From contig CATLLJ010000012.1 of NCBI GenBank assembly GCA_950022495.1, positions 1 through 64,000 on the forward strand: DNA of 64,000 bases, read 5' to 3'. Source of the stretch: an uncultured bacterium. GTDB lineage: Bacteria > Cyanobacteriota > Vampirovibrionia > Gastranaerophilales > Gastranaerophilaceae. Below the pieces are notes generated by a model. The model saw only the letters and a list, made by a program, of their open reading frames with translations. It did not search any database and was not told the DNA's origin. Both the position numbers and the translations under genes were made by a program. Shown here piece by piece: positions 1 to 64,000 of the stretch (position 1 is the stretch's first letter; each line of letters begins with the position of its first letter).

Positions 1-137
1 TTTAAGTATTCTGGTGTATTTAGTTGTTTATTCGTGCCTTCTACATTATTTTGTTTCGGCACGGTTTAGTTTTTCTTTAGCTTTTTAGGGGGTATTTTTT
101 ACATTTCTAAATATTGTATATCTTTGTGGATATTTCT

Positions 138-166
138 AGTATAACATTGTTTTATTAATTTTGCAA
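138..166 (-). promoter_or_regulatory. Putative sigma-70 promoter reading out of the left window edge
   Basis: On the minus strand TTGCAA (161-166) and TATACT (138-143) are separated by exactly 17 bases. Transcription would start near 131 and run left out of the window. The predicted leader holds a CGTGCC/GGCACG hairpin (33-38 with 58-63) and no open frame, so the gene served lies outside. It lies just beyond the stop codon of the ABC permease, so whatever follows on the minus strand may have its own promoter. Nothing else is visible in bases 1-181. Confidence 0.4.
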
Positions 167-181
167 GGGTTTTGGTGAATA

Positions 182-1063
182 TCAGTTTTCATTATACACT
201 AATTTCTTTCTGAAACGCCACTGAATTAAGGTCAAAACAAGGATTATTACAAATAGTACATAAGCAATTGCACTCGCTTTACCTATGTGAAAATATTCAA
301 AAGCATTCTTATATATTGCATAAACAAGAACATTTGTACTATCGAACGGTCCGCCTTGTGTCATTAAATAAATCAAGTCAAATACTTGAAATGAGCTTAT
401 TGCAGTTATTATGACTACAAAAAATATTGTTGGAGATAATAGTGGAATTGTTACATTTTTGAATGTTTGGAATGCGTTTGCCCCGTCAATTTTAGCAGCT
501 TCAAACATACTTTGTGAGATTCCGGACATTGAGGACAGAAATATTATCATGTTATATCCAATAAGTTTCCATACTGATACAATAATAAGTGCTGACATTG
601 CATATTTTGAGTCATAAAGCCAATTAATATGGATTTGTAAAACTTGATTTAGCAGCCCGATGTTAGGGTCAAAAATCCACGCCCAAACAATTCCTACAAC
701 GACCATCGGGGTAATAAACGGTAAGAAATACGCAGTTTTATAAAATTCTGAGCCTCTTATTTTAGAATTCAAAATTGAAGCAAGAATTAGAGGAATGATA
801 ACCCCTAAAATTGAAGTTGATAGTGCAAAAAACACAGTATTTGTTAAAACTTTATAAAATAAATCAGAATTGAAGAGTTGAATATAATTTTCAAGCCCGA
901 CAAATTCTACAGGATTTAGCAAATCCCATTTTGTAAAACTAAGTCCAAATGAACACAGCATTGGAATAATTATAAAAATAAAGGTTCCTAATATTGCTGG
1001 CAGGATAAATATCCATGCAGCATAGTTTTGATTATTTATAAATTTTGCAAACAACTTTTTCAT
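182..1063 (-). CDS. Sugar ABC transporter permease (MalF/UgpA type)
   Basis: Inner-membrane permease subunit of a binding-protein-dependent sugar importer. At 293 residues with about six hydrophobic segments it has the family's usual size. The cytoplasmic EAA loop that contacts the ATPase is clear at residues 188-210 (EAAKIDGANAFQTF then IPLL). The N-terminus ends in a first membrane helix around residues 17-39. The ATG at 1063 is only 42 bases from the divergent phosphohexomutase start, so the two genes share a short promoter region. No solute-binding protein, second permease or ATPase gene is in view; they may lie to the left or elsewhere. The substrate cannot be told from sequence, though glycerol-phosphate or oligosaccharide is usual for this subfamily. 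Confidence 0.88.
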   Translation of the reverse strand: MKKLFAKFINNQNYAAWIFILPAILGTFIFIIIPMLCSFGLSFTKWDLLNPVEFVGLENYIQLFNSDLFYKVLTNTVFFALSTSILGVIIPLILASILNSKIRGSEFYKTAYFLPFITPMVVVGIVWAWIFDPNIGLLNQVLQIHINWLYDSKYAMSALIIVSVWKLIGYNMIIFLSSMSGISQSMFEAAKIDGANAFQTFKNVTIPLLSPTIFFVVIITAISSFQVFDLIYLMTQGGPFDSTNVLVYAIYKNAFEYFHIGKASAIAYVLFVIILVLTLIQWRFRKKLVYNEN

Positions 1064-1105
1064 GATATGATTTTATTATATTCTAAAGATTGGGAGATGT
1101 GAATT

Positions 1106-2536
1106 ATGCAAAAATATGAACACGCATTTGGTAAAAATGATATAAGAGGAATTTATAACGACGATATTACTGAAGAGTTGTATTATAACATTGGTTTCGG
1201 ATATATTGCATGGCTTGAAAAGCATACTGGAAAAATGCCTGTAGATTTACGAATAAGTGTTTGTATGGATGCAAGATTGCATTCACCATCTTTAAAAACA
1301 GCGTTAATTAAAGGTTTAGTCGATGCAGGTGTTACATATATTGAAGATTTAGGTTTGGCTCCTACGCCTATCGGTTACTATTCCGAGATTGCTCATAATT
1401 TAGACGGGGCAATGATTATTACTGCTAGTCATAACCCGAGTGAGTACAATGGTTTAAAAATGACTTACAACAGACAAACCTTAAACGAAGTTCAGATTAA
1501 AGAAGTAAAAGCACTTACTTTTGATAATTGGAAGAATTTGCCGGATGATATTTCTGTTCAAGATTACAGCAAGTCAATTTTGGCTGAATACATTGCGGAA
1601 ATGAAAGAGAAATTCGGCGAGATCGGTAAAGGCATAAAAGTTGTTGTTGACAGTGCAAATGCAACAGGCGGCATTGTTGGTCCTCAATTATATAGAGAAC
1701 TTGGCTGTGATGTTATTGAATTATTCTCTGAGCCTGATGGAAGATTTCCGAACCATCACCCTAACCCAAGTGTTTTATCAACATTAGAAACCCTTTCTAA
1801 AACTGTCATTGAAAATAAAGCAGATGTTGGTATTGCTTTTGACGGCGATAGCGACAGAATCGGGGTTGTAGATTCTAAGGGAAAACCTTTGACCGGTGAT
1901 AAGCTTTTACTTATTTATGCAATGGATATAATTGAACTGAATCCAACTGTAGTTTCTGAGGTTAAATGTTCACAGGTATTGTATGATACTATAAACAACG
2001 CCGGCGGCAATGCTGTTATGTGCAAAACCGGTCACGGATATATCAAAGATAAAATGAAGGAAACAAATGCTATTCTTGGCGGTGAAATGAGCGGTCATAC
2101 TTTCTTTAAAGACAGATATTACGGCTTTGATGATGCTGTATATGCAGGTTGCCGCATAATTGAAATCATAGCTAAAAATAAAAAATGTAACCCTGAATTT
2201 AAGTTAGAAGATATCTTAGAACCATTTAATAAAGTATTTACAAGTGACGAAGTACGTTTTCCATGTCCAAATCACTTAAAAAAAGAAGTGCTTGAAGCAA
2301 TGAAATCTGAAGTAAATAATAATCCTGATATGTTTGGTTCTGAGATAATAGAAATTGTTACTTTAGATGGTATGAGAATCGTTTTTAACGGTGGATTTGC
2401 ATTAATTAGGCAAAGTAATACCGAACCTGTATTTACTCTTCGTTTTGAGGCAAATAACGAGGCTGAGTGCGAAAGATTTAAATGTACAATGACAAATTGT
2501 CTTGAAAAATTAGTAACAGTAAAGAATAACGCATAA
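1106..2536 (+). CDS. Phosphomannomutase/phosphoglucomutase (alpha-D-phosphohexomutase)
   Basis: Cytosolic enzyme that interconverts hexose 1- and 6-phosphates for nucleotide-sugar and polysaccharide synthesis. All four family signatures are present in order: the phosphoserine loop TASHNPSEYNG (about residue 108), the metal loop DGDSDRIG (about 246), the sugar-binding GEMSGHTFF (about 330), and the C-terminal phosphate loop RQSNTEP (about 436). The 476-residue length fits bacterial PMM/PGM (ManB/AlgC group). A GGGAG ribosome site precedes the ATG. The tatD start is two bases past its stop, so the two are co-transcribed. Whether mannose or glucose phosphate is preferred cannot be decided. Confidence 0.9.
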   Translation: MQKYEHAFGKNDIRGIYNDDITEELYYNIGFGYIAWLEKHTGKMPVDLRISVCMDARLHSPSLKTALIKGLVDAGVTYIEDLGLAPTPIGYYSEIAHNLDGAMIITASHNPSEYNGLKMTYNRQTLNEVQIKEVKALTFDNWKNLPDDISVQDYSKSILAEYIAEMKEKFGEIGKGIKVVVDSANATGGIVGPQLYRELGCDVIELFSEPDGRFPNHHPNPSVLSTLETLSKTVIENKADVGIAFDGDSDRIGVVDSKGKPLTGDKLLLIYAMDIIELNPTVVSEVKCSQVLYDTINNAGGNAVMCKTGHGYIKDKMKETNAILGGEMSGHTFFKDRYYGFDDAVYAGCRIIEIIAKNKKCNPEFKLEDILEPFNKVFTSDEVRFPCPNHLKKEVLEAMKSEVNNNPDMFGSEIIEIVTLDGMRIVFNGGFALIRQSNTEPVFTLRFEANNEAECERFKCTMTNCLEKLVTVKNNA

Positions 2537-2538
2537 AT

Positions 2539-3318
2539 ATGAACAATCCATATATAATAAACACACATTCTCATGTAAATATGTTGAAGGATACAAATAT
2601 TGATTCTGCAATCAAAAATGCCCAAAATAGCAGAATAATCACCATTGTCCCTTCATCAACTGCACAAGATATTTTTGAGGTAGATAGTTTTATTCAAAAA
2701 TATAATGATTTATATGGATATGTCGGAGTTTTTCCGGAAGAGGCAAAAACTTTTACTGATAAAACTCTTAATGATATGGAATCTATTATTCGCAGCAATC
2801 ACAAAATTATTGGAATCGGTGAAATTGGTCTGGATTATTACTGGGACAAATCATTTATTGAATTACAAAAAGAAATTTTTATTAAGCAGATTCAATTTGC
2901 AAACCAGATGAATTTGCCTTTAAATATTCACTGCAGAGATGCTCATTTTGACACACTGGATATTCTTAAAAAATACAATAAAAATTCAACAGCAATACTG
3001 CATTGTTTTTCCGGCAGTCTTGATTTTGCAAAAGAATGCATTAAAGAAGGAATATATATTGCACTCGGAGGTGTTGTGACTTTTAAAAATGCAAAAAAAG
3101 CAAAAGAAGTTGCTCAAAATATTCCAATCGAATATTTACTTCTTGAAACCGATGATCCTTATTTAACCCCTGTTCCATACAGAGGAACGGAAAATCAGCC
3201 TGCGTATGTATCGTATGTTGCACAAGAAATCGCGAATTTACGGAACACAACAATTGATTTTATTGCAGCCGAAACCACAAAGAATGCGTTAAAAATATTT
3301 CCAAAACTATCTTGTTAA
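2539..3318 (+). CDS. tatD: TatD-family metal-dependent hydrolase (DNase/3' exonuclease)
   Basis: TIM-barrel nuclease of the amidohydrolase superfamily, implicated in DNA repair and 3'-end trimming. Metal ligands are visible in order: the N-terminal HSH (residues 8-10), GEIGLDYYW with the bridging Glu, NIHCRDA, LHCFSG, and LLETDDPYLTP near the C-terminus. The 259-residue length is standard. It follows the hexomutase by two bases and converges on a minus-strand gene, overlapping its end by 12 bases. Family members include TatD, YcfH and YjjV types; this short stand-alone form is closest to the YcfH/TatD core, so the symbol is a family label. Confidence 0.88.
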   Translation: MNNPYIINTHSHVNMLKDTNIDSAIKNAQNSRIITIVPSSTAQDIFEVDSFIQKYNDLYGYVGVFPEEAKTFTDKTLNDMESIIRSNHKIIGIGEIGLDYYWDKSFIELQKEIFIKQIQFANQMNLPLNIHCRDAHFDTLDILKKYNKNSTAILHCFSGSLDFAKECIKEGIYIALGGVVTFKNAKKAKEVAQNIPIEYLLLETDDPYLTPVPYRGTENQPAYVSYVAQEIANLRNTTIDFIAAETTKNALKIFPKLSC

Positions 3319-3732
3319 AACATTTTCAGGCTTTTTTGATAAATTTAATTCTATATATTTATAGATATTCAATATAATTCCGGGTTGGAAGAAATAATTG
3401 TTATCCGCAGGAGTTATTTTCAGCATTGCTTGATTTGTGTTAACATTCAGCACTGTAGCCAGAAATTGCTTATTTACAGCAGTAAACAGAACATATCCTG
3501 ATTTCGATTGAACTTCATCAATGGTGAATCTATTAGCGTTTATTGCGGCAATTGTTAGATAAAACAATGAAACATTGTCTGTATTAAAAACTTTGGTACA
3601 ATTTTCATATTTTACATTTTGAGCTGTAATCAGAGTGCTCAAATTCAACTGGTCATCTGCAGCATAAGATGATACAACAGAAGATGTCAAAAGTAATGTA
3701 AATACAATTAAAAGTTTTATAATTCTTTCCAT
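3307..3732 (-). CDS. Small exported protein of unknown function
   Basis: A 141-residue protein with a clear Sec signal peptide: a basic start, a hydrophobic core over residues 5-18, and a likely cut after SSYA (about residue 24). The mature part is about 115 residues, mixed polar, with no domain I recognise. Its start lies 16 bases inside the 3' end of polA, so it is probably translationally coupled to polA. It converges with tatD at the other end. The tight overlap with a replication gene need not mean a shared function. Expected location is periplasmic or membrane-associated. Confidence 0.7.
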   Translation of the reverse strand: MERIIKLLIVFTLLLTSSVVSSYAADDQLNLSTLITAQNVKYENCTKVFNTDNVSLFYLTIAAINANRFTIDEVQSKSGYVLFTAVNKQFLATVLNVNTNQAMLKITPADNNYFFQPGIILNIYKYIELNLSKKPENVLTR

Positions 3733-6569
3733 GATTCACCTATATTTATATCAACAACAAGCGGAACATCTAACGGCTGCCCGAGTTCCATTGCTTCTAC
3801 TACAAGTTTTTTAACCTGTTCAAGTTCTGACTTATCAACTTCAAGCACAAGTTCATCATGAACCTGCATTATCATTTTTGTTTTTAAATTATACTCTTTT
3901 AATTTAGCAGCAAAATCAATCATTGCAAGCTTCATAAGATCAGATGCAGTACCTTGAATAGGATGGTTAATTGCTGCTCGTTTTGCAAATTCTCTAACCA
4001 TGGAATTTGAACTGTTTATTTCATTCAATAAATATCTTTTACGACCGAATATAGTTTCAACATAGCCTTTTTCTTCAACTTTGAGCATTTCATCCTGCAT
4101 ATAAGCTCTAATGCCAGGATAAGTCAAAAAGTATTTATCAATAAACATTTCAGACTCCTGAGGAGTAATTTTTAGAGCCTTAGCCAAACCGTATTTACTT
4201 TGTCCATAGACAATACCAAAATTTACTGCCTTTGATTTATAACGCATTTCTTTGGTAACCTCAGATGGTGCAACTTCAAATACTTTAGAAGCCGTTAATG
4301 TATGTACATCAATTCCGGAATTAAAAGCATCAATAAGGTTTTTATCCTGAGAAACATGGGCTAACACCCTGAGTTCAATTTGTGAATAATCAGCCGACAA
4401 AATTAAGCTGTTATTTTTATTTTCGGGAACAAAAGCCTGACGAATTTTATTACCTTCTTCAGAACGAGTTGGAATATTTTGCAAATTTGGATTTGAAGAA
4501 GATAATCTGCCTGTAACCGTAACAGCTTGATTGTAAGTACTATGAATTCTATTATCACGAGAATCAATCAATGCAGGCAAGGAATCAGTATAAGTTGATT
4601 TTAGTTTAGCAAACTTTCGATATTCCAGCAAAAGTCTTGCAATTTCATAATCTTCTGCTAATGCAGTCAGAACTTCTGCACTGGTTGAATTTTTAGATTT
4701 CCCGCGTTTTTTGCGTGATTTAAGCTGCAATTTGTCAAATAAAATATATCCGACCTGTTTAGGAGAGTTTATATTAAAACCTTCGTCAGCCAGCTCAAAT
4801 ATTCTGGATTCAAGTTTTGATAATTTTTTATCAAAAAGTGTTGTTAAAGTTTTTAAATATTCAACATCAACAGTTACACCGTTAAATTCCATATTCGCAA
4901 GAACATGAGCCAGAGGAATTTCTATTGTTTCAAATATATTGTGTTCTTTTTCATCCAGATTTGAATTCCAGAATGCACTAAGTTTGAATAAGCTTGCAAT
5001 TACATCTCCTGTGTAATTTTTTACTGTATCTAAATCAAGATTATTAAATTTCATTTTTTTATTATCTGAAATAACAGTAGGCAGTACATGCTCAATACGT
5101 TCCATACATTGAATATCAAAATCAGCATTGGCATTAGAATCTTTTATATAACTTGCCAGCAAGGTATCAAAAATTACGCCTTGAATCTCAATACCAATTA
5201 GTTTTAAAACATTATATTCACTTTTAATATCGTGTGTTATTTTTTTTACGGAAGGGTTTTCAAATACAGTTTTCAATTTATCCTTCACAAACTCAATATT
5301 TAATTGATTTTCAATATTGTGAGAAATCGGGATATAATATGTCTGAGCCGGCAAATTATCATTTGTAACCTGAAATGAGTTGTTGTATTCATATCCGGAA
5401 TTAACACCCAATGCAATACCGTAAATTGATGAATTCACAGCATTCTTAACATCTGCAAAAACCTTTAATGCGATAACAGAAGCTTTTGACAAGTTATCAA
5501 TCATATTCTCAAAATCAGTAGTATCGGTAATTAGAGTTGTGTTAAAGTGCAATTCTGACTTATTAACTTCTGTTTGAACTGCCTGAGCAAACAATCCAAG
5601 CTGACCGTTTGAAGCTGTAATATTTAATTCCGGCAACAAGTTTGTTTGTTGTGTCAATTCTGATTTATTCTTATCAAATGATTTTAGTATAAATTCAATA
5701 TTTTTCAAAAAGCTGTAAAATTGCATTTTTCGCAAGAATTCAGTAACATTAGCAATATCAGGTAAATCAATATTGGTTTTATCAAAATCAAAAGGCACAT
5801 CAACATCACAAACGATAGTTGCAAGATATTTACTAAGTTCAGCCTGTTCAACACCATTTTTAATCTTTTCACGTATAGCATTTCCAGAAATTTTATCAGC
5901 ATTACCAAGAACATTATCAACCGTTTTAAATTCATCAAGAAGCTTTACTGCTATTTTTTCGCCTATTCCTTTTATACCCGGAATATTATCAGACGTATCT
6001 CCCCTCAATGCTTTATAGTCAATAACTTGATCAGGATAAACACCTAACTTTTGATAAACTCTATCCCAATCATACTCCAGAAGTTCACCCTTTGAAGGTA
6101 TAATAACCTTAATACATCCGTTTTTTTGTATTAATTGGAATGAATCTTGATCACCTGTAAGAATTAAAACCTTATGACCCAATTCACAGGCACGTTTTGA
6201 AATTGTCCCAATAACATCATCTGCTTCAAAGCCTTCTTTTGTATAAATAGGTATATTAAAAGCCTTTAATCCTTCATATATAAGCCCCATTTGAATACGC
6301 ATTGGATCCGGCATTGCTACTCTATTAGCCTTATATTCTTCGTATTTTTCAGTCCTGAATGTATGATGAGAAACATCAAAGGCAACGCCAATCGCATCAG
6401 GTGATAAATTATCGTTTTTTAACAAGTCAAAAATCGCTTTAAAAAAGCCATATACAGCCCAGGTAGGTGTTCCATCCTTTGTTTGCATATTTGTACGTTC
6501 TAAAGCATAATACTGACGAAATGCTAATGCATGACCATCAATTAAAATTAAAGTTTTTGACTCTCCCAC
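3717..6569 (-). CDS. polA: DNA polymerase I
   Basis: Repair and lagging-strand polymerase, 950 residues. The N-terminal 5' nuclease domain spans about residues 1-290 (LIDGHALAFR, EADDVIGT, TGDQDSFQL). The middle 3'-5' exonuclease-like domain has lost the usual acidic residues: LKVFADV stands where FDTET-type motif I should be, and the motif III YxxxD is not kept, so proofreading is probably absent as in Taq and Bacillus Pol I. The polymerase domain is intact: motif A DYSQIELRVLAH, an O-helix with R, K and F in MRYKSKAVNFGIVYG, and motif C QVHDELVLEV. The start is GTG with GGGAG seven bases upstream. A small exported gene overlaps its end. Confidence 0.97.
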   Translation of the reverse strand: MGESKTLILIDGHALAFRQYYALERTNMQTKDGTPTWAVYGFFKAIFDLLKNDNLSPDAIGVAFDVSHHTFRTEKYEEYKANRVAMPDPMRIQMGLIYEGLKAFNIPIYTKEGFEADDVIGTISKRACELGHKVLILTGDQDSFQLIQKNGCIKVIIPSKGELLEYDWDRVYQKLGVYPDQVIDYKALRGDTSDNIPGIKGIGEKIAVKLLDEFKTVDNVLGNADKISGNAIREKIKNGVEQAELSKYLATIVCDVDVPFDFDKTNIDLPDIANVTEFLRKMQFYSFLKNIEFILKSFDKNKSELTQQTNLLPELNITASNGQLGLFAQAVQTEVNKSELHFNTTLITDTTDFENMIDNLSKASVIALKVFADVKNAVNSSIYGIALGVNSGYEYNNSFQVTNDNLPAQTYYIPISHNIENQLNIEFVKDKLKTVFENPSVKKITHDIKSEYNVLKLIGIEIQGVIFDTLLASYIKDSNANADFDIQCMERIEHVLPTVISDNKKMKFNNLDLDTVKNYTGDVIASLFKLSAFWNSNLDEKEHNIFETIEIPLAHVLANMEFNGVTVDVEYLKTLTTLFDKKLSKLESRIFELADEGFNINSPKQVGYILFDKLQLKSRKKRGKSKNSTSAEVLTALAEDYEIARLLLEYRKFAKLKSTYTDSLPALIDSRDNRIHSTYNQAVTVTGRLSSSNPNLQNIPTRSEEGNKIRQAFVPENKNNSLILSADYSQIELRVLAHVSQDKNLIDAFNSGIDVHTLTASKVFEVAPSEVTKEMRYKSKAVNFGIVYGQSKYGLAKALKITPQESEMFIDKYFLTYPGIRAYMQDEMLKVEEKGYVETIFGRKRYLLNEINSSNSMVREFAKRAAINHPIQGTASDLMKLAMIDFAAKLKEYNLKTKMIMQVHDELVLEVDKSELEQVKKLVVEAMELGQPLDVPLVVDINIGESWKEL

Positions 6570-6608
6570 AACAATTCTCCCTTTTATTAAATTTTCGCAT
6601 AAAAAAGA

Positions 6609-6654
6609 TAGTTTGGCAAACTAAAAGGAGCTCCTCATTTAGAAAAGCTCCCTT
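6609..6654 (-). terminator. Tandem hairpin terminators after clpX
   Basis: Read on the minus strand, an AAGG(G)AGCT/AGCTCCTT stem (6646-6654 with 6625-6632) is followed by TTTTAG. A second dyad, TAGTTTG/CAAACTA (6609-6623), follows and runs into TCTTTTTTAT. Together they would end the tig-clpP-clpX transcript before polA. The second dyad could alternatively be an operator, since it sits about 40 bases before the polA start codon. Confidence 0.6.
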
Positions 6655-6671
6655 ACGAATAATATAACTTA

Positions 6672-7982
6672 TTATGCTGAAATTTCACTGGATGAAGTTT
6701 CTTTTGTAGGTAATTTTACAACTTCAGCATTTTTTCGATTTTTAACCATATCTGCAGTTACAACAAATTTATCAAGATTTTCTTTTGTTGGAACATCATA
6801 CATTACATCTAACATAATTTCTTCAACAATAGAACGCAATGCACGGGCACCGGTTTTACGACGGATTGCTTCTTTAGAAATTAAATCTACAGCTTCCGGT
6901 TCAAATTCTAAATCAACACCATCCATTTTTAAAAGTGCTTGATATTGTTTTAGTACTGCATTTTTAGGTTCAGTCAAAATCATTTTTAATGTTTTTTCAT
7001 TCAATTGATCAAGAACCGCATAAACAGGTACACGACCGATAAATTCAGGAATTAAACCGAATTTCATCAAATCTTCAGGCTGTAATTTTTTCAACATTTT
7101 AACTGCATTAGCTTCTTTTTCAGCCTGAGACATTGCTGCTTTAGCACCAAAACCTACAGAGTTGCCTTCGCCTGCTCTTGCATCAATAATTTTTTCTAAA
7201 CCAACAAATGCACCGCCGACAATAAATAAAATATTGCTTGTATCAATTTCAATAAATTCTTGATGAGGATGTTTTCTACCGCCTTGTGGAGGAACATGAG
7301 CAACAGTACCTTCAATCATTTTCAAAAGTGCCTGTTGTACACCTTCACCAGATACATCTCTTGTTATAGATGTATTTTCAGATTTTCTTGAAATTTTATC
7401 TATTTCATCAATATAAATAATACCGCGTTCAGCTTTAGATGAATCAAATTCAGCATTCTGATATAAACGAAGTAAAATATTTTCAACGTCATCACCAACA
7501 TAACCGGCTTCAGTTAAAGTTGTAGCATCTGCAACTGCAAAAGGTACATCTAACATTTTTGCTAAAGTTTGAGCCAGCAATGTTTTACCTGAACCTGTAG
7601 GACCAACAAGAAGAATGTTAGATTTTTGAATTTCTACAGTTTCTTTAGTATTTTTATTGTGTTTTAAACGTTTATAATGGTTGTAAACAGCAACAGATAA
7701 TACTTTTTTAGCATCATCCTGACCTACAATATATTGATCCAAATATTCTTTAATTTCATGTGGTTTTGGAATGGCTTTTTCTCCTTTTTCTGAATTTTCA
7801 GAATCAATAGCGGCTCCATCCTTATCCTTTGCTTCAAAAAATTCTTCATCAAGAATTTCGTTACAAAGTTCAACACATTCATCGCAGATATAAACTTCAG
7901 GGCCGGCAATAAGTTTTTTTACCTGATCTTGAGTCTTACCGCAAAAAGAACATTTTAATTTATCGTCATCGTGTTTTGGCAT
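6672..7982 (-). CDS. clpX: ClpXP protease ATPase subunit ClpX
   Basis: AAA+ unfoldase that recognises, unfolds and threads substrates into ClpP. The 436 residues carry the N-terminal zinc-binding domain (C11, C14, C33, C36), Walker A GPTGSGKT, the pore loop GYVG, Walker [11 protein letters not shown], and the sensor-2 region [12 protein letters not shown]. The ClpP-docking IGF-type loop is represented by [11 protein letters not shown], with the tripeptide LIP or IGR; the exact contact is uncertain. It is the last gene of the minus-strand order tig-clpP-clpX. About 100 bases containing a REP-like repeat separate it from clpP. Confidence 0.97.
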
Positions 7983-8001
7983 TTTATCACCATAGTTGTT
8001 A

Positions 8002-8073
8002 GAGATTCTCCGGCTTAATTAAAGTCATTCTGAGCCATAGCGAAGAATCTCATATATGCTGCCTCAGAATGAC
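8002..8073. repeat. REP-like interleaved inverted repeat between clpP and clpX
   Basis: Two overlapping hairpins are possible. GTCATTCTGAG (8024-8034) pairs perfectly with CTCAGAATGAC (8063-8073). GAGATTCT (8002-8009) pairs with AGAATCTC (8044-8051). The arms are staggered, so both cannot form as simple nested stems. The core GTCATTCTGAG-n-GCGAAGAATCTC resembles a palindromic intergenic repeat that I recall from many unrelated bacterial genomes. It starts nine bases after the clpP stop and may stabilise or partly terminate clpP mRNA. Confidence 0.6.
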
Positions 8074-8081
8074 TGTTTTAA

Positions 8082-8672
8082 TTACTTAATAATATCTCTT
8101 GAGATAACTTTATCAATCATACCGTATTCAAGAGCTTCTTGAGGTGTCATGATATAGTCTCTATCTGTATCTTTTTCAATCTTTTTAATAGATTGACCGG
8201 TATTTGATGCAAGGATTTCATTAAGAGATTTTTTAATTCTAATGATTTCAGCTGCTTGAATTTCGATATCAGTAGCCTGACCTTGAGCACCGCCTAAAGG
8301 TTGGTGAATTAAAACTCTTGAATGAGGAAGAGCCATTCTTTTGCCTTTAGTACCAGAAGATAAAAGGAATGCACCCATAGAAGCAGCCTGTCCTAAACAA
8401 ATTGTAGAAACATCTGCTCTAATATGCTGCATAGTATCATAAATTGCGAAACCCGCAGTTACACTGCCGCCTGGGCTGTTAATGTATAACATAATATCTT
8501 TTTCAGGATTTTCACTATCTAGTAATAACAATTGTGCAACAACTAAATTTGCAACCATATCATCAATAGCAGTTCCTAAAAAGATAATTCTTTCTCTTAA
8601 TAATCTTGAGAAAATGTCGAATGATCTTTCACCGCGACTTGATTGTTCTACAACTACAGGTACAAAACTCAT
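8082..8672 (-). CDS. clpP: ATP-dependent Clp protease proteolytic subunit
   Basis: Serine peptidase that forms the double-heptamer chamber used by ClpX (and ClpA/C). At 196 residues with little N-terminal extension, it shows the full triad: Ser98 in GQAASMGA, His123 in VLIHQP, Asp172 in TDRDYIMT. The oxyanion-hole glycines are in [10 protein letters not shown]. It sits 43 bases downstream of tig with no terminator between, so tig-clpP are co-transcribed. Downstream, a REP-like hairpin separates it from clpX and may tune the ClpP:ClpX ratio. Confidence 0.97.
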
Positions 8673-8715
8673 GATTTAATTCCCTTTCTTATTTTAATAT
8701 TATACTTATAATTTG

Positions 8716-10047
8716 TTATGCTTCAACTGCTTCTTTTTCAGGTTGAACTTCAACATATTCAATTTTGTTGTTTTCAACCAAGAAACTTCTTACCTTATCA
8801 TTTACGATTTGTTGAGAAATATTTTGTAAGAAATCAGCATTTTGACCAAATTGTTTAACAAAATCTTGAGGTCCGATGCCATAAGCACTTGCAATTCTTG
8901 ATAATCTATCAGAAAAATCAGCTTGTTCAACTGAAATATTTTCATCTTTAGAAATTTTATCAATTACAAGTGAATTTTTAATTCTGATTTTAGCATCTTC
9001 AACTAAAGTTTCGTTAAATTTTTCTTCACTTCCGCCTTGAGATTCAATAAATCTATTCCAGTCAATACCTTGTTGAGCCAATCTTTGACGGTAATCTTCT
9101 CTAAGTGATTGAACTTCTCTATCAACCATTCTTTGAGGAATTTCAACAGATGAAGAATCAATTACAGCTTTAAATACTGAATTTTCAGCACTTGATTTTT
9201 TCAAACTTTCTCTTTGGTGTTCAATATAATCTTTAATATCAGCTTTTAATTCATCAACTGTAGAGAATCTGCTTGATTTTTTAACGAATTCGTCAGTTAA
9301 TTCAGGCATAACTCTTTCTCTTATTTCTTTAAGTTTAATAGCAAAAGTTGCAGGCTGACCTTTTAATTTTTCATCATGGTAATCTTCAGGGAATGTAACT
9401 TGAATATCAAATTCTTCATTGATATTGTGCCCAACTAATTGTTCTGCAAATCCAGGAATAAAGTTTGAATGACCTAAATCTAATGCATAACCTTTAGCTG
9501 AACCGCCTTGAATAGCTTCACCATTACAAGTTCCATCAAAATCAAATACAACAGTATCTGTATTATTTGAAGCTCTATCTAAAACCAATTCAAGTGAAGA
9601 ATGTTGAGTTAAAAAGCCTTCTAAAGCTTTATCAAAAGCACCATCATCTTCTGAAGGAATTTCAGCTTTAACTTCTAAACCTTTGTAAGAACCTAAAGTT
9701 ACTTCGGGTCTTGTTTCAACTTCAAAAGTTACTTCTAAATCTTTACCGGTTTCAAATTTGTATGATGTAATAGCAGGCTGGCTGATAACATCTAATTTGT
9801 TATCATAAACAGCTTGACCTAAATATTTTGGAAGTAATAATTCTAATGCTTCCTGTTGAATTCTATCAACACCAACATGTCTTTCTACAACGGCTCTTGG
9901 AGCTTTCCCTTTTCTAAACCCATCAATATTGATATATTGAGAAATACGGCTTGCAGCTGTATTATAAGCTGTAGTAGCTTCATTAGCCGGAATTGTCATA
10001 CTAACACTTACTAAATTGTCTTGTTCTTTTGTTAATTTTGATTTCAT
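8716..10047 (-). CDS. tig: Trigger factor (ribosome-associated chaperone)
   Basis: First chaperone met by nascent chains. The 443 residues include the N-terminal ribosome-binding domain with the FRKGKAPRAVVE signature (residues 44-55 region; the classical GFRxGxxP loop), a middle FKBP-like prolyl isomerase domain (about 150-240, with FPEDYHDEKLKG), and a long helical C-terminal substrate arm. The C-terminus ends acidic (QPEKEAVEA). It leads the tig-clpP-clpX operon and diverges from rpsP across 260 bases. Confidence 0.95.
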   Translation of the reverse strand: MKSKLTKEQDNLVSVSMTIPANEATTAYNTAASRISQYINIDGFRKGKAPRAVVERHVGVDRIQQEALELLLPKYLGQAVYDNKLDVISQPAITSYKFETGKDLEVTFEVETRPEVTLGSYKGLEVKAEIPSEDDGAFDKALEGFLTQHSSLELVLDRASNNTDTVVFDFDGTCNGEAIQGGSAKGYALDLGHSNFIPGFAEQLVGHNINEEFDIQVTFPEDYHDEKLKGQPATFAIKLKEIRERVMPELTDEFVKKSSRFSTVDELKADIKDYIEHQRESLKKSSAENSVFKAVIDSSSVEIPQRMVDREVQSLREDYRQRLAQQGIDWNRFIESQGGSEEKFNETLVEDAKIRIKNSLVIDKISKDENISVEQADFSDRLSRIASAYGIGPQDFVKQFGQNADFLQNISQQIVNDKVRSFLVENNKIEYVEVQPEKEAVEA

Positions 10048-10206
10048 TTCTTATATCCTTATATTTTTATACATGTCTTTTAAAATTTTATCGCAAAAAA
10101 TAATAAAATCAACTCATGCAAACGGACTAACTTGCTTTCATCCCATATTTAAAGTGAATTATTAACAAAACACTTGCACTAAATTTCTGTTTGTGCTTGA
10201 ATTTAA

Positions 10207-10280
10207 GTAAGGCAAGGGTAATTCCTCTTTAACCCTGCTCAGGTAAAACAACAAGCGGCGGTTGGCTTACCGAAAGTAGC
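10207..10280 (+). promoter_or_regulatory. Structured leader with alternative folds upstream of rpsP
   Basis: The leader can form a closing stem of GTAAGGCAA (10207-10215) with TTGGCTTAC (10262-10270), eight pairs with one mismatch. That stem encloses a GGGT/ACCC hairpin (10216-10219, 10232-10235). The same GCTTAC (10265-10270) can instead pair with GTAGC (10276-10280) in a local hairpin with a CGAAA loop. The two folds are mutually exclusive, as expected of an autoregulatory or riboswitch-like leader. I do not recognise a known riboswitch class. Ribosomal-protein feedback by S16 is one possibility. Confidence 0.35.
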
Positions 10281-10307
10281 AAAACAATAATAAAGAAGGA
10301 AAACAAA

Positions 10308-10676
10308 ATGTTAAAAATCAGATTAAAAAGATTGGGTGCTAAGAAAAATCCTACATACAGAGTAATTGTTATTAACTCAACTACAAAAAGAGAAGGCAGA
10401 CCAATTCAAGAATTAGGTCACTACAACCCAAAAACTAAAGTTATGAAATTAGACAAAGCAGCGGCTTTAGAATGGATTTCTAAAGGTGCTCAACCTACAG
10501 AAACAGTTGCTTATTTAATTAAAAACTGTAATGAAGACGGTACTTTAAACTATGTTAAAAAAGAAACAGTTAAACTTTCTAAAAAAGCTTTAGCTAAAAA
10601 ACAAGCTGAAGAAGAAGCTGCTAAAGCAGCTGCCGAAGCTGAAGCTCAAGCAGAAGAAGCTCCTGCTGAAGCATAG
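10308..10676 (+). CDS. rpsP: 30S ribosomal protein S16
   Basis: Small-subunit protein needed for 16S rRNA folding. The S16 core is residues 1-80: KIRLKRLGAKKNPTYRVIVINS, then GRPIQELGHYNPK. The protein is 122 residues, longer than the usual 80-90. The extra C-terminal tail, from about residue 92, is almost wholly Lys, Ala and Glu (KKALAKKQAEEEAAKAAA), a probable free helix. A good AAGGAA ribosome site precedes the ATG. It stands alone here, without the rimM-trmD-rplS genes that often follow it, and ends in a strong terminator. Confidence 0.96.
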   Translation: MLKIRLKRLGAKKNPTYRVIVINSTTKREGRPIQELGHYNPKTKVMKLDKAAALEWISKGAQPTETVAYLIKNCNEDGTLNYVKKETVKLSKKALAKKQAEEEAAKAAAEAEAQAEEAPAEA

Positions 10677-10696
10677 TTTAACTATAATAAATTCTT

Positions 10697-10730
10697 AAAA
10701 AGCCATTCTCAGTATTGAGAATGGCTTTTT
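10697..10730. terminator. Bidirectional terminator between rpsP and the response regulator
   Basis: A perfect 15-base-pair stem (10697-10711 with 10716-10730) has a four-base loop GTAT. The T-run on one side and A-run on the other serve rpsP on the plus strand and the converging regulator gene on the minus strand. Confidence 0.85.
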
Positions 10731-10746
10731 TAATATAAACACTACT

Positions 10747-11445
10747 TTAAATATTTAATTTATAGCCGCCGCCATATATTGTTTCAATATATTTTTTACC
10801 ACTGGCTATTTTATCGATTTTGCTTCTTAAATGCCTGATATGTACCCTGATTGTTTCAATATCATCATCAGGAGAATATCCCCAGATGTCTTTCAACAAC
10901 TTTGCAGAAGAAACCATATTCCCGTGATTTTGGAATAAAAGATTAAATATATCGAATTCAATAGGAGTTAATTTAACTTGTTTATCTAAAATTTTAACAC
11001 TATATTGTTCCGGAAGAAGAGTAATTTCGCCAAGTGTCAGCAAATCTCTAACAGATGCAGACTCAGGTATCTGGTTTGTTCTTTTTAACAAAGCTCGAAC
11101 TCTTACCAGTAATTCCTCAATTTCAAAAGGTTTCACAAGATAGTCATCAACGCCTATATTAAAACCGTTAACTTTATCTTTTAATTGAGATAGTGCAGTA
11201 AGCATAATTACCGGAATATTTTTGGTTTTTTCATTTTCCCTGATTCGCTTTGCAACTGTAAAACCATCAACCTCAGGCATCATTACATCTAAAATTACAA
11301 GGGATGGAAGTTCTTGTTTTACCAGTGCAAATCCTTTTATTCCATCATGAGCTTGTAGAACATTATAGCCTGCAAGCTCTAGATTAACTTTAATCAACTC
11401 GTTAATTGCAATATCATCATCAACTACTAAAATCTTATTATTCAT
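10747..11445 (-). CDS. OmpR/PhoB-family response regulator
   Basis: Two-component transcription factor, 232 residues. The receiver domain (1-120) has the acidic pocket VVDDD (residues 7-11), phospho-acceptor Asp53 in ILDVMMPEVDG, the switch Thr in VIMLTAL, and Lys in YLVKPFE. A winged-helix DNA-binding domain follows (about 130-232), with LTPIEFDIFNLLF and the recognition helix ETIRVHIRHLRSKI. The layout resembles cyanobacterial RpaA/RpaB. No histidine kinase is adjacent; the only kinase in this window (26541-27821) is distant and looks degenerate, so pairing is unknown. Confidence 0.93.
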   Translation of the reverse strand: MNNKILVVDDDIAINELIKVNLELAGYNVLQAHDGIKGFALVKQELPSLVILDVMMPEVDGFTVAKRIRENEKTKNIPVIMLTALSQLKDKVNGFNIGVDDYLVKPFEIEELLVRVRALLKRTNQIPESASVRDLLTLGEITLLPEQYSVKILDKQVKLTPIEFDIFNLLFQNHGNMVSSAKLLKDIWGYSPDDDIETIRVHIRHLRSKIDKIASGKKYIETIYGGGYKLNI

Positions 11446-11657
11446 AGCAAAATCTTATAATAAAAGCATATAAAGTTAAATACAATTAATAAAACTTAAT
11501 AATATAAAAATGTTAAAAAATAACATATAAGTGTATTTATGACAGTCATTAAATTTTATTATATTGAAATTATTGAAAAATATAACAAAAAAAATATTTT
11601 TAGTATATTATGTAATAGTGTGAAAATATACATTTATTTAATAAGGAGAAATATAAA

Positions 11658-12116
11658 TTGACAGATACATCTTTAGATATGTTTCAAGCAAATTCTGAAC
11701 AGCACGAAAGACACTTAGGACAACATGTTCTAGCTGAATTTTTTGAATGTGATCCGAATACTTTAAACAGTATCGATAAAGTTGAAAAATATATGATAGA
11801 CTCGGCATTAGAATGCGGTGCAACTATCGTACAGAAATGTTTTCATATGTTCAGTCCATACGGAGTATCAGGCGTTGTAATTATCGCAGAAAGCCACCTT
11901 GCTATTCATACATGGCCTGAATTAGGATACGCTGCAGTTGATTTATTTACCTGCGGTACAAAATGTGATCCAAAAGTTGCTTACGAATTCCTTAAAAAGA
12001 AATTTAGTTCAAAAAGAGCTAGTTTCACTGAATTAAAAAGAGGTATTCTTTCAGACGATGAAACAGCTAAAGTTGTTGAAAAACCTTTTGAAATAATGCA
12101 GCAAATCGAAAGTTAA
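11658..12116 (+). CDS. speD: S-adenosylmethionine decarboxylase proenzyme
   Basis: Pyruvoyl enzyme that makes decarboxylated AdoMet for spermidine synthesis. It self-cleaves between Glu78 and Ser79 in IIAESHLAIHTWPE. The catalytic His84 and Cys99 (DLFTCG) are both in place, as in the short class 1B enzymes. I take the start as TTG at 11658 because AAGGAG lies at the right distance (11643-11648) and no ATG fits. That gives 152 residues, about 20-25 more than typical, because of a polar N-terminal extension. No spermidine synthase is near. A decarboxylase at 24257 could supply another polyamine step. Confidence 0.92.
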   Translation: MTDTSLDMFQANSEQHERHLGQHVLAEFFECDPNTLNSIDKVEKYMIDSALECGATIVQKCFHMFSPYGVSGVVIIAESHLAIHTWPELGYAAVDLFTCGTKCDPKVAYEFLKKKFSSKRASFTELKRGILSDDETAKVVEKPFEIMQQIES

Positions 12117-12158
12117 CAATACAATAAGATAAAATTTAATAGAATTTTTAATGTTTAG

Positions 12159-12199
12159 ATAGCCTAACTGGAGAGAGATAATATCTACAGTTAGGCTAT
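12159..12199 (+). terminator. Terminator after speD
   Basis: A 12-base-pair stem ATAGCCTAACTG (12159-12170) with CAGTTAGGCTAT (12188-12199) closes a 17-base purine-rich loop and is followed by TTTTAT. The loop is large for a simple terminator, so some other RNA role cannot be excluded. Confidence 0.6.
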
Positions 12200-12278
12200 T
12201 TTATAAAAAAGATAACGATGTTTAATTATCATAATTAAAATAAAACAATTTACAAATAAAACAAAAAAGGAGAAAACA

Positions 12279-12551
12279 ATGAAAACCCCATCAGTAAACA
12301 TAGTTAAAGCAAGCAGTATTTTAGAAGACTGGAATTTATTACGTTCTAACAAAATTCAAAGATATGGATTTGTCAGACCAGATGCACTAATTGACACTGC
12401 AGCAACAAATAATTTAGAAAAAGCTGTAATTGATGCAGAAGCAAAACTTAAAGCTGAAGAAGCGTTAAACAAAGCATACGCTTACGGACCAACTGCTCTT
12501 ATTGAACCTAGCGTAGAATTTACACCGGCAGTTGAATATTTCAAATACTAA
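12279..12551 (+). CDS. Small protein of unknown function
   Basis: A 90-residue protein I do not recognise. It has no signal peptide or membrane segment. A helical, charged central stretch (about residues 45-68, LEKAVIDAEAKLKAEEALNKA) lies between segments rich in Pro, Tyr and aromatic residues, ending EYFKY. An ideal AAAAGGAG site precedes the ATG, which supports a real gene. It stands alone between the speD terminator and the converging nnrD, one base past its stop. Confidence 0.6.
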   Translation: MKTPSVNIVKASSILEDWNLLRSNKIQRYGFVRPDALIDTAATNNLEKAVIDAEAKLKAEEALNKAYAYGPTALIEPSVEFTPAVEYFKY

Positions 12552-12552
12552 T

Positions 12553-13380
12553 CTAGGAATTTAAAATAATTTTAAAGACTTTAGGAATACAGCTTATCAA
12601 ATCTTCAGCCATAACTGAATATTCGGTAAGCTTTTCCTTTGCAATATCTCCGCACATACCGTGTGTATAAACACCGAGAACAGCAGCTTCATAAAGGTTC
12701 TTACCCTGAGCCGCCAATCCTGCAATTATTCCGGTTAAAACATCACCGGAACCTGCTTTTGCCATAGCGTTATTGCCGGTATTATTGATATATTTCTGAC
12801 CATCCGGACTTACTACAACTGTTTTATGCGTTTTCAAAGCTGTGATACAATTATATTTTTGAGAAATTTTAACAGCAGCAGCTTCTACATCTGCTAAAAT
12901 ATCCTCCAAAGAACAATTTAATAACCTTGCAGCCTCTTTTGGATGAGGAGTAAACAGAACATTACTAAAATTTTTGGAACAGAAAAATTCCGGATAATTA
13001 GCTAATATATTCAATCCATCTGCATCTATTATCAATGGTAAATCCGCAGGCATGATATTAAGAACCTGTTTAAAAAGAGAAATGGCATTTCCATCCTGCG
13101 ATAACCCACAGCCAATCGAAATAATATCAGGATGAGTTGTTTTTATAAAACTCTTAATCTGGTTATGAGGTAAAAATACGACATTTTGAGTTTGAGCTGC
13201 AACGGCATCAATCACACGCTCTGTTGAACATAAAAAGCAATACCCACAACCGGTTTTTAATGCAGATACACTTGATAAATATGCTGCACCGGGCATATAA
13301 TCAGAACCTGCAATATTTAAAACTTTACCATAAGTTGATTTATTAGAATTTTCAAACCGTTCAGGAAGTTTATAATCCAT
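12553..13380 (-). CDS. nnrD: ADP-dependent (S)-NAD(P)H-hydrate dehydratase
   Basis: Repairs hydrated, dead-end NADH and NADPH. It belongs to the ribokinase-like YjeF C-terminal family, with the signatures TPHPKEAARLL, DADGLNIL, and AMAKAGSGDVLTGIIAG (nucleotide-binding GSGD). At 275 residues it is the stand-alone dehydratase; the NnrE epimerase half of YjeF fusions is missing and is not in this window. It is the last gene of the minus-strand operon from 19246 and overlaps trmL by 11 bases. Confidence 0.92.
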   Translation of the reverse strand: MDYKLPERFENSNKSTYGKVLNIAGSDYMPGAAYLSSVSALKTGCGYCFLCSTERVIDAVAAQTQNVVFLPHNQIKSFIKTTHPDIISIGCGLSQDGNAISLFKQVLNIMPADLPLIIDADGLNILANYPEFFCSKNFSNVLFTPHPKEAARLLNCSLEDILADVEAAAVKISQKYNCITALKTHKTVVVSPDGQKYINNTGNNAMAKAGSGDVLTGIIAGLAAQGKNLYEAAVLGVYTHGMCGDIAKEKLTEYSVMAEDLISCIPKVFKIILNS

Positions 13381-13819
13381 TTTGTCTTATAGCCTCATAA
13401 GCAACAATAGCAACAGAATTAGATAAATTTAAACTTCTTTGACCTTCCTTCATCGGAATAGTTCTGGCATGAGAATCTGTGACATATTTATCAGGAAGAC
13501 CTCTGGTTTCAGGCCCAAACACAATAAAATCGCCATCTTTGAAGTCAATATCCGTATATAATTTATCAGTTTTTGTTGTCAGATAATAAAACGTTCCATC
13601 AGGAAATTCATCATATAACTGTACCATAGAGTCCAGTTTATGTAAATCAACACTTTCCCAATAATCTAATCCTGCACGTTTTGTGTATTTACTCGTAAGA
13701 GAAAATCCTAATTTCCCCACTAAATACAAGCTTGCCCCACAGCAAGCACAAAGTCTTGCTATATTACCGGTATTTTGAGGAATTTCAGGTTCGTATAAAA
13801 CAATATTAATTTTTGCCAT
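13370..13819 (-). CDS. trmL: tRNA (cytidine(34)-2'-O)-methyltransferase
   Basis: SPOUT-class knot methyltransferase that 2'-O-methylates the wobble base of tRNA-Leu. It shows the family motifs YEPEIPQNTGNIAR at the N-terminus, VFGPETRGLP in the middle, and the AdoMet knot RSLNLSNSVAIVAYEA at the end. I chose ATG at 13819 (149 residues, usual length). An in-frame TTG six bases earlier is possible but adds nothing conserved. It overlaps the CDP-alcohol transferase upstream and nnrD downstream, so it is an internal operon gene. A target tRNA-Leu(UAA) is encoded at 42662-42748. Confidence 0.92.
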   Translation of the reverse strand: MAKINIVLYEPEIPQNTGNIARLCACCGASLYLVGKLGFSLTSKYTKRAGLDYWESVDLHKLDSMVQLYDEFPDGTFYYLTTKTDKLYTDIDFKDGDFIVFGPETRGLPDKYVTDSHARTIPMKEGQRSLNLSNSVAIVAYEAIRQNGL

Positions 13820-14426
13820 TGTCAAATAACTTTCCGCTTTCTGCTACAACAGGAATTGCACGAACTACACAGAAAATAATAGCAATCCATGCTAAAATTT
13901 CAGCAATAACACGAACAATACCGGCACTATTCGGATTCATGTTAGGAATATAAGCAACAATCAACAAAATAAAGGCAGCAACTTTAGCTACAGCATAACT
14001 TATTCTCATAAATTTAGAACCGCAGATAAATTTGCCCCAGGCAGTTGATTGCATAGATTTGTCACCAAATGCAGTCATTCCTTTAGATAATGCAACACTT
14101 CTGATACTATCTGTCGTAAATGCTCTTGTTACACATACAATCGGAAATAAAATATTTAACCATCCCATAACCGCAAATACAATCCAATATGAAACTTCTA
14201 CAATTCTGTCTCCCATAATATCCAGTACAGAACCTAATTCAGAAGATTGATTGTATTTTCTGGCAATATAGCCATCAACACCGTCCATCGCAAAAGCAAT
14301 AATAGTAAGAACCACAGACCAGATATAAGCCGGTGTCGTATGTACAAACAGTAAACCAATTGCAACAAATGCAACAAAAATTCTGCTTATTGAAACAATA
14401 TTTGCAGTATTATTTTTAATATCCAT
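13806..14426 (-). CDS. CDP-alcohol phosphatidyltransferase family protein
   Basis: Integral membrane enzyme that moves a phosphatidyl group from CDP-diacylglycerol to an alcohol. The catalytic signature is complete near residues 47-75: DGVDGYIAR, then G-n3-D-n3-D in LGSVLDIMGDR. The 206 residues carry five to six hydrophobic segments. It lies between a Gfo/Idh/MocA dehydrogenase and trmL in one operon. The alcohol could be glycerol phosphate (PgsA) or an inositol-type head group. The active-site motif is diagnostic of the family only. Confidence 0.85.
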   Translation of the reverse strand: MDIKNNTANIVSISRIFVAFVAIGLLFVHTTPAYIWSVVLTIIAFAMDGVDGYIARKYNQSSELGSVLDIMGDRIVEVSYWIVFAVMGWLNILFPIVCVTRAFTTDSIRSVALSKGMTAFGDKSMQSTAWGKFICGSKFMRISYAVAKVAAFILLIVAYIPNMNPNSAGIVRVIAEILAWIAIIFCVVRAIPVVAESGKLFDNGKN

Positions 14427-14445
14427 TTTTAACCTCTTTTACAAA

Positions 14446-15447
14446 CTATATTTTCTTAGATCTTGAAAGTGCAAAATCAACATTATCAAGATTTTTTGTT
14501 CTATCGCCAAGCATAATTTTCTCAGCTTCTTCTAAAATACTTACAACAATAAATCCGTTTTCACCGTCTGATCTTGCTTTTTTACCTGTTTCGCAGCAGC
14601 TGATGAAGTGCTGGCATTCAAGTTTTAACGGTTCAATTTCAAGTACATCCGGCTGAACAATTTCACTGCTGCCTGCTTTAAAGTTTTCATAAATTGTTAA
14701 TTTATGATCTGGAACTGTGTCATCTAAAATTGCTGTCTTTTCAGTACCGCGAACAAGCAGTTGAACATGTTTCTTCGGTGTAATCCAGCTGTCAGCAATT
14801 TGTCCGACCATACCGCCCTCAAATTCAATTGTAAGATGGGTAATATCCATAATATCATTTCTGTCAGAAGAACATCCAACCGCAGAAATAACTCTTACCG
14901 GATCCTTTCCTGTTACATAACTCATCATTGAAACATCATGCGGTGCTAAATCCCACATAACACTTCTGTCATTTTTAAAGTAATTAATGTTTAATCTGTC
15001 GCTTTGAGCATAAACAATATCACCTAAAACACCTTCATCAATAAGCATTTTCAAACGATTTACTGCCGGATGATATAATAAAAGGTGTCCAACCATTAAA
15101 ACTAACCCTTTGCGGTCTGCTAAATCAGTTAAATCTCTAGCTTCTTGTGCAACAGTAGAAATAGGTTTTTCAACATAAACATGTTTACCTGCTTCAAGCA
15201 TTGCTTTAACAAATTTATAATGTGTATGGCTTGGTGTTACAACAACGACACCGGTTATTTCATCACTATTTAAAATATCATTAAAATCTTTTGTTGTTTT
15301 TACATCAGGATACTGTTCACGAACTTTGGCCAGATTTTCATCATCCAAATCGCAAACCATTCCTAAAGCATTTAAATTATAGAAATTACGAACAATATTT
15401 CTTCCCCAGAGTCCGCAACCTAATACAGCTATTTTTTGTTCACTCAT
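14446..15447 (-). CDS. Gfo/Idh/MocA family NAD(P)-dependent sugar dehydrogenase
   Basis: Soluble oxidoreductase, 333 residues. The Rossmann loop AVLGCGLWGRN is at residues 7-17, and the catalytic EKP motif is at 93-95 (YVEKPIS). The C-terminal alpha/beta domain includes GHLLLYHPAV and WDLAPHD. This combination is usual in UDP-sugar 3-dehydrogenases of the WlbA/WbpB kind, used in envelope glycan synthesis. The neighbouring glycosyltransferase and CDP-alcohol transferase support an envelope role. The exact substrate is unknown. Confidence 0.85.
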   Translation of the reverse strand: MSEQKIAVLGCGLWGRNIVRNFYNLNALGMVCDLDDENLAKVREQYPDVKTTKDFNDILNSDEITGVVVVTPSHTHYKFVKAMLEAGKHVYVEKPISTVAQEARDLTDLADRKGLVLMVGHLLLYHPAVNRLKMLIDEGVLGDIVYAQSDRLNINYFKNDRSVMWDLAPHDVSMMSYVTGKDPVRVISAVGCSSDRNDIMDITHLTIEFEGGMVGQIADSWITPKKHVQLLVRGTEKTAILDDTVPDHKLTIYENFKAGSSEIVQPDVLEIEPLKLECQHFISCCETGKKARSDGENGFIVVSILEEAEKIMLGDRTKNLDNVDFALSRSKKI

Positions 15448-15530
15448 CTTTTCCCTAACCTTCTTTATTATTAACTATCTTAATTCAATTATAAGCTTGA
15501 AAATATATTTTGCAAATATATTACAAGTAA

Positions 15531-16406
15531 TTATCTTCTTCTATTCTGATCTCTCATTGAGTTTTGAGCTTCAACACGCATGTTGTACATTTCTTCATAT
15601 CTTTCATAGAACAACTGTCTATCCTCAGCAGGAAATCTTGTTGCAAGCTTATCCAACAATGGTTTTGGTATTTCCGAAATTTTAACCATTCTGTTAAGAG
15701 CCTCATCAGAAAGAGGATACAGCGGTTTATAATTTTTATAGAATATGTGATTACATTCAGCTTCACTTTGTACTCCAAATTTAGTAATCTGTTCACCTAA
15801 TTTATAAGTAACTACATTGCTTTCAAAATAAATACCTTTGTAATTATTTAAAATAAGTCTAATTACTAAATCATAATCTGCTAGCAGTTTAAATTTTTCA
15901 TCAAAACCATGAAGTTCATCAAGTACACTTCTTTTAAATACCATAGCCTGACGCGGGCATGGTGAAACCTGAAAGGTATTAAGAATTGCCGGAACAAATT
16001 GGAAAACAAAACCTTCAGGGTGAATACAATAAGACGGGAAGAAACAGAAATCTGCATCTTCTGCTTCCATTAAATTAACGATATCTGCAATTGCAGTAAT
16101 ATCTTGATAAAAATCATCACAACTTAAAAAAGAAACATATTTACCTTTAGCTCTCATCAAACCTTTATTCATAGCATTGAATTTGCCTCTATCAGATTCT
16201 GAAAAGAAATTAATAAAACCGGAATTTTTATATTCTTTCAACAATGTAACAGTTTCATCTGTAGATGCATTATCAATAATCAGATGTTCGATATATGGAT
16301 AAGTCTGCCTATCTAACAGATTTATCAACAGTGTAAAATCATCTGCCTGATTATTTTCAACTATATTGTATGTTGGTGTTATAACGGTAAACTCCGGTTC
16401 GTACAT
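15531..16406 (-). CDS. Family 2 glycosyltransferase
   Basis: GT-A fold transferase, 291 residues, expected in the cytosol at the membrane. The N-terminal nucleotide-sugar motifs are TVITPTYN (residues 7-14), HLIIDNASTDETV, and the donor-metal acidic pair in SCDDFY. RGKFNAMNKGL fits the donor loop of WcaA/SpsA-like enzymes. The C-terminal third is unique and ends Arg-rich. It sits between dacB and the Gfo/Idh dehydrogenase with small gaps, so it likely builds an envelope glycan. Acceptor and sugar are unknown. Confidence 0.88.
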   Translation of the reverse strand: MYEPEFTVITPTYNIVENNQADDFTLLINLLDRQTYPYIEHLIIDNASTDETVTLLKEYKNSGFINFFSESDRGKFNAMNKGLMRAKGKYVSFLSCDDFYQDITAIADIVNLMEAEDADFCFFPSYCIHPEGFVFQFVPAILNTFQVSPCPRQAMVFKRSVLDELHGFDEKFKLLADYDLVIRLILNNYKGIYFESNVVTYKLGEQITKFGVQSEAECNHIFYKNYKPLYPLSDEALNRMVKISEIPKPLLDKLATRFPAEDRQLFYERYEEMYNMRVEAQNSMRDQNRRR

Positions 16407-16428
16407 ATTTGTACTCCTTTTATTTTAA

Positions 16429-17781
16429 TTAGTAATTTACATAAATTTGGCGAAGAATTTGTTCTTCTATATTTTTTTTATCAGCAGGAAGAGTTTTTGC
16501 ATCATTTATCATTATATCAAAGGCGTAAACTTTTCCTTTTCTGGATGTAATATAACCTGCAATCGCACTTGCACCTGACAAAGTGCCTGTTTTTGCCCTA
16601 AGGTTATCCTTGAAATAAAGCATTCTAGTTTTTAATGTACCTTCACCTGCAGTCGGCAGGTATGTTTTAAAGGTTTCAAAATCATCAGATTTAGCTTTAA
16701 ATACAAGGAATTTTGTCATATAATCAGCAGTCATTATATTATTTTTTGATACACCGCTTCCATCAACGATTTTAATATCATCAGATAATAAACCGTTAGT
16801 TTGCTGGTATTGTTTGAGCATACTCAATGAATTATCAATATTTCCCTGCCCATTTGAATAAACTGCACCTGCTAATTTAAAAAGGGTCTCAGCAACAAGA
16901 TTATTGCTATTTTTTATAATTACCTGAAGTGCCTGAGAAATATCATGGTTAACTTCGTCAACTAAATATATATTTTCTTCAGGAAGTTGTGCATTTTTTA
17001 TTCCAGAAGCATATTCCAGCTTCTTAGAATGAATAACATCTTCCAATCTTAAAGTAAAATATCTTTTTTGATTATTTACAGGAATTTTAAAAGTTTGAGT
17101 TTTTGAGATAGTCCCAGAAACATTTAATATATTTGGCGAAATAGTATTATTTCTATTTAATTTTACATTGTTAGCAGAAGCAATATCTGTGTTAACTAAA
17201 TTCATAAACGTAAGCGGATAAAAAGGCTTAACAACAATTGATGCCGGAGTATTGTTAACATTAGGAATAACTTCAATTTTCAGCATATTGTCATCAAGGT
17301 TATATGCACTGAATTTTGGCATTAGAGGATTTAAATCATCGTCCCATTGCCATCCTTCACCCCATTCAACGTTATCAAATATTGAATCATCAATATAAAT
17401 ATTTTTAGGCTCAATTATATTTTTATTTCTCGCAGTTTCAAACAATTGAGATAAATCCCCTGAAACTAAGAAAGGATCAGCACCAAGTACTAAATATAAA
17501 TCATTATTTGTACTTTTATATAATTTAGTTGAAAATTTATAATCTTTACCCAGGCAATCTGCGGCAGCAGATGATGTAACAAGCTTAAGAGTAGAAGCCG
17601 GTATCATTGGAGCCTTATCATTAAGTGTATAAATAGAATTACCATTTTCAACATCTTTTATAGATACAGAAATAGCACTCTTATTTATATTCAATGAATT
17701 TATAGTTTTAGATAAAGGGTCTGCAATAGCTTGAGTTATTGAAAAACAAACCATTAATAAAAATAATATTATTTTACGCAT
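16429..17781 (-). CDS. dacB: D-alanyl-D-alanine carboxypeptidase/endopeptidase (PBP4, S13)
   Basis: Periplasmic penicillin-binding protein that trims or cleaves peptidoglycan cross-links. A Sec signal peptide covers residues 1-20 (ITQAIA|D). Catalytic Ser63 and Lys66 are in PASTLKLVTS. The second motif is in VDGSGVSKNN, and the KTG box is RAKTGTLSG near the C-terminus. The 450-residue length and the insert between first and second motifs fit class C PBP4. Its start overlaps the upstream nitrilase gene by 13 bases, indicating coupling. Confidence 0.92.
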   Translation of the reverse strand: MRKIILFLLMVCFSITQAIADPLSKTINSLNINKSAISVSIKDVENGNSIYTLNDKAPMIPASTLKLVTSSAAADCLGKDYKFSTKLYKSTNNDLYLVLGADPFLVSGDLSQLFETARNKNIIEPKNIYIDDSIFDNVEWGEGWQWDDDLNPLMPKFSAYNLDDNMLKIEVIPNVNNTPASIVVKPFYPLTFMNLVNTDIASANNVKLNRNNTISPNILNVSGTISKTQTFKIPVNNQKRYFTLRLEDVIHSKKLEYASGIKNAQLPEENIYLVDEVNHDISQALQVIIKNSNNLVAETLFKLAGAVYSNGQGNIDNSLSMLKQYQQTNGLLSDDIKIVDGSGVSKNNIMTADYMTKFLVFKAKSDDFETFKTYLPTAGEGTLKTRMLYFKDNLRAKTGTLSGASAIAGYITSRKGKVYAFDIMINDAKTLPADKKNIEEQILRQIYVNY

Positions 17782-18596
17782 AAAAGTTTTACCTCATAAT
17801 TTTCTTTAATATCATTTAATATAGTACACTTATCTCTAAATTCATACATATCATTAAGAGAAATTTTTGCACTAACAAGACCTTCAATTTTTGAAATTGA
17901 AGCAATTTCTTCTCCTTTAAAATCAATAATGCGAGACTCCCCGAGATTATATTCATAATTTTCAATATGACCACACTGAGTTAACGCAACCATATAACAT
18001 TGATTTTCCACAGCTCTTGATTTAGTCATAACATCCCATGGTATCGGCTTTTTAGAACCCCATGCTGCACAGTTAACCAGAATATCAACTCCGGATTTTC
18101 TGTAAGCCCTGTAAATTTCAGGAAATCTTATATCATAACAAATTGTAAGCCCGAAATATATACCATCTAAATTAACCATTACAGGAGATTTTCCGGCTGT
18201 AATAAAACTTCCTTCATCACATCCATAATATGAGTACAGATGATTTTTTGAATACGAAGCAATTAACTTTCCGTTTCTATCAATTACCGGACACGTATTA
18301 TAATATAATCCGTTTTGTTCAGTTATAAAACTTCCGCCAATTATATTTGTACTATATTTTTTTGCAATGTCAGCTAAAAATGAAATGACGCTGCTGTTTT
18401 CAAGATTTTGAGCAGTTTTTTGAAAATTTTTACATGACCATCCAACAGTCCAAACTTCCGGCAAAACAAGCACATCAGTATTCAGTAAAAGATTTTCATC
18501 TAATAATTTTTTAACTTTATTAATATTTGCTTCAACATCACCAATAATTGAAGACATTTGAAGCATCGAAACTGTTATCTTTTTTGTTTTTTCCAT
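17769..18596 (-). CDS. Nitrilase-superfamily carbon-nitrogen hydrolase
   Basis: Cytosolic amidase, 275 residues, with the full catalytic triad: Glu47 in VLPEVW, Lys117 in YSKNHL, Cys153 in TICYDIRFPE. This pattern is that of the omega-amidase/Nit2/YafV branch, which clears alpha-keto-glutaramate and similar repair substrates. NnrD at the end of the same operon is also a metabolite-repair enzyme, which supports but does not prove that role. It overlaps dacB by 13 bases downstream and the acyltransferase-like gene by 22 bases upstream. Confidence 0.88.
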   Translation of the reverse strand: MEKTKKITVSMLQMSSIIGDVEANINKVKKLLDENLLLNTDVLVLPEVWTVGWSCKNFQKTAQNLENSSVISFLADIAKKYSTNIIGGSFITEQNGLYYNTCPVIDRNGKLIASYSKNHLYSYYGCDEGSFITAGKSPVMVNLDGIYFGLTICYDIRFPEIYRAYRKSGVDILVNCAAWGSKKPIPWDVMTKSRAVENQCYMVALTQCGHIENYEYNLGESRIIDFKGEEIASISKIEGLVSAKISLNDMYEFRDKCTILNDIKENYEVKLLCVK

Positions 18597-19246
18597 AATT
18601 TTAATTTCTTTGCCTCTTTAAATTTTTCTGGTGCAATTTTTTCCAAATCTAATAATGAACTTCTAACTTCTTCAGCGACCTGTTCATCTGTTTTACCTTC
18701 TGTATATATAGGTTCACCATATACATTTACAAGCCAGCATGGTCCAAGCGGCGAAGTCATTGTATCCCATGATGGGAATTTAACAAAGGTTGGATTATCT
18801 GAATACCAGTGAATTGGAACAATAGGGACATTTGCTTCTCTAGCGAGCATGATAGCTCCTGATTTAACTTTATGCAATGGACCACGTGGTCCATCCACCA
18901 TTATCGCAATATTTTCACCATTTTTTAACTTAGAAATCATTTTTAAAGTGGCTGATACAGAACCTTTTCGATTAGAAGAGCCTCTACATGTCTGAAACCC
19001 CATTTTTTCTACAATTTTCGCAATAATTTCACCATCTAAAGAGTTGCTGATAAGGATATTTACATTACCTTTATCCGGCAAACCATAAACACAAAACTGA
19101 TTTTGATGCCACATTGCATAAATACACGGGGTAATTCCAGGATTATTAAACTCAGCAATATGAGTAAAATACTCTTGAATATGCATAACAAAATAAAGTG
19201 CATCAGTAACCTGTTTTATATTTTTTTTGTTAATCAATCTAACCAT
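18575..19246 (-). CDS. DUF374-type lysophospholipid acyltransferase-like protein
   Basis: First gene of the minus-strand operon, 223 residues. It matches the DUF374 family, a branch of the LPLAT superfamily linked to lipid A or phospholipid acylation. Features are MWHQNQF (active-site His region), the SNSLDGEIIAKIVEKMGF block, RGSSNRKG, and MVDGPRGPLHKVKSGAIMLA. The classical HX4D is shifted or atypical, which is normal for DUF374. Many relatives work on the Kdo/lipid A precursor. No lpx genes are in view, so the acceptor is open. Confidence 0.82.
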   Translation of the reverse strand: MVRLINKKNIKQVTDALYFVMHIQEYFTHIAEFNNPGITPCIYAMWHQNQFCVYGLPDKGNVNILISNSLDGEIIAKIVEKMGFQTCRGSSNRKGSVSATLKMISKLKNGENIAIMVDGPRGPLHKVKSGAIMLAREANVPIVPIHWYSDNPTFVKFPSWDTMTSPLGPCWLVNVYGEPIYTEGKTDEQVAEEVRSSLLDLEKIAPEKFKEAKKLKLWKKQKR

Positions 19247-19317
19247 AATATGTTAATAATAGCATATAATTCTGGAAAATATAAAATATTTAAAAATGTA
19301 AATATCAAAAAAAATGC

Positions 19318-19346
19318 TTGACGTTTTATTTTTTTTATTTTAAACT
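19318..19346 (+). promoter_or_regulatory. Promoter for tRNA-Pro
   Basis: TTGACG (19318-19323) and TAAACT (19341-19346) are spaced by exactly 17 bases. The predicted start is about 40 bases before the tRNA, which would give a short 5' leader for RNase P to remove. Confidence 0.6.
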
Positions 19347-19391
19347 GAATTTGTTCGCTGAAAGGCAAACATTTGATAGTCGAATATAAAA

Positions 19392-19468
19392 CGGGATGTA
19401 GCGCAGCTTGGTAGCGCACCTCGCTTGGGACGAGGGGGTCGCACGTTCAAATCGTGTCATCCCGACCA
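19392..19468 (+). tRNA. tRNA-Pro (anticodon UGG)
   Basis: A complete cloverleaf. The seven-base acceptor arm CGGGATG pairs with CATCCCG. The anticodon stem CCTCG/CGAGG encloses the loop CTTGGGA, with TGG at 19426-19428. The T loop is TTCAAAT. The 3' CCA is encoded (19466-19468), unlike in the other three tRNAs of this window. A terminator follows within ten bases, and a truncated gene begins there. Confidence 0.95.
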
Positions 19469-19472
19469 TTTA

Positions 19473-19506
19473 AAAAAGAGTTTAGGTATTTTTCTAAACT
19501 CTTTTT
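19473..19506 (+). terminator. Terminator of tRNA-Pro
   Basis: A 13-base-pair stem, AAAAAGAGTTTAG (19473-19485) with CTAAACTCTTTTT (19494-19506), has an eight-base loop and a T-run in the 3' arm. The open frame of the neighbouring remnant starts inside the 3' arm. Confidence 0.85.
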
Positions 19507-20058
19507 AATTTTATTGATAAGATAACAACTGAAGCCGAGCAATTAAAAGAAAAACCTGAATGTATTGTAAAAATAGAGGACTTATGTATAATCTCAGAAA
19601 TATCCTTACCGGAGGGAGTTCCATGTAAAGATTATCAAACTGAACTCAATATTGATTATTGTAAATTTAATGGAACAAACCAAGACGCAGCACCTTATGA
19701 TAATACTAAGCGAAAATATGTAGAGAATATGTCAGACCGCTGGGTTGGAGGAAAACTCGCCTGTAAACGAATGGGCGGACATATGCCGGATGAAGATGAT
19801 ATGGAAAAACTAATTAGAGCCTTCTATGAGGGATGTAACGGCTATGATAGATGTAAGAATGATCTGAGTAATGTTGATCTGGCAAAAAAATTAGGAGCAC
19901 AACCTAATAAATATGGACGATATGGCTTTTCATTATGGCTCTCAGAACCAACCAAAAGTGGCGGTGCTAATGTATTATTTTTCAGACCATACAACGGACC
20001 AAGTCATGACTGGATTGCACGCTATAGTTGGATAGGTACAATTTGCATAGCCGATTAA
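19498..20058 (+). pseudogene. 5'-truncated pilin-like protein remnant
   Basis: The frame is open from 19498, just after an in-frame TAA in the tRNA terminator, to the stop at 20058. The first in-frame ATG is at 19729; the 77 codons before it contain no ATG, GTG or TTG but read as normal Cys-containing protein. The C-terminal part (GGKLACKRMGGHMPDED, then SWIGTICIAD at the end) resembles C-terminal domains of pilin-like proteins in this lineage. The simplest reading is a gene that lost its 5' end, including any prepilin signal, next to the tRNA. A 109-residue product from 19729 is the alternative, but no good ribosome site precedes that ATG. Confidence 0.6.
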
Positions 20059-20079
20059 CCACTAAAAAAGGACATTTAT

Positions 20080-20205
20080 ATGGAACTTATATGTTTTTTA
20101 TTTGTAATGTTTGTAGTGGTATCACTACCAGGGATAATACCACCTCTAATTATACTGTGGATAATCGGAGGAATAATCGGATGGCTATTTGGTGGTAATG
20201 ACTAG
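20080..20205 (+). CDS. 41-residue hydrophobic membrane peptide
   Basis: A short frame with an AAAAAAGGA ribosome site eight bases before its ATG. The product is nearly all hydrophobic (MELICFLFVMFVVVSLPG, then IILWIIGGIIGWLFGG), with one or two membrane passes and a PPL turn between. It ends in GGND. It lies 22 bases past the truncated pilin-like remnant and could be co-transcribed with it. No family is recognised. Small holin-like or stress membrane peptides look similar, but that is only resemblance. Confidence 0.5.
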   Translation: MELICFLFVMFVVVSLPGIIPPLIILWIIGGIIGWLFGGND

Positions 20206-20276
20206 CATAAACTCATCAAACGGGTTAATATCGTCACAAATTATCTATTCTGCTCATTTTTTATGTTTACAATTGC

Positions 20277-20305
20277 TTGATAATTCATACTGCTTATGGT
20301 ACGAT
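20277..20305 (+). promoter_or_regulatory. Promoter for yidC
   Basis: TTGATA (20277-20282) and TACGAT (20300-20305) are 17 bases apart, about 70 bases before the yidC start. A small GCCA/TGGC hairpin (about 20316-20333) lies in the leader. Confidence 0.5.
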
Positions 20306-20375
20306 ACCCCTGTTCGCCAGCATAATATTTGGCAAATGTAGGATATAGTATTATTTTAGATGAGGGATATAAAAA

Positions 20376-21473
20376 GTGGATTTTATTACTTTAACTATAA
20401 AGTTTTTAAGTGTATTAGCAAAATTTGTTGGTAATTATGGTTTAGCAATTATTCTTTTAACCATAATTGTACGTGCAGCTATGTGGCATTTAAATGTGCA
20501 GCAGCAGCGTTCAATGAAAATGATGCAGTCACTTCAACCAAAAATGAAAGCAATACAAGACAGATACCAGAGCAATCCGCAAGTTATGCAGCAAAAGCTT
20601 ATGGAATTCTATAAAGAACATAAATTTAACCCTATGGGCGGCTGCTTACCTCTATTAATTCAAATGCCAATATTTATCTTATTATATTCGGCTTTAATCA
20701 GCCCGCAATTCATTCAAGTTGCAGGAGACCAGCACTTTCTTTTTGTTAAGAGTTTAGCAACAACAATGAGAGCTACAGCCGGCATCTCTGAAAACGGTGT
20801 ATTAGGGGCAGCAAAAGGAGATAAATTTGTTTTAGGAAACTCTGCAACAATTTATTTACCTGATGAAACTCTTAGGAATGTAAAAGTTGATGATCCAGCA
20901 AATGCAGTTGAAATCGTCGGCGAATTAGAACCCGGTAAAGATGTTGTACTTAACGTAAGTCTTAATCACTTTAACAAATTAAAATTTGACCAGCTTAATA
21001 AAATTCAAAAAGCTGACCTTACAGTTACAAACAGCAATTTGAGAGAAAATGAAACAATAACATTTGTAAGAGATGAAGAAAACCTTGATAAAGGTATCTT
21101 AACAGCAACTGTACCAACTGTATCTGTTAATAAAACACTTCACTGGGATGTAATAATATTAATTTTATTATTTGCAGTAACAATGTTTATTTCGCAAAAA
21201 ATAATGATGGCAATGACAAAAACCGAATCTGCAGACCCTACACAACAGGCTCTTCAAAAATCTATGGGAACATTCATGCCTCTAATGATTATTGCAACAT
21301 TTGTAATCATTCCAATCCCTGCAGGGGTATTGTTATACTTAATTACAAGCAACATTATCCAAATTATACAAACTGTTGTTATCAATAAACAAATCGACGC
21401 TGAACAAGCTAAGAAAAAAGAATCTGTTGGAGACGACGAACTAAAAAATGCTAAAAAAGTTCAAGAAAAATAA
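20376..21473 (+). CDS. yidC: Membrane protein insertase YidC
   Basis: Inserts and folds inner-membrane proteins, alone or with SecYEG. I take the start as GTG (20376) with GAGGG nine bases upstream. The first core helix carries the groove arginine Arg33 (TIIVRAAMW). A cytoplasmic helical hairpin follows (residues 40-85), then the second helix (GGCLPLLIQMPIFILLY). About 145 residues of mostly polar beta-like sequence (110-255) stand before the last core helices, which end in PAGVLLYLITSN. That position differs from the large N-terminal P1 domain of Proteobacteria and recalls cyanobacterial YidC. The tail is Lys-rich. rnpA and rpmH are not adjacent. Confidence 0.93.
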   Translation: MDFITLTIKFLSVLAKFVGNYGLAIILLTIIVRAAMWHLNVQQQRSMKMMQSLQPKMKAIQDRYQSNPQVMQQKLMEFYKEHKFNPMGGCLPLLIQMPIFILLYSALISPQFIQVAGDQHFLFVKSLATTMRATAGISENGVLGAAKGDKFVLGNSATIYLPDETLRNVKVDDPANAVEIVGELEPGKDVVLNVSLNHFNKLKFDQLNKIQKADLTVTNSNLRENETITFVRDEENLDKGILTATVPTVSVNKTLHWDVIILILLFAVTMFISQKIMMAMTKTESADPTQQALQKSMGTFMPLMIIATFVIIPIPAGVLLYLITSNIIQIIQTVVINKQIDAEQAKKKESVGDDELKNAKKVQEK

Positions 21474-21493
21474 AATTTAAGCATTAAAAATGA

Positions 21494-21530
21494 TAAAACA
21501 ACTCCGATTTAATAAATTGGGGTTGTTTTA
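21494..21530 (+). terminator. Terminator between yidC and queA
   Basis: A 14-pair stem with a few G-U pairs, TAAAACAACTCCGA (21494-21507) with TTGGGGTTGTTTTA (21517-21530), is followed by a T/A-rich tail. queA starts 27 bases further on, so read-through into queA is possible. Confidence 0.65.
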
Positions 21531-21556
21531 TATAGATAAAGAAAAAAGGAATTAAA

Positions 21557-22600
21557 ATGAATATATCGGAATTTGACTATATATTACCGGAAGAATTAAT
21601 CGCACAAATGCCCGCTGATAAACGTGAAAACTCTAAAATGCTGGTGCTAGATAAGACTTCAAAAACAATAGAACATAAAAATTTTTATAACATAGTAGAT
21701 TATATTGATGAAAATTCTATTCTTGTTTTAAATAATACTAAGGTTTTACCGGCAAGATTGTATGGAACAAAAGATACCGGTGCAAAAATCGAAATATTCC
21801 TACTTGAAGCAAAAGATGGAAATTATTGGTCATGCTTGATTAAACCTTCTAAAAGAGTTAAACCAGACACTTTAATAACTATTAGTGACAAACTAAAGGT
21901 TCGTGCAGTAAAAAGGCTTGAAGATGACGGTGAATGGCTAGCTGAGCTTATTTATGATGGAGATTTATTTGATATTCTGCATGAAGTCGGCAATATTCCA
22001 TTACCTCCATATATTGAACGCAAACTGCAAACAGAAGAATTAAAACAATTTGACATGAACAGATATCAAACAGTTTATGCAAAAGATGAAGGCTCTGTAG
22101 CCGCTCCTACAGCTGGTTTGCATTTTACGGAAGAAATCCTCAATAAATTAAAAAACAAAGGGGTAGAGATTGTGTATGTTACCTTAAATGTTGGACTCGG
22201 CACATTTAGACCGGTTAAATGCGAAAATATTTTAGATCACAAAATGCATTCTGAAACGTTTGAAATAACAGAAGAAGCTGCTGAAAAAATAAATAAAGCC
22301 AAAGCTGAGGGTAAAAAGATTGTTGCAGTCGGCACAACAACAGTAAGGACACTTGAAACAGCCTATAAAAAATATGGATGCATAAAAGCGTGTCATGACC
22401 ATTCAGAACTGTTCATTTATCCGCCTTATGAGTTTAAAGTTATTGATAATTTATTAACAAATTTTCACCTGCCAAAATCAACGTTATTGATGCTTGTAAG
22501 TGCTTTAGCAGGAAAAGATTTCATATTTAAAGCTTATCAGGAAGCAATCGAACAAAAATACAGATTTTTCAGCTATGGGGATTGCATGCTGATTAAATAA
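21557..22600 (+). CDS. queA: S-adenosylmethionine:tRNA ribosyltransferase-isomerase
   Basis: Transfers and isomerises the ribosyl group of AdoMet onto preQ1 in tRNA, giving epoxyqueuosine at wobble position 34. The 347 residues match QueA throughout: YILPEELIAQMPA at the start, the central GSVAAPTAGLHFT, NVGLGTFRPV, and NFHLPKSTLLMLVSA near the end. An AAAAAAGGA site precedes the ATG. No other queuosine genes are in this window. Confidence 0.95.
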   Translation: MNISEFDYILPEELIAQMPADKRENSKMLVLDKTSKTIEHKNFYNIVDYIDENSILVLNNTKVLPARLYGTKDTGAKIEIFLLEAKDGNYWSCLIKPSKRVKPDTLITISDKLKVRAVKRLEDDGEWLAELIYDGDLFDILHEVGNIPLPPYIERKLQTEELKQFDMNRYQTVYAKDEGSVAAPTAGLHFTEEILNKLKNKGVEIVYVTLNVGLGTFRPVKCENILDHKMHSETFEITEEAAEKINKAKAEGKKIVAVGTTTVRTLETAYKKYGCIKACHDHSELFIYPPYEFKVIDNLLTNFHLPKSTLLMLVSALAGKDFIFKAYQEAIEQKYRFFSYGDCMLIK

Positions 22601-22710
22601 AATTTCAACCTGTCATTGACATTTTTATTATTATCGTTAAATCAAATGGAGGATAGACTAATTTCTATTCAATAGTAGAATAATAATGTAATGGGAGGTA
22701 GTATAAGAGC

Positions 22711-23463
22711 ATGTTCTCTGAAATGATACAAGGTTTATTAAATTCCGGCGGTAAAGCTGCAGCAATGCAAAGAACCGCTCAAATTAATAATTATGTAAAA
22801 AGTGTAGAAAGACAATTAAATCCGCAAAAAACTGAAATAACAGGTTCACTTGATACAATATATCCACCTGGAGCGAATAATGTTCAATCATTTGAAAAAG
22901 TTTTGTCTTCTACAGCTCAAACGAACTTTGGTTCACTGCTGCTTAACCCGAAATCCTTGAACGTAAATGGAACTATTTATGATAATGAAGACCTTGCAAC
23001 AGGTATTAACAATGCTACATTATTAAATGCTATAAAACAGGTTAATGATGCCCGTACAGATTTTTCTAAGCCTAAACAAGTTTCAGGTAAGTCTCAAATT
23101 TTAGACATGATAAACCAAGTTTCACAAAGACACGGCGTAGATGAAAAACTTGTACAGGCTTTAATTAAACAGGAATCCGGATTTAATCCGAATGCAAAAT
23201 CCAGAGTTGGTGCAATGGGTTTGATGCAGCTTATGCCGTCCACTGCAAAATCTCTTGGAGTTAAAGACCCGTACAATCCGGCACAGAATGTTGAAGGTGG
23301 CGTAAAATATTTAAAATCAATGTTAAATAAATACAATGGCAATATTATATTAGCCCTTGCAGCTTATAATGCAGGTCCAAATGCGGTTGATAAGTATTCA
23401 GGTGTTCCGCCTTATAAAGAAACACAAAATTACGTAAAAAATATCCTTGCCAATTATCTATAA
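22711..23463 (+). CDS. Lytic transglycosylase (SLT domain) without a signal peptide
   Basis: Peptidoglycan-cleaving enzyme. The C-terminal SLT/goose-lysozyme-like domain (about residues 128-250) has catalytic Glu155 in [19 protein letters not shown], and the [10 protein letters not shown] motif. The N-terminal 125 residues are polar with no Sec signal or membrane helix, which is unusual for an enzyme that must reach the wall. The ATG follows a strong GGGAGG site, so the N-terminus is probably correct. It may be exported by a non-Sec route or work from within a secretion or pilus assembly. It follows queA after 110 bases. Confidence 0.88.
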
Positions 23464-23489
23464 ATTTCTATAGATCTTGGCACGTTTTT

Positions 23490-24197
23490 TTATTTTAAGT
23501 CAGGAATTTTCCAATCATTATTTTTTACAAGTGCAGCACACATATTTCCTATCCCTCTGGCTTTACAGTCATTCTTAACAGTTGATTGAGGTACATCATT
23601 TCCTGCCGGCTTAAAACTGTCATCCGAAGCTATTAACACAAATATGTCCTTGCCAAAAACATTTGGTCTTTTATTACCATTAACGTCTACATAAAAAGCT
23701 AATCCGACATTAGAAGATATATTAACCCCGAACCATGCTGCAATTTCATTTTTCAAATGATCATCAATACAAACATTTGTACCATTATTAAGGACAAAGC
23801 ATATTGAATTACGCCCAAGAACACCTGAAGAGGCAAATCTAGCATAGCTATTGTTTAAATATTTTGAAGTTTCAGTTGACCAACAGCCCTTTGTTCCATA
23901 ACAAACATGAGCTATATTCATATACGGAAGCAAATAAACATTAAACCAGTTTTTCATTTGAGACATATTACTCGTAGTTGTAAGTTCTGAAAATGCAAAA
24001 TCGTCATAAGCTCTTCTCATAACCTGTTGTAAAATCGAATAATCTTCTTTTAACATAGTTGAATTTTTAATATTATCGAACTTGGTAATTACCCCCGGAA
24101 TAGTAATTGCAGCGACAACGCCAATAATTCCTAACGTAATCAAAACTTCTGCAAGGGTAAATGCAAGCCGCTTAAATGTACTACCAGTGGGCTTTAA
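23490..24197 (-). CDS. Type IV prepilin-like protein with an apparent TTA start
   Basis: A class III prepilin signal is encoded: KRLA|FTLAEVLITLGIIGVVAAITIP, cut by prepilin peptidase before Phe with Glu at +5. No ATG, GTG or TTG occurs in frame between this signal and the preceding stop. The codon at the right distance (seven bases) after GGAGAGG is TTA (24195-24197), giving about 235 residues. A TTG at 24143 would remove the cleavage site. So either a rare start is used or the start codon has mutated and the gene is silent. The C-terminal part has Cys pairs and a NDWKIPDLK end, like other pilins of the lineage. It is a probable minor pilin or pseudopilin. Confidence 0.65.
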   Translation of the reverse strand, partial: LKPTGSTFKRLAFTLAEVLITLGIIGVVAAITIPGVITKFDNIKNSTMLKEDYSILQQVMRRAYDDFAFSELTTTSNMSQMKNWFNVYLLPYMNIAHVCYGTKGCWSTETSKYLNNSYARFASSGVLGRNSICFVLNNGTNVCIDDHLKNEIAAWFGVNISSNVGLAFYVDVNGNKRPNVFGKDIFVLIASDDSFKPAGNDVPQSTVKNDCKARGIGNMCAALVKNNDWKIPDLK

Positions 24198-24256
24198 TAG
24201 GTTACCTCTCCCCCCAGATTTTCTTAATATTATTGAATTTTAGCCTAATTATTCTC

Positions 24257-25294
24257 CTATAATTTAGATAATACATGTTGTAATTTGTCTAATTTCTTAT
24301 TATCAGTCCCAATGCCGCATAATAGCATTGTTGACTTTTCATTTGTTTTTTCGTCTTCTATATCAAAATCATTATAAAGCATTTCAGATAATTCATATCC
24401 TGAAATTCCCGGAACTTTAATTAACATTTTTGTCGGGTCATCACCAAAGAATTCAACACCTCTGCATTTTTCTCGTATATTATCAAGTCGAGTAATCAAA
24501 TTATCAATTTCGCGTCTGCCGTCTCTGGAATTTAAGTATTCAATATTCAACTCAATAGAAGCAAGCAGCGGATATGAAGGTGATGTTGTCATAAACATAT
24601 CTAGTGCCGGTCTCACATCAATTTCGCAATTACAGTGAAGCAATGCAGTAGGATTTAAACCACCGGCAGTTTTGTGCAGCGATTGGACCGTAAAATCAGC
24701 AACATTAACAGCAGATAATGGCAGTCTATCAGAAAATGGATAAAGTGCTCCGTGAGCTTCATCTACAATTAAATATGCACCATTACGCTCACAAATAGAT
24801 TTTATCTCTTCAATATCTGAAATAATTCCTTCATAAGACGGAGAAGTAATTATTACAGTTCTTATACTATACCTGTTTAAATAATATTCAATTACTTCAG
24901 GTCTAACTTCTAACGGCACCCCCCATTCAGGATCAATTTCCAAATCATAAGTTAAAGCTCTGGCTCCTGCAAGTTTTACTGCATTAAAGTGACATGGATG
25001 AGAATTAGATGCAATAAGAACCTTATCACCAACCTGAGTGCATGACAATACCGCTGCAATAATACCGCTTGTTGAGCCATTAGTTAAAAAAGTTGTTGAA
25101 TAAGTATGATAAATTGATCTAGCCCACAATTGAGCACGTTTTAAAGCTTCAACAGGATTATGAAATTCTGTTTCGGATATATCTAACTTATAAAGTTCCT
25201 TCAATCGGTCATAAATACAAAATTTTTGCCCGTGCGAAGGCGTAGTAAACAAAGTTTTTTGATTTTTACCTTCTAATAAATGAACTAAACTCAT
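24257..25294 (-). CDS. Orn/Lys/Arg decarboxylase-family PLP enzyme (short form)
   Basis: Fold-type-I decarboxylase-like protein. The PLP lysine is in VQSLHKTAGGLNPTA. The phosphate and ring contacts are in TNGSTSGIIAA, SNSHPCHFNAV and LIVDEAHGA. The length of 345 residues is well short of the 480 or so of YaaO/SpeA-type stand-alone enzymes, and the C-terminal domain is reduced to about 60 residues. It is therefore either a small active form or a relative with another amine substrate. It is six bases downstream of a PilZ gene in one operon. Arg, Lys and Orn are all possible substrates. Confidence 0.78.
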   Translation of the reverse strand: MSLVHLLEGKNQKTLFTTPSHGQKFCIYDRLKELYKLDISETEFHNPVEALKRAQLWARSIYHTYSTTFLTNGSTSGIIAAVLSCTQVGDKVLIASNSHPCHFNAVKLAGARALTYDLEIDPEWGVPLEVRPEVIEYYLNRYSIRTVIITSPSYEGIISDIEEIKSICERNGAYLIVDEAHGALYPFSDRLPLSAVNVADFTVQSLHKTAGGLNPTALLHCNCEIDVRPALDMFMTTSPSYPLLASIELNIEYLNSRDGRREIDNLITRLDNIREKCRGVEFFGDDPTKMLIKVPGISGYELSEMLYNDFDIEDEKTNEKSTMLLCGIGTDNKKLDKLQHVLSKL

Positions 25295-25300
25295 ACTTAC

Positions 25301-25891
25301 CTATTTATTCTTAATCTCAACACTTCTTTTTGCACAGAATTGAGTTAAAATCATCTTGTCATGTCCGGAACCATAAACAAATTGTCCTGAAATTATGTAT
25401 CCGCCGTCTGTTGCTTTTTCAATTCTTATAGGCTCAAAGGTACAATTTATCTGTCTATCTTCAAATAATGGAACAGACACGGCGTAAGACCCTTCTATAT
25501 TGATATTTTCTTTTGTTTTCAATTTCATACCACCGGCAGAAATGTCAACTGTTGTAATATCATAAGAAGAATCACCAAGCATTAATTTCAAATCTTGTAC
25601 AAATTTTATACGTGTATATTGACGTCTTTGTAGGAATTTATGTTTAGCAGGGCTTGCAATTGTCAAAACCTTTCCGTCAATATTTTTCGCGTATGAACTG
25701 AAATACAGTTTACCATGAGAGGTTTGTGTATAAAATTCGCAATAAGTATTTTCTAATATATTTTCAGGCGGAAAATCAAGTTCTAAAACAAAATCACCGG
25801 CATTAACTCTTGTTACTGTGCCTCTATTTGCAAACTTGAAATTCTGCGGAATAATTAAAATTTCTTGATTTTCTACAACTAATTCTCTCAT
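25301..25891 (-). CDS. PilZ-domain c-di-GMP-binding protein (YcgR-like)
   Basis: A 196-residue cytosolic protein. The N-terminal half looks like the PilZN/YcgR flagellar-brake domain. The C-terminal PilZ domain starts with the ligand loop RRQYTRIKF (RxxxR, about residue 92) and has the second motif DISAGGMKL. Both are intact, so it should bind c-di-GMP. It lies at the head of an operon with a PLP decarboxylase. Since prepilin genes flank this region, a role in pilus control is plausible. No GGDEF or EAL protein is in this window. Confidence 0.86.
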   Translation of the reverse strand: MRELVVENQEILIIPQNFKFANRGTVTRVNAGDFVLELDFPPENILENTYCEFYTQTSHGKLYFSSYAKNIDGKVLTIASPAKHKFLQRRQYTRIKFVQDLKLMLGDSSYDITTVDISAGGMKLKTKENINIEGSYAVSVPLFEDRQINCTFEPIRIEKATDGGYIISGQFVYGSGHDKMILTQFCAKRSVEIKNK

Positions 25892-25962
25892 CTCTATCCT
25901 TTCAAAATAATTTTATATACACGATTATACACGAAGATTAAAATTATGGCATAATGTTAAGA

Positions 25963-25991
25963 AACAAAAAAAGCCCTCGTTAAATGAGGGC
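25963..25991 (-). terminator. Minus-strand terminator upstream of the PilZ gene
   Basis: On the minus strand GCCCTC/GAGGGC (25986-25991 with 25973-25978) closes a seven-base loop and is followed by a run of T. It lies in the divergent region between the PilZ gene and a plus-strand gene, with no minus-strand gene before it. It would end a short transcript starting near 26030-26050, an sRNA or an attenuated leader of the PilZ operon. Confidence 0.6.
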
Positions 25992-26160
25992 AAGTTGAGC
26001 AATCAGAAGAGTTGAGGATTTATAAATATATAATATAGATTTATTTAAAAAGTTTCATTAGACCAAATAGCAATAATTTCTTAAAAAATATTAGCAACAA
26101 GTAGCAAATTTGCTTTTTATAAAAAAAATATGATAATATATAGAAAAATAAGGAGTTGAC

Positions 26161-26532
26161 ATGAATAAAGTTTTATTAACAATTACAGTTTTATTATTAG
26201 GAAACATTTTTAGCGGAGCATTTGCAGCAAATTATTATCAGGCACCGAATGCAGGCAACTTAAACTTTTATCCGTTGATGCAGCACCAGATGGAAAAACA
26301 AGAAACACTTGACTTTGTTAATAATCCGGAAGCTTATAAAGAAAAAAGAGAAGCAAAAGATGCTCAACTCGACTATATAGAAGGTAAAACTAATTTTAAG
26401 CCTTCTTACAAACCTACGTCATTCAATCTTAATAGCACACGCGACAATAATATTCAGGAATTACCTGCACCTAGAGAAATGGAATTTTCTAAAGATGGTA
26501 ACGGACAAATTATTATTAAAGGCGTGCAGTAA
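26161..26532 (+). CDS. Small exported protein of unknown function
   Basis: A 123-residue protein with a typical Sec signal peptide (MNKVLLTITVLLLGNIFSG, then AFA|AN, cut after residue 22). The mature part is short, polar and low in structure, with Gln, Asn, Lys and Pro throughout and no Cys. AAGGAG precedes the ATG. It is divergent from the PilZ operon and converges with the sensor kinase. I do not recognise it. It may be periplasmic or surface-associated. Confidence 0.65.
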   Translation: MNKVLLTITVLLLGNIFSGAFAANYYQAPNAGNLNFYPLMQHQMEKQETLDFVNNPEAYKEKREAKDAQLDYIEGKTNFKPSYKPTSFNLNSTRDNNIQELPAPREMEFSKDGNGQIIIKGVQ

Positions 26533-26540
26533 AATATCCC

Positions 26541-27821
26541 TTAAAATTTTGCAAGAACCTTATGTTCATCTTTACCTGCAGCAATAAGCGGTAAAGTAAA
26601 CCCTGCTATATTTCTATTATCAGGATGGCTTTTTACAAATATATTGCCGCCATGAGCTTCTATGATTTTTTTAAGAGAATATAAGCCCAATCCAAAACCT
26701 ATTCTATCAAATTTTTCTTTGTTTGTAGAATTTTTATTAAAGGTTTTATTTATTTTTTCTTGCTCTATATATGGCCCAAAGCATGATATTTTTAGCTCAA
26801 AACAGGTTTCATTTTGAATAAGTTCAATTGAGATATTTGAATTTTCATAAGCTGAATGCAAACTTGTTGACAAAAAGCTGATTATTACATTTTTAAGCTC
26901 ATCTCTATCTGCATTTAGCAATATTTGCTCTTTATTAGAAATTATGTCAAAAGAAATATTTTTAGAAGTTTTAGCTTTCACCTCTAGAACACAATCATTT
27001 ATAAACTCATTAATATCAACGGTAGTACAGTGAATTGGAGCAAATTCATTAAATTCTCTATAATTCATCAAAACAGATTTCAACATCTCATAAGTATAAT
27101 TGCAAGACTCAAGCATAATTGTAAACATTTCTCTCTGTTCTTTTGTAATAGTCCCGAAAGTTTCGTTTAAAAGCAACTCTAAAGCTCTAATTTGAGCAAT
27201 TACAGGAGTTTTAATATCATGAGTAAGAGTTGAAACATAAGTTTCTCTTTCTTTTTGAATACGAACCTGTGCATCTATATTACAAATAAAAGTAACAATT
27301 GTTTCAATTTTTCCATTATTACCTCTAACAGGAATTTTAGAAATTCTATACAAATATTTTTCACCATCATTTGATATAAACTCTTTCTGGCATTCCATAC
27401 TCTGACCTATTTGCAGGAGTTTATTATCAATTTTATTTAGTTCCAATTTTATATCACCAATTGAAAAATAAACAATTTCGCTGTCTAAAATCTCATCTAT
27501 ACCTGATTTATAAAATTTAGAGCCCCTTGAATTACCCGCAACAAAGTTCCCGTTTGTATCAGTAATAAAAGATATTATTGGAGAATGTTTTACAAGTGAA
27601 TACACAGATGCATCCAAATCAACTATATCAAGAGCAGAATCATTCTTTTTTGCTAAAAATGTATCCAAAGATAAGAAATAAGCTGCAAAAATAAAATACG
27701 AAATAACCCCATATAAAATAGTATTTTCAACAATAAAATTTGAAAAAAAAACAGTCAATAATAAATAAATCGGGGGCACAAAACTGATACCATTAAATAA
27801 CAAACTTTTAATCATATACAA
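26541..27821 (-). CDS. Membrane sensor histidine kinase with degenerate ATP site
   Basis: The 426 residues begin with two membrane helices (about 1-52), a PAS-like sensor domain (about 65-185), and a HisKA dimerisation helix with the phospho-acceptor His in TLTHDIKTPV. The ATPase domain is odd. The N-box Asn is missing (SFLSTSLHSAY where NxLxNAxKY is expected), and the G1 box Asp is missing (SCFGPYI for DxGxGI). The G2 region GFGLGLYSLKKIIEAHGG is kept. It may be a pseudokinase, a phosphatase, or a dimer partner of another kinase. No regulator is adjacent. It follows the PfkB gene by 150 bases. Confidence 0.82.
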   Translation of the reverse strand: MYMIKSLLFNGISFVPPIYLLLTVFFSNFIVENTILYGVISYFIFAAYFLSLDTFLAKKNDSALDIVDLDASVYSLVKHSPIISFITDTNGNFVAGNSRGSKFYKSGIDEILDSEIVYFSIGDIKLELNKIDNKLLQIGQSMECQKEFISNDGEKYLYRISKIPVRGNNGKIETIVTFICNIDAQVRIQKERETYVSTLTHDIKTPVIAQIRALELLLNETFGTITKEQREMFTIMLESCNYTYEMLKSVLMNYREFNEFAPIHCTTVDINEFINDCVLEVKAKTSKNISFDIISNKEQILLNADRDELKNVIISFLSTSLHSAYENSNISIELIQNETCFELKISCFGPYIEQEKINKTFNKNSTNKEKFDRIGFGLGLYSLKKIIEAHGGNIFVKSHPDNRNIAGFTLPLIAAGKDEHKVLAKF

Positions 27822-27971
27822 AAACCTTATTTTTTCATAAATCTCAAAAAAATTCTGAAATCATACATTCAACTATCGGCTATATATATATTTAACAACA
27901 TTTTAATCCAGAATAAAATAGCCGAAGTGGATAATTCACCTGACTAGCATGGCAAATAACTTATTACCAGA

Positions 27972-29021
27972 TTATACACCTTCAATCTGAACAGTTATAT
28001 TCGGATTGGTTTTCATGATTCTATCAATTTCATCAAAAGTTAACAAACCATTCGTTGCACCAAATTTTGCAACAACACCGGCTGCATTAATAGAAGCTGC
28101 AATTAAAGAATTCGGAATATCGCCTTTAAATTTCACTAATGCAGCACAGAAGGTTGAAGCAAATGCATCACCTGCTCCAAGAGTAGATGTTACAGGGCCG
28201 TCAAAACATGGACAATAATAATAGTTTTTACCATCATAAGCATAAGCTCCTGCACCACCATCAGTTATAACAATAATCTGATAATCTGAAACCTTCAATT
28301 TTTTAAACATTTCTTTCAAATCAGGATGAACAAGACTATTAGAATATTTTATATCTTTTGTATCTGAACGAAGTTGAATGCCTGTTGCCATTGATGCTTC
28401 TTCTTTATTTAATACAACAATTTGAGCATATTCTAATATCTTTTTAAGATAATTGAACCCTTTTTTAATCCCGGTAGTTCCGGCATTGAAACAAACATAA
28501 GTATCATTTTCTTTTGCAAATTTTACAATATCATCAAGAGCTTTATTGCTATCACCATTTAATGGAGCAATATATAAAAGATTTGCTTTTTTAATAGCAT
28601 CAAAGTTAATTTCATTTTCACAAATCAAAGCGTTCGCACCACGGTGAGCCAGAACAGTTCTATCACCCTCAAAACTTGTCAAAATAATGGAAAAACCGGT
28701 ACTTACATCTTTATTCTGAATTACATTTGAAAGATTAACCTTTGTATGCTCAAAAGCTTTAAAAATACCTTTAGAATATAAATCATCTCCGACTTTAAAA
28801 ATTGCACTTGTTTTAAAGCCTAAATTATCAAAGTTAAAAGCAGTATTAACACCGCCACCGCCAATTTGAGAATCAAAATCAGTAATTTCCAATTTAGAAC
28901 CATAAGGATAACTCATGAATTCAGTATTTTTATCCTTTTTCCTGACAGATACAACTGCTGCATCATCGCATTCAACAAATACATCCATTGTGGCACTGCC
29001 AATTGTTATTACTTCAAACAT
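27972..29021 (-). CDS. PfkB-family carbohydrate/nucleoside kinase
   Basis: Ribokinase-fold kinase. The two PfkB signatures are present: GGGGVNTAFNFDNLG near the N-terminus and TSTLGAGDAFASTF near the C-terminus, with the catalytic Asp in GAGD. I prefer the second in-frame ATG (29021) because GGAG lies nine bases before it and nothing precedes the first ATG (29036). That gives 349 residues beginning MFEVITIGSATMDVF. The extra central segment (about 205-240) is not diagnostic. Substrate may be ribose, fructose, adenosine or similar. Confidence 0.85.
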   Translation of the reverse strand: MFEVITIGSATMDVFVECDDAAVVSVRKKDKNTEFMSYPYGSKLEITDFDSQIGGGGVNTAFNFDNLGFKTSAIFKVGDDLYSKGIFKAFEHTKVNLSNVIQNKDVSTGFSIILTSFEGDRTVLAHRGANALICENEINFDAIKKANLLYIAPLNGDSNKALDDIVKFAKENDTYVCFNAGTTGIKKGFNYLKKILEYAQIVVLNKEEASMATGIQLRSDTKDIKYSNSLVHPDLKEMFKKLKVSDYQIIVITDGGAGAYAYDGKNYYYCPCFDGPVTSTLGAGDAFASTFCAALVKFKGDIPNSLIAASINAAGVVAKFGATNGLLTFDEIDRIMKTNPNITVQIEGV

Positions 29022-29155
29022 ATACCTATTCTCCATTTATTACAGTGTTATTTTAACACAAAATATTAAATTATGTGAATATAGTTTAATATTTTAGCAA
29101 AAAACATTATTTTCAGGTTTAAAAATAACACTGTATTTTAAATAAGGAATCTTTC

Positions 29156-31714
29156 ATGAAAATTCAATTTATACCTCAAATTTACACTGCAAAAAATAAC
29201 CCGCAACTAAAACAGAACAATAATAATTCAAATAATACAGAAATAAAAAATATGTCATACAGCCCTATTGCATATCAAGACTACAATATTAGTTTTGGTG
29301 CAAGAACGCCTGAAGATTTTTATGAATTTAACGCCCAGAGTATGCCTTATTCAATGCAAAATTATTTAAACTATAACAAAGAAGAAAGAAAAAATATTCC
29401 ACCGGAACAAATGATGTTTGAAGTGTTTAAACATCTGGATAAAGCAGAAAACTTTGAAGAGGTAAAAACAAAGTACTATCCTAATGAAGATTTATTTAAA
29501 ACCCTTCATCCTCTTAAAATAAACTCAAGAAAAGGTATACTTTCAGAAATTAAAGTAGCAAGAGATTTAAGTTCTACACCATTATTAAAAGATGGTTCTG
29601 ATGATTTTGGAATGTATCTTTTGAAGAAAATTTACAAAGAAGGTAAAACATTAAAAGAAATCAGCAAAGATTTCCTTGAAAAAGACATTAACCCTGAATA
29701 CAAAGGATTTATAACAGCTCCGGTGACTTATGATACAACTTCAGCTTACGGAATTAAATTTCCAAATAACGGATTCTGGCATTCATTTATCGCAACACGT
29801 GAAGAATACAAAAAATTCTTTGTAACACTGCCTAAAAATATGGTAGATCCAAATAGAGTTGAAGCTAGTGGTTCAAAATCATCAAATAGAACCGCATCTG
29901 CCAATGGAAATAATAATGAAATCACAACAAAAAGAGCACCTAGAAAATACAGATTACAAAATTACAGAAAAAATCAAATTAAAAATGATATCAAAACTGG
30001 TAACGCTGATATAGAATCTGTTGAAAAAGCAGTTAGAAGAAGATTTTCTAAAAATGATCCCGAAGCTTCATTTTTAATAAAATATTTAAGCCCAATAATG
30101 ACAATTGCTGCCGATAAAGTTCATTTATCAGAAGAAATGAGATATTTCTTTGAATCTGAAGAAAATAACCTAAGCAGCAATAAATCCAAAATGGAAAGAT
30201 TCTGGAGAACAAATTCTGAGTTATTAGAAAATTACTCAACCGCAATCACAGATACAATGGAATTATTTGAAAATGTCTTTGGCGGAGGAGGATTAATTCC
30301 GATTAACAGTGACTATGAACCAATAACTTCAAAATCTGAAAAACAAACTCCAATTGATTTTGTAAATTCTGAATTCATTGAACTACTTAACTTTACTCAA
30401 CAAATCAAACCAACACGTGATGCAAGATATGCAAAACATGAAGAAGAACAAAAAATGTGGGAAGAACATTTCTTAGAAAGATATGGCGAAGTAAAAGAAA
30501 ATGAAGAAATTATTTCATCTAATATCTCAGAATTAGACGAAGCTAAAGTTGACTTAACTGTGCAAGAAGCTCTAGAAAAGAGTCAAAAAGCGAATCCGAA
30601 TACAAAGATTTATGAGTTCATGTTAGAAGACGGTACAAAAGTATCTCTTGCTGTTAACTTTAGAGACATATTAAATAAAGAATTTACACGTGAATATGCT
30701 AATTTACCAAAATGCTACATAAATAAATATTTAAAATTTTTAATGAACCATCCTCAGGTAAGTGAAAATTTATTATTATCTTATATAGCTAATGTACAAA
30801 ATCTACTTATTAATAGTAATTTTATATCTGATTCAGATAACTACTCAGACGAAGAACGTCAATCTCTAAATCTTCAAGCTATTAATGAAATTAAAAGTCA
30901 ATTACTACCCGGAAATGAAGTTATAGATACTTTATATGATTTACGTAAAGAATTTGAAGAAGCAAATCCTCAATTTATAAAAAGAGTAAGACATGCAATG
31001 ATGGAATATTCTACGAGTTTACCGATTCCGAATGAAGATTATTTAAAAGATCTTGTAAAAGAAAAACTCAGAGAAATAGAAGAAGCTGGCTTCATAGAAA
31101 ACAATACTCAGGAACAACATTTAAAAAGCTTAACTACATTATATGAAACTGTCATTGGCACATTAAATGATATGAAAGATCATACAATAGCGTATATGGA
31201 TACAGGTAATCTTGAATCCGGATTATCTTTCTTGAGCATTAGCAATGATACTGAAAATAAAACTACAAAACTAGATAAAATAATGCAAAAATATCAAAAA
31301 CCTCTTTCTAATTCTGAAAGAACAAAAATTACTAGAGTACTTATGGACTCGATTTTGAAATTAGATCCTTATTCAACTAAAGCATTTGGAGAACCTCAAA
31401 TTGCTGCATTTTATAAAACCTGTACAGAAGTATTAAAGAAAAAAGAAAGTAATAAAATAAGACGAGAAATATCTAATTTAATTTCAGAACAAGTAACTAC
31501 TGATAATACAACATTAAGATACATAATAGAACCACAAGCTGATAAGAATTTACGTGAAGCAATAATCGAACGAGAAATTTCTAATTTAATCCATGAAAAT
31601 ATATCTGTATTTAAAATGGTTGCATCTGTAGATGCAGAAATTTTAGAGCAGTATATCAAAGCTACTGACATGAATCTATATAGACAATTATCATTAATGA
31701 ATAAGAATATGTAA
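29156..31714 (+). CDS. Large lineage-specific protein with an N-terminal SFGA tag
   Basis: An 852-residue protein I cannot assign. It has no signal peptide and no clear membrane helix. It is rich in Lys, Glu and Asn, and mostly helical by composition. The first 45 residues are polar and Asn-rich, followed by ISFGART (SFGA at residues 46-49), the motif type shared with other unknowns in this window. A basic segment lies around residues 245-275 (KRAPRKYRLQNYRKN). The rest has no catalytic signature I can see. It stands alone in its own transcript and ends in a strong terminator shared with pnp. Confidence 0.7.
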   Translation: MKIQFIPQIYTAKNNPQLKQNNNNSNNTEIKNMSYSPIAYQDYNISFGARTPEDFYEFNAQSMPYSMQNYLNYNKEERKNIPPEQMMFEVFKHLDKAENFEEVKTKYYPNEDLFKTLHPLKINSRKGILSEIKVARDLSSTPLLKDGSDDFGMYLLKKIYKEGKTLKEISKDFLEKDINPEYKGFITAPVTYDTTSAYGIKFPNNGFWHSFIATREEYKKFFVTLPKNMVDPNRVEASGSKSSNRTASANGNNNEITTKRAPRKYRLQNYRKNQIKNDIKTGNADIESVEKAVRRRFSKNDPEASFLIKYLSPIMTIAADKVHLSEEMRYFFESEENNLSSNKSKMERFWRTNSELLENYSTAITDTMELFENVFGGGGLIPINSDYEPITSKSEKQTPIDFVNSEFIELLNFTQQIKPTRDARYAKHEEEQKMWEEHFLERYGEVKENEEIISSNISELDEAKVDLTVQEALEKSQKANPNTKIYEFMLEDGTKVSLAVNFRDILNKEFTREYANLPKCYINKYLKFLMNHPQVSENLLLSYIANVQNLLINSNFISDSDNYSDEERQSLNLQAINEIKSQLLPGNEVIDTLYDLRKEFEEANPQFIKRVRHAMMEYSTSLPIPNEDYLKDLVKEKLREIEEAGFIENNTQEQHLKSLTTLYETVIGTLNDMKDHTIAYMDTGNLESGLSFLSISNDTENKTTKLDKIMQKYQKPLSNSERTKITRVLMDSILKLDPYSTKAFGEPQIAAFYKTCTEVLKKKESNKIRREISNLISEQVTTDNTTLRYIIEPQADKNLREAIIEREISNLIHENISVFKMVASVDAEILEQYIKATDMNLYRQLSLMNKNM

Positions 31715-31723
31715 AATGCAGTA

Positions 31724-31764
31724 AAAAAGCGAGAAAACAGATAATATCTGTTTTCTCGCTTTTT
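31724..31764. terminator. Bidirectional terminator between the 852-residue gene and pnp
   Basis: A 19-base-pair perfect stem (31724-31742 with 31746-31764) has a three-base loop, an A-run on the 5' side and a T-run on the 3' side. It serves both converging genes. Confidence 0.88.
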
Positions 31765-31776
31765 ATTATTCTAAAA

Positions 31777-33915
31777 TTATTGAGCTTTTGCTTTATCTTC
31801 TTCGGTAACACCTTTGATTGTAAGGTTAACTCTGCCTTTTTCGTCGATTTTGATAACCTTAACAATAACTTCTTGGCCGATAGTCAAGTGTGGTTCAATT
31901 GCTTCAATTCTTTCGTTGCAAACTTGAGAAATGTGAACCATACCGTCTTTACCGCCGCCAAGTTCAACAAATGCACCGATAGGAATAATTCTTACAACTT
32001 TACCTTTGATAACCATTCCAACTTCAGGTTTAAATGTCAAATCTTTAATCATTTTAATAGCGATTTGAGCACCTTCCTGATCATTAGAAGTAATAGTTAC
32101 CACTCCGCTGTCCTGAATATCAATTTCAGCACCAGAAGCGTCAATAATTGCACGAATTTGCTTTCCGCCAGGTCCGATAACAGTTCCGATATCTTCAGTC
32201 GGAATAGTCATTGTTGTAATACTTGGTGCAAATGGAGACATTGGTCCTGGTTCAGTAATTGCTTCTCTCATTTTGCCTAAGATATGCAATCTGCCTTCTT
32301 TAGCTTGAGCTAAAGCTCTGCGTAAAGTTGCATTCGCAATACCTTTAGCTTTCATATCCATTTGAAGAGCTGTAATGCCGGTATCGTTACCTGTAACTTT
32401 GAAGTCCATGTCGCCTAGGAAGTCTTCAATACCTTGAATGTCAGTTAAAACAACAGGTTCTTTACCTTCTTCGGTAATCATACCCATTGCAACACCGCCA
32501 ATCATGCATTTTACAGGAACACCAGCGTTCATCAATGCCATAGAAGAACCGCAGGTTGAAGCCATTGATGTAGAACCATTTGATTCCAAAACATCAGAAG
32601 TTACACGGATTGTATAACCAAATTCTTCCTGAGAAGGAAGAGCAGGAACATTAGCCCGTTCTGCTAATGCACCGTGACCAACTTCACGTCTGCCCGGTCC
32701 TCTAAGAGGTTTTACTTCACCAACTGAGAAGCCAGGGAAGATATATTTATGCATGTAAGTTTTTTCAGTTTCAGGATCAACGCCGTCAAGTTCCTGTTTC
32801 ATAGCAGGACCTGCAAGTGTTGCAACTGATAATACCTGAGTTTGCCCTCTAGTAAATACAGCTGAACCGTGAGCACGAGGAATAACCCCAACTTCGCACC
32901 AGATAGGACGAACTTCGGTTGGTTTTCTACCGTCAGCTCTTACGCCTTCGTCAAGGATCATTGTACGCATAATTTTCTTTTCAGCGTTTTTAAATTCCTC
33001 TGCAACAAAGTCAATTCCTGTTTCTTCAATGATTTGTTTAATATAGTGGTCATCAGCTAAAGCATCAATTTTTTCTTTAACTAACTTTTTAGCTTCTTCT
33101 AATTTTTCTTGTCTGTATGCTCTGTCAAAATTATGATAAGCATCAAAAATCATTGCACCTGCAGTTTCGTTGATAATATTTTTCAATTCTGTTGTATCGT
33201 AAGGGTTAACGAATTCTTGTTTTTCAACGCCGCAAGTTTTAGCGAATTCAACTTGAGCTTCGCATTGTTTTTTGATTTCTTGTTGAGCAAATTCAACAGC
33301 AGCCATAATATCGTCTTCAGTAACAAATTTACATCCTGCTTCAACCATGATTACAGAATCATGAGTACCAGCAACAACGATATCTAAATCAGATTCTTTA
33401 GCCTGTCTGTGAGTAGGATTAGCAATCAAATTGCCTTCTGCATCTCTTGAAACTCTAACTGCACCGATAGGTCCTTCAAAAGGAGCCCCAGAAAGCATTA
33501 AAGCACAAGATGCACCTAACATAGCCAATGTATCAGGCTGATTTTCTTGATCGTAGCTGAATAATTGAGCAACGATTTGAATATCATTTCTATAACCTTT
33601 AGGGAATAAAGGTCTGATAGGTCTGTCAATTAATCTTGAAACAAGGATAGCTTTATCACTTGCTTTACCTTCTGAACGGTTGTAGCCGCCCGGAATACGA
33701 CCAATTGAAGACATTCTTTCTTCATAATCAATTAATAATGGGAAAAAGTCGATACCTACTCTTGGTTCTTTTGATACAACACAGTGTACAAATAACATTG
33801 TATCACCGCATCTTACTGTAACAGAACCGTTAGTAGATTGACCATACTTTCCAGTTTCAATAGTAACGGTTTTGCCACCGATTTCTAATTGAAAAGATTT
33901 TGTTTCAGGTTTCAT
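31777..33915 (-). CDS. pnp: Polyribonucleotide nucleotidyltransferase (PNPase)
   Basis: 3'-5' phosphorolytic exoribonuclease of mRNA decay, 712 residues. Domains in order: first RNase PH core (about 12-145), helical linker, second RNase PH core (about 320-540, with FTRGQTQVLSVATL, GPGRREVGHGALAERA, and the DILGDMDFKVTG-like metal region), KH domain with the GxxG loop in VIGPGGKQIRAI, and S1 domain (GMVIKGKVVRIIPIGAFVEL). The C-terminus is short after S1. It is single-gene on the minus strand and rpsO is not adjacent, unlike the common rpsO-pnp pair. Confidence 0.97.
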   Translation of the reverse strand: MKPETKSFQLEIGGKTVTIETGKYGQSTNGSVTVRCGDTMLFVHCVVSKEPRVGIDFFPLLIDYEERMSSIGRIPGGYNRSEGKASDKAILVSRLIDRPIRPLFPKGYRNDIQIVAQLFSYDQENQPDTLAMLGASCALMLSGAPFEGPIGAVRVSRDAEGNLIANPTHRQAKESDLDIVVAGTHDSVIMVEAGCKFVTEDDIMAAVEFAQQEIKKQCEAQVEFAKTCGVEKQEFVNPYDTTELKNIINETAGAMIFDAYHNFDRAYRQEKLEEAKKLVKEKIDALADDHYIKQIIEETGIDFVAEEFKNAEKKIMRTMILDEGVRADGRKPTEVRPIWCEVGVIPRAHGSAVFTRGQTQVLSVATLAGPAMKQELDGVDPETEKTYMHKYIFPGFSVGEVKPLRGPGRREVGHGALAERANVPALPSQEEFGYTIRVTSDVLESNGSTSMASTCGSSMALMNAGVPVKCMIGGVAMGMITEEGKEPVVLTDIQGIEDFLGDMDFKVTGNDTGITALQMDMKAKGIANATLRRALAQAKEGRLHILGKMREAITEPGPMSPFAPSITTMTIPTEDIGTVIGPGGKQIRAIIDASGAEIDIQDSGVVTITSNDQEGAQIAIKMIKDLTFKPEVGMVIKGKVVRIIPIGAFVELGGGKDGMVHISQVCNERIEAIEPHLTIGQEVIVKVIKIDEKGRVNLTIKGVTEEDKAKAQ

Positions 33916-34037
33916 AATAATTTACCTTTTCTTTCTGCGCATCATCTAACGCCTTTAAGTTATACACTTCCGTTTACAAGATAATTATACATCAAAAAGA
34001 GGTAAATAGAGTAAATATTTATATAATTTCACAAAAT

Positions 34038-34062
34038 AAAAGACCTCATCGAGAGGTCTTTT
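34038..34062 (-). terminator. Terminator of the small membrane protein gene
   Basis: A ten-base-pair stem AAAAGACCTC/GAGGTCTTTT (34038-34047 with 34053-34062) with a five-base loop. On the minus strand it follows the stop at 34084 by about 20 bases and is trailed by TTTTATTTTG. Confidence 0.75.
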
Positions 34063-34083
34063 TATTATATTGAGATTAATCTA

Positions 34084-34509
34084 CTAATCAACTTCAATAT
34101 TATTACTATTTTTATTATTAGCAATAATATAAGCAATTACGGCACCTGCGAGAGGTAAAAATGCACCCGGAAGTGTCCAGATAGTTTGTTCTTTTTTAAT
34201 TTGTTTTACTAAATCTCTGTCTTTCACAGGATCTAAATCAAATTTTTCTGCAATTTTCTTGTTAGAACGTAATCCATAATAAGCAGTTGAGAAAAGACCG
34301 CCGAAGCATGCCCACCCGCAAGCTTTTGTTCTGGCTTTTTTAATTATTTTTTGCTTATCTCTTGTTGATAAATCAGATTTTGTAAGTTCTACAACATCTT
34401 CATCGACTTCACCTTTAGCACAAAAATTAACTTTATTTGCCGAAATTGATGCGGATTTAACACTAGAGACAGGGTTTGCAAAATTAACACCTGAAACACT
34501 CAATGTCAT
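34084..34509 (-). CDS. Small membrane protein of unknown function
   Basis: A 141-residue protein. Residues 1-27 are Ser/Val/Asn-rich, followed by KVNFCAKGE (VNFCAK at 27-32), a weaker form of the N-terminal motif seen in other unknowns here. A hydrophobic, Cys/Gly-rich segment lies at about 62-80 (ACGWACFGGLFSTAYYG) and a second at about 112-130 (LPGAFLPLAGAVIAYII). Between them is a charged helix. No family is recognised. It sits upstream of pnp on the same strand but with its own terminator. Confidence 0.6.
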   Translation of the reverse strand: MTLSVSGVNFANPVSSVKSASISANKVNFCAKGEVDEDVVELTKSDLSTRDKQKIIKKARTKACGWACFGGLFSTAYYGLRSNKKIAEKFDLDPVKDRDLVKQIKKEQTIWTLPGAFLPLAGAVIAYIIANNKNSNNIEVD

Positions 34510-34633
34510 ACACTACCACCTTTCATTAGTTTGTATATTAATAATAAGTTATAATACCTAAAATTTTTGTTATATTACTAAATTTATATTAAGAAATATT
34601 AAAAAGGAGAAAACAAAAAGTAAAATGAATTTA

Positions 34634-34642
34634 TGATATAAT
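34634..34642 (+). promoter_or_regulatory. Extended -10 promoter for tRNA-Arg(CCU)
   Basis: TGATATAAT is a perfect extended -10 (TGn then TATAAT). It lies 12 bases before the tRNA, so transcription would start within a few bases of the mature 5' end. No clear -35 is needed with this motif. Confidence 0.6.
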
Positions 34643-34654
34643 AAAAATATATTT

Positions 34655-34728
34655 GGCTTCGTAGCTCAGCAGGATAGAGCAGTGGTTTCCTAAACCAAAG
34701 ATCGCGCGTTCGAATCGCGCCGGGGCCA
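34655..34728 (+). tRNA. tRNA-Arg (anticodon CCU)
   Basis: Cloverleaf with acceptor GGCTTCG/CGGGGCC (two G-U pairs), D arm GCTC/GAGC, anticodon stem with one end mismatch around the loop TTCCTAA (CCT = anticodon), and T loop TTCGAAT in a GCGCG/CGCGC arm. CCA is not encoded. A partly inverted copy of its T arm lies 30 bases downstream. Confidence 0.92.
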
Positions 34729-34760
34729 TGTTTTATTGTTTAAAGAATAAAGAGAAGCGA

Positions 34761-34797
34761 TTCGAACGCACAAGGCGAAGCCTTGTCTGTCGTTCGA
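34761..34797. other. GC-rich hairpin carrying an inverted tRNA T-arm fragment
   Basis: TTCGAACG (34761-34768) pairs with CGTTCGAG (34790-34797 region). Inside it CAAGGC/GCCTTG (34771-34776 with 34780-34785) forms a tight inner hairpin with a GAA loop. The outer arm GCGATTCGAACGC is the reverse complement of the T arm of the tRNA-Arg just upstream. It lies at the 3' end of both the tRNA and the convergent metallopeptidase-like gene, so it may act as a terminator, or may be a scar of recombination at the tRNA. Confidence 0.5.
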
Positions 34798-34802
34798 GCG
34801 AA

Positions 34803-35708
34803 TTACGGTTTCACAATACTTATAAAATCTGAAAGTTTTTTATTAAATTTTATTTGTTTTCCATAAGCTTCTTTTTCTAAAAGAGATTGGTTTCTATCTG
34901 AAGCCATAAGAGCCTGTCTGTATAGCTCTGCTTTTTCTCTGGCACCCTCAGATAATTCTCCCTGTGAAGCTGCAACCTGTTGATAGAAGCTTTCATTAAA
35001 ATCTTCTGAATATTGTGCACGTTTTTTTGCTATGAACTCTTCAAATTCAGTATCTGTAACTTTATCAAACGGTTTTCCAAATATTCTTTGTGAAGCTTTA
35101 CCGCCCCTAAACTCACCGTCAAGCTTTAATTCATTTAAAATACCAATAGTTCGGGCATCTATTATTCCATCTTTGCCAAAACCCCTATATAAATAATCAA
35201 ATTGTCCGAAATGAATCAGTTCATGATACATCTCGGATAAATTACCCTTTGTACCAACAGAAACAGTTCCATTCACAAAATTGTACATGGCAAAACCGGT
35301 TTCACCAAACTCCGGATTGATAATAAGTTCCGGAGCTTTTTCGTATCCCATAAATTTAGTTAATTTATTATACATTTTTGGAATATCAGCAAAAGCACCT
35401 GTTTCATATAAATCGGTAAAAAATGCAGCTGTATCTGAATCAATTTTGCCATCATCTATTAGTTTTTGTAATTCTTTTTGTTGAGCAGAAGTTAATTTGA
35501 ATAAATTCTTTTTTCCTCTAGTTGCCAGATAAACGCCGGCACCAACAACGGCAAGACCACCTAAGGCTAACCCCGCTTTGAGCCCTGTAGATAAATGCTT
35601 TTTATCATTATTTGCAATATCAGAATTTGTGGCTGCATCCTTCTGAACCGCAGAGTTTGAGGTCCAAGATAAATTTGAAACTTTTATTGCATTTACAGGT
35701 AAAATCAT
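34803..35708 (-). CDS. Membrane-anchored HExxH putative metallopeptidase
   Basis: A 301-residue protein with one membrane helix at about 44-65 (LKAGLALGGLAVVGAGVYLA). The N-terminal 43 residues are polar and Ser/Asn-rich, beginning ILPVN like the HNH protein at 44486. The larger C-terminal part holds MYHELIHFGQ, an HExxH zinc-site motif, and a Glu-rich stretch about 30 residues later (NELKLDGEF) that could supply the third ligand. A YxxxFxxK basic C-terminal helix follows. No named peptidase family is certain. It is divergent from the CHAP gene, sharing its promoter region. Confidence 0.65.
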   Translation of the reverse strand: MILPVNAIKVSNLSWTSNSAVQKDAATNSDIANNDKKHLSTGLKAGLALGGLAVVGAGVYLATRGKKNLFKLTSAQQKELQKLIDDGKIDSDTAAFFTDLYETGAFADIPKMYNKLTKFMGYEKAPELIINPEFGETGFAMYNFVNGTVSVGTKGNLSEMYHELIHFGQFDYLYRGFGKDGIIDARTIGILNELKLDGEFRGGKASQRIFGKPFDKVTDTEFEEFIAKKRAQYSEDFNESFYQQVAASQGELSEGAREKAELYRQALMASDRNQSLLEKEAYGKQIKFNKKLSDFISIVKP

Positions 35709-35874
35709 ATTACAACTCCTATTTTATATTAACTAGAATACACAAACATAAATATATTTGCTAGTTTAATACTGCAATATTTTGCTATTTACAAAAGTTA
35801 ACAATTATTTAAATTAAGGCAATTATTATATTGATATAAACTTTATATATATAAGGGATATTAAGGGAAAAATT

Positions 35875-36612
35875 ATGACTTATTTAAATGGTATAGCATT
35901 TAATAACGCAGCAGCTTATACTGGCATAACAATGCCAGCTATATCAGCAGCACCTGTTATAAATTTCACAACTGGTGCACAAGTTGATTATAATAATTTT
36001 TACGCAACAATGAATGCTATTGCTAATGCCAAATTCAACCCATCAAATGTCCCTGTAACATCAGATTCTGCTGATGGCAGTAAAAATCAATCATGGTTAG
36101 GCAAAGTTTGGAACAAAACCAAAAATGGAATAAAAAGTGCAGTAAGATTTGTTGGAAATTTAGGCAAAGATGTTGTTTCTGTAGCTAAAAATTACTTAGG
36201 AATGAATGAAAAAGACGGTTCTTATAAACTATTTACAAACGGAAGAACTGAAGCATGGTGTGCTGATTTCGTAACCTATGTTGTAAAAGAAACTTGCCAG
36301 AAAACAGGTAAATCACTTCCAGCGGGCTTTGGCTCACCATCAGTATCAGGTTTACGTGACTGGGGTATTAGAAATAAGTGTTACTTAAAAACATCAACAT
36401 TAAGCAATAAAGTTGAGACAATTAAAAATAATGTAAAATCAGGCGACATCATCATCTTCAAAGAAAATGGAAGATCACATACCGGAATTGTAAAAGAAAT
36501 TCTTGCAGATGGCACAATCAAAACAATAGAAGGAAACACTTCTGATAAAGTTGGAGAAAGAAGTTATTCAGCAAACGACAGAACAATTTCAGGTTTTGTA
36601 CAGGTTGCTTAA
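35875..36612 (+). CDS. CHAP-domain peptidoglycan hydrolase/amidase
   Basis: A 245-residue protein. The C-terminal 140 residues form a CHAP (NlpC/P60-like) domain, with Cys129 in EAWCADFVTYV, His202 in RSHTGIV, and Glu/Asn at 219-221 in IEGNT, the usual Cys-His-polar triad. It should cut peptide or amide bonds in the cell wall. The N-terminal 100 residues are Ala/Asn-rich and lack a Sec signal; they contain INFTTGA (residues 29-35), a loose match to the shared tag. It faces the HExxH gene across 166 bases. Confidence 0.82.
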   Translation: MTYLNGIAFNNAAAYTGITMPAISAAPVINFTTGAQVDYNNFYATMNAIANAKFNPSNVPVTSDSADGSKNQSWLGKVWNKTKNGIKSAVRFVGNLGKDVVSVAKNYLGMNEKDGSYKLFTNGRTEAWCADFVTYVVKETCQKTGKSLPAGFGSPSVSGLRDWGIRNKCYLKTSTLSNKVETIKNNVKSGDIIIFKENGRSHTGIVKEILADGTIKTIEGNTSDKVGERSYSANDRTISGFVQVA

Positions 36613-36615
36613 AAA

Positions 36616-36689
36616 TGTGCCCGGGGGGAGTCAAACCCCCGACCTTAAGCTTCGGAGACTCACGCTCTATTCGTCTGAGCTACGGACAC
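36616..36689 (-). tRNA. tRNA-Arg (anticodon CCG)
   Basis: On the minus strand, acceptor GTGTCCG pairs with CGGGCAC (one G-U). The anticodon arm TGAGT/GCTTA encloses CTCCGAA with CCG, giving Arg. The T arm is GGGGG/CCCCC-like with loop TTTGACT. CCA is not encoded. It lies four bases from the stop of the converging CHAP gene. Confidence 0.9.
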
Positions 36690-36714
36690 ATAATAATAGT
36701 CTCCTGTTTATATA

Positions 36715-37314
36715 TTATTTATTAAAATAATCAGAAGCATTAATAGAAGTGCGTTCTTGCTCGTTTGCAACAAAGAACGGACAAGAAGAAATTCCTAAAG
36801 CTGAAGCAATAATTGAACTTGGGAAAATTTCTACTGCGTTGTTCAACTCATTAACAGCACTATTATAAAATCTTCTTGCAGCTGCAATGTGTTCTTCAAC
36901 TTCGTTATAAGTCTGCATAGCTTGAACCATAGTTTGATCAGATTTCAACTGCGGATAATTCTCAACATTCACAAACAATTGTCCCATTTTTGAAGAAATA
37001 GAATTATCTAAATTCATCTTTTCTGAAATAGTGTTAGAATCTGATTTTAATCCGGATGCCTGTGTTCTTAAATTTGTAATATCTTCAATTAATCCGCGTT
37101 CATGTTCCATAAATTGAGCGGCAAGAGTAAGAATGTTTGGGATTAAGTCATAACGCTTTTTCAATTGAACATCTATGCTTCCCATTGCTTCTTTAACTTT
37201 ATTCTTTTTCTTTATAAGTTGAACATAAATGCCGTATATTGGAAGTAGTACAACCAATAAAATAACAAATAAAAATACAAGTTTATAAATACCGGAGCTC
37301 ATTATAATTTCCAT
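36715..37314 (-). CDS. lemA: LemA family protein
   Basis: Membrane-anchored helical-bundle protein, 199 residues. The first 30 residues are one helix (LVFLFVILLVVLLPIYGIYV), followed by the family signature NKVKEAMGSIDVQLKKRYDLIPNIL. The C-terminal coiled part has ENYPQLKSDQTM and RRFYNSAVNELN, both typical. Function in bacteria is unclear; homologues are linked to envelope stress and to a TM peptidase partner. It is downstream of the LCP gene on the same strand, separated by a long inverted repeat. Confidence 0.9.
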   Translation of the reverse strand: MEIIMSSGIYKLVFLFVILLVVLLPIYGIYVQLIKKKNKVKEAMGSIDVQLKKRYDLIPNILTLAAQFMEHERGLIEDITNLRTQASGLKSDSNTISEKMNLDNSISSKMGQLFVNVENYPQLKSDQTMVQAMQTYNEVEEHIAAARRFYNSAVNELNNAVEIFPSSIIASALGISSCPFFVANEQERTSINASDYFNK

Positions 37315-37345
37315 TAAGGCCTCTCTTTCATTTCTCGTATAGAAT

Positions 37346-37399
37346 TATAGCATATTATGCATAAGTTTACAATGAGTATACAAAGCATAATATGCTATA
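37346..37399. repeat. 15-bp perfect inverted repeat between the LCP gene and lemA
   Basis: TATAGCATATTATGC (37346-37360) and its exact complement (37385-37399) flank a 24-base spacer. No T-run follows on the minus strand, so it is not a standard terminator. It could be an operator for lemA, an mRNA-stability hairpin, or a small mobile remnant. Confidence 0.65.
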
Positions 37400-37418
37400 C
37401 AATTACTATCTTAATAAA

Positions 37419-38795
37419 TTATTTATTTTCACCTGCGAGAACTACGGTAAAATCTGAACTTGCACACATAAAGTTACCCGGTTCATAAACAAACTGTCTG
37501 GATTTAACTTCCGGCACTTCTTTCTTTAAATCTGAGTAATAATCAATGGTTACATAATTAGAATGTGAAATAAATTGAGAATGTGTTGAATTTGAAGTTC
37601 CTGAACAAATTACTTGAATACCGTTAGCCTCAAGAGCTTTTTTCAAAGATTTAGCTTCTGCAGTTTTATCAGCAGAGTTCATAATACTAGCTGTATAAAC
37701 TTCTTTTCTGCCAAGATTTTTTTCTCTATAAATAAGTCTGTCAATAACATCCTGTGTTTTTTCGGGATCTAATATCCAGTAACTCGTATAACCATGTTTA
37801 TTTGGACCGCCCGGAAGCATTGCAATTTCAATACTGTCCATATCAAATTGTTTTGCAATTGATGCGTACTGAGTCATTTCATAAGGTGACATATCTGTTT
37901 TTACATACTTGTTAGCTACAGAAATAATCTTAGGGATTTTAGTTATAGTTTCAGGTTTTTGCAAATCAGCCAATAAACCTCTTAAAAACCATTGCTGTCT
38001 TTTTGTTCTGCCGATATCACCTGTTGCATCATGTCTAAAACGTAAATATTCAACCACATCTTTATCTGTTAAATGATGATGACCCTTTTGGAAATTAATA
38101 TGCAGATTACCTGCATAATCATCATAACGCATATTCTTTTCAACAAAAATATCAACACCGCCAAGAGCTTTAACAATAGCTCTTACACCTTCGTCGTGAA
38201 ACATTATGTATTTATCAACTTTTACACCGAGAGTATCCTCAACGGTTTTAATTGTCATTTCAATACCGCCAATAGCATGAGCAGCATTAATTTTTTGAAC
38301 CCCCATACCTTTTGGCAAATAAACTTTACTGTCTCTAGGAATTGAAACTGCATTTACAGTTTTAGTACGCGGATCAATATTCAATAATATCATGGTATCA
38401 GTACGTGTACCTACCCACAAATCAGAGTCCGCACCATTAGAATCAACACCGAGCAGCAATATATTTTGACGGCGGGGTCCAAAAGGTAATGCAAAATCAG
38501 GTTTATCTTTAGAACTGTTACTTAATGACAATTTTGCCAATAAATTAGAGATAAAAGAATGTTCTCCTAATTTAGTATCAAAAAATTCTTTATTGTTTGC
38601 AAACAACAAAATTGCAAAAATAGAAGTAAAGAACAAAATAGTCATTATAGTAAGAGTTTTTCTAAATGATGAGCGTGAATCTTTTTTAACATTTCTGCTA
38701 AAAGGTCTATCGGCAGAACCTGTAGAGTATCTTCTGCTTTTTTTACGCACTGAAGTTTTTAACATTTTACTATTTTTATCTTGCATATAAATCAT
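37419..38795 (-). CDS. LytR-CpsA-Psr (LCP) family glycopolymer ligase
   Basis: Extracytoplasmic enzyme that attaches lipid-linked glycopolymers to peptidoglycan or another acceptor. The 458 residues start with a basic cytosolic tail and one membrane helix (about 47-67). The LCP domain (about 105-270) has GVDSNGADSDLW, TDTMILLNID, SIPRDSKV, and RFRHDATGDIGRTKRQQ with the conserved Asp and Arg residues. A LytR_C domain follows (about 350-430). It sits upstream of lemA. The wecB epimerase at 55148 could feed the same glycan, but no polymer cluster is visible. Confidence 0.9.
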   Translation of the reverse strand: MIYMQDKNSKMLKTSVRKKSRRYSTGSADRPFSRNVKKDSRSSFRKTLTIMTILFFTSIFAILLFANNKEFFDTKLGEHSFISNLLAKLSLSNSSKDKPDFALPFGPRRQNILLLGVDSNGADSDLWVGTRTDTMILLNIDPRTKTVNAVSIPRDSKVYLPKGMGVQKINAAHAIGGIEMTIKTVEDTLGVKVDKYIMFHDEGVRAIVKALGGVDIFVEKNMRYDDYAGNLHINFQKGHHHLTDKDVVEYLRFRHDATGDIGRTKRQQWFLRGLLADLQKPETITKIPKIISVANKYVKTDMSPYEMTQYASIAKQFDMDSIEIAMLPGGPNKHGYTSYWILDPEKTQDVIDRLIYREKNLGRKEVYTASIMNSADKTAEAKSLKKALEANGIQVICSGTSNSTHSQFISHSNYVTIDYYSDLKKEVPEVKSRQFVYEPGNFMCASSDFTVVLAGENK

Positions 38796-39214
38796 TACTC
38801 AAAACTTTATAAATATAATACATTTTAATATTATACCAAACTCATAAAAAAAATATACAATAAATTATGTATTTACAAGCAGAAAGATTTGAAAAAAAAT
38901 AAAAATTCAAAAATTCAGGTATTTTTAATGCCAAATTAAACGATAAAATCAAACATCTTAACAAAAATTTACAAATAAATTTTATTAAAAATTTAAAAAA
39001 TTTTTAATTATTTTGACAAATTTAAGTGTATTTTTAACATTTTTGAATAAAAAAAGTTTTAAAATGTCCTATTTTTATAAAATTATTCAAAAAATTATCT
39101 TTACATAAATTTAACAATTAGCTTTTACATGGCAATTTTTAAAATTGACGGCTTTTCATAGGATTGTGTCTTGGTTATAATGAAGGAACATTCGGCAGTA
39201 GATAGTTTTAAATT
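38796..39214. other. AT-rich intergenic region with A/T tracts
   Basis: About 420 bases with no open frame of note. Bases 38860-39120 are almost pure A/T with runs such as AAATTTAAAAAATTTTT, which could bend DNA, act as an UP element or bind a nucleoid protein. Near the end a perfect TATAAT (39176-39181) lies 34 bases before the next start, probably the promoter of the downstream paralogous pair; its -35 is weak. Confidence 0.4.
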
Positions 39215-40879
39215 ATGATTAATAAAGTTGAATTAGGTAATATAAATAGTAAGAATACAAACCCGAATAAGTATTATGTTGGGCAAAAAAGACAAAATAC
39301 CAGTTTTACAGGACTGGGCGACCTTGCTTTGAAAGGAATTCAGCTTTGCGAATCAAAACCAATGGTTAACGTAACGGTACTGGATTTATCAACTGCAATC
39401 CTGCCAAGAACTTTCTTTGAAACTTTTATCGGTTCAAAACAAAAAGACGAAAACGGAAACGAAACAAAAGAACGCAAATTAAATATTTTAGGCGGTTTTG
39501 AAGCCTTTAGAAGAGAATCTTCAGGTTTATTAATTAACTGTATTATACCTAGTTTCATAGTTATTGGAGCTGCAAAATTATTAAATAGACCAATTATGGG
39601 TAAATTTAATAAATCAAACCTGACTACAAGCTGGGCTAACGGCGATACAATTAAAGAAATCGAAAGATACTATAATGCAGCTCAAGGCGAAACCCAAGAA
39701 TTAAAAATCCGTAATGCGATAAAATCAATGTTTAATGATATTGAAGGCGTAGACGGAGATACAACTAAAAAATTCGCAGAAATATTCCGTAATGACAAAG
39801 GATATGAACAAGCCATAGATAAAATGGCAAAAAATATTGTGAGTGCAACTCCTGATAAAAACTATGCACAAGATATGTATAACTATCTTGTAAGTAAGAG
39901 CGGAGTTGCTGAAAATATTAAATTTAAAGACGGTGAAAAATTCTTCTCAAGCAACTTAAGCCATTTATGCGACAGCACAGGTGAAATGCTGCATGGTGTT
40001 GTAAAAGAAAATATTACACAGGCTGATGATTTAGCTAAATATTTCTCAAAAGCTAAAAAACTTGTTAACGTGAAAAGTTTAGCCGGTCTTGGTGTAATTA
40101 TTCCACTAGCAATTGCAGCACAGCCTATAAACAGATGGATTACACACAAAATGTCCGGTAAAAAAGGTGCTCCTATCTATAACGATGATCAGGAAAGAAT
40201 TTTAACACCGGAAGAAAAGAAAAAATTAACAGCACAAAAATTCGTTGCTGTACCTTTAATGTGGGCAGTAGCAGGTTTATCAATGTTAATGGATAAACCA
40301 TCATTAAAAATGTTCCAGTTTAAAAACATATTCCCTACAATGGATCAGGCAAGAATTATCTCTGCAGCAACTTTCTCAAGTAGACTTGCCGCAGCAGAAG
40401 ACTCTAATGAATTAAAAGAAAATACAATAAGAGATATCGCAACATTCTCAAGCTTCTATTTCCTAGGAGATTATGCAGCAAAAGGAATTGCAACATATTT
40501 AGAAAAACATAACAAAGACGGAATTAAACTTATCAACAGACTTCATAAAAATGATGGAAAAAATATAATCCAAAAATTCTGGAATTGGGCTAGACATACT
40601 AAAATGAAGTCAACAGATGAACTTATGGCACTAACAGATGAAGCTATGAGAACAAAAGCTAAAAATCTTCGAGCATTATGCCAATTCGGTAATCTTGCAT
40701 TCTCATTGATTTCATTGGGTGTATTCATCCCTATATATACAAGAACCCAAACTAACAAAAAACAGAAAATGGAAGTTCAAAACGCATCGACGTCGCGAAC
40801 AACCCCAAACACGTCGGGCACGTTTACGCAGAATCTTATTAAAAATGATTCACCAACATTCCAATCTTTTTTTAGTTAG
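39215..40879 (+). CDS. Multi-pass membrane protein, first of a tandem paralog pair
   Basis: A 554-residue protein of unknown function. The N-terminal 29 residues are polar and Asn/Lys-rich, then SFTGLGDLAL (SFTG at 30-33). Four or more hydrophobic segments follow (around 108-125, 295-315, 345-365, 500-520). It shares ordered blocks with the next gene: LxLPRT (about 65), RRExxG (about 100), VNVKSL then AQPIN (about 285), FQFKNIFPTMxQ, and SNELKENTIRD. The C-terminal tail is Ser/Thr-rich and basic. No catalytic motif is seen. The ribosome site is weak. Confidence 0.7.
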   Translation: MINKVELGNINSKNTNPNKYYVGQKRQNTSFTGLGDLALKGIQLCESKPMVNVTVLDLSTAILPRTFFETFIGSKQKDENGNETKERKLNILGGFEAFRRESSGLLINCIIPSFIVIGAAKLLNRPIMGKFNKSNLTTSWANGDTIKEIERYYNAAQGETQELKIRNAIKSMFNDIEGVDGDTTKKFAEIFRNDKGYEQAIDKMAKNIVSATPDKNYAQDMYNYLVSKSGVAENIKFKDGEKFFSSNLSHLCDSTGEMLHGVVKENITQADDLAKYFSKAKKLVNVKSLAGLGVIIPLAIAAQPINRWITHKMSGKKGAPIYNDDQERILTPEEKKKLTAQKFVAVPLMWAVAGLSMLMDKPSLKMFQFKNIFPTMDQARIISAATFSSRLAAAEDSNELKENTIRDIATFSSFYFLGDYAAKGIATYLEKHNKDGIKLINRLHKNDGKNIIQKFWNWARHTKMKSTDELMALTDEAMRTKAKNLRALCQFGNLAFSLISLGVFIPIYTRTQTNKKQKMEVQNASTSRTTPNTSGTFTQNLIKNDSPTFQSFFS

Positions 40880-40907
40880 TATATAATAGATTTGTAAAGG
40901 CAATAAA

Positions 40908-42575
40908 ATGAAAGTAGAAAACGACTTTAGACAGACAAATATAAGACAATTAAAAACCAGACAGCATAACGGATTCACAAACAATCAACAAAACAAATCA
41001 AACCCTAATTTTACAGGTGCATTTGATATTGCATTAAGATTTTTGGATACAAATCAGGCATGGGGTGCATGTGCTGTAGACTTTGGCTGCATGGTATTAC
41101 CAAGAACAATTACCGACTTCGGCAGAGGACCAGATGCAGGGTTAGAAACAGCCCGACGCGAAGGCATGGGAACTTTCAACCATTCAATGGTTGGGGTATA
41201 CGGTGCTTTAGCCGGTTTAGCATTAGCAACAGGAATTAACAGCATTTATCAGTTTGGCGATAAAGATGTTAAAGCAAATTCAATATTTGCGGATGCTGAA
41301 ACTATGGACTTGCACGGTAAAATATACGGTGAAGAAGTTAGAGCTGCGGTAAATAATACCAATGCAAATCCACTAAGAAGTTATATTTCAAAAACACTTG
41401 AAAATTATGAAGTAAAAACAGATACAGGCAGCTGGGTTAAATTAGATCCTAAAAAGATTGAACAAGCTACAAATATCTTAGAAGAAGAAATTAAAGCCGG
41501 CACTAAGAAAATCAATAAAGATGCTTTTGAACAAGCAAGAACTCTGCTTGTTTCATCTTCATCTGCTGAAAACAATTTTAGAATCGCGGCTAATGGCGGT
41601 AAAGAACACACTTCACGCTACACTGTAGATTATATAGTTGAAAACATATACAAATTAGGTAAAGTATTCTCTAAAGATAAAGTAAAAGAAACATTCTTGA
41701 AATCAACCGAAGCAGCAGAAAATGCATTTGTAAAAGCAATTAAATCAATGAATGTTAAACGTTCATTAATCGGTATTGGTATTGCTTCTGCATTTGGTAT
41801 ATCTGCTCAACCGCTTAATATGTATTTAACAAAATTAAAAACAGGTAAAAGCGGATTTGTAGGCGGTGGAGAAGAAGACAAATCAGCAGGATTTAAATTT
41901 AGAAAAGGTTTAGTTGCATCATTATTTGGTGCCGGAGTTCTTGCCACTATCGGTAATCCTAAAAACCTTATCAAAGATTTACAATTCAAAGGATTTACTC
42001 CAACAATTAAACAGTTTAAATTTATCTATGGTATTACAATCATGTCAAGATTCTTATCATCTAGAAATGATAATGAGTTGAAAGAATGTTCAATTAAAGA
42101 TACTTTAGGTTTTGCAAACTGGTTGATTCTGGGTAACTTTGTACAAAAACTTGTAGCACAAAAACTTGATCCAAGCTTAATCAAACGTGACGGCAAAGGC
42201 TTAATGAACTGGTTAGGCAAGTCTGTATTAAAAACAAGAGATGAAGTATTACACTCTTCTTTAGGCGAAAAAGTATTTGGAGCCGACGGAAAAGCATTAA
42301 AATATTCTGACATGGTTAAACTTGCAGATAAAGCTACTAAGAAAAAACTTAGAATTCTTACAATTGCACAAGTTGCAGGTTATGCATATTCCGGACTTGT
42401 ATTAGGCAGAGGTATTCCAAAATTAAATATTTATCTTACAAACAAAAGACTTGCGAAACAAAAACAGCAAGAACAACAAAATGCAGAACAAAAACCGGAA
42501 AACATGCTGACACCTGAAAATAGAGAATTTCTAAACCAAAACAATTTTACAGGTAAAAATTTATTAGCAAGCTAA
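40908..42575 (+). CDS. Multi-pass membrane protein, second of a tandem paralog pair
   Basis: A 555-residue protein, nearly the same length as its neighbour and clearly related: NPNFTGAFDIALRF (NFTG at 34-37), MVLPRT, RREGMG, MNVKRSLIG then SAQPLN, LQFKGFTPTxKQ, and NDNELKECSIKD appear in the same order. It has several hydrophobic segments (around 103-120, 288-310, 335-350, 475-495). The polar N-terminus and the C-terminal Gln/Glu-rich tail, with another NNFTG near the end, are its own features. It follows the first gene by 28 bases and ends in a terminator. Divergence suggests an old duplication. Confidence 0.7.
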   Translation: MKVENDFRQTNIRQLKTRQHNGFTNNQQNKSNPNFTGAFDIALRFLDTNQAWGACAVDFGCMVLPRTITDFGRGPDAGLETARREGMGTFNHSMVGVYGALAGLALATGINSIYQFGDKDVKANSIFADAETMDLHGKIYGEEVRAAVNNTNANPLRSYISKTLENYEVKTDTGSWVKLDPKKIEQATNILEEEIKAGTKKINKDAFEQARTLLVSSSSAENNFRIAANGGKEHTSRYTVDYIVENIYKLGKVFSKDKVKETFLKSTEAAENAFVKAIKSMNVKRSLIGIGIASAFGISAQPLNMYLTKLKTGKSGFVGGGEEDKSAGFKFRKGLVASLFGAGVLATIGNPKNLIKDLQFKGFTPTIKQFKFIYGITIMSRFLSSRNDNELKECSIKDTLGFANWLILGNFVQKLVAQKLDPSLIKRDGKGLMNWLGKSVLKTRDEVLHSSLGEKVFGADGKALKYSDMVKLADKATKKKLRILTIAQVAGYAYSGLVLGRGIPKLNIYLTNKRLAKQKQQEQQNAEQKPENMLTPENREFLNQNNFTGKNLLAS

Positions 42576-42578
42576 TAT

Positions 42579-42606
42579 AAAAAGGTATCCATTGAGATAC
42601 CTTTTT
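42579..42606 (+). terminator. Terminator after the paralog pair
   Basis: An 11-base-pair stem AAAAAGGTATC/GATACCTTTTT (42579-42589 with 42596-42606) has a six-base loop and a T-run. It can also work for minus-strand transcripts of the tRNA-Leu. Confidence 0.8.
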
Positions 42607-42661
42607 TATTGTAAAATAATACATTAAAAAAGAGGAACCTAATGTTCCTCTTTAAAAGAAT

Positions 42662-42748
42662 TGCTCCAGGCCAGACTTGAACTGGCACTGGGTTATACGC
42701 CCAATTGGATTTTAAGTCCAACGCGTCTACCGATTCCGCCACTGGAGC
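42662..42748 (-). tRNA. tRNA-Leu (anticodon UAA)
   Basis: An 87-base class II tRNA. On the minus strand the acceptor GCTCCAG pairs with CTGGAGC. The anticodon stem TTGGA/TCCAA surrounds CTTAAAA with TAA. A long variable arm (about TGGGCGTATAACCCA) is typical of Leu. The T loop is TTCAAGT. CCA is not encoded. It is the expected class of target for TrmL at 13370. Confidence 0.94.
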
Positions 42749-42809
42749 ATATTTAATTTTCAATTACCTTTCGGCTACTCAAATATAGTATACTAAACAA
42801 ACTTTATTG

Positions 42810-44012
42810 TCAATCAGAAAATTTATTATTGTAAGCTTCTAAAGATGCTACTCTATTTGTTAAATTTTGGATTAAATTATTCAAAATTTGCTTCACTGTA
42901 TCAACGTTAGTACATTTAGCCCGACCCATCAAACCGGCTCGGACATTTGAAAATACAACTTGAGAAAAAGCCTGCAATTCTGTAATTATATCGGCATCCA
43001 CTATATTATTATATTTCGATAAATATACAAATAATTCGGATAAAGAATTTTTACCTGCAAGAAATTTCTTCATAAGGAAGAACCCCTGCATAGTTCGCAA
43101 ACTATCAAGAATTTTTAGATATACTTCAATTAAATCATGCTTTTTCTGAGGTAAATATATAGTAAAATATTCTTTAGTCTGCTTATAGCCTGCATCAATA
43201 ATTGCCTGACGTTTTTCGTTAGGATAATTAAAATCAACCACGACAACACCGCCGGTATCAATTACAAGATAATCATATCTGTCATTTTTACCATATATTT
43301 CTTTTATAAAAGCAGTTTCCGAATAAGTCATGCAAGAATACATGCCATTTACGTATTCTAACGGATTTTTTTCAGAACCTGAGAATGAACCTTCTAATCT
43401 TATTTCCAGAATTCTATCAGATATATCTTTAAGATTTTTTGAAAGAGTCCACATAGGTTTTCCCTTCATCAAATCACCGTCAACGAGTAAATTTTGATCC
43501 TGAGCAACTGCCCCCATCAATCCCGGCATGCAGCATGAAATTCTTACAGCCATGGCAATTTCAAAATCAGGAGTTTCAAAATTTGAAAACTCATGACAAG
43601 AAAAATCTTTTATATTAGTTGAAATAATAATAAGATCTCTATTAATATCTGCAAATGTAACTCTCTTACATTGTCCTTTTAAATATGCGTCACCATAATA
43701 TTTTTTTTCAATTAAATCCCTGAGCCAATCAAGAAATACTTCCCCTTTACTAAGTGCAAACTTACTATTAAAACCGAATGAAATATCTCTAAATAATTCA
43801 AAATTTACAGAAAGAAAAACATCAGCCAGCTCATTCGGAGTATAACCAACCGCATACAACGCAGCAACTAGGGAGCCTACAGAAGAACCAGCCAGTACAG
43901 AAGGAGTTATACCAACTTCTTCAAGAGCCTTAATTACTCCAACATGTGCAGTTCCTCTAATAGCACCCCCGCCAAACAGGTAGGCATATTTAAAATCATT
44001 ATACTCTCTCAT
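42810..44012 (-). CDS. Patatin-like phospholipase
   Basis: Serine lipid acyl hydrolase of the RssA/patatin type, 400 residues. The oxyanion loop GGGAIRG is at 14-20, the nucleophile Ser44 is in AGSSVGS (GxSxG), and the second catalytic residue Asp178 is in [10 protein letters not shown] (DGD rather than the more common DGG). The N-terminal hydrolase fold covers about 230 residues. The C-terminal 170 residues are helical and of unknown role. There is no signal peptide, so it is cytosolic or secreted by another path. Confidence 0.88.
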
Positions 44013-44032
44013 TTCTTAATTTTAGCATAAAA

Positions 44033-44059
44033 AAAGGTCGATATATCTTACCGACCTTT
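44033..44059 (-). terminator. Terminator after the HEAT-like gene
   Basis: An eight-base-pair stem AAAGGTCG/CGACCTTT (44033-44040 with 44052-44059). On the minus strand the stem is followed by a long run of T. It separates the small HEAT-like gene from the patatin gene. Confidence 0.75.
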
Positions 44060-44080
44060 CTATTATAAGTTATTATTTAA

Positions 44081-44371
44081 TTAAGCTGCAATTGAACCTT
44101 TGATTTCTCTGATAAGATATTCTGCAACCCATTCAAAATCTTTATTATTTTCAGCAGCTTTTTCTAAATATTTAACAGAAGCGTCGCCTAAACGGATAAG
44201 AGTCATAGCAACAACGCCTCTTTTGATACCTCTAACTACCTGTAATTGATTAACAAGTTCAGGTAAAACTGCTGTACCGATGCTTACTAATTCATTTTCA
44301 ATTTTATTTTTAGTTGTATTATCTGCGTTTTCTAATTCAGAAAGAATTTCATTAACTGATTGCATATTCAT
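44081..44371 (-). CDS. Small HEAT-repeat-like protein
   Basis: A 96-residue, all-helical soluble protein. Two to three helix pairs resemble HEAT or PBS-lyase repeats: ELVSIGTAVLPELVNQLQ, then AMTLIRLGDASVKYLEKAA. Such repeats usually bind other proteins. There is no catalytic motif and no signal peptide. It has its own terminator and is not in an operon. In cyanobacteria similar short repeats occur in phycobilisome lyase relatives, but nothing here points to pigment work. Confidence 0.7.
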   Translation of the reverse strand: MNMQSVNEILSELENADNTTKNKIENELVSIGTAVLPELVNQLQVVRGIKRGVVAMTLIRLGDASVKYLEKAAENNKDFEWVAEYLIREIKGSIAA

Positions 44372-44485
44372 ATCTCCATATATTTGTCTTTACATTATTA
44401 TTATAAATTAAAAAATAACTAAAGTCCGATTTCCTTACATAATCTTTATATCGTATAAAGATTATTAATATTTTCTTTATTTCTT

Positions 44486-46441
44486 TTAAAACTTATCCCT
44501 CACATCAAACTTGTTGTAAGTCAAATCATATAAAACATCAGCAATACCTTTTGCCCAGTTATCATAACCTTCGATATCACCATCTTTTGACATTTTATGA
44601 ATAACTGACAATTGTTGCGGCAAATAAATTCTAACGTCAGGATTTTGAGTAATCCATGAATAAGGTTTCTTTTTCCCTTTTACAACAGTATTACATGTTC
44701 GGCACAACCCAATAATATTATCAGTAGTGTTACTACCGCCTTTAGTTGCTGCAATTAAATGATCGGCAGTTCCAATATCTGATTTAAAAAGATTAAATAA
44801 TATTGTCTGCACAGAATCTTTATCTTTTACCAAATCGAATTCATTTGGTTTTACAAGTGAATTTTTATAAGTAAGTATCCGCAATTTATTTAATATGGTA
44901 TAAATAATTACCGGAGTATTTCTGTCTAAATCAATACCTTCCAGAACTTCATTGCACATATTTTGATAATTATAATCGTTAAACTTACCTGATGTAATAT
45001 AGGCATGCAATCTTCGAGATAACAAATCAAAATTAGCAAGTTCCGCAAATGTATTATTTTCAGCAATAGAAGGCCTTACTTTAGAAAAGAAACGAATAAC
45101 ATCATGAGCTTCAGCTGCCGAAATTTTGTCCATTTCTTTTTGCAACCTTGAAACTAACTTTGTTTTACTGATATTTGGATTTTGTTTGACAATTTGCAAA
45201 TACAAATCCGCAGCTTCCCTTGCATAAACTCCAATATATTTGTCATATTTTTTCAGCAGTTCAGTATATTCCTTAACACTATTACAATTTGCTAATGCAG
45301 AATCGATTATTTTCTTTATATCGTGAGGAAGCATCGTAGAACCGCATCCGGCACAAGGCACATCGACTTTAGTTTGAACAATAGGAACAAATTCCTGATG
45401 TCTTGATGCAATTCTGCCTACTTTTAGCAGTGAGCCGACTTCTCTACTATCAAATGAAATATTTTGTTTTGAAATTCTCTCTAAAAAATTCACTAAATAA
45501 TGAATATATGATTTATTATTTTCAAAGTTTTCAGGTCCTGAATTAAAAGAGACATCATTGAGATAACGTAAAATATACCCTTTAAATTCCGGATTGTCTA
45601 AATATGAAGCCGGCAAAAAAGATTTTTTTGACGCAGAGCGTTCACACCTTGAACAAGATAAAATTTGATTGTTAGCATAATCATCCTGTATTTTTGAAAC
45701 TTTTGAAAATTGTACAACGGAGTATCTGAATATTTTTTCTGCAAATATTGATGCCAATTCCCGAATTGACATATTTTGAACGTCAGGAATTTTAAAAATT
45801 GAAAGATAATCACTGCTGTCTTTAAGAAAAGACGTTACATTTTTTAGAACATTAAACCGCTCTTTAGGTTCCAAATTTAACTTATCAATAACTGACATTA
45901 ATTTCTGATTATAAATATAAGCATTATCAGATAAATCAATTGTTTTAACCATATCTGCAAGATGTTTTGCCTTTTTAGCAGGCAGAGTTTGTGCATATTC
46001 TAATAAATAATTATTAGCAGTTTCAACTTGACGGGCATGCAAATAGGTAGAAACATTCTGTTTTTCTAAAAAATATTTATGAAATTCCAGCATAGAATCT
46101 TCAAACTCAGGAGTTGAATTTTCAAGAATAGATTTCAAATTCTTTGGAATATATTCTTTATACTCGGTTAATAAATTTATAAAATCTTTTGTTGATTTAA
46201 TATTAGATGCCCTACCCAGCAATTCTTGATAAGATTTATCAGATAGCATTTTTACACCGCAGCATGGACAGTGAATATTATTACTATTCATTAATGGCTT
46301 TAAATAACTCTGGACTCCGGTAAATGACAACTCAAAAGTATCCGCTTTAGGTTCTAAACGCGGAGAACGAATTTGAGGTTCTTGAATAGTCTTATTATAA
46401 ATATTTGATATTATATTATAATTTACGGGTAAAATTTTCAT
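44486..46441 (-). CDS. HNH-motif protein with three zinc-ribbon-like CxxC sites and SFTG tag
   Basis: A 651-residue unknown. It starts MKILPVNYNI, has a polar stretch, then ELSFTGVQSYL (SFTG at 39-42). Metal-binding Cys pairs follow: HCPCCGVK (about 57), SCSRCERS (about 270) and PCAGCGSTM (about 365). Near the C-terminus (about 580-610) lies an HNH nuclease-like core: ADHLIAATKGGSNTTDNIIGLCRTCN, with the His, central Asn and CxxC of an HNH zinc-finger nuclease. The long helical middle has no known domain. There is no signal peptide. It could be a nuclease effector or a DNA-processing enzyme. Nothing nearby suggests restriction or phage. Confidence 0.7.
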   Translation of the reverse strand: MKILPVNYNIISNIYNKTIQEPQIRSPRLEPKADTFELSFTGVQSYLKPLMNSNNIHCPCCGVKMLSDKSYQELLGRASNIKSTKDFINLLTEYKEYIPKNLKSILENSTPEFEDSMLEFHKYFLEKQNVSTYLHARQVETANNYLLEYAQTLPAKKAKHLADMVKTIDLSDNAYIYNQKLMSVIDKLNLEPKERFNVLKNVTSFLKDSSDYLSIFKIPDVQNMSIRELASIFAEKIFRYSVVQFSKVSKIQDDYANNQILSCSRCERSASKKSFLPASYLDNPEFKGYILRYLNDVSFNSGPENFENNKSYIHYLVNFLERISKQNISFDSREVGSLLKVGRIASRHQEFVPIVQTKVDVPCAGCGSTMLPHDIKKIIDSALANCNSVKEYTELLKKYDKYIGVYAREAADLYLQIVKQNPNISKTKLVSRLQKEMDKISAAEAHDVIRFFSKVRPSIAENNTFAELANFDLLSRRLHAYITSGKFNDYNYQNMCNEVLEGIDLDRNTPVIIYTILNKLRILTYKNSLVKPNEFDLVKDKDSVQTILFNLFKSDIGTADHLIAATKGGSNTTDNIIGLCRTCNTVVKGKKKPYSWITQNPDVRIYLPQQLSVIHKMSKDGDIEGYDNWAKGIADVLYDLTYNKFDVRDKF

Positions 46442-46451
46442 ACAATAATAT

Positions 46452-46486
46452 AAAAGCCCAACAAATAAATATTTGTTAGGCTTTTT
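46452..46486 (-). terminator. Terminator after trxB
   Basis: A stem of about 15 pairs with one mismatch (AAAAGCCCAACAAATA with TATTTGTTAGGCTTT, 46452-46467 with 46470-46485). The T-run on the minus strand ends the pgi-trxB transcript. Confidence 0.75.
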
Positions 46487-46504
46487 AAAAATTTTTTATT
46501 TATT

Positions 46505-47443
46505 TTATACAGTAACTTCTTTTAAAGCTTCAACATATTTTACGGCATGAACAGCACCGACAGCACCATCAGCAGCAGCCGTAATAACCTGACGAAGCAG
46601 AGTTTTTCTTACATCCCCGATTGCATAAACACCATCAATAGAAGTTTTCATTGTTTCATCTGTCAAAATAAATCCTGATTTATCCTGTTCAATTTGACCG
46701 TTAATATACTCAACATTCGGAGCAATACCAATATACGGAAAAATACCGTTTATAGATATTTCAGAAATTTCATCAGTTTTCACATTTTTAACAACAACAG
46801 AGTTAACTAAATCCTCACCCTTAATTTGAGTTACAACAGAATCCCATACAAACTCTATTTTATCATTTTTAAAGGCTCTTTCTTGAACTATTTTATCTGC
46901 ACGAAGTTCATTTCTTCTATGAATTAAATAAACCTTTGATGCAAATTTTGTTAAATACATAGCCTCTTCAACTGCAGAGTTGCCGCCACCAACAACCGCA
47001 ACAACTTTATCTTTATAAAATGCAGCATCACAAATCGCACAATAACTTACTCCGCGGCCTATAAATTCAAGTTCACCGGCAACGCCAAGTTTCATTGATT
47101 TTGCACCGGTAGCAATAATTACGGTTTTAGCTTTAAATTCAGCTTCTTTTGTAATTATAACTTTAGGAGTTGAAAGCAAATCTACAGATACAATTTCTTG
47201 CATAGGAAACTTTTCAACGCCGAAAAGATCTGCATGTTCTTCAAATTTTTCCATCAAATCATATCCGCCAATCTTTAAAAAGCCAGGATAATTTTCCAAC
47301 TCTAAATAGTTAGAAGGCTGACCGCCAAGCATGCTTACATCAATAATTGCAGTAGATACAGCACCTCTAGCTGCATAAATTCCTGCTGCAAATCCTGCAG
47401 GTCCTCCTCCCAAAATCACTGTATCAAACTCGTAAATATTCAT
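46505..47443 (-). CDS. trxB: Thioredoxin reductase
   Basis: FAD/NADPH disulfide reductase, 312 residues. FAD loop GGGPAGFAAGIYAARG is at 12-27, the redox pair is CAIC (in SYCAICDAAF, about 136-139; CATC is more usual), the NADPH loop is GGGNSAVEEAMYL, and the C-terminal FAD contact is YAIGDVR. It should reduce thioredoxin and so supply glutaredoxin- or PNPase-independent thiol reduction. It is third in the minus-strand row pgi, exported protein, trxB with short gaps. Confidence 0.95.
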   Translation of the reverse strand: MNIYEFDTVILGGGPAGFAAGIYAARGAVSTAIIDVSMLGGQPSNYLELENYPGFLKIGGYDLMEKFEEHADLFGVEKFPMQEIVSVDLLSTPKVIITKEAEFKAKTVIIATGAKSMKLGVAGELEFIGRGVSYCAICDAAFYKDKVVAVVGGGNSAVEEAMYLTKFASKVYLIHRRNELRADKIVQERAFKNDKIEFVWDSVVTQIKGEDLVNSVVVKNVKTDEISEISINGIFPYIGIAPNVEYINGQIEQDKSGFILTDETMKTSIDGVYAIGDVRKTLLRQVITAAADGAVGAVHAVKYVEALKEVTV

Positions 47444-47463
47444 ATTATATCCTCAATCGTTTA

Positions 47464-47967
47464 CTATTCTAATCTACATTTTCCTGCTATTTTTTCACCC
47501 TTAATTGAGTATTTTGCAGTTTCTGTTTTTACAATTTTACCACTAACATCTGAATAAGTCTCTAACTTTATTAAATCGACGCCTTCAAACGACTCCTCAG
47601 ATAAATCTATATTAACAGTATCTGTCAAAATTTTGCTGCCATACTTTCCCGTTTTAGTAAAGACAATATATTTATTATCAATACTGTCAACCGTTACAGT
47701 TGCAGATGCTCCATTAAAAGGATTACTTAATGTTATGACGTCACCAACCCTTGATAAGTTCCATAAATCAATATTATTTTCCTGAAATATTGCAGGTGAA
47801 TCTGTTTCAATTAATTTAGAAGAAACTCGCCACAACCCGAAAAAACTCTTAGGAATTTCTGTCACAGAACCTGTTAAAAGTTTAGGTGAAGAAGTATCTG
47901 CATTCACAGTTAAATTACATAAAAAAGTTGCACAAATTATTAAAAATAAAACAATAGATTTTTTCAT
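47464..47967 (-). CDS. Exported protein of unknown function
   Basis: A 167-residue protein with a Sec signal peptide (MKKSIVLFLIICATFLCNL, then VNA|DTS, cut about residue 23). The mature part looks beta-rich and lipocalin-like in feel: SFFGLWRVSSKLIE near the start resembles the GxW of barrel proteins, and repeated strands follow (ATVTVDSIDNKYIVFT). No Cys pair is in the mature part except one near the end. It lies between pgi and trxB in the same operon. The barrel idea is inference. Confidence 0.6.
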   Translation of the reverse strand: MKKSIVLFLIICATFLCNLTVNADTSSPKLLTGSVTEIPKSFFGLWRVSSKLIETDSPAIFQENNIDLWNLSRVGDVITLSNPFNGASATVTVDSIDNKYIVFTKTGKYGSKILTDTVNIDLSEESFEGVDLIKLETYSDVSGKIVKTETAKYSIKGEKIAGKCRLE

Positions 47968-48002
47968 ATATAAATAATAAGAATTAAAAAATAATAGTCA
48001 AA

Positions 48003-49391
48003 TTAAACGATAGCCATTTTAGATTGCAAAGTTTGTGCAGAATCTTCATAACCTGCTCTGCCCATCAATGCGTAAGTATAATTTTTTGACTGATCAACAC
48101 CAGGTTGGTTGAATGCATCAATTTTATATAGAGCACCTGCAATAGCTGTTTGAACTTCAAGCATATATAATAACTGTCCGATATGATATCCGTCAATTTT
48201 TGGAAGCGTAATAGTTACAGACGGTCTGTTATAATCAGCTAGTGCAACTCGAGTAGAATCAGCTTCTGCATTTATTAATTTATTAATAGACTGACCACCA
48301 AGATAACCGATTCCTGTATATTCAAAAATTTTAGGAATATCCAGATTCACATCAAATTCTTCCACTCTTATGAAATTAATTATTTTATTATTTGGACCTT
48401 CATTATAAAGTTGAATTTGCGAATACTGGTCAGTAACCCCTAAGGCTTTTATCGGAGTTTGACCGCAATGAACCATTTGTCCGTCACAACTGTAAGTCTT
48501 TCCTAAGGATTCAGCCCATAATTGAGCATACCAGTCAGAAATGTATCTTAATCTGGTTGAATACGGCATCATTACAGACATATTTTTACCTTTTTTAGTA
48601 TCTAAAAGATAATGTAACAAAGCATTTTGAGCTGCGATATTACCGTTAATATCAGTATTTTTCAATACCAGATCCATATCTTTTATACCATTGGTAATCT
48701 CATCAATGTCAATACCAACTAAAGCAAAAGGCAACAAACCAACCGCTGAAAATACTGAAAATCTTCCGCCGACATCATCAGGAACGACAAAAGTTTTATA
48801 ACCTTCCTGTTCTGCAATCTGACGAAGTATACCGGTTCTTTTATCAGTTGTAGCTACAATATTTTGCCTGTAAGAATCGCCTAATTCTTGTTCTAATCTG
48901 TCTTTCAAAACCAGAAATTGAGACATAGTTTCAGCAGTATCACCTGATTTAGTGATAACAATAACTAAAGTTTTCTTTAAATCTAATATATCCAAAAGAC
49001 CTGACATTGAATCAGGATCAATGTTATCCATAAAAAATATTCGAGGTAAACCGTTTCTTTGTTCTGCAGAAAGTAAATTCCAATAAGGTTTTAGTAAAGC
49101 TTCTGTTACGGCAATTCCGCCAAGAGCTGAACCGCCGATACCAAGCACTAGAACATTATCAAAATGACCTTGAACTATTGCAGCATATTCTTTTACATAC
49201 CAGATAGTCTCTTCACTGTAGCCAAGATTCATCCATTGAAGCCATTGTCCCGGCTTATCTTTACGTTTATTTAAATCCATGATAATTTCAGCTATCTGAT
49301 TTTTATATGCTGAAAACTCTCCAAGAACATCAAGACCGTTATCTGCACCGATAACAGATATGTCAGAACTTTTCCAGTCAAATTTAATCAT
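48003..49391 (-). CDS. pgi: Glucose-6-phosphate isomerase
   Basis: Interconverts glucose-6-P and fructose-6-P in glycolysis. The 462 residues match the short bacterial form: GIGGSALGG (about 73), ITKSGDTAET (about 140), DVGGRFSVFSAVGL (about 193), the active-site AESLGK, and QPGVDQSKNY near the end with the catalytic Lys. It is upstream of an exported protein and trxB. The phosphohexomutase at 1106 is a metabolic neighbour but not linked. Confidence 0.95.
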   Translation of the reverse strand: MIKFDWKSSDISVIGADNGLDVLGEFSAYKNQIAEIIMDLNKRKDKPGQWLQWMNLGYSEETIWYVKEYAAIVQGHFDNVLVLGIGGSALGGIAVTEALLKPYWNLLSAEQRNGLPRIFFMDNIDPDSMSGLLDILDLKKTLVIVITKSGDTAETMSQFLVLKDRLEQELGDSYRQNIVATTDKRTGILRQIAEQEGYKTFVVPDDVGGRFSVFSAVGLLPFALVGIDIDEITNGIKDMDLVLKNTDINGNIAAQNALLHYLLDTKKGKNMSVMMPYSTRLRYISDWYAQLWAESLGKTYSCDGQMVHCGQTPIKALGVTDQYSQIQLYNEGPNNKIINFIRVEEFDVNLDIPKIFEYTGIGYLGGQSINKLINAEADSTRVALADYNRPSVTITLPKIDGYHIGQLLYMLEVQTAIAGALYKIDAFNQPGVDQSKNYTYALMGRAGYEDSAQTLQSKMAIV

Positions 49392-49544
49392 AGAAAAATA
49401 ATCTCCTGCATAAGATATACCCTAAGAAATATTGTATATAAACAAAAGAAAATTACAAGATTAGACTTAACAATAGTTACGGGCTATTTATTAAATTCTA
49501 TTAACTAATTTTACAAAACCTGATTTATAAGTTAATATAAGGAC

Positions 49545-50606
49545 ATGGAAAATATAAGTTTAAATGAGAAGATTAACGAATTAGTCGTTAAAATGGCTAA
49601 AGAGCCTAAAAATATTGAAAATTATTATGAATTGTCTGAATTATATATTCAGCAAAAAGATTATGACAAAGTGATGTCAGTGTTAGACAGCCTTCTGGCA
49701 ATAAAGCCTGACGATGTTCAAGCACTGGTCGGCATGGGAACAATGTGGTTCTATGAAAGAGATTTTAGAAAATCACTTTCATATTACAACAAAGCACTGG
49801 AAGTAAATCCTAAAAATTTCTTAATTTACTATAATATAGGTAATGTTTTTGCAGAATGGAAAAACTTCTCAAAAGCTTTATTTTACTATAACAGGGCAAT
49901 TGACTTAAATTCAGGCAATCCTGAAATCTATAACGCAATTGCTTTACTATATCAAGATATTGAAGATTACGTAGAATCAAAAGCTTATTATGAAAAAGCA
50001 CTTTCACTTGATCCTGAAAATACTAATGCATTAATCGACTTAGGCAATGTTTGCTTTAAATTAAATGATTATGAAACAGCATTAAAATTATTCAAGAAAG
50101 TATTTGTCCTTCATCCTGATAATGAACTTGTTGCAGTATGTATTGCAAATGCACTTACACTAATGAAAGATAGAGAGCAGGCATATGCTTATTTTGAAAA
50201 AGCACTTTCTATGACAGAAGAAAAATATAATATTTATATTTGCTATGCAATTGCATTAACAGAGTTTAAAGAATACGATATGGCAGAAGGAATGTTTAGA
50301 AAAGCAATTGAATTTAATCCTAAAAAAGCCAATGCTTACATTCTTTTAGCTAACCTGTATTCAAATAAAAACAGATTACAAGAAGCAATTGAACTTTACA
50401 GAAAAGCATTAAGAGTTGAGCCAAATAATGCAGAAACCTATATGCTTCTTGGAAACACCCATTATCTAGACAATGATATTGAACAGGCAATTTCTTCCTA
50501 CAGAGCATCAATTGAACTTGCTCCTGATAATGATGAATACAGACTTGTTTATAGTCAGGTAATTGAAGATTACGTAAAATCTGTCCGCGGAGAACATCAT
50601 GAGTAA
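49545..50606 (+). CDS. Tetratricopeptide repeat protein
   Basis: A 353-residue soluble protein made of about nine tandem TPR units of 34 residues, each with the W/Y-G/A-Y-P pattern (for example ALxxxxKALEVNPKNFLIYYNIGNVF and AIELYRKALRVEPNNAE). It should be a protein-binding solenoid. There is no signal peptide or catalytic domain. The Tic20-like membrane gene starts eight bases inside its 3' end, so the two are coupled and may work together in membrane-protein traffic. Confidence 0.9.
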   Translation: MENISLNEKINELVVKMAKEPKNIENYYELSELYIQQKDYDKVMSVLDSLLAIKPDDVQALVGMGTMWFYERDFRKSLSYYNKALEVNPKNFLIYYNIGNVFAEWKNFSKALFYYNRAIDLNSGNPEIYNAIALLYQDIEDYVESKAYYEKALSLDPENTNALIDLGNVCFKLNDYETALKLFKKVFVLHPDNELVAVCIANALTLMKDREQAYAYFEKALSMTEEKYNIYICYAIALTEFKEYDMAEGMFRKAIEFNPKKANAYILLANLYSNKNRLQEAIELYRKALRVEPNNAETYMLLGNTHYLDNDIEQAISSYRASIELAPDNDEYRLVYSQVIEDYVKSVRGEHHE

Positions 50607-51006
50607 AAATCATTCTATCCAAATAATGGATAGAGTAGCATCTTGCTTAACATATCTTACAGCAGGCTGGTTTGGCTTGATTTATTTTGTAATACTATAT
50701 TTTCAAAAAAAATCGCCATCAATGTTTTTAAGATATAACCTCTTTCAGGCAATTTTTATTTCTCTTTTGTTATTTGTATTGAGTATGTCGATTGGACTTA
50801 TATCAAATTTACTCCTTGCAATACCTTTTATTAAGGTCGTTGTATCATGGATAATTTTGATATTTAACAGACCTGTATTTTTTGAATATTCAATTATACA
50901 ACTTCTGATTTTAACTCTGGTTGCTTATCTTGCAGGATTTTCACTATTAGGTAAATACCCTAAAGTATTTGGAATCTCTAAAATTATTGAAAATGCAATG
51001 AGATAA
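50599..51006 (+). CDS. Tic20-like four-helix membrane protein
   Basis: A 135-residue integral membrane protein with four hydrophobic segments. The conserved block FLRYNLFQAIFISLLLF (about 42-58) matches the FxRFNxxQAI signature of Tic20-type cyanobacterial and plastid proteins. DRVASCLTYLTAGWFG at the start also fits. Tic20 is a component of plastid protein import; the bacterial role is not known. Coupling with a TPR protein (overlap of eight bases) is notable because TPRs often dock to translocons. The family call is by pattern memory. Confidence 0.65.
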   Translation: MSKNHSIQIMDRVASCLTYLTAGWFGLIYFVILYFQKKSPSMFLRYNLFQAIFISLLLFVLSMSIGLISNLLLAIPFIKVVVSWIILIFNRPVFFEYSIIQLLILTLVAYLAGFSLLGKYPKVFGISKIIENAMR

Positions 51007-51031
51007 AACCTGTAATAAACTTAAAAATCAG

Positions 51032-51192
51032 TTGACAATTAACTTTGGTTGATGTTTGATATAAATGGATACTAGCCGAAATTTTCGTGCTGGATTTGAC
51101 GGTTAGTACAAAAGGTAAAAGCCGGGATACGAAGCCCAAGTTCCCAAGAAGGCTTAAGCAGGGCAAATTTGGTAAAATTAAAAGGAGAAATT
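51032..51192 (+). promoter_or_regulatory. Promoter and leader of rpsL-rpsG
   Basis: A perfect -35 TTGACA lies at 51032-51037; possible -10 elements are TTTGAT (51055-51060, spacer 17) and TATAAA (51060-51065). The 100-base leader has several short stems, for example AAGCC/GGCTT near 51131-51155, and an A-rich AAAGGAGAAA before the ATG at 51193. This may be the autoregulatory target of S7 or S12, but the fold is not one I can name. Confidence 0.4.
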
Positions 51193-51579
51193 ATGCCAAC
51201 TATTAACCAGCTAGTACGTTCTGAACGTGTAAAGCTTAAATCAAAAACTAAATCTCCAGCTTTGATGAATTGTCCTCAAAGACGTGGAGTATGTACAAGG
51301 GTTTACACTACAACCCCTAAAAAACCAAACTCAGCACTTAGAAAAGTTGCAAGGGTTAGATTAACAAACGGTTTTGAAGTTACTTCATACATTCCAGGTA
51401 TCGGTCACAACTTACAAGAACACAGTGTGGTTCTTATTCGTGGCGGTCGTGTTAAGGATTTACCTGGTGTACGTTATCACATCGTTCGTGGTACTTTAGA
51501 TACTGCCGGTGTTGCTAACAGAGCTCAAAGCAGATCTAAATACGGTGCTAAAAGAGATAAAAAAGGAGGTAAGAAGTAA
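51193..51579 (+). CDS. rpsL: 30S ribosomal protein S12
   Basis: Decoding-centre protein. I start at ATG 51193 ([12 protein letters not shown]), which has GGAG at the right distance; an in-frame TTG at 51169 adds eight non-conserved residues. The result is 128 residues. The decoding loops [11 protein letters not shown] and [13 protein letters not shown] carry the wild-type lysines of streptomycin-sensitive S12. The C-terminus is the usual basic tail. The rpsG ATG overlaps the stop by one base (TAATG). Confidence 0.97.
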
Positions 51580-52049
51580 TGTCAAGACGTTCTAAACCTG
51601 CAAAAAGAATACCTTTAGCAGATCCGGTATACAACAGTGTTGATATCTCTAAATTCATTAACAGAATTATGAGACGTGGTAAAAAATCACTAGCAGAAAG
51701 AATTTTCTACGCTACAATGGAAAGAATTAAAGAAAGAACTAACAGTGACCCAATCGAAACTTTCCAAAAAGCTATGACAAATGCTACTCCATTATTGGAA
51801 GTTAAAGCTCGTCGTATCGGTGGTTCTACTTATCAGGTACCTATCGAAGTTAAAGCAGACAGAGGTTTTGCTCTTGCTTCTTCAGCTTTGATTGAAGCTG
51901 CTAAGAAAAGAGGCGGAAAATCTTTCATTGATAAATTAACAAATGAATTGATTGATGCTTCTAACGGTCAGGGTGCTGCATGCAAAAAACGTGAAGATAC
52001 CCACAGAATGGCTGAAGCAAACAAAGCTTTTGCTCATTACAGATACTAA
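51579..52049 (+). CDS. rpsG: 30S ribosomal protein S7
   Basis: Nucleates assembly of the 30S head and is often a feedback regulator of the str operon. The 156 residues are full length with SRRSKPAKR at the start, NRIMRRGKKS, GGSTYQVPIEV and the C-terminal REDTHRMAEANKAFAHYRY. It overlaps rpsL by one base. A very strong terminator follows directly; fusA and tuf, which usually come next, are absent from this window. Confidence 0.97.
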   Translation: MSRRSKPAKRIPLADPVYNSVDISKFINRIMRRGKKSLAERIFYATMERIKERTNSDPIETFQKAMTNATPLLEVKARRIGGSTYQVPIEVKADRGFALASSALIEAAKKRGGKSFIDKLTNELIDASNGQGAACKKREDTHRMAEANKAFAHYRY

Positions 52050-52070
52050 TTTGATTAGTTTTATAAAGAA

Positions 52071-52109
52071 AAAAAATACCGGTATTCAAATTGAATACCG
52101 GTATTTTTT
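52071..52109 (+). terminator. Strong terminator after rpsG
   Basis: A 19-base-pair, nearly loop-less inverted repeat: AAAAAATACCGGTATTCAA (52071-52089) with TTGAATACCGGTATTTTTT (52091-52109). The T-run ends the rpsL-rpsG transcript. Confidence 0.88.
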
Positions 52110-52226
52110 GTTAAGTAATATTAAAAATAATATATACTGCATAAATACCGTAACGCAATTACCAGATCATAAATATTTTTATATAAACATAAGGTTATTT
52201 TATAGATTAGAAAAGGTAGGTTATTT

Positions 52227-53141
52227 ATGAGTATTGCAATTAATGGACAAGTGTATCCAAACAACAAAGTTATCGTTACAAAAAACAATGAAGTTTACAA
52301 AAACCCTTCAACATTAGTTGGAGTTGGAGCTGGTTTAGTTGGGATGACAGTAGCATCTCCAGTAGCTAATTTAACAAAAAAACCATTTGCAAAAATGGCA
52401 TTAGCCGAAATTAATAATTTAAGTACTCAGGGAGATTTATATAAAAATGCCGCAGCAAAGGCATTTGAGAACTCAGGTCTAGCCAATAAAGGAGTAGAGC
52501 TTATTGATGCTTCAAAATTATCAGCAGAAGAAATCAGCAAAATTACAAAAGAAGCAATGCCGAAATGGATTAACAAATTACCAGAAAAAGTCAAAGGTCC
52601 AGTAACATCAATGCTAGAAGCACAAATTAAAGGTCTAAAAAACGGTAATAATGCTGCATTTATTCCGAATTTAAATAAAATTCTTGTAAGCAGTGAAAAA
52701 ATGTCAGGTGCAACATTCCACGAAATGGGTCATGCACTTAACAAAAACACTCCTGGAATTGGCAGAGTTTTAGCGAAATTAAGACAACCGGGTATGATAT
52801 TAGCATCTGCAGCAGTATTAATTGGAGCATTTAAACGCAAAAAAGCTGAAGGTGAAGAACCTAAAGGCATCATTGACAGAACAACAACTTTTGTTAAGAA
52901 TAACGCAGGCAAGTTAGCATTTGCAGGATTTATTCCACTACTTGCAGAAGAAGGATTAGCATCAATTAAAGGTGCAAAAATGGCAAAACCATTACTAAGT
53001 CCTGAAGCATATAAAAATTTGAATAAAATGCACGGAAAAGCATTCTTAACATATCTGGGAGCAGCAGTATGTATGGGATTAGCAGCCAGAACAGCATCCT
53101 GGGTACACGATAAACTTTCTGCACCAAAAAGAATTGCTTAA
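52227..53141 (+). CDS. Membrane HExxH putative metallopeptidase
   Basis: A 304-residue protein with several hydrophobic segments (about 30-48, 190-202, 228-245, 272-288). The zinc motif HEMGH is at about 167 (ATFHEMGHAL), and LLAEEGLASIKG about 70 residues later could give the third Glu ligand, as in gluzincins (HExxH plus Glu). This resembles M48-like integral membrane proteases in layout, but not closely enough to name. The N-terminal MSIAINGQVYP followed by Asn/Lys-rich sequence is like other unknowns here. Its transcript ends at the terminator at 53151. Confidence 0.65.
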   Translation: MSIAINGQVYPNNKVIVTKNNEVYKNPSTLVGVGAGLVGMTVASPVANLTKKPFAKMALAEINNLSTQGDLYKNAAAKAFENSGLANKGVELIDASKLSAEEISKITKEAMPKWINKLPEKVKGPVTSMLEAQIKGLKNGNNAAFIPNLNKILVSSEKMSGATFHEMGHALNKNTPGIGRVLAKLRQPGMILASAAVLIGAFKRKKAEGEEPKGIIDRTTTFVKNNAGKLAFAGFIPLLAEEGLASIKGAKMAKPLLSPEAYKNLNKMHGKAFLTYLGAAVCMGLAARTASWVHDKLSAPKRIA

Positions 53142-53150
53142 TAGATAAAA

Positions 53151-53177
53151 TAAAGCACTCGTTTAATGAGTGCTTTA
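53151..53177. terminator. Bidirectional terminator between HExxH gene and prismane-like gene
   Basis: A ten-base-pair stem TAAAGCACTC/GAGTGCTTTA (53151-53160 with 53168-53177), with a T-run on the plus strand. Its 3' arm overlaps the stop codon of the minus-strand gene. Confidence 0.75.
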
Positions 53178-54785
53178 TTTTTGCCTGATATTAGACAAAT
53201 CTTTATATACATCACCTGTTAATTTTACATTATACAACTTGCGGAATGTTGTAAATATAGAAGGATTTAATAGAGTTGGCGAACAATCAGCCATATAAAT
53301 ATGCTTTGCATTTTCAGAATTTAAGGTAATTATATTAGATATTGTCAACACATCACATGTCGGAAAGAAAAAGTATATATTATCACTTGATACAGAATAA
53401 TTTTCAAAAAACTTAGATAATAAATTAATAACCAGCGGACAAAAATTACCAATATTTATTGATAATATATTTTCTTTATCTGTAAATACATCAGAAAAAT
53501 TTATCGCATATTCATTGTCATTTAATCTGCCTAACAATGTTTTAAAATACATTCTCTGCACTTCGGAATAAGGATTTATACCAATTATATATAGTCGTTC
53601 AAATTTATTAGATTTTAAATTTTTAGAAATTTCTTGAAACTTAGATAAAATTTCGCTCTCATTATAACCAATAAATGTTGAAGGCTTTGATTTACCACGT
53701 GCAAAACCTTTTGCCTGTTCAGCAGCATCAATCAATTCTGTATAGTCATTATTTTTAATTTTAATAACGCCTTTTGGTACAACATAATCGCAAGAATACA
53801 ATCTGCCCCTATATAGATACTCTGAATTCTTTTTAGTAGTTTTTGTTAATAATATAGAGCCTGGAAATGTTGAAAAATCTAAAATTGAATTTTCTGTTTT
53901 ATCGCCAAAATGCCCGATTAAATTTTCAAAATCTTTGAATTTTCTTAAAGCATGAGCTATTAAAAGATTTGCATGAGTGTATATATCAATATTTTTACCT
54001 TCAGTTTCTTTCAATAGTTCATACAAATTTTCAAAATTATTTCCACTGACAAGAATAGCTTTTCCCTTTCTTGTAGATGTAGAAACCTCGGTATTTTCAA
54101 TTTGCCCGAATTTATCTATCAGCGAATTGCTAATCTGTAATTGCAGCTTAAAATCAGATTTTGCAAGATTTGAAATAAGCTTAGATAGTTCATCTTCTTG
54201 AATATTTGACTGATTTAAGGAGTCTAAGGCTGATAAAATTTCATGATAAATTTCATCATCAAAAAAATCAATGTCATTTAAATTAATCAAATTTGAACAA
54301 CAGCTTTTTATTACAATTTCTAATATATCAATTAAATTTTTCAATCTGGTTGATAACTTTTTATATCTGGATAAAAACAGTTTCTCACCTGCAGAAATAG
54401 CTTTTGCAATTGGTGTGGAATTATCTATATTAACGGTCTTTTTTAATATTGCAGATGGCATATTTTTCTTTATAGAAAGTTTTTTATAAGCATCTCTTGT
54501 ATTTTCAAGAAGAAAGTATTCTTTCATTACCATAGAATATAGTTGTTCTTCATTAAATTCATTAATTGACACAAGAGCCGCAATATCACTAACAATATCA
54601 TATTTTATTGACTTGTTATTTGCCCCTAAATTTTCCAGTTTTATGACATAATAAGCAATTTGCTGCAAGAAAAACATAACCAGTTCCTGCAGTAAAAATA
54701 TATTTGGAGATACAGAACACGCACCTCTGGATGTACACTCATTTGTGTCAAGATACAAATGATTATTATCATTATAATTTTGCAT
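53175..54785 (-). CDS. Degenerate hybrid-cluster (prismane)-like protein
   Basis: A 536-residue protein with the layout of hybrid-cluster protein/CODH-type enzymes. AILVSGNNFENLYELLKETEG and IDIYTHANLLIAHAL (about 245-285) align with the ILVSGHDL-type and YTHGEMLPAH motifs, and SFPG-type FSTFPGSILL follows. Yet the ligands of the hybrid cluster appear lost: Glu of THGEM is Asn, the TTNC Cys is absent, and GGCDG, the ACGKY Cys and SWYEQK have no match. Two Cys remain near the N-terminus (NECTSRGACS) and scattered ones near the end. It may bind another cofactor or act as a structural relative. A glutaredoxin lies five bases upstream. Confidence 0.62.
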   Translation of the reverse strand: MQNYNDNNHLYLDTNECTSRGACSVSPNIFLLQELVMFFLQQIAYYVIKLENLGANNKSIKYDIVSDIAALVSINEFNEEQLYSMVMKEYFLLENTRDAYKKLSIKKNMPSAILKKTVNIDNSTPIAKAISAGEKLFLSRYKKLSTRLKNLIDILEIVIKSCCSNLINLNDIDFFDDEIYHEILSALDSLNQSNIQEDELSKLISNLAKSDFKLQLQISNSLIDKFGQIENTEVSTSTRKGKAILVSGNNFENLYELLKETEGKNIDIYTHANLLIAHALRKFKDFENLIGHFGDKTENSILDFSTFPGSILLTKTTKKNSEYLYRGRLYSCDYVVPKGVIKIKNNDYTELIDAAEQAKGFARGKSKPSTFIGYNESEILSKFQEISKNLKSNKFERLYIIGINPYSEVQRMYFKTLLGRLNDNEYAINFSDVFTDKENILSINIGNFCPLVINLLSKFFENYSVSSDNIYFFFPTCDVLTISNIITLNSENAKHIYMADCSPTLLNPSIFTTFRKLYNVKLTGDVYKDLSNIRQK

Positions 54786-54790
54786 AATTA

Positions 54791-55027
54791 TTAATCCTGT
54801 TTATAATCTTTTAAATATTCAATAATTTTATCCGATTCATATAATTTATCATTAGTGAGAGGATTGTAAAGAAAAGGTACTTGATCAATACCTCCAATTG
54901 TAAGCAATCTTAATGTATTATCACTGTTAGATACATCGAATTTATTATAAGTAATATTATTTTCCTTCATAAAATCCATAACCTTACGGCAATATGGACA
55001 TGTTTCTAAAACAAATAAGTCTAACAT
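54791..55027 (-). CDS. Glutaredoxin-like thiol-disulfide protein
   Basis: A 78-residue thioredoxin-fold protein with the dithiol motif CPYC at 10-13 and the cis-Pro region QVPFL at about 54. The tail EYLKDY is usual. It is a small glutaredoxin without fusion. Only five bases separate it from the prismane-like gene downstream, so they share a transcript. It may reduce or load that protein. Glutathione or thioredoxin reductase (trxB, 46505) could recycle it. Confidence 0.85.
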   Translation of the reverse strand: MLDLFVLETCPYCRKVMDFMKENNITYNKFDVSNSDNTLRLLTIGGIDQVPFLYNPLTNDKLYESDKIIEYLKDYKQD

Positions 55028-55147
55028 TATTACCTCCTCTTGTGTATTTTAGTACTGCTTAAAAAAATTTTAATTACCTACAGGAATAATTAAGGAATAT
55101 AATTAATGCTAATTGCAAAAGTACAATTTTTATACTAAACTTTGCTT

Positions 55148-56272
55148 ATGAATAAGAAGAATATATTATTTGTATTTGGCACTAGACCGGAAGTTATAAA
55201 ATTAGCTCCCATTATACTTGAATTAAAGAAATATCCTGATAAATACAGAGTTATTATTTGTAATACAGAGCAGCAAAAAGAATTATCTAACCAGACATTG
55301 AACTATTTCAATCTGCAAGCGGATATCAACCTTGATTGTATGAAACCAAATCAATCATTAGTTGAAATCCAAGCAAGAATATTAACATCTTTAGATAAAG
55401 TTTTTGCAGATAATACAATTGATGCAACAATAGTTCAAGGCGACACAATGACCGTATTATGCGGAGCATTAACAAGTTTTTATCACAAAATTCCTGTATT
55501 TCACGTAGAAGCAGGATTACGTTCATACGATATATATGAACCGTTCCCTGAAGAAGTCATGAGGCAAATGACCTCTAGAGTCGCAGAATTGCATTTTGCT
55601 CCAACAGAAACAAATAAAAAAGCACTTTTAAAAGAAGATATTGCAGATAATAAAATTCACATAACTGGAAATACTGTCATTGATGCTCTTTTCTGCTTAT
55701 CAGAAAGCACAATGAACTCAGCTAAAGAATATTTTGAGAATAAAGAAATACCAATAAATGATAAACTTGTATTAATTACTGCACATAGAAGAGAAAATCA
55801 CGGTGAAAGAATAGACAGAATACTTGATGCAATAGAATATCTTGTTAAAAATTATCCTGATCACACATTTGTAATTCCGGTTCACCCGAATCCAAATGTT
55901 AAAGATAAAATTCACTGCAGATTACAAAATTATTTAAACGTTCATCTTCTAAAACCTCTGGATTATCCATATTTGGTATACTTAATGAAGAATGCGAAAC
56001 TAATATTAACCGATTCCGGCGGAATTCAGGAAGAAGCTCCTTCTTTCGGATGTCCTACACTTGTTATGCGTTACGAAACCGAACGTCAGGAAGGTATTGA
56101 TGCAGGAGTATCAGTTCTTGTTGGTGCTGAATGTGATAAAATCATATCACTAAGTTCTGAAATACTTGATAAAACAAGAGAAGAATCCCGTTTAAAAACT
56201 CAAAACCCATACGGAACAGGAAATTCTGCTGAAATTATTGAACGAATTATTACCAAGTATTTTGAAAAATAA
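55148..56272 (+). CDS. wecB: UDP-N-acetylglucosamine 2-epimerase (non-hydrolysing)
   Basis: Makes UDP-ManNAc from UDP-GlcNAc for surface glycans. It has FGTRPEVIKLAPI at the start, VQGDTMTVLCGAL with the catalytic Asp, VEAGLRSYDIYEPFPEE with Glu, TAHRRENHGER with His/Arg, and SGGIQEEAPSFGCP. I begin at ATG 55148 (374 residues); an in-frame TTG six bases earlier is less likely. No Shine-Dalgarno is visible, and TATACT ends 12 bases before the ATG, so it may be a near-leaderless mRNA. It stands alone, with no WecC dehydrogenase nearby. Confidence 0.92.
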   Translation: MNKKNILFVFGTRPEVIKLAPIILELKKYPDKYRVIICNTEQQKELSNQTLNYFNLQADINLDCMKPNQSLVEIQARILTSLDKVFADNTIDATIVQGDTMTVLCGALTSFYHKIPVFHVEAGLRSYDIYEPFPEEVMRQMTSRVAELHFAPTETNKKALLKEDIADNKIHITGNTVIDALFCLSESTMNSAKEYFENKEIPINDKLVLITAHRRENHGERIDRILDAIEYLVKNYPDHTFVIPVHPNPNVKDKIHCRLQNYLNVHLLKPLDYPYLVYLMKNAKLILTDSGGIQEEAPSFGCPTLVMRYETERQEGIDAGVSVLVGAECDKIISLSSEILDKTREESRLKTQNPYGTGNSAEIIERIITKYFEK

Positions 56273-56278
56273 AATAAA

Positions 56279-56300
56279 AAGCAAGTTAAATAACTTGCTT
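56279..56300 (-). terminator. Terminator of the AMIN-like gene
   Basis: A ten-base-pair stem AAGCAAGTTA/TAACTTGCTT (56279-56288 with 56291-56300). The T-rich tail is on the minus strand, so it serves the gene ending at 56352. It may also slow plus-strand wecB transcripts. Confidence 0.65.
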
Positions 56301-56351
56301 AAAAATAAAATGTTTTAGGGATATATTTAAGTTTTATCGAGGTTTAAGACT

Positions 56352-57002
56352 TTATCTTAACGACGCAGACAATCTTTCATCAATACGTCTGTCAATCTTT
56401 TTCATAATTTTCTTCATACTCATATCATGTGTTGAATTTATACTTGTTGAGTCAGAAGAAATTTCTGCTAAATACCTCTTATACATTTCAATTTCTCTAT
56501 CTTTAATACTTTTCTTGATTAAAAGTTTGTCATCTTCCTCAGATATTTTTTTGGAAACTCTGAAAATCACTGCAAGTAAAGCTAATACAAAGCCGAACCA
56601 TAACAGCATATCTTTAGGAATAGTTTCACCGACAATAGTGCTTTCACCATTAGCAGGCTCCATAATAACAGATGAATTTTTTACATTCTCTGCTGTTATG
56701 TATATCTTCATCTTATTAGGTGCTGTATTTTCAACAACTAAATTATCAATATTGTTAGTACCTTTATATAAAGCATTAACAGTATCTGATGAAGTTATAC
56801 CTGACAGTTCCAAAATTAATTCATTATCAGACGGACTCTTCTTAGATACTTTTGCAATACTATCTGAACCAAGAATGATATTATAACCAATATTATTTTT
56901 TTCAAGTGTAATAGTATGTAAGTAATTACCGTTCGCATAAACAAGCGAACCAGTAATAACTAATGTAATTAAGAATCCGAATATTAAAAATATTTTTTTC
57001 AA
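56352..57002 (-). CDS. Envelope protein with AMIN-like domain
   Basis: A 216-residue protein. The start is TTG at 57002 with GGGAGGAAG upstream at the right distance. A signal peptide or first helix (KKIFLIFGFLITLVITGSLV) leads into a beta-rich 100-residue part (about 35-125) that resembles AMIN domains, which bind peptidoglycan or secretin partners. A second membrane helix lies at about 130-150. The basic C-terminal tail (DKLLIKKSIKDREIEMYKRY) would be cytosolic. In cyanobacteria and type IV pilus systems AMIN domains anchor secretins to the wall. That use here is inference. Confidence 0.6.
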   Translation of the reverse strand: MKKIFLIFGFLITLVITGSLVYANGNYLHTITLEKNNIGYNIILGSDSIAKVSKKSPSDNELILELSGITSSDTVNALYKGTNNIDNLVVENTAPNKMKIYITAENVKNSSVIMEPANGESTIVGETIPKDMLLWFGFVLALLAVIFRVSKKISEEDDKLLIKKSIKDREIEMYKRYLAEISSDSTSINSTHDMSMKKIMKKIDRRIDERLSASLR

Positions 57003-57199
57003 TTTCTCTTCCTCCCTAATCTACACATCTATGCTATACTGATTTGAATAAATATACATCAATCCATGGGTTTAAATGAATAGGTCAAAAGTTTTAATAA
57101 ATTAGTTAAGAATTGTAACGAAAATACTCAATGCTGAAATTGAAGAAAAAATAAAACCTTTATATAGGTGTAGAGAATACGAGATATTAGGAGAGACAA

Positions 57200-57562
57200 A
57201 TGATATTACTATTCGGCGAACAAGCAGCAAAAACAAAAGCTTCAAGCAAAAGTTCTACTGTAAAAAATCAACCAGTTGAAAATTCTGGAATTTTAGCAAT
57301 GAGCATGAGTGATGCAAAAAGTTTGTTAACAATGGGTGAATATGATACATATATCTCTTCAAGCCCTGTAGCAATAGATTATGCAATGTATGCAACAAGC
57401 GACTACTCAGAAGCAGATTCCGACGGCGGATTTATGAGCAATTTTTCTGCCGCAGTAGCATTCCTTGGTGGTGACGGAGGTTTCTTCGGCGGAAGTTCAT
57501 TTGATTGCGGTGGTGGATCTTTCAGTTGTTCTTCAGGCAGCTCATTTGCCTCTGTGTGCTAA
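57200..57562 (+). CDS. Small protein with a Gly/Ser/Cys-rich tail
   Basis: A 120-residue protein with an AGGAG ribosome site. The first 75 residues are polar, with no signal peptide; they begin MILLFGEQ. The last 35 residues are Gly, Ser, Phe and Cys: GGDGGFFGGSSFDCGGG, then SFSCSSGSSFASVC, with Cys at about 103, 109 and 120. Such tails occur in small secreted or structural proteins and in some RiPP precursors, but no modifying or export genes flank it. It ends in its own terminator and precedes two coiled-coil unknowns. Confidence 0.6.
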   Translation: MILLFGEQAAKTKASSKSSTVKNQPVENSGILAMSMSDAKSLLTMGEYDTYISSSPVAIDYAMYATSDYSEADSDGGFMSNFSAAVAFLGGDGGFFGGSSFDCGGGSFSCSSGSSFASVC

Positions 57563-57595
57563 ACAAAAACGAAACAATGATGATGGATGATAAAT

Positions 57596-57619
57596 AAAGA
57601 GCAGAAATATCTGCTCTTT
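57596..57619 (+). terminator. Terminator after the Gly/Ser/Cys-tail gene
   Basis: A nine-base-pair stem AAAGAGCAG/CTGCTCTTT (57596-57604 with 57611-57619) with a six-base loop, then TTTCTTG. Confidence 0.78.
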
Positions 57620-57621
57620 TC

Positions 57622-58058
57622 TTGTGTTAGACACAAACATTCATAATGAAAGAGGAATGTTCTTCGTTAAAATTTTTCATTGTTGTAATCGATTGCTACG
57701 TAAGAGCTTAGCTCGACAGGTGCAGCAAAAGAAAATCTCGATAAAATGAAATGAGCCAGCAGGGGCAAAGCCCTCGCTCTAAAGGAAGGTTCGGAAACAT
57801 AGTTTCTGATAACTCGAGCCATTTAATTCAGCGTGTTTTTCTTTTTTCGGTTCTACTATTTCTTTTTGCGTCGCAATCAAAAAGAAAAAGTGAACAAAAA
57901 GGATTCTTTTAAGAAGACAGTCAAATAAGTTCAGCATGCAAAACATTAATCAATTGTAACAAAAACTTAACAATACCACTCAAAATATTAAAGATTCACG
58001 AAAATAAGCCGATTAATTGAATAAGAAAAAAGTTACAAGGAAATTGAAAGGACTTACT
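57622..58058. other. Intergenic island with several hairpins
   Basis: About 430 bases without a convincing gene. The stretch 57700-57830 is richer in G+C than its surroundings and has AGGGGCAAAGCCCT and GGAAACATAGTTTC hairpins. TTTCTTTTTG/CAAAAAGAAA (57859-57868 with 57878-57887) is a perfect ten-base stem with a nine-base loop. The region may be an RNA gene or a decayed mobile repeat. A weak -10 and the start of the 713-residue gene follow. Confidence 0.4.
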
Positions 58059-60200
58059 ATGGGATTGGCAGCTTCACAAGCAAGATTATTAACCATTACT
58101 GCTAGATTAGCTGATAATGAATTAAGATCTCAAACCATCAATAATGCAAAAATGCGTTTGGCTACTCAAAGTTCCCAGGCAAGTGAAAACTATGTTAACG
58201 CATTGAATCAAGCTAGTTTAATGTTCACAAACTATGATTCAACCGGTGCTGAACAATCTCAGTTGTTAACTTTTAATGCATTAACAGGATACAGCCAATA
58301 CAATAACCAATATGGATTAGCTAATGCTGCTGGTATGATATTGGTAAGCGAAAATGATGCTGTTGCATTTGAAAAAGCTAATGGCAACCTTAATGCATTC
58401 TTAAAATCAAAAGGTTTAGAATATAACACAACTTACTTTGAAGAATTATGCGGTAAAGAAGGAAGCTATGTAAATGAATTATATCCTGAACCATTCAAAA
58501 AGATTGGTGTAGATGAACTTCAAGCTATGTACGAAGCTTACGGCAGCTACGAACATTCTGTTGAAATGGAAGAATATGACAAATTATACTCAGCATACAC
58601 AACAGCTTCTGAAGAATTAAATAAAGCAGTAAAAGAACTAATGCCCGGATATTTAAAAGGTGAATATATAAAAAATGAAGCAAATAGTCCTGCAGTATCT
58701 AGTGTTAATGGTTCACTTACTCTAAACACTAATAAATGGCATGATTTTCAAAAGGCAATGACAGGTTCAAATAATAATACCTATAATATTAATAATTTAA
58801 AAAATAAAGGCTATATAACCGAAGATGCCTATAATTACTTCAATAACTTTTTCAATCGAGTTAATGGAAAAGACCCTATGGTTACTGTAAGCGGTACTAA
58901 TTTAATTGTAAAAGAAAAATTTGAAACTACACTTTCACATACTGAGGCTAAAGGTGAAAACCCAGAAACATATACTTTAGATGATGAAGTAACATTTACA
59001 AAAGATAAAACTACAGGTTGCTGGACTGTAACACTTCCTGATAGTGGTTCCGGTAAGGTTTATGATGAAGATGAAGAAGGAAACCAAATTCTTGCTTATA
59101 CATATAGCTTAACAGGAGGAATTATATCTGGAACTCCTACAATATATACAGATATAAAAGACGTTATCAGCAAACTACAAGTAAGTGAAGGAACTTCTGT
59201 AAGTACATTTGAAGCTCAACCAGATAGTGATGGCAACATGAATGTAGTTGAAACACTAACAAGCACATATTCAACTAATGATGAGAAAAAAGAGTTTATT
59301 GATTCTTTATTTCATGCAATCTATGACTGTATTATAAACCAGGATGGCGTTATAAATGATCAACAATTCATTAATGGATTATTAGAAGATACCACACAAA
59401 AAATTACTGGTGAAGATGCTACCGTATTAAAATCAGGAAAAACTCTTAATGAAATTAAAAATACATTTGAAAGTGCAAAACAAGCATTTTTCCAATTTAT
59501 TGATGCAAATGCAAGCGATAGTAATGGAGATTATAAGACAAATAATACATTAGAAAACCTGCTTAACTCTGGCAAAATTATAATAAAAGACTTACAAGAT
59601 TTAGACTTCACAATGAAACTTCTTGGCGGCAGTGTTTACGACACAGATAAGAACAAAATTGACGCCAGCGGAGTTCTTATGACATCAAACTTCAAAACAG
59701 TTGTAAGTGATTTCATTATCAAAAACATGATTAGCGAAACAGGCGAACCTAAATATGCATGGGTTGATGAAAACGATACCGGCAACAAAGGAAACGCTGA
59801 TGCTAAAGCTCAATGGTATACTAACCTCTTCAATAGAATGAAACAAGGATATAAAACTCTTGAAAACGGTCTTGCTTCTTCTCCAGAATGGATGGAATTC
59901 GCATTACAAACAGGTATTGTTACAGTTGAACAAGTTGACAAAACATACAACTGGAAGTCAATTGACTACAAAACTTGCTCTAAAATCACAGAACAAACTG
60001 ATAACAGTGCAGCAGTTGCAAAAGCTGAAGCTGAATATAGCAGAGCAATGAATGATATCAATGCAAAAGACAGTATTTATGATATTGAATTAAAAAATAT
60101 TGATACAGAACACACAGCTCTTCAAACTGAATATGAATCAATCAAAGGTGTAATTAACAAAAACATTGAAAGAGTATTCAAATTTAATCAGAATGGTTAA
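58059..60200 (+). CDS. Large coiled-coil protein, MGLAASQARLL type, unknown function
   Basis: A 713-residue protein. I start at ATG 58059 (MGLAASQARLLTITARL), preceded by AAAGGA; an in-frame TTG at 58017 would add 14 basic residues. There is no signal peptide. The first 60 residues are amphipathic helix with Asn, Gln and Arg, the last 80 form another coiled coil, and the middle holds beta-rich and Ser/Thr/Asp-rich parts. This N-terminus resembles abundant unknowns of the lineage, and in feel recalls flagellar or secretion hook proteins. It converges with a second coiled-coil gene. Confidence 0.68.
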   Translation: MGLAASQARLLTITARLADNELRSQTINNAKMRLATQSSQASENYVNALNQASLMFTNYDSTGAEQSQLLTFNALTGYSQYNNQYGLANAAGMILVSENDAVAFEKANGNLNAFLKSKGLEYNTTYFEELCGKEGSYVNELYPEPFKKIGVDELQAMYEAYGSYEHSVEMEEYDKLYSAYTTASEELNKAVKELMPGYLKGEYIKNEANSPAVSSVNGSLTLNTNKWHDFQKAMTGSNNNTYNINNLKNKGYITEDAYNYFNNFFNRVNGKDPMVTVSGTNLIVKEKFETTLSHTEAKGENPETYTLDDEVTFTKDKTTGCWTVTLPDSGSGKVYDEDEEGNQILAYTYSLTGGIISGTPTIYTDIKDVISKLQVSEGTSVSTFEAQPDSDGNMNVVETLTSTYSTNDEKKEFIDSLFHAIYDCIINQDGVINDQQFINGLLEDTTQKITGEDATVLKSGKTLNEIKNTFESAKQAFFQFIDANASDSNGDYKTNNTLENLLNSGKIIIKDLQDLDFTMKLLGGSVYDTDKNKIDASGVLMTSNFKTVVSDFIIKNMISETGEPKYAWVDENDTGNKGNADAKAQWYTNLFNRMKQGYKTLENGLASSPEWMEFALQTGIVTVEQVDKTYNWKSIDYKTCSKITEQTDNSAAVAKAEAEYSRAMNDINAKDSIYDIELKNIDTEHTALQTEYESIKGVINKNIERVFKFNQNG

Positions 60201-60224
60201 TTAAAAATTTAACTATATAATCGA

Positions 60225-60252
60225 AAAGCCCTCAGGAAATCCTGAGGGCTTT
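60225..60252. terminator. Bidirectional terminator between the two coiled-coil genes
   Basis: A 12-base-pair perfect stem AAAGCCCTCAGG/CCTGAGGGCTTT (60225-60236 with 60241-60252), loop AAAT, with T-runs on both strands. Confidence 0.88.
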
Positions 60253-60270
60253 GTTTTATTAAACCATTTA

Positions 60271-60846
60271 TTAACCTTGACCTGTGTAGTTTGGAGCGAG
60301 GTTCTTGGCATCTGCTTGTTCCATCTTCTTGCAAGCTTCGTAATCTGCCTGTGCGATTTGAATTTGAGATTCCAAAGAGTCTTTTTCTGTCTGTAATGAC
60401 TCTTCTTCGTCTTTAAGTGGTTCAAGCATTGCTTCTCGCATTGATTCATATTTATCTTGAATTTGTTGCTGCATTTCTGCCATTTGAGTTTCTGCAAACG
60501 CTTTTTGAGTTGAGATTTGTTGGTTAGCCATCGCCATAATATTACTGTATTGGCCTTGTTCTTCTGTTGTTAATTGGGTACCATTTTGCATTTTACCAAC
60601 AATATCTGAAATTCTACCATAAGCACCCATTGTAATAGAATTCTGCATCATATTGATGGAGCTATTACTCATAGTTTTAAGAGAATTGAGTTCGTATTTT
60701 TCTTGACGATCAATCATCTTCTCCATTTTGGCCACATCACGAGTAACCCGTCTAGCTCTAGACTGGATGCGCATCATACGGGCTTGTAGCTGTCTTAATC
60801 GACCGCCCGCTGATAATTTTCCAAATGCTCCTAGTAAGAAACCCAT
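60271..60846 (-). CDS. Coiled-coil protein of unknown function
   Basis: A 191-residue protein, highly helical. A short hydrophobic, Gly-rich start (MGFLLGAFGKLSAGGRL) leads into a very basic segment (RQLQARMMRIQSRARRVTR) and then long heptad stretches rich in Met, Gln, Glu and Lys up to the C-terminus. There is no signal peptide. It converges with the 713-residue gene, whose N-terminus has a similar QARLL/QARMM pattern, so the two could be partners in one assembly. No function is claimed. Confidence 0.68.
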   Translation of the reverse strand: MGFLLGAFGKLSAGGRLRQLQARMMRIQSRARRVTRDVAKMEKMIDRQEKYELNSLKTMSNSSINMMQNSITMGAYGRISDIVGKMQNGTQLTTEEQGQYSNIMAMANQQISTQKAFAETQMAEMQQQIQDKYESMREAMLEPLKDEEESLQTEKDSLESQIQIAQADYEACKKMEQADAKNLAPNYTGQG

Positions 60847-61073
60847 TGTACTCGTATCCTTGTGTTAGTGTCCTCGTAATTATATAAAGTATTTGTTTTA
60901 TTGATAATTGCCTTTTTTGCGTTCTTTTATTAAGAAATGTTACAAAATTAACTAATATCATAGTATATACTTTTTATATAATACTTTGTATAACCGCTTA
61001 TAGCAAGACTTTTCAGAGTATTGCTAATTTAAAAATTTATTAGAAAAATTATTAACAAAATAGCTCAAAACCA

Positions 61074-61107
61074 TGTCATGACAAAACTTTTTGAGTAAAA
61101 CATGACA
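61074..61107 (+). promoter_or_regulatory. Operator-like palindromes upstream of the AI-2E-type permease
   Basis: TGTCATGACA (61074-61083) is a perfect ten-base palindrome. A second half-site CATGACA lies at 61101-61107, and CTCAAAA/TTTTGAG (61064-61070 with 61089-61095) forms an alternative stem around the first. The block lies 100-135 bases before the permease start, in a 360-base gene-free region (60847-61206) that is otherwise plain AT-rich DNA. It looks like a site for a dimeric repressor or activator. Confidence 0.4.
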
Positions 61108-61206
61108 CGTTAATTACGATAATTTACTATTGAAAATATTTTAATTTTTCAGTAATATAAACAAGAATTGCACTAAATTCAGAATATTTAAGCAAAAGGA
61201 GCAAAG

Positions 61207-62259
61207 ATGCTGAAAAAATTTTTAAACGCGAAAATGATAATATTCATAATACTAGCAATAGTAATATTATTATTAATACCTAAAATGTACGGTTTGCTAA
61301 TGATTTTATTTGCATCTTATGTTTTAGCAGCAGCACTTAATCCATTTGTTAACAAACTCGAAGAAAAAATCAAAAATAGGGCATTATCAGCATCAATTAT
61401 AGTACTAACATCAATAACCGCATTGTTTGCATTAATGCTACCAATTATTGTCATGTGTTATAAAGAAATTGTATTATTTATTTCAATAATGCCTCAAAAG
61501 GCTGCAAATTTATACAATTTTATTACACACTCGAAGCTATATGGACATACTATTGCTGATTTAATTCCATTTGAGAATTTAGCAAATGCATCATCAAATA
61601 TTGCCCAAAATCTATTTAGCCAATCGTTAAACTTCACGATGGCAGCAGGACAGGCAATATTTGTTATCCTTGCTTTAACAATGTTCATATACTATATATT
61701 AGTAGATAAACAATATTTACGTGACAAATTTTTAGAATTTTTCCCGCCAAATATTAAAGTAAAAGCAGGAAACATTTTGCACAACATTACCAATAAAGTA
61801 GGTAATTACGTTAGAGCACAAGTTTTATCAATGGTAACTGTAGGTGTTATGGTGACTATTGAAGTTGCTGTACTAGGAATAGATTATCCGGTATTGCTGG
61901 GTTTAATTGCAGGTATTTGTGAAATTATCCCCGTATTAGGTCCAACTATTGCAATTGCGGTCATGGTAGCTATCGCATTCCCATTAGGAGCAGTAAAAAT
62001 AATTCTAGCAATTATTTTATTCCTTGTTATTCAGCAGGTATCCAACTACATGATACGTCCATTCCTATTTGGCAAATTCATGCAGCTTCACCCGATAACT
62101 ATTATGGTCGCAATATTTGCAGCAGAAGAATTTCTCGGTGTATGGGGCGTAATTCTGTCACCAGCAATTGCAGCAACTATATGTGTTTTAATTGATGAAT
62201 TATACTTATCTCCAATAAATTCAAAGGAATCAGGTAATCATATTGAAGAACAGCAGTAA
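61207..62259 (+). CDS. AI-2E family membrane transporter (PerM/YdiK type)
   Basis: A 350-residue integral membrane protein with seven to eight hydrophobic segments. Family traits: an N-terminal pair of helices and a central amphipathic domain, then GIDYPVLLGLIAGICEIIPVLGPTI (about 225-250), with the conserved E-x-x-P-x-x-G-P. It is an exporter-like or autoinducer-2/Na+-H+ antiporter relative; the substrate is unknown. AAAAGGAGC precedes the ATG. The radical SAM gene starts 17 bases inside its end. The upstream palindromes may regulate it. Confidence 0.88.
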   Translation: MLKKFLNAKMIIFIILAIVILLLIPKMYGLLMILFASYVLAAALNPFVNKLEEKIKNRALSASIIVLTSITALFALMLPIIVMCYKEIVLFISIMPQKAANLYNFITHSKLYGHTIADLIPFENLANASSNIAQNLFSQSLNFTMAAGQAIFVILALTMFIYYILVDKQYLRDKFLEFFPPNIKVKAGNILHNITNKVGNYVRAQVLSMVTVGVMVTIEVAVLGIDYPVLLGLIAGICEIIPVLGPTIAIAVMVAIAFPLGAVKIILAIILFLVIQQVSNYMIRPFLFGKFMQLHPITIMVAIFAAEEFLGVWGVILSPAIAATICVLIDELYLSPINSKESGNHIEEQQ

Positions 62260-63787
62260 CGAAATATTTTTATACGATAGAATTCCTAAAAAAGACTATG
62301 ACTACAATATGTGGTTTTTATTTCCCGGTCCTGAAGCTTTTGCTTTATCTTCTTTAGGATATTTATGGCTGTATAGAGCAATAGATTTATTACCTGATAT
62401 AAATATTGAAAGAATTTATTCCGATACAAAAACTACTGAAATTCATAGAAATCAAATAAGTTTAGTCGGAATGTCATTTACTTTTGATATGGATTTTTTG
62501 CAAATATTTGCATTCTTAGAGAAAAATAATTACGAAATAAAAGCTAAAAACAGAAAAGAAACCGACCCGCTGATTTTTGCTGGTGGACCTGTTATCACCT
62601 CAAATCCCGAACCATACAAAGAAATATTCGATTTTATGGTAATTGGGGACGGCGAAGAGGCTAATTTTGAAGCAGTAAAAATATGCTGCGAAAATCAAAA
62701 TAAGCCAAAACAAGAGATTTTGGAAATACTTAGCAAAATTGACGGAATATACGTACCTTCAATTGAACAAACAACAGTAAAAAAGGTTACAAAAAAACTA
62801 ACAGAATGCATTTACACTCCAATCATCAGCGGAAATGCATTTTTTCCTAATACATTTATCTTAGAAGTTGAAAGAGGCTGTGCAAACCGATGTGCATTCT
62901 GTCTGGCATCATATATGAACCTGCCGATAAGATTTGTCAGCTATGAACAAATTATTGATGCCATTGAACTGGGATTACAGCATACAAATAAAATAGCATT
63001 GCTTGGTGCCCAAATAACAGCACATCCTCGTTTTAAAGATGTTTGCAGCTATATTGATAAAAAAATAAAAAATGGTGAAGAGATAGAAATGAGTGTATCT
63101 TCACTTCGAGTAGATTCATTTACTCCGGAAGTAGTTCAAACACTGGTTGATGCCGGACAAAAGAATTTAACACTTGCAATAGAAGCAGGTAGTGAAAGAC
63201 TTAGAAAAGTTATAAATAAAAACTTGAAGGAAGAACAAATTTACAAGGCAATAGAAGTTGCAAAAGCATGCTGTTTAAAAGGAATAAAATTCTACGGCAT
63301 GATAGGGCTACCTACAGAAACAATGGAAGATATACAAGAAACTATTAACCTTGCAAAACGAATTAAAGAAAGATTTAAAGGTTTTGAAATTTCTTTTGGT
63401 TTCTCTACATTTGTACCAAAAGCAAATACCCCGTTCCAATGGTTTGGCAGAGAGAATGCAAAATCTCTGGAAGAGAAATCAAATTATTTACGCAAAGAAT
63501 TGCACAAACTTGGCATTCAAGCTAATATTTCCAGTGCAAAATGGGATTATTATCAGGCACTGTTATCCCGCGGAGATTCAAAACTCACTGATTATTTAAT
63601 TGCGGTATACAAACAGGGCGGAAAACTCGGAGCGTTCAAAAAATGTGCCCGCGAACTCGGTATTGATACAGATTATTATGCAATACAAAACTATTCTTTT
63701 GAAAAAGAATTGCCATGGGATTTTATTGATATCAAACCGGGAAAACAATTTTTAATTGAAGAAAATAAAAAGCTCACCTCAAATTAA
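62243..63787 (+). CDS. Radical SAM protein, B12-binding-like N-terminus
   Basis: A 514-residue Fe-S enzyme. The cluster motif is C213-x3-C217-x2-C220 in ERGCANRCAFC. An N-terminal domain (about 25-140) with FAGGPVITSNPEP and VIGDGEE resembles the cobalamin-binding-like part of the large YgiQ/TIGR03960 family. The TIM barrel continues with SSLRVDSFTPE and GLPTETMEDI. The start is taken as TTG (62243), 17 bases inside the permease gene, implying coupling. The reaction is unknown. The gene ends over the stop of a convergent phosphatase gene. Confidence 0.88.
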   Translation: MKNSSNEIFLYDRIPKKDYDYNMWFLFPGPEAFALSSLGYLWLYRAIDLLPDINIERIYSDTKTTEIHRNQISLVGMSFTFDMDFLQIFAFLEKNNYEIKAKNRKETDPLIFAGGPVITSNPEPYKEIFDFMVIGDGEEANFEAVKICCENQNKPKQEILEILSKIDGIYVPSIEQTTVKKVTKKLTECIYTPIISGNAFFPNTFILEVERGCANRCAFCLASYMNLPIRFVSYEQIIDAIELGLQHTNKIALLGAQITAHPRFKDVCSYIDKKIKNGEEIEMSVSSLRVDSFTPEVVQTLVDAGQKNLTLAIEAGSERLRKVINKNLKEEQIYKAIEVAKACCLKGIKFYGMIGLPTETMEDIQETINLAKRIKERFKGFEISFGFSTFVPKANTPFQWFGRENAKSLEEKSNYLRKELHKLGIQANISSAKWDYYQALLSRGDSKLTDYLIAVYKQGGKLGAFKKCARELGIDTDYYAIQNYSFEKELPWDFIDIKPGKQFLIEENKKLTSN

Positions 63788-64000
63788 AGTGGCACATGGT
63801 CTGAATAAACAAGACTTGCCCAGTTTTCAAAATAACTAATTTGAGTAGCACTGCCTGTTCTTATAAATATTTTTGGCAGCTTATCTGCTGAAATATCAAG
63901 AGCAGCACATATAGCAGCCTGAATAATATCTGGATGAGTTACTATAATAATACGATTTCCTATATTTTGTTCTACAACTTCATCAATTACAGATTTTACA
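63784..64000 (-). CDS. Histidine phosphatase family protein (C-terminal part)
   Basis: Only the last 72 codons are inside the window. They read NRIIIVTHPDIIQAA, then TGSATQISYFENWASLVY, ending SDHVPL. The VTHP motif holds the second catalytic His of phosphoglycerate-mutase-like phosphatases, and the pattern near the end fits the CobC/GpmB group. Its stop overlaps the stop of the convergent radical SAM gene. Substrate and first His motif are outside the window. Confidence 0.75.
   Translation of the reverse strand, partial: VKSVIDEVVEQNIGNRIIIVTHPDIIQAAICAALDISADKLPKIFIRTGSATQISYFENWASLVYSDHVPL

Follow-up and report, generated by a model that had tools for sequence, protein, structure and literature searches.

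A hybrid-cluster protein family without hybrid-cluster ligands, often encoded beside a glutaredoxin, in Gastranaerophilales

Hybrid-cluster proteins (Hcp) are iron-sulfur enzymes for nitric oxide detoxification, and the locus analysed here raises the question of what such a protein may do once the residues that hold its catalytic metal are gone. The locus lies in a stretch of 64,000 nucleotides from a member of Gastranaerophilales, and this whole stretch is called the window hereafter. Two open reading frames claimed by the first-pass annotation are present on the complementary strand, an Hcp-like (Prismane) gene at 53175..54785 (536 aa) and a glutaredoxin (Grx) gene with a CPYC site at 54791..55027 (78 aa). 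The five-base spacing claimed for them also holds, except that the glutaredoxin gene does not start at that point but ends there, five bases before the ATG of the Hcp-like gene if its stop codon is included. The gap between the glutaredoxin gene and a divergent UDP-GlcNAc 2-epimerase gene (55028..55141) is presumed to be the promoter region. At the other end, a hairpin with a T-run on both strands (53147..53182, z of -7.9 and -7.3) overlaps the 3′ end of the Hcp-like gene and is a probable two-way terminator common to this gene and a convergent one; a consensus scan did not list it. The convergent gene (52227-53141) encodes a 304-aa protein with a HExxH-like stretch (HEMGH) and hydrophobic segments, for which no Pfam match was found. 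Pfam matches are also absent for a Gly/Ser-rich 120-aa frame at 57200-57562 and a 727-aa frame at 58017-60200.

The relation of the protein to Hcp is not a chance similarity. It matches the Pfam Prismane family with an E-value of 1.5e-21 (77.1 bits, cut-off 27), the NCBIfam hydroxylamine reductase model with 3.8e-53 (180.9 bits, which is under the equivalog cut-off of 367) and the Hcp of PDB entry 8cnr with 2.4e-27, while a profile-profile alignment with Hcp spans 523 columns at 9.6e-58. The scaffold motifs noticed at first pass are therefore backed by significant HMM similarity, and this is the one Prismane match that the genome holds. AlphaFold models reached a mean pLDDT of 86.3 with an alignment of 24 rows and 89.5 with 65 rows, residues 1-14 staying below 50 in the latter. 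The best PDB matches of the model are all Hcp (Z 32.9, rmsd 3.6, 504 aligned residues for 1e1d) as opposed to a Z of about 17 for CO dehydrogenases. Since the models match Hcp over about 500 residues and CO dehydrogenase with a Z of only about 17, we assign the protein to the Hcp fold, nearest to class I/II. Class I (D. vulgaris 1e1d/1e2u, M. thermolithotrophicus 8cnr) and class II (E. coli Hcp, 7de4) have the fold in common with it over about 500 residues at Z 32-33, whereas about 400 residues are aligned for class III. It also has the YTH and FPG motifs of class I/II and two of their four N-terminal Cys, but no hybrid-cluster ligand, no CXXC and no WYEQK, and it carries two new Cys, C477 and C501. 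The Ni,Fe-CO dehydrogenases (CooS, including CooS-V) have the superfamily fold in common with it but are far less similar than Hcp, and the four Cys invariant among 24 orthologues would be too few for the Cys-rich C-cluster and interface cluster of CO dehydrogenase.

To read the ligand columns we aligned the protein by MAFFT to the Hcp of E. coli and to canonical Hcps from its own order, and used the profile-profile alignment as well; positions carry D. vulgaris numbers. At the hybrid-cluster ligands (1 His, 2 Glu and 4 Cys) the window protein has H244 replaced by N, E268 by N, C312 by T, C406 by N, C434 by V, C459 by G and E494 by D, so that 0 of 7 are kept, and Leu stands at K496. The earlier reading of this loss as Glu, Lys and most Cys was correct for Glu and Lys and too low for Cys, all four hybrid-cluster Cys being lost. 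Of the Cys that hold the N-terminal [4Fe-4S] cluster, C3 and C6 are gone, while C15 and C21 correspond to C17 and C23 of the window protein, the two N-terminal Cys already noticed; they form a CX5C (codons at 54717..54737, complementary strand) that is the remaining half of the ancestral four-Cys motif. In the canonical Hcps used as controls, E. coli included, none of the 12 positions is altered (15 of 15), and the alignment method therefore detects ligands where they are present. Among 159 family members, 112 keep none of the hybrid-cluster ligands, 36 keep one, 10 keep two and one keeps three, and the C3 column has Cys in none of the 159. Ligands at shifted positions, against which a careful alignment had been advised, were ruled out, as the only Cys invariant among the 24 orthologues are C17, C23, C477 and C501. 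A pseudogene or an assembly error was also ruled out, since nearly every relative has an uninterrupted frame (locus L013 has one internal stop); the pseudogene is rejected because the protein belongs to a monophyletic family under purifying selection, with dN/dS of 0.04-0.23 in 13 of 13 pairs from a very diverse set. A repurposed Hcp fold without metal ligands, as first proposed, is thus strongly supported.

How far this loss extends can be seen from the family, for which we use analysis labels for bacterial families (f), genera (g), loci (L) and genomes (G); f1 is the one family of Gastranaerophilales that includes the window's genus. We collected 159 distinct degenerate Hcp-like frames of at least 440 codons from 36 genera of f1, keeping among them one paralogue row (L044), the overlapping rows of one g50 genome (L084/L111) and truncated rows. 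In the window's genus 33 of 36 genomes have a match, the window's own included. At 1e-10 the profile finds a match in 359 of the 383 genomes of the order, a count that includes canonical Hcps of other families, and a few f1 genomes (G225, G310) have only a short canonical-type match. A quick, midpoint-rooted tree of 109 rows places the f1 rows in one clade (support 100), apart from the canonical Hcps and from the decayed Hcps of f6 and f7. Presence of the family outside f1 is not supported by the searches: judged by E-value alone, no non-f1 match in 386 genomes of the phylum was better than 1.4e-60, and the best one in the order was 6.8e-82 (G049, with the f7 intermediate L033). A single-protein scan of a named genome collection, which is a weak search, returned one locus, in a MAG of Gastranaerophilales. 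Tandem copies occur, three in a row in G387 (g53; L235, 811-5682) and two in G254 (g50; L236, 417-3685); the middle G387 copy is without both N-terminal Cys and keeps the C-terminal pair with one more Cys.

Other decayed Hcps were encountered in the same order. L033 of f7 (1..4500) keeps all four N-terminal Cys, E268, C312 and C406 and is without H244, C434, C459 and E494, while L037/L038 (f7) and L045/L046 (f6) are partly decayed with other ligand sets lost. These five resemble the f1 family in losing ligands but differ in which are lost or kept, they are without the C477/C501 pair (L033 has a Cys at 501 alone), and their branches are separate from f1. Decay of Hcp thus seems to have happened more than once in Gastranaerophilales. 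Some genomes of the window's genus carry, in addition to the ligand-less protein, a short canonical Hcp of about 510-520 codons with all ligands (loci L047, L049, L051 and L052). These are related to copies in f6 and f7, and their patchy presence in the genus hints at transfer.

What the f1 family has conserved in place of the ligands is a second pair of Cys. C477 (codon at 53355..53357, complementary strand) lies in the loop that bears the WYEQK motif in Hcp, where the profile-profile alignment sets it one residue before the Glu ligand, and C501 (53283..53285, complementary strand) follows the next β-strand. Counting only rows that have both columns, both Cys are present in 148 of 157, neither in 9 and one alone in none; the corresponding figures for C17/C23 are 125, 27 and 3 of 155. 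The search for conserved non-canonical Cys that the first-pass annotation called for has therefore ended in a new all-or-none pair. On a tree of 153 rows built without the Cys columns, C477 and C501 each change 7 times, and they change together in 6 of 6 independent pairs (p 0.031). In the AlphaFold model, strands 470-474 and 495-498, which precede C477 and C501, are consecutive in the C-terminal domain, and the two loops may therefore well touch. We infer a protein that is thiol-active rather than metal-binding. The explanation we tentatively prefer, at somewhat under an even chance, is that the metal site has been replaced by a thiol site served by the glutathione-glutaredoxin system and that the protein works in thiol redox.

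This explanation leaves the N-terminal CX5C unaccounted for, and it is here that the main alternative enters. C17 and C23 together with C477 and C501 could hold one four-thiolate site, either [4Fe-4S] or Zn; the catalytic cluster would be gone and the electron-transfer cluster would persist, half of its ligands now being supplied by a different domain. The counts give it some ground: with 6 of the 159 rows set aside as incomplete, 97 of 153 scored rows have two Cys in the N-terminal segment and two in the C-terminal loops (2+2) and 24 have one and three (1+3). In g36, g41 and g51 the N-terminal segment has one Cys (C14) and C502 is added, while in g32 C23 is lost in two of the three rows where C500 is present, and L151 is a five-Cys (2+3) intermediate. 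As other Cys appear where C17/C23 is missing, a set of four thiols, in the form 2+2 or 1+3, and hence a shared metal site is suggested. Structural support comes from class III Hcp (PMC10502027), where the N-terminal cluster domain leans on the Glu434 loop, which corresponds to the C477 loop here. According to the same paper, loss of one Cys ligand of the N-terminal cluster leaves that domain disordered, and the Glu434 loop and the Trp461 region move by about 5.3-5.8 Å, the loop going towards the vacated place, so that these parts touch in a related protein. Yet all 9 sequences without C477/C501 retain C17/C23, with no replacement Cys evident in them (L185, one of the 9, falls outside the 2+0 class of 8 rows as it has other Cys near the C-terminal loops). 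In the 6 independent pairs of the 153-row tree the N-terminal pair never changes the same way as the C-terminal pair, and the swap from 2+2 to 1+3 amounts to two events, which is not significant. Further, g47 has a 1+2 pattern, the middle G387 copy is without any Cys in the N-terminal segment, and residues 1-14 fall under pLDDT 50. Because the N-terminal pair outlives the C-terminal one, we rank a single four-Cys site second, as possible though doubtful. Its fullest form, a [4Fe-4S] or Zn site re-anchored between the N-terminal tail and two C-terminal loops (C17, C23, C477 and C501, with the variants C14+C477+C501+C502 and C17+C477+C500+C501) and reduced or loaded via the neighbouring glutaredoxin, is a shade more doubtful again.

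The window's Grx scores 33.1 bits against PF00462 (cut-off 22.9) and lies below every NCBIfam cut-off among the matches listed. The genome contains no other PF00462 match, and it matches the glutathione synthetase family and the GCS2 ligase family. With its CPYC site and Pfam score it is like known glutaredoxins (PF00462, GrxC-like) but differs from them by the genomic tie to the Hcp-like gene. This tie was surveyed by the motif CP[YFH][CSA] in a short upstream frame, so that a Grx with another motif would escape, and 6 of the 159 loci without room upstream were outside the census. The pair does recur: a Grx gene immediately precedes the Hcp-like gene in 87 of the 153 loci that have room for one. 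These come from 16 of 36 genera and include every such locus of the window's own genus (36 of 36), as against 0 of 20 for canonical-type or other-family Hcps. For 84 of the 87 linked loci the two genes are -32 to +27 nt apart. In the remaining 20 of 36 genera the two genes are not side by side; among genomes without an adjacent Grx, or related to such, a Grx was found somewhere in 41 of 41 checked, and linkage is therefore not needed. Seven of the 87 linked Grx (L013, L122, L125, L127, L130, L101 and L172) have CPYS in place of CPYC and have thus lost the second active-site Cys, which fits a glutathione-based one-thiol mechanism. It speaks against a thiol site served by the Grx that the C477/C501 pair is lost while Grx still adjoins in g21 (L119, L194) and g42 (L101, L172).

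Two subfamilies of Grx are involved. Type A, the short kind found in the window, stands apart from the Hcp-like gene in g37 and g44. Type B (GrxC-like) stands apart from it in basal genera and in f6/f7 and adjoins it in g36, g41, g51 and g42; it scored 72 and 67 bits against PF00462 in the two tested and only about 26-33 bits with the profile of the window's kind, being picked up by the motif. As each subfamily also occurs apart from the gene in related genera, the neighbourhood must have arisen at least twice. We also looked at 14 genomes chosen for missing the Hcp-like gene: 10 have a Grx, which is type A alone in 10 of 10, and in the other 4, which are 77-89% complete, no Grx was seen. A Grx dedicated to the Hcp-like protein is thereby ruled out, type A having work of its own. 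The first-pass suggestion that the protein is served by the glutaredoxin therefore has only indirect support, given the 20 genera where the genes are apart and the genomes that keep type A alone.

It may be asked, as a side question compatible with every reading given here, whether the neighbourhood is only an old gene order (epimerase, Grx, Hcp-like) that carries no functional meaning. The upstream epimerase-type cluster is kept in 51 of 85 linked loci, so that the linkage may partly be plain shared gene order, and the persistence of Grx without the Hcp-like gene speaks for the same. On the other hand, the second Grx subfamily adjoins the gene in a different clade, where a different neighbour lies upstream (20 of 85 linked loci), the pair is maintained while its downstream neighbours fall in 32 clusters among 84 loci, and the spacing is of a few bases. 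We therefore consider gene order as the whole explanation rather unlikely.

A further reading is a catalytically idle scaffold or sensor whose old cavity would take up a ligand, a gas or a partner, the Cys pairs being structural. This could account for the loss of all catalytic ligands, for a gene dispensable enough to have no match in 20 listed f1 genomes (some of them incomplete) and for the canonical Hcps found alongside it in part of the genus (L047, L049, L051, L052). Chemistry is indicated, however, by strong purifying selection over a very diverse set and by two loop Cys that are kept or lost as one, and disulfides with a structural role are not common in the cytosol of anaerobes; we regard this reading as improbable.

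Returning to the thiol-redox explanation, its steps may be put as follows. Within one bacterial family, and early in its history, a class I-type Hcp would have given up the catalytic Fe-S-O cluster while retaining the fold. In the third domain, two strands that follow one another would each be capped at the C-terminal side by one of the new Cys; C477 and C501 would lie above the cavity that the cluster once filled and make up a site that is either thiol/disulfide or glutathionylated. Its re-reduction would fall to the glutathione-glutaredoxin system of the cell, whose Grx is encoded just upstream in the window's lineage. The substrate is the weakest step; by analogy with the parent family it would most likely be a small oxidant or nitrosative species (NO, an S-nitrosothiol or peroxide) or an oxidised partner, and the protein may thus still work near the chemistry of that family.

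With respect to known Hcps, the gene is beside Grx instead of the reductase Hcr that adjoins class II. For class I Hcps, PMC10210160 states that the electron donor is not known and that functionally related genes are usually missing from the vicinity, and according to PMC10502027 all described Hcp classes keep their cluster ligands. In the open-licence literature we found no paper that deals with a ligand-less Hcp or with the Hcps of Gastranaerophilales.

The window protein therefore belongs to an Hcp-derived family in non-photosynthetic, gut-type relatives of cyanobacteria. Since a direct test showed the defining ligands to be absent, neither Hcp nor hydroxylamine reductase is a fitting name for it, and automatic labels of 'hydroxylamine reductase' or 'Prismane' in these bacteria would mislead. 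The family is a large, conserved branch of Hcp without the cluster, found repeatedly beside a glutaredoxin. Together with the graded intermediates of f6 and f7 in the same order, it offers a natural experiment on what the Hcp/CO dehydrogenase fold can do without metal, where evolution seems to have converted an ancient metalloenzyme to a different task.
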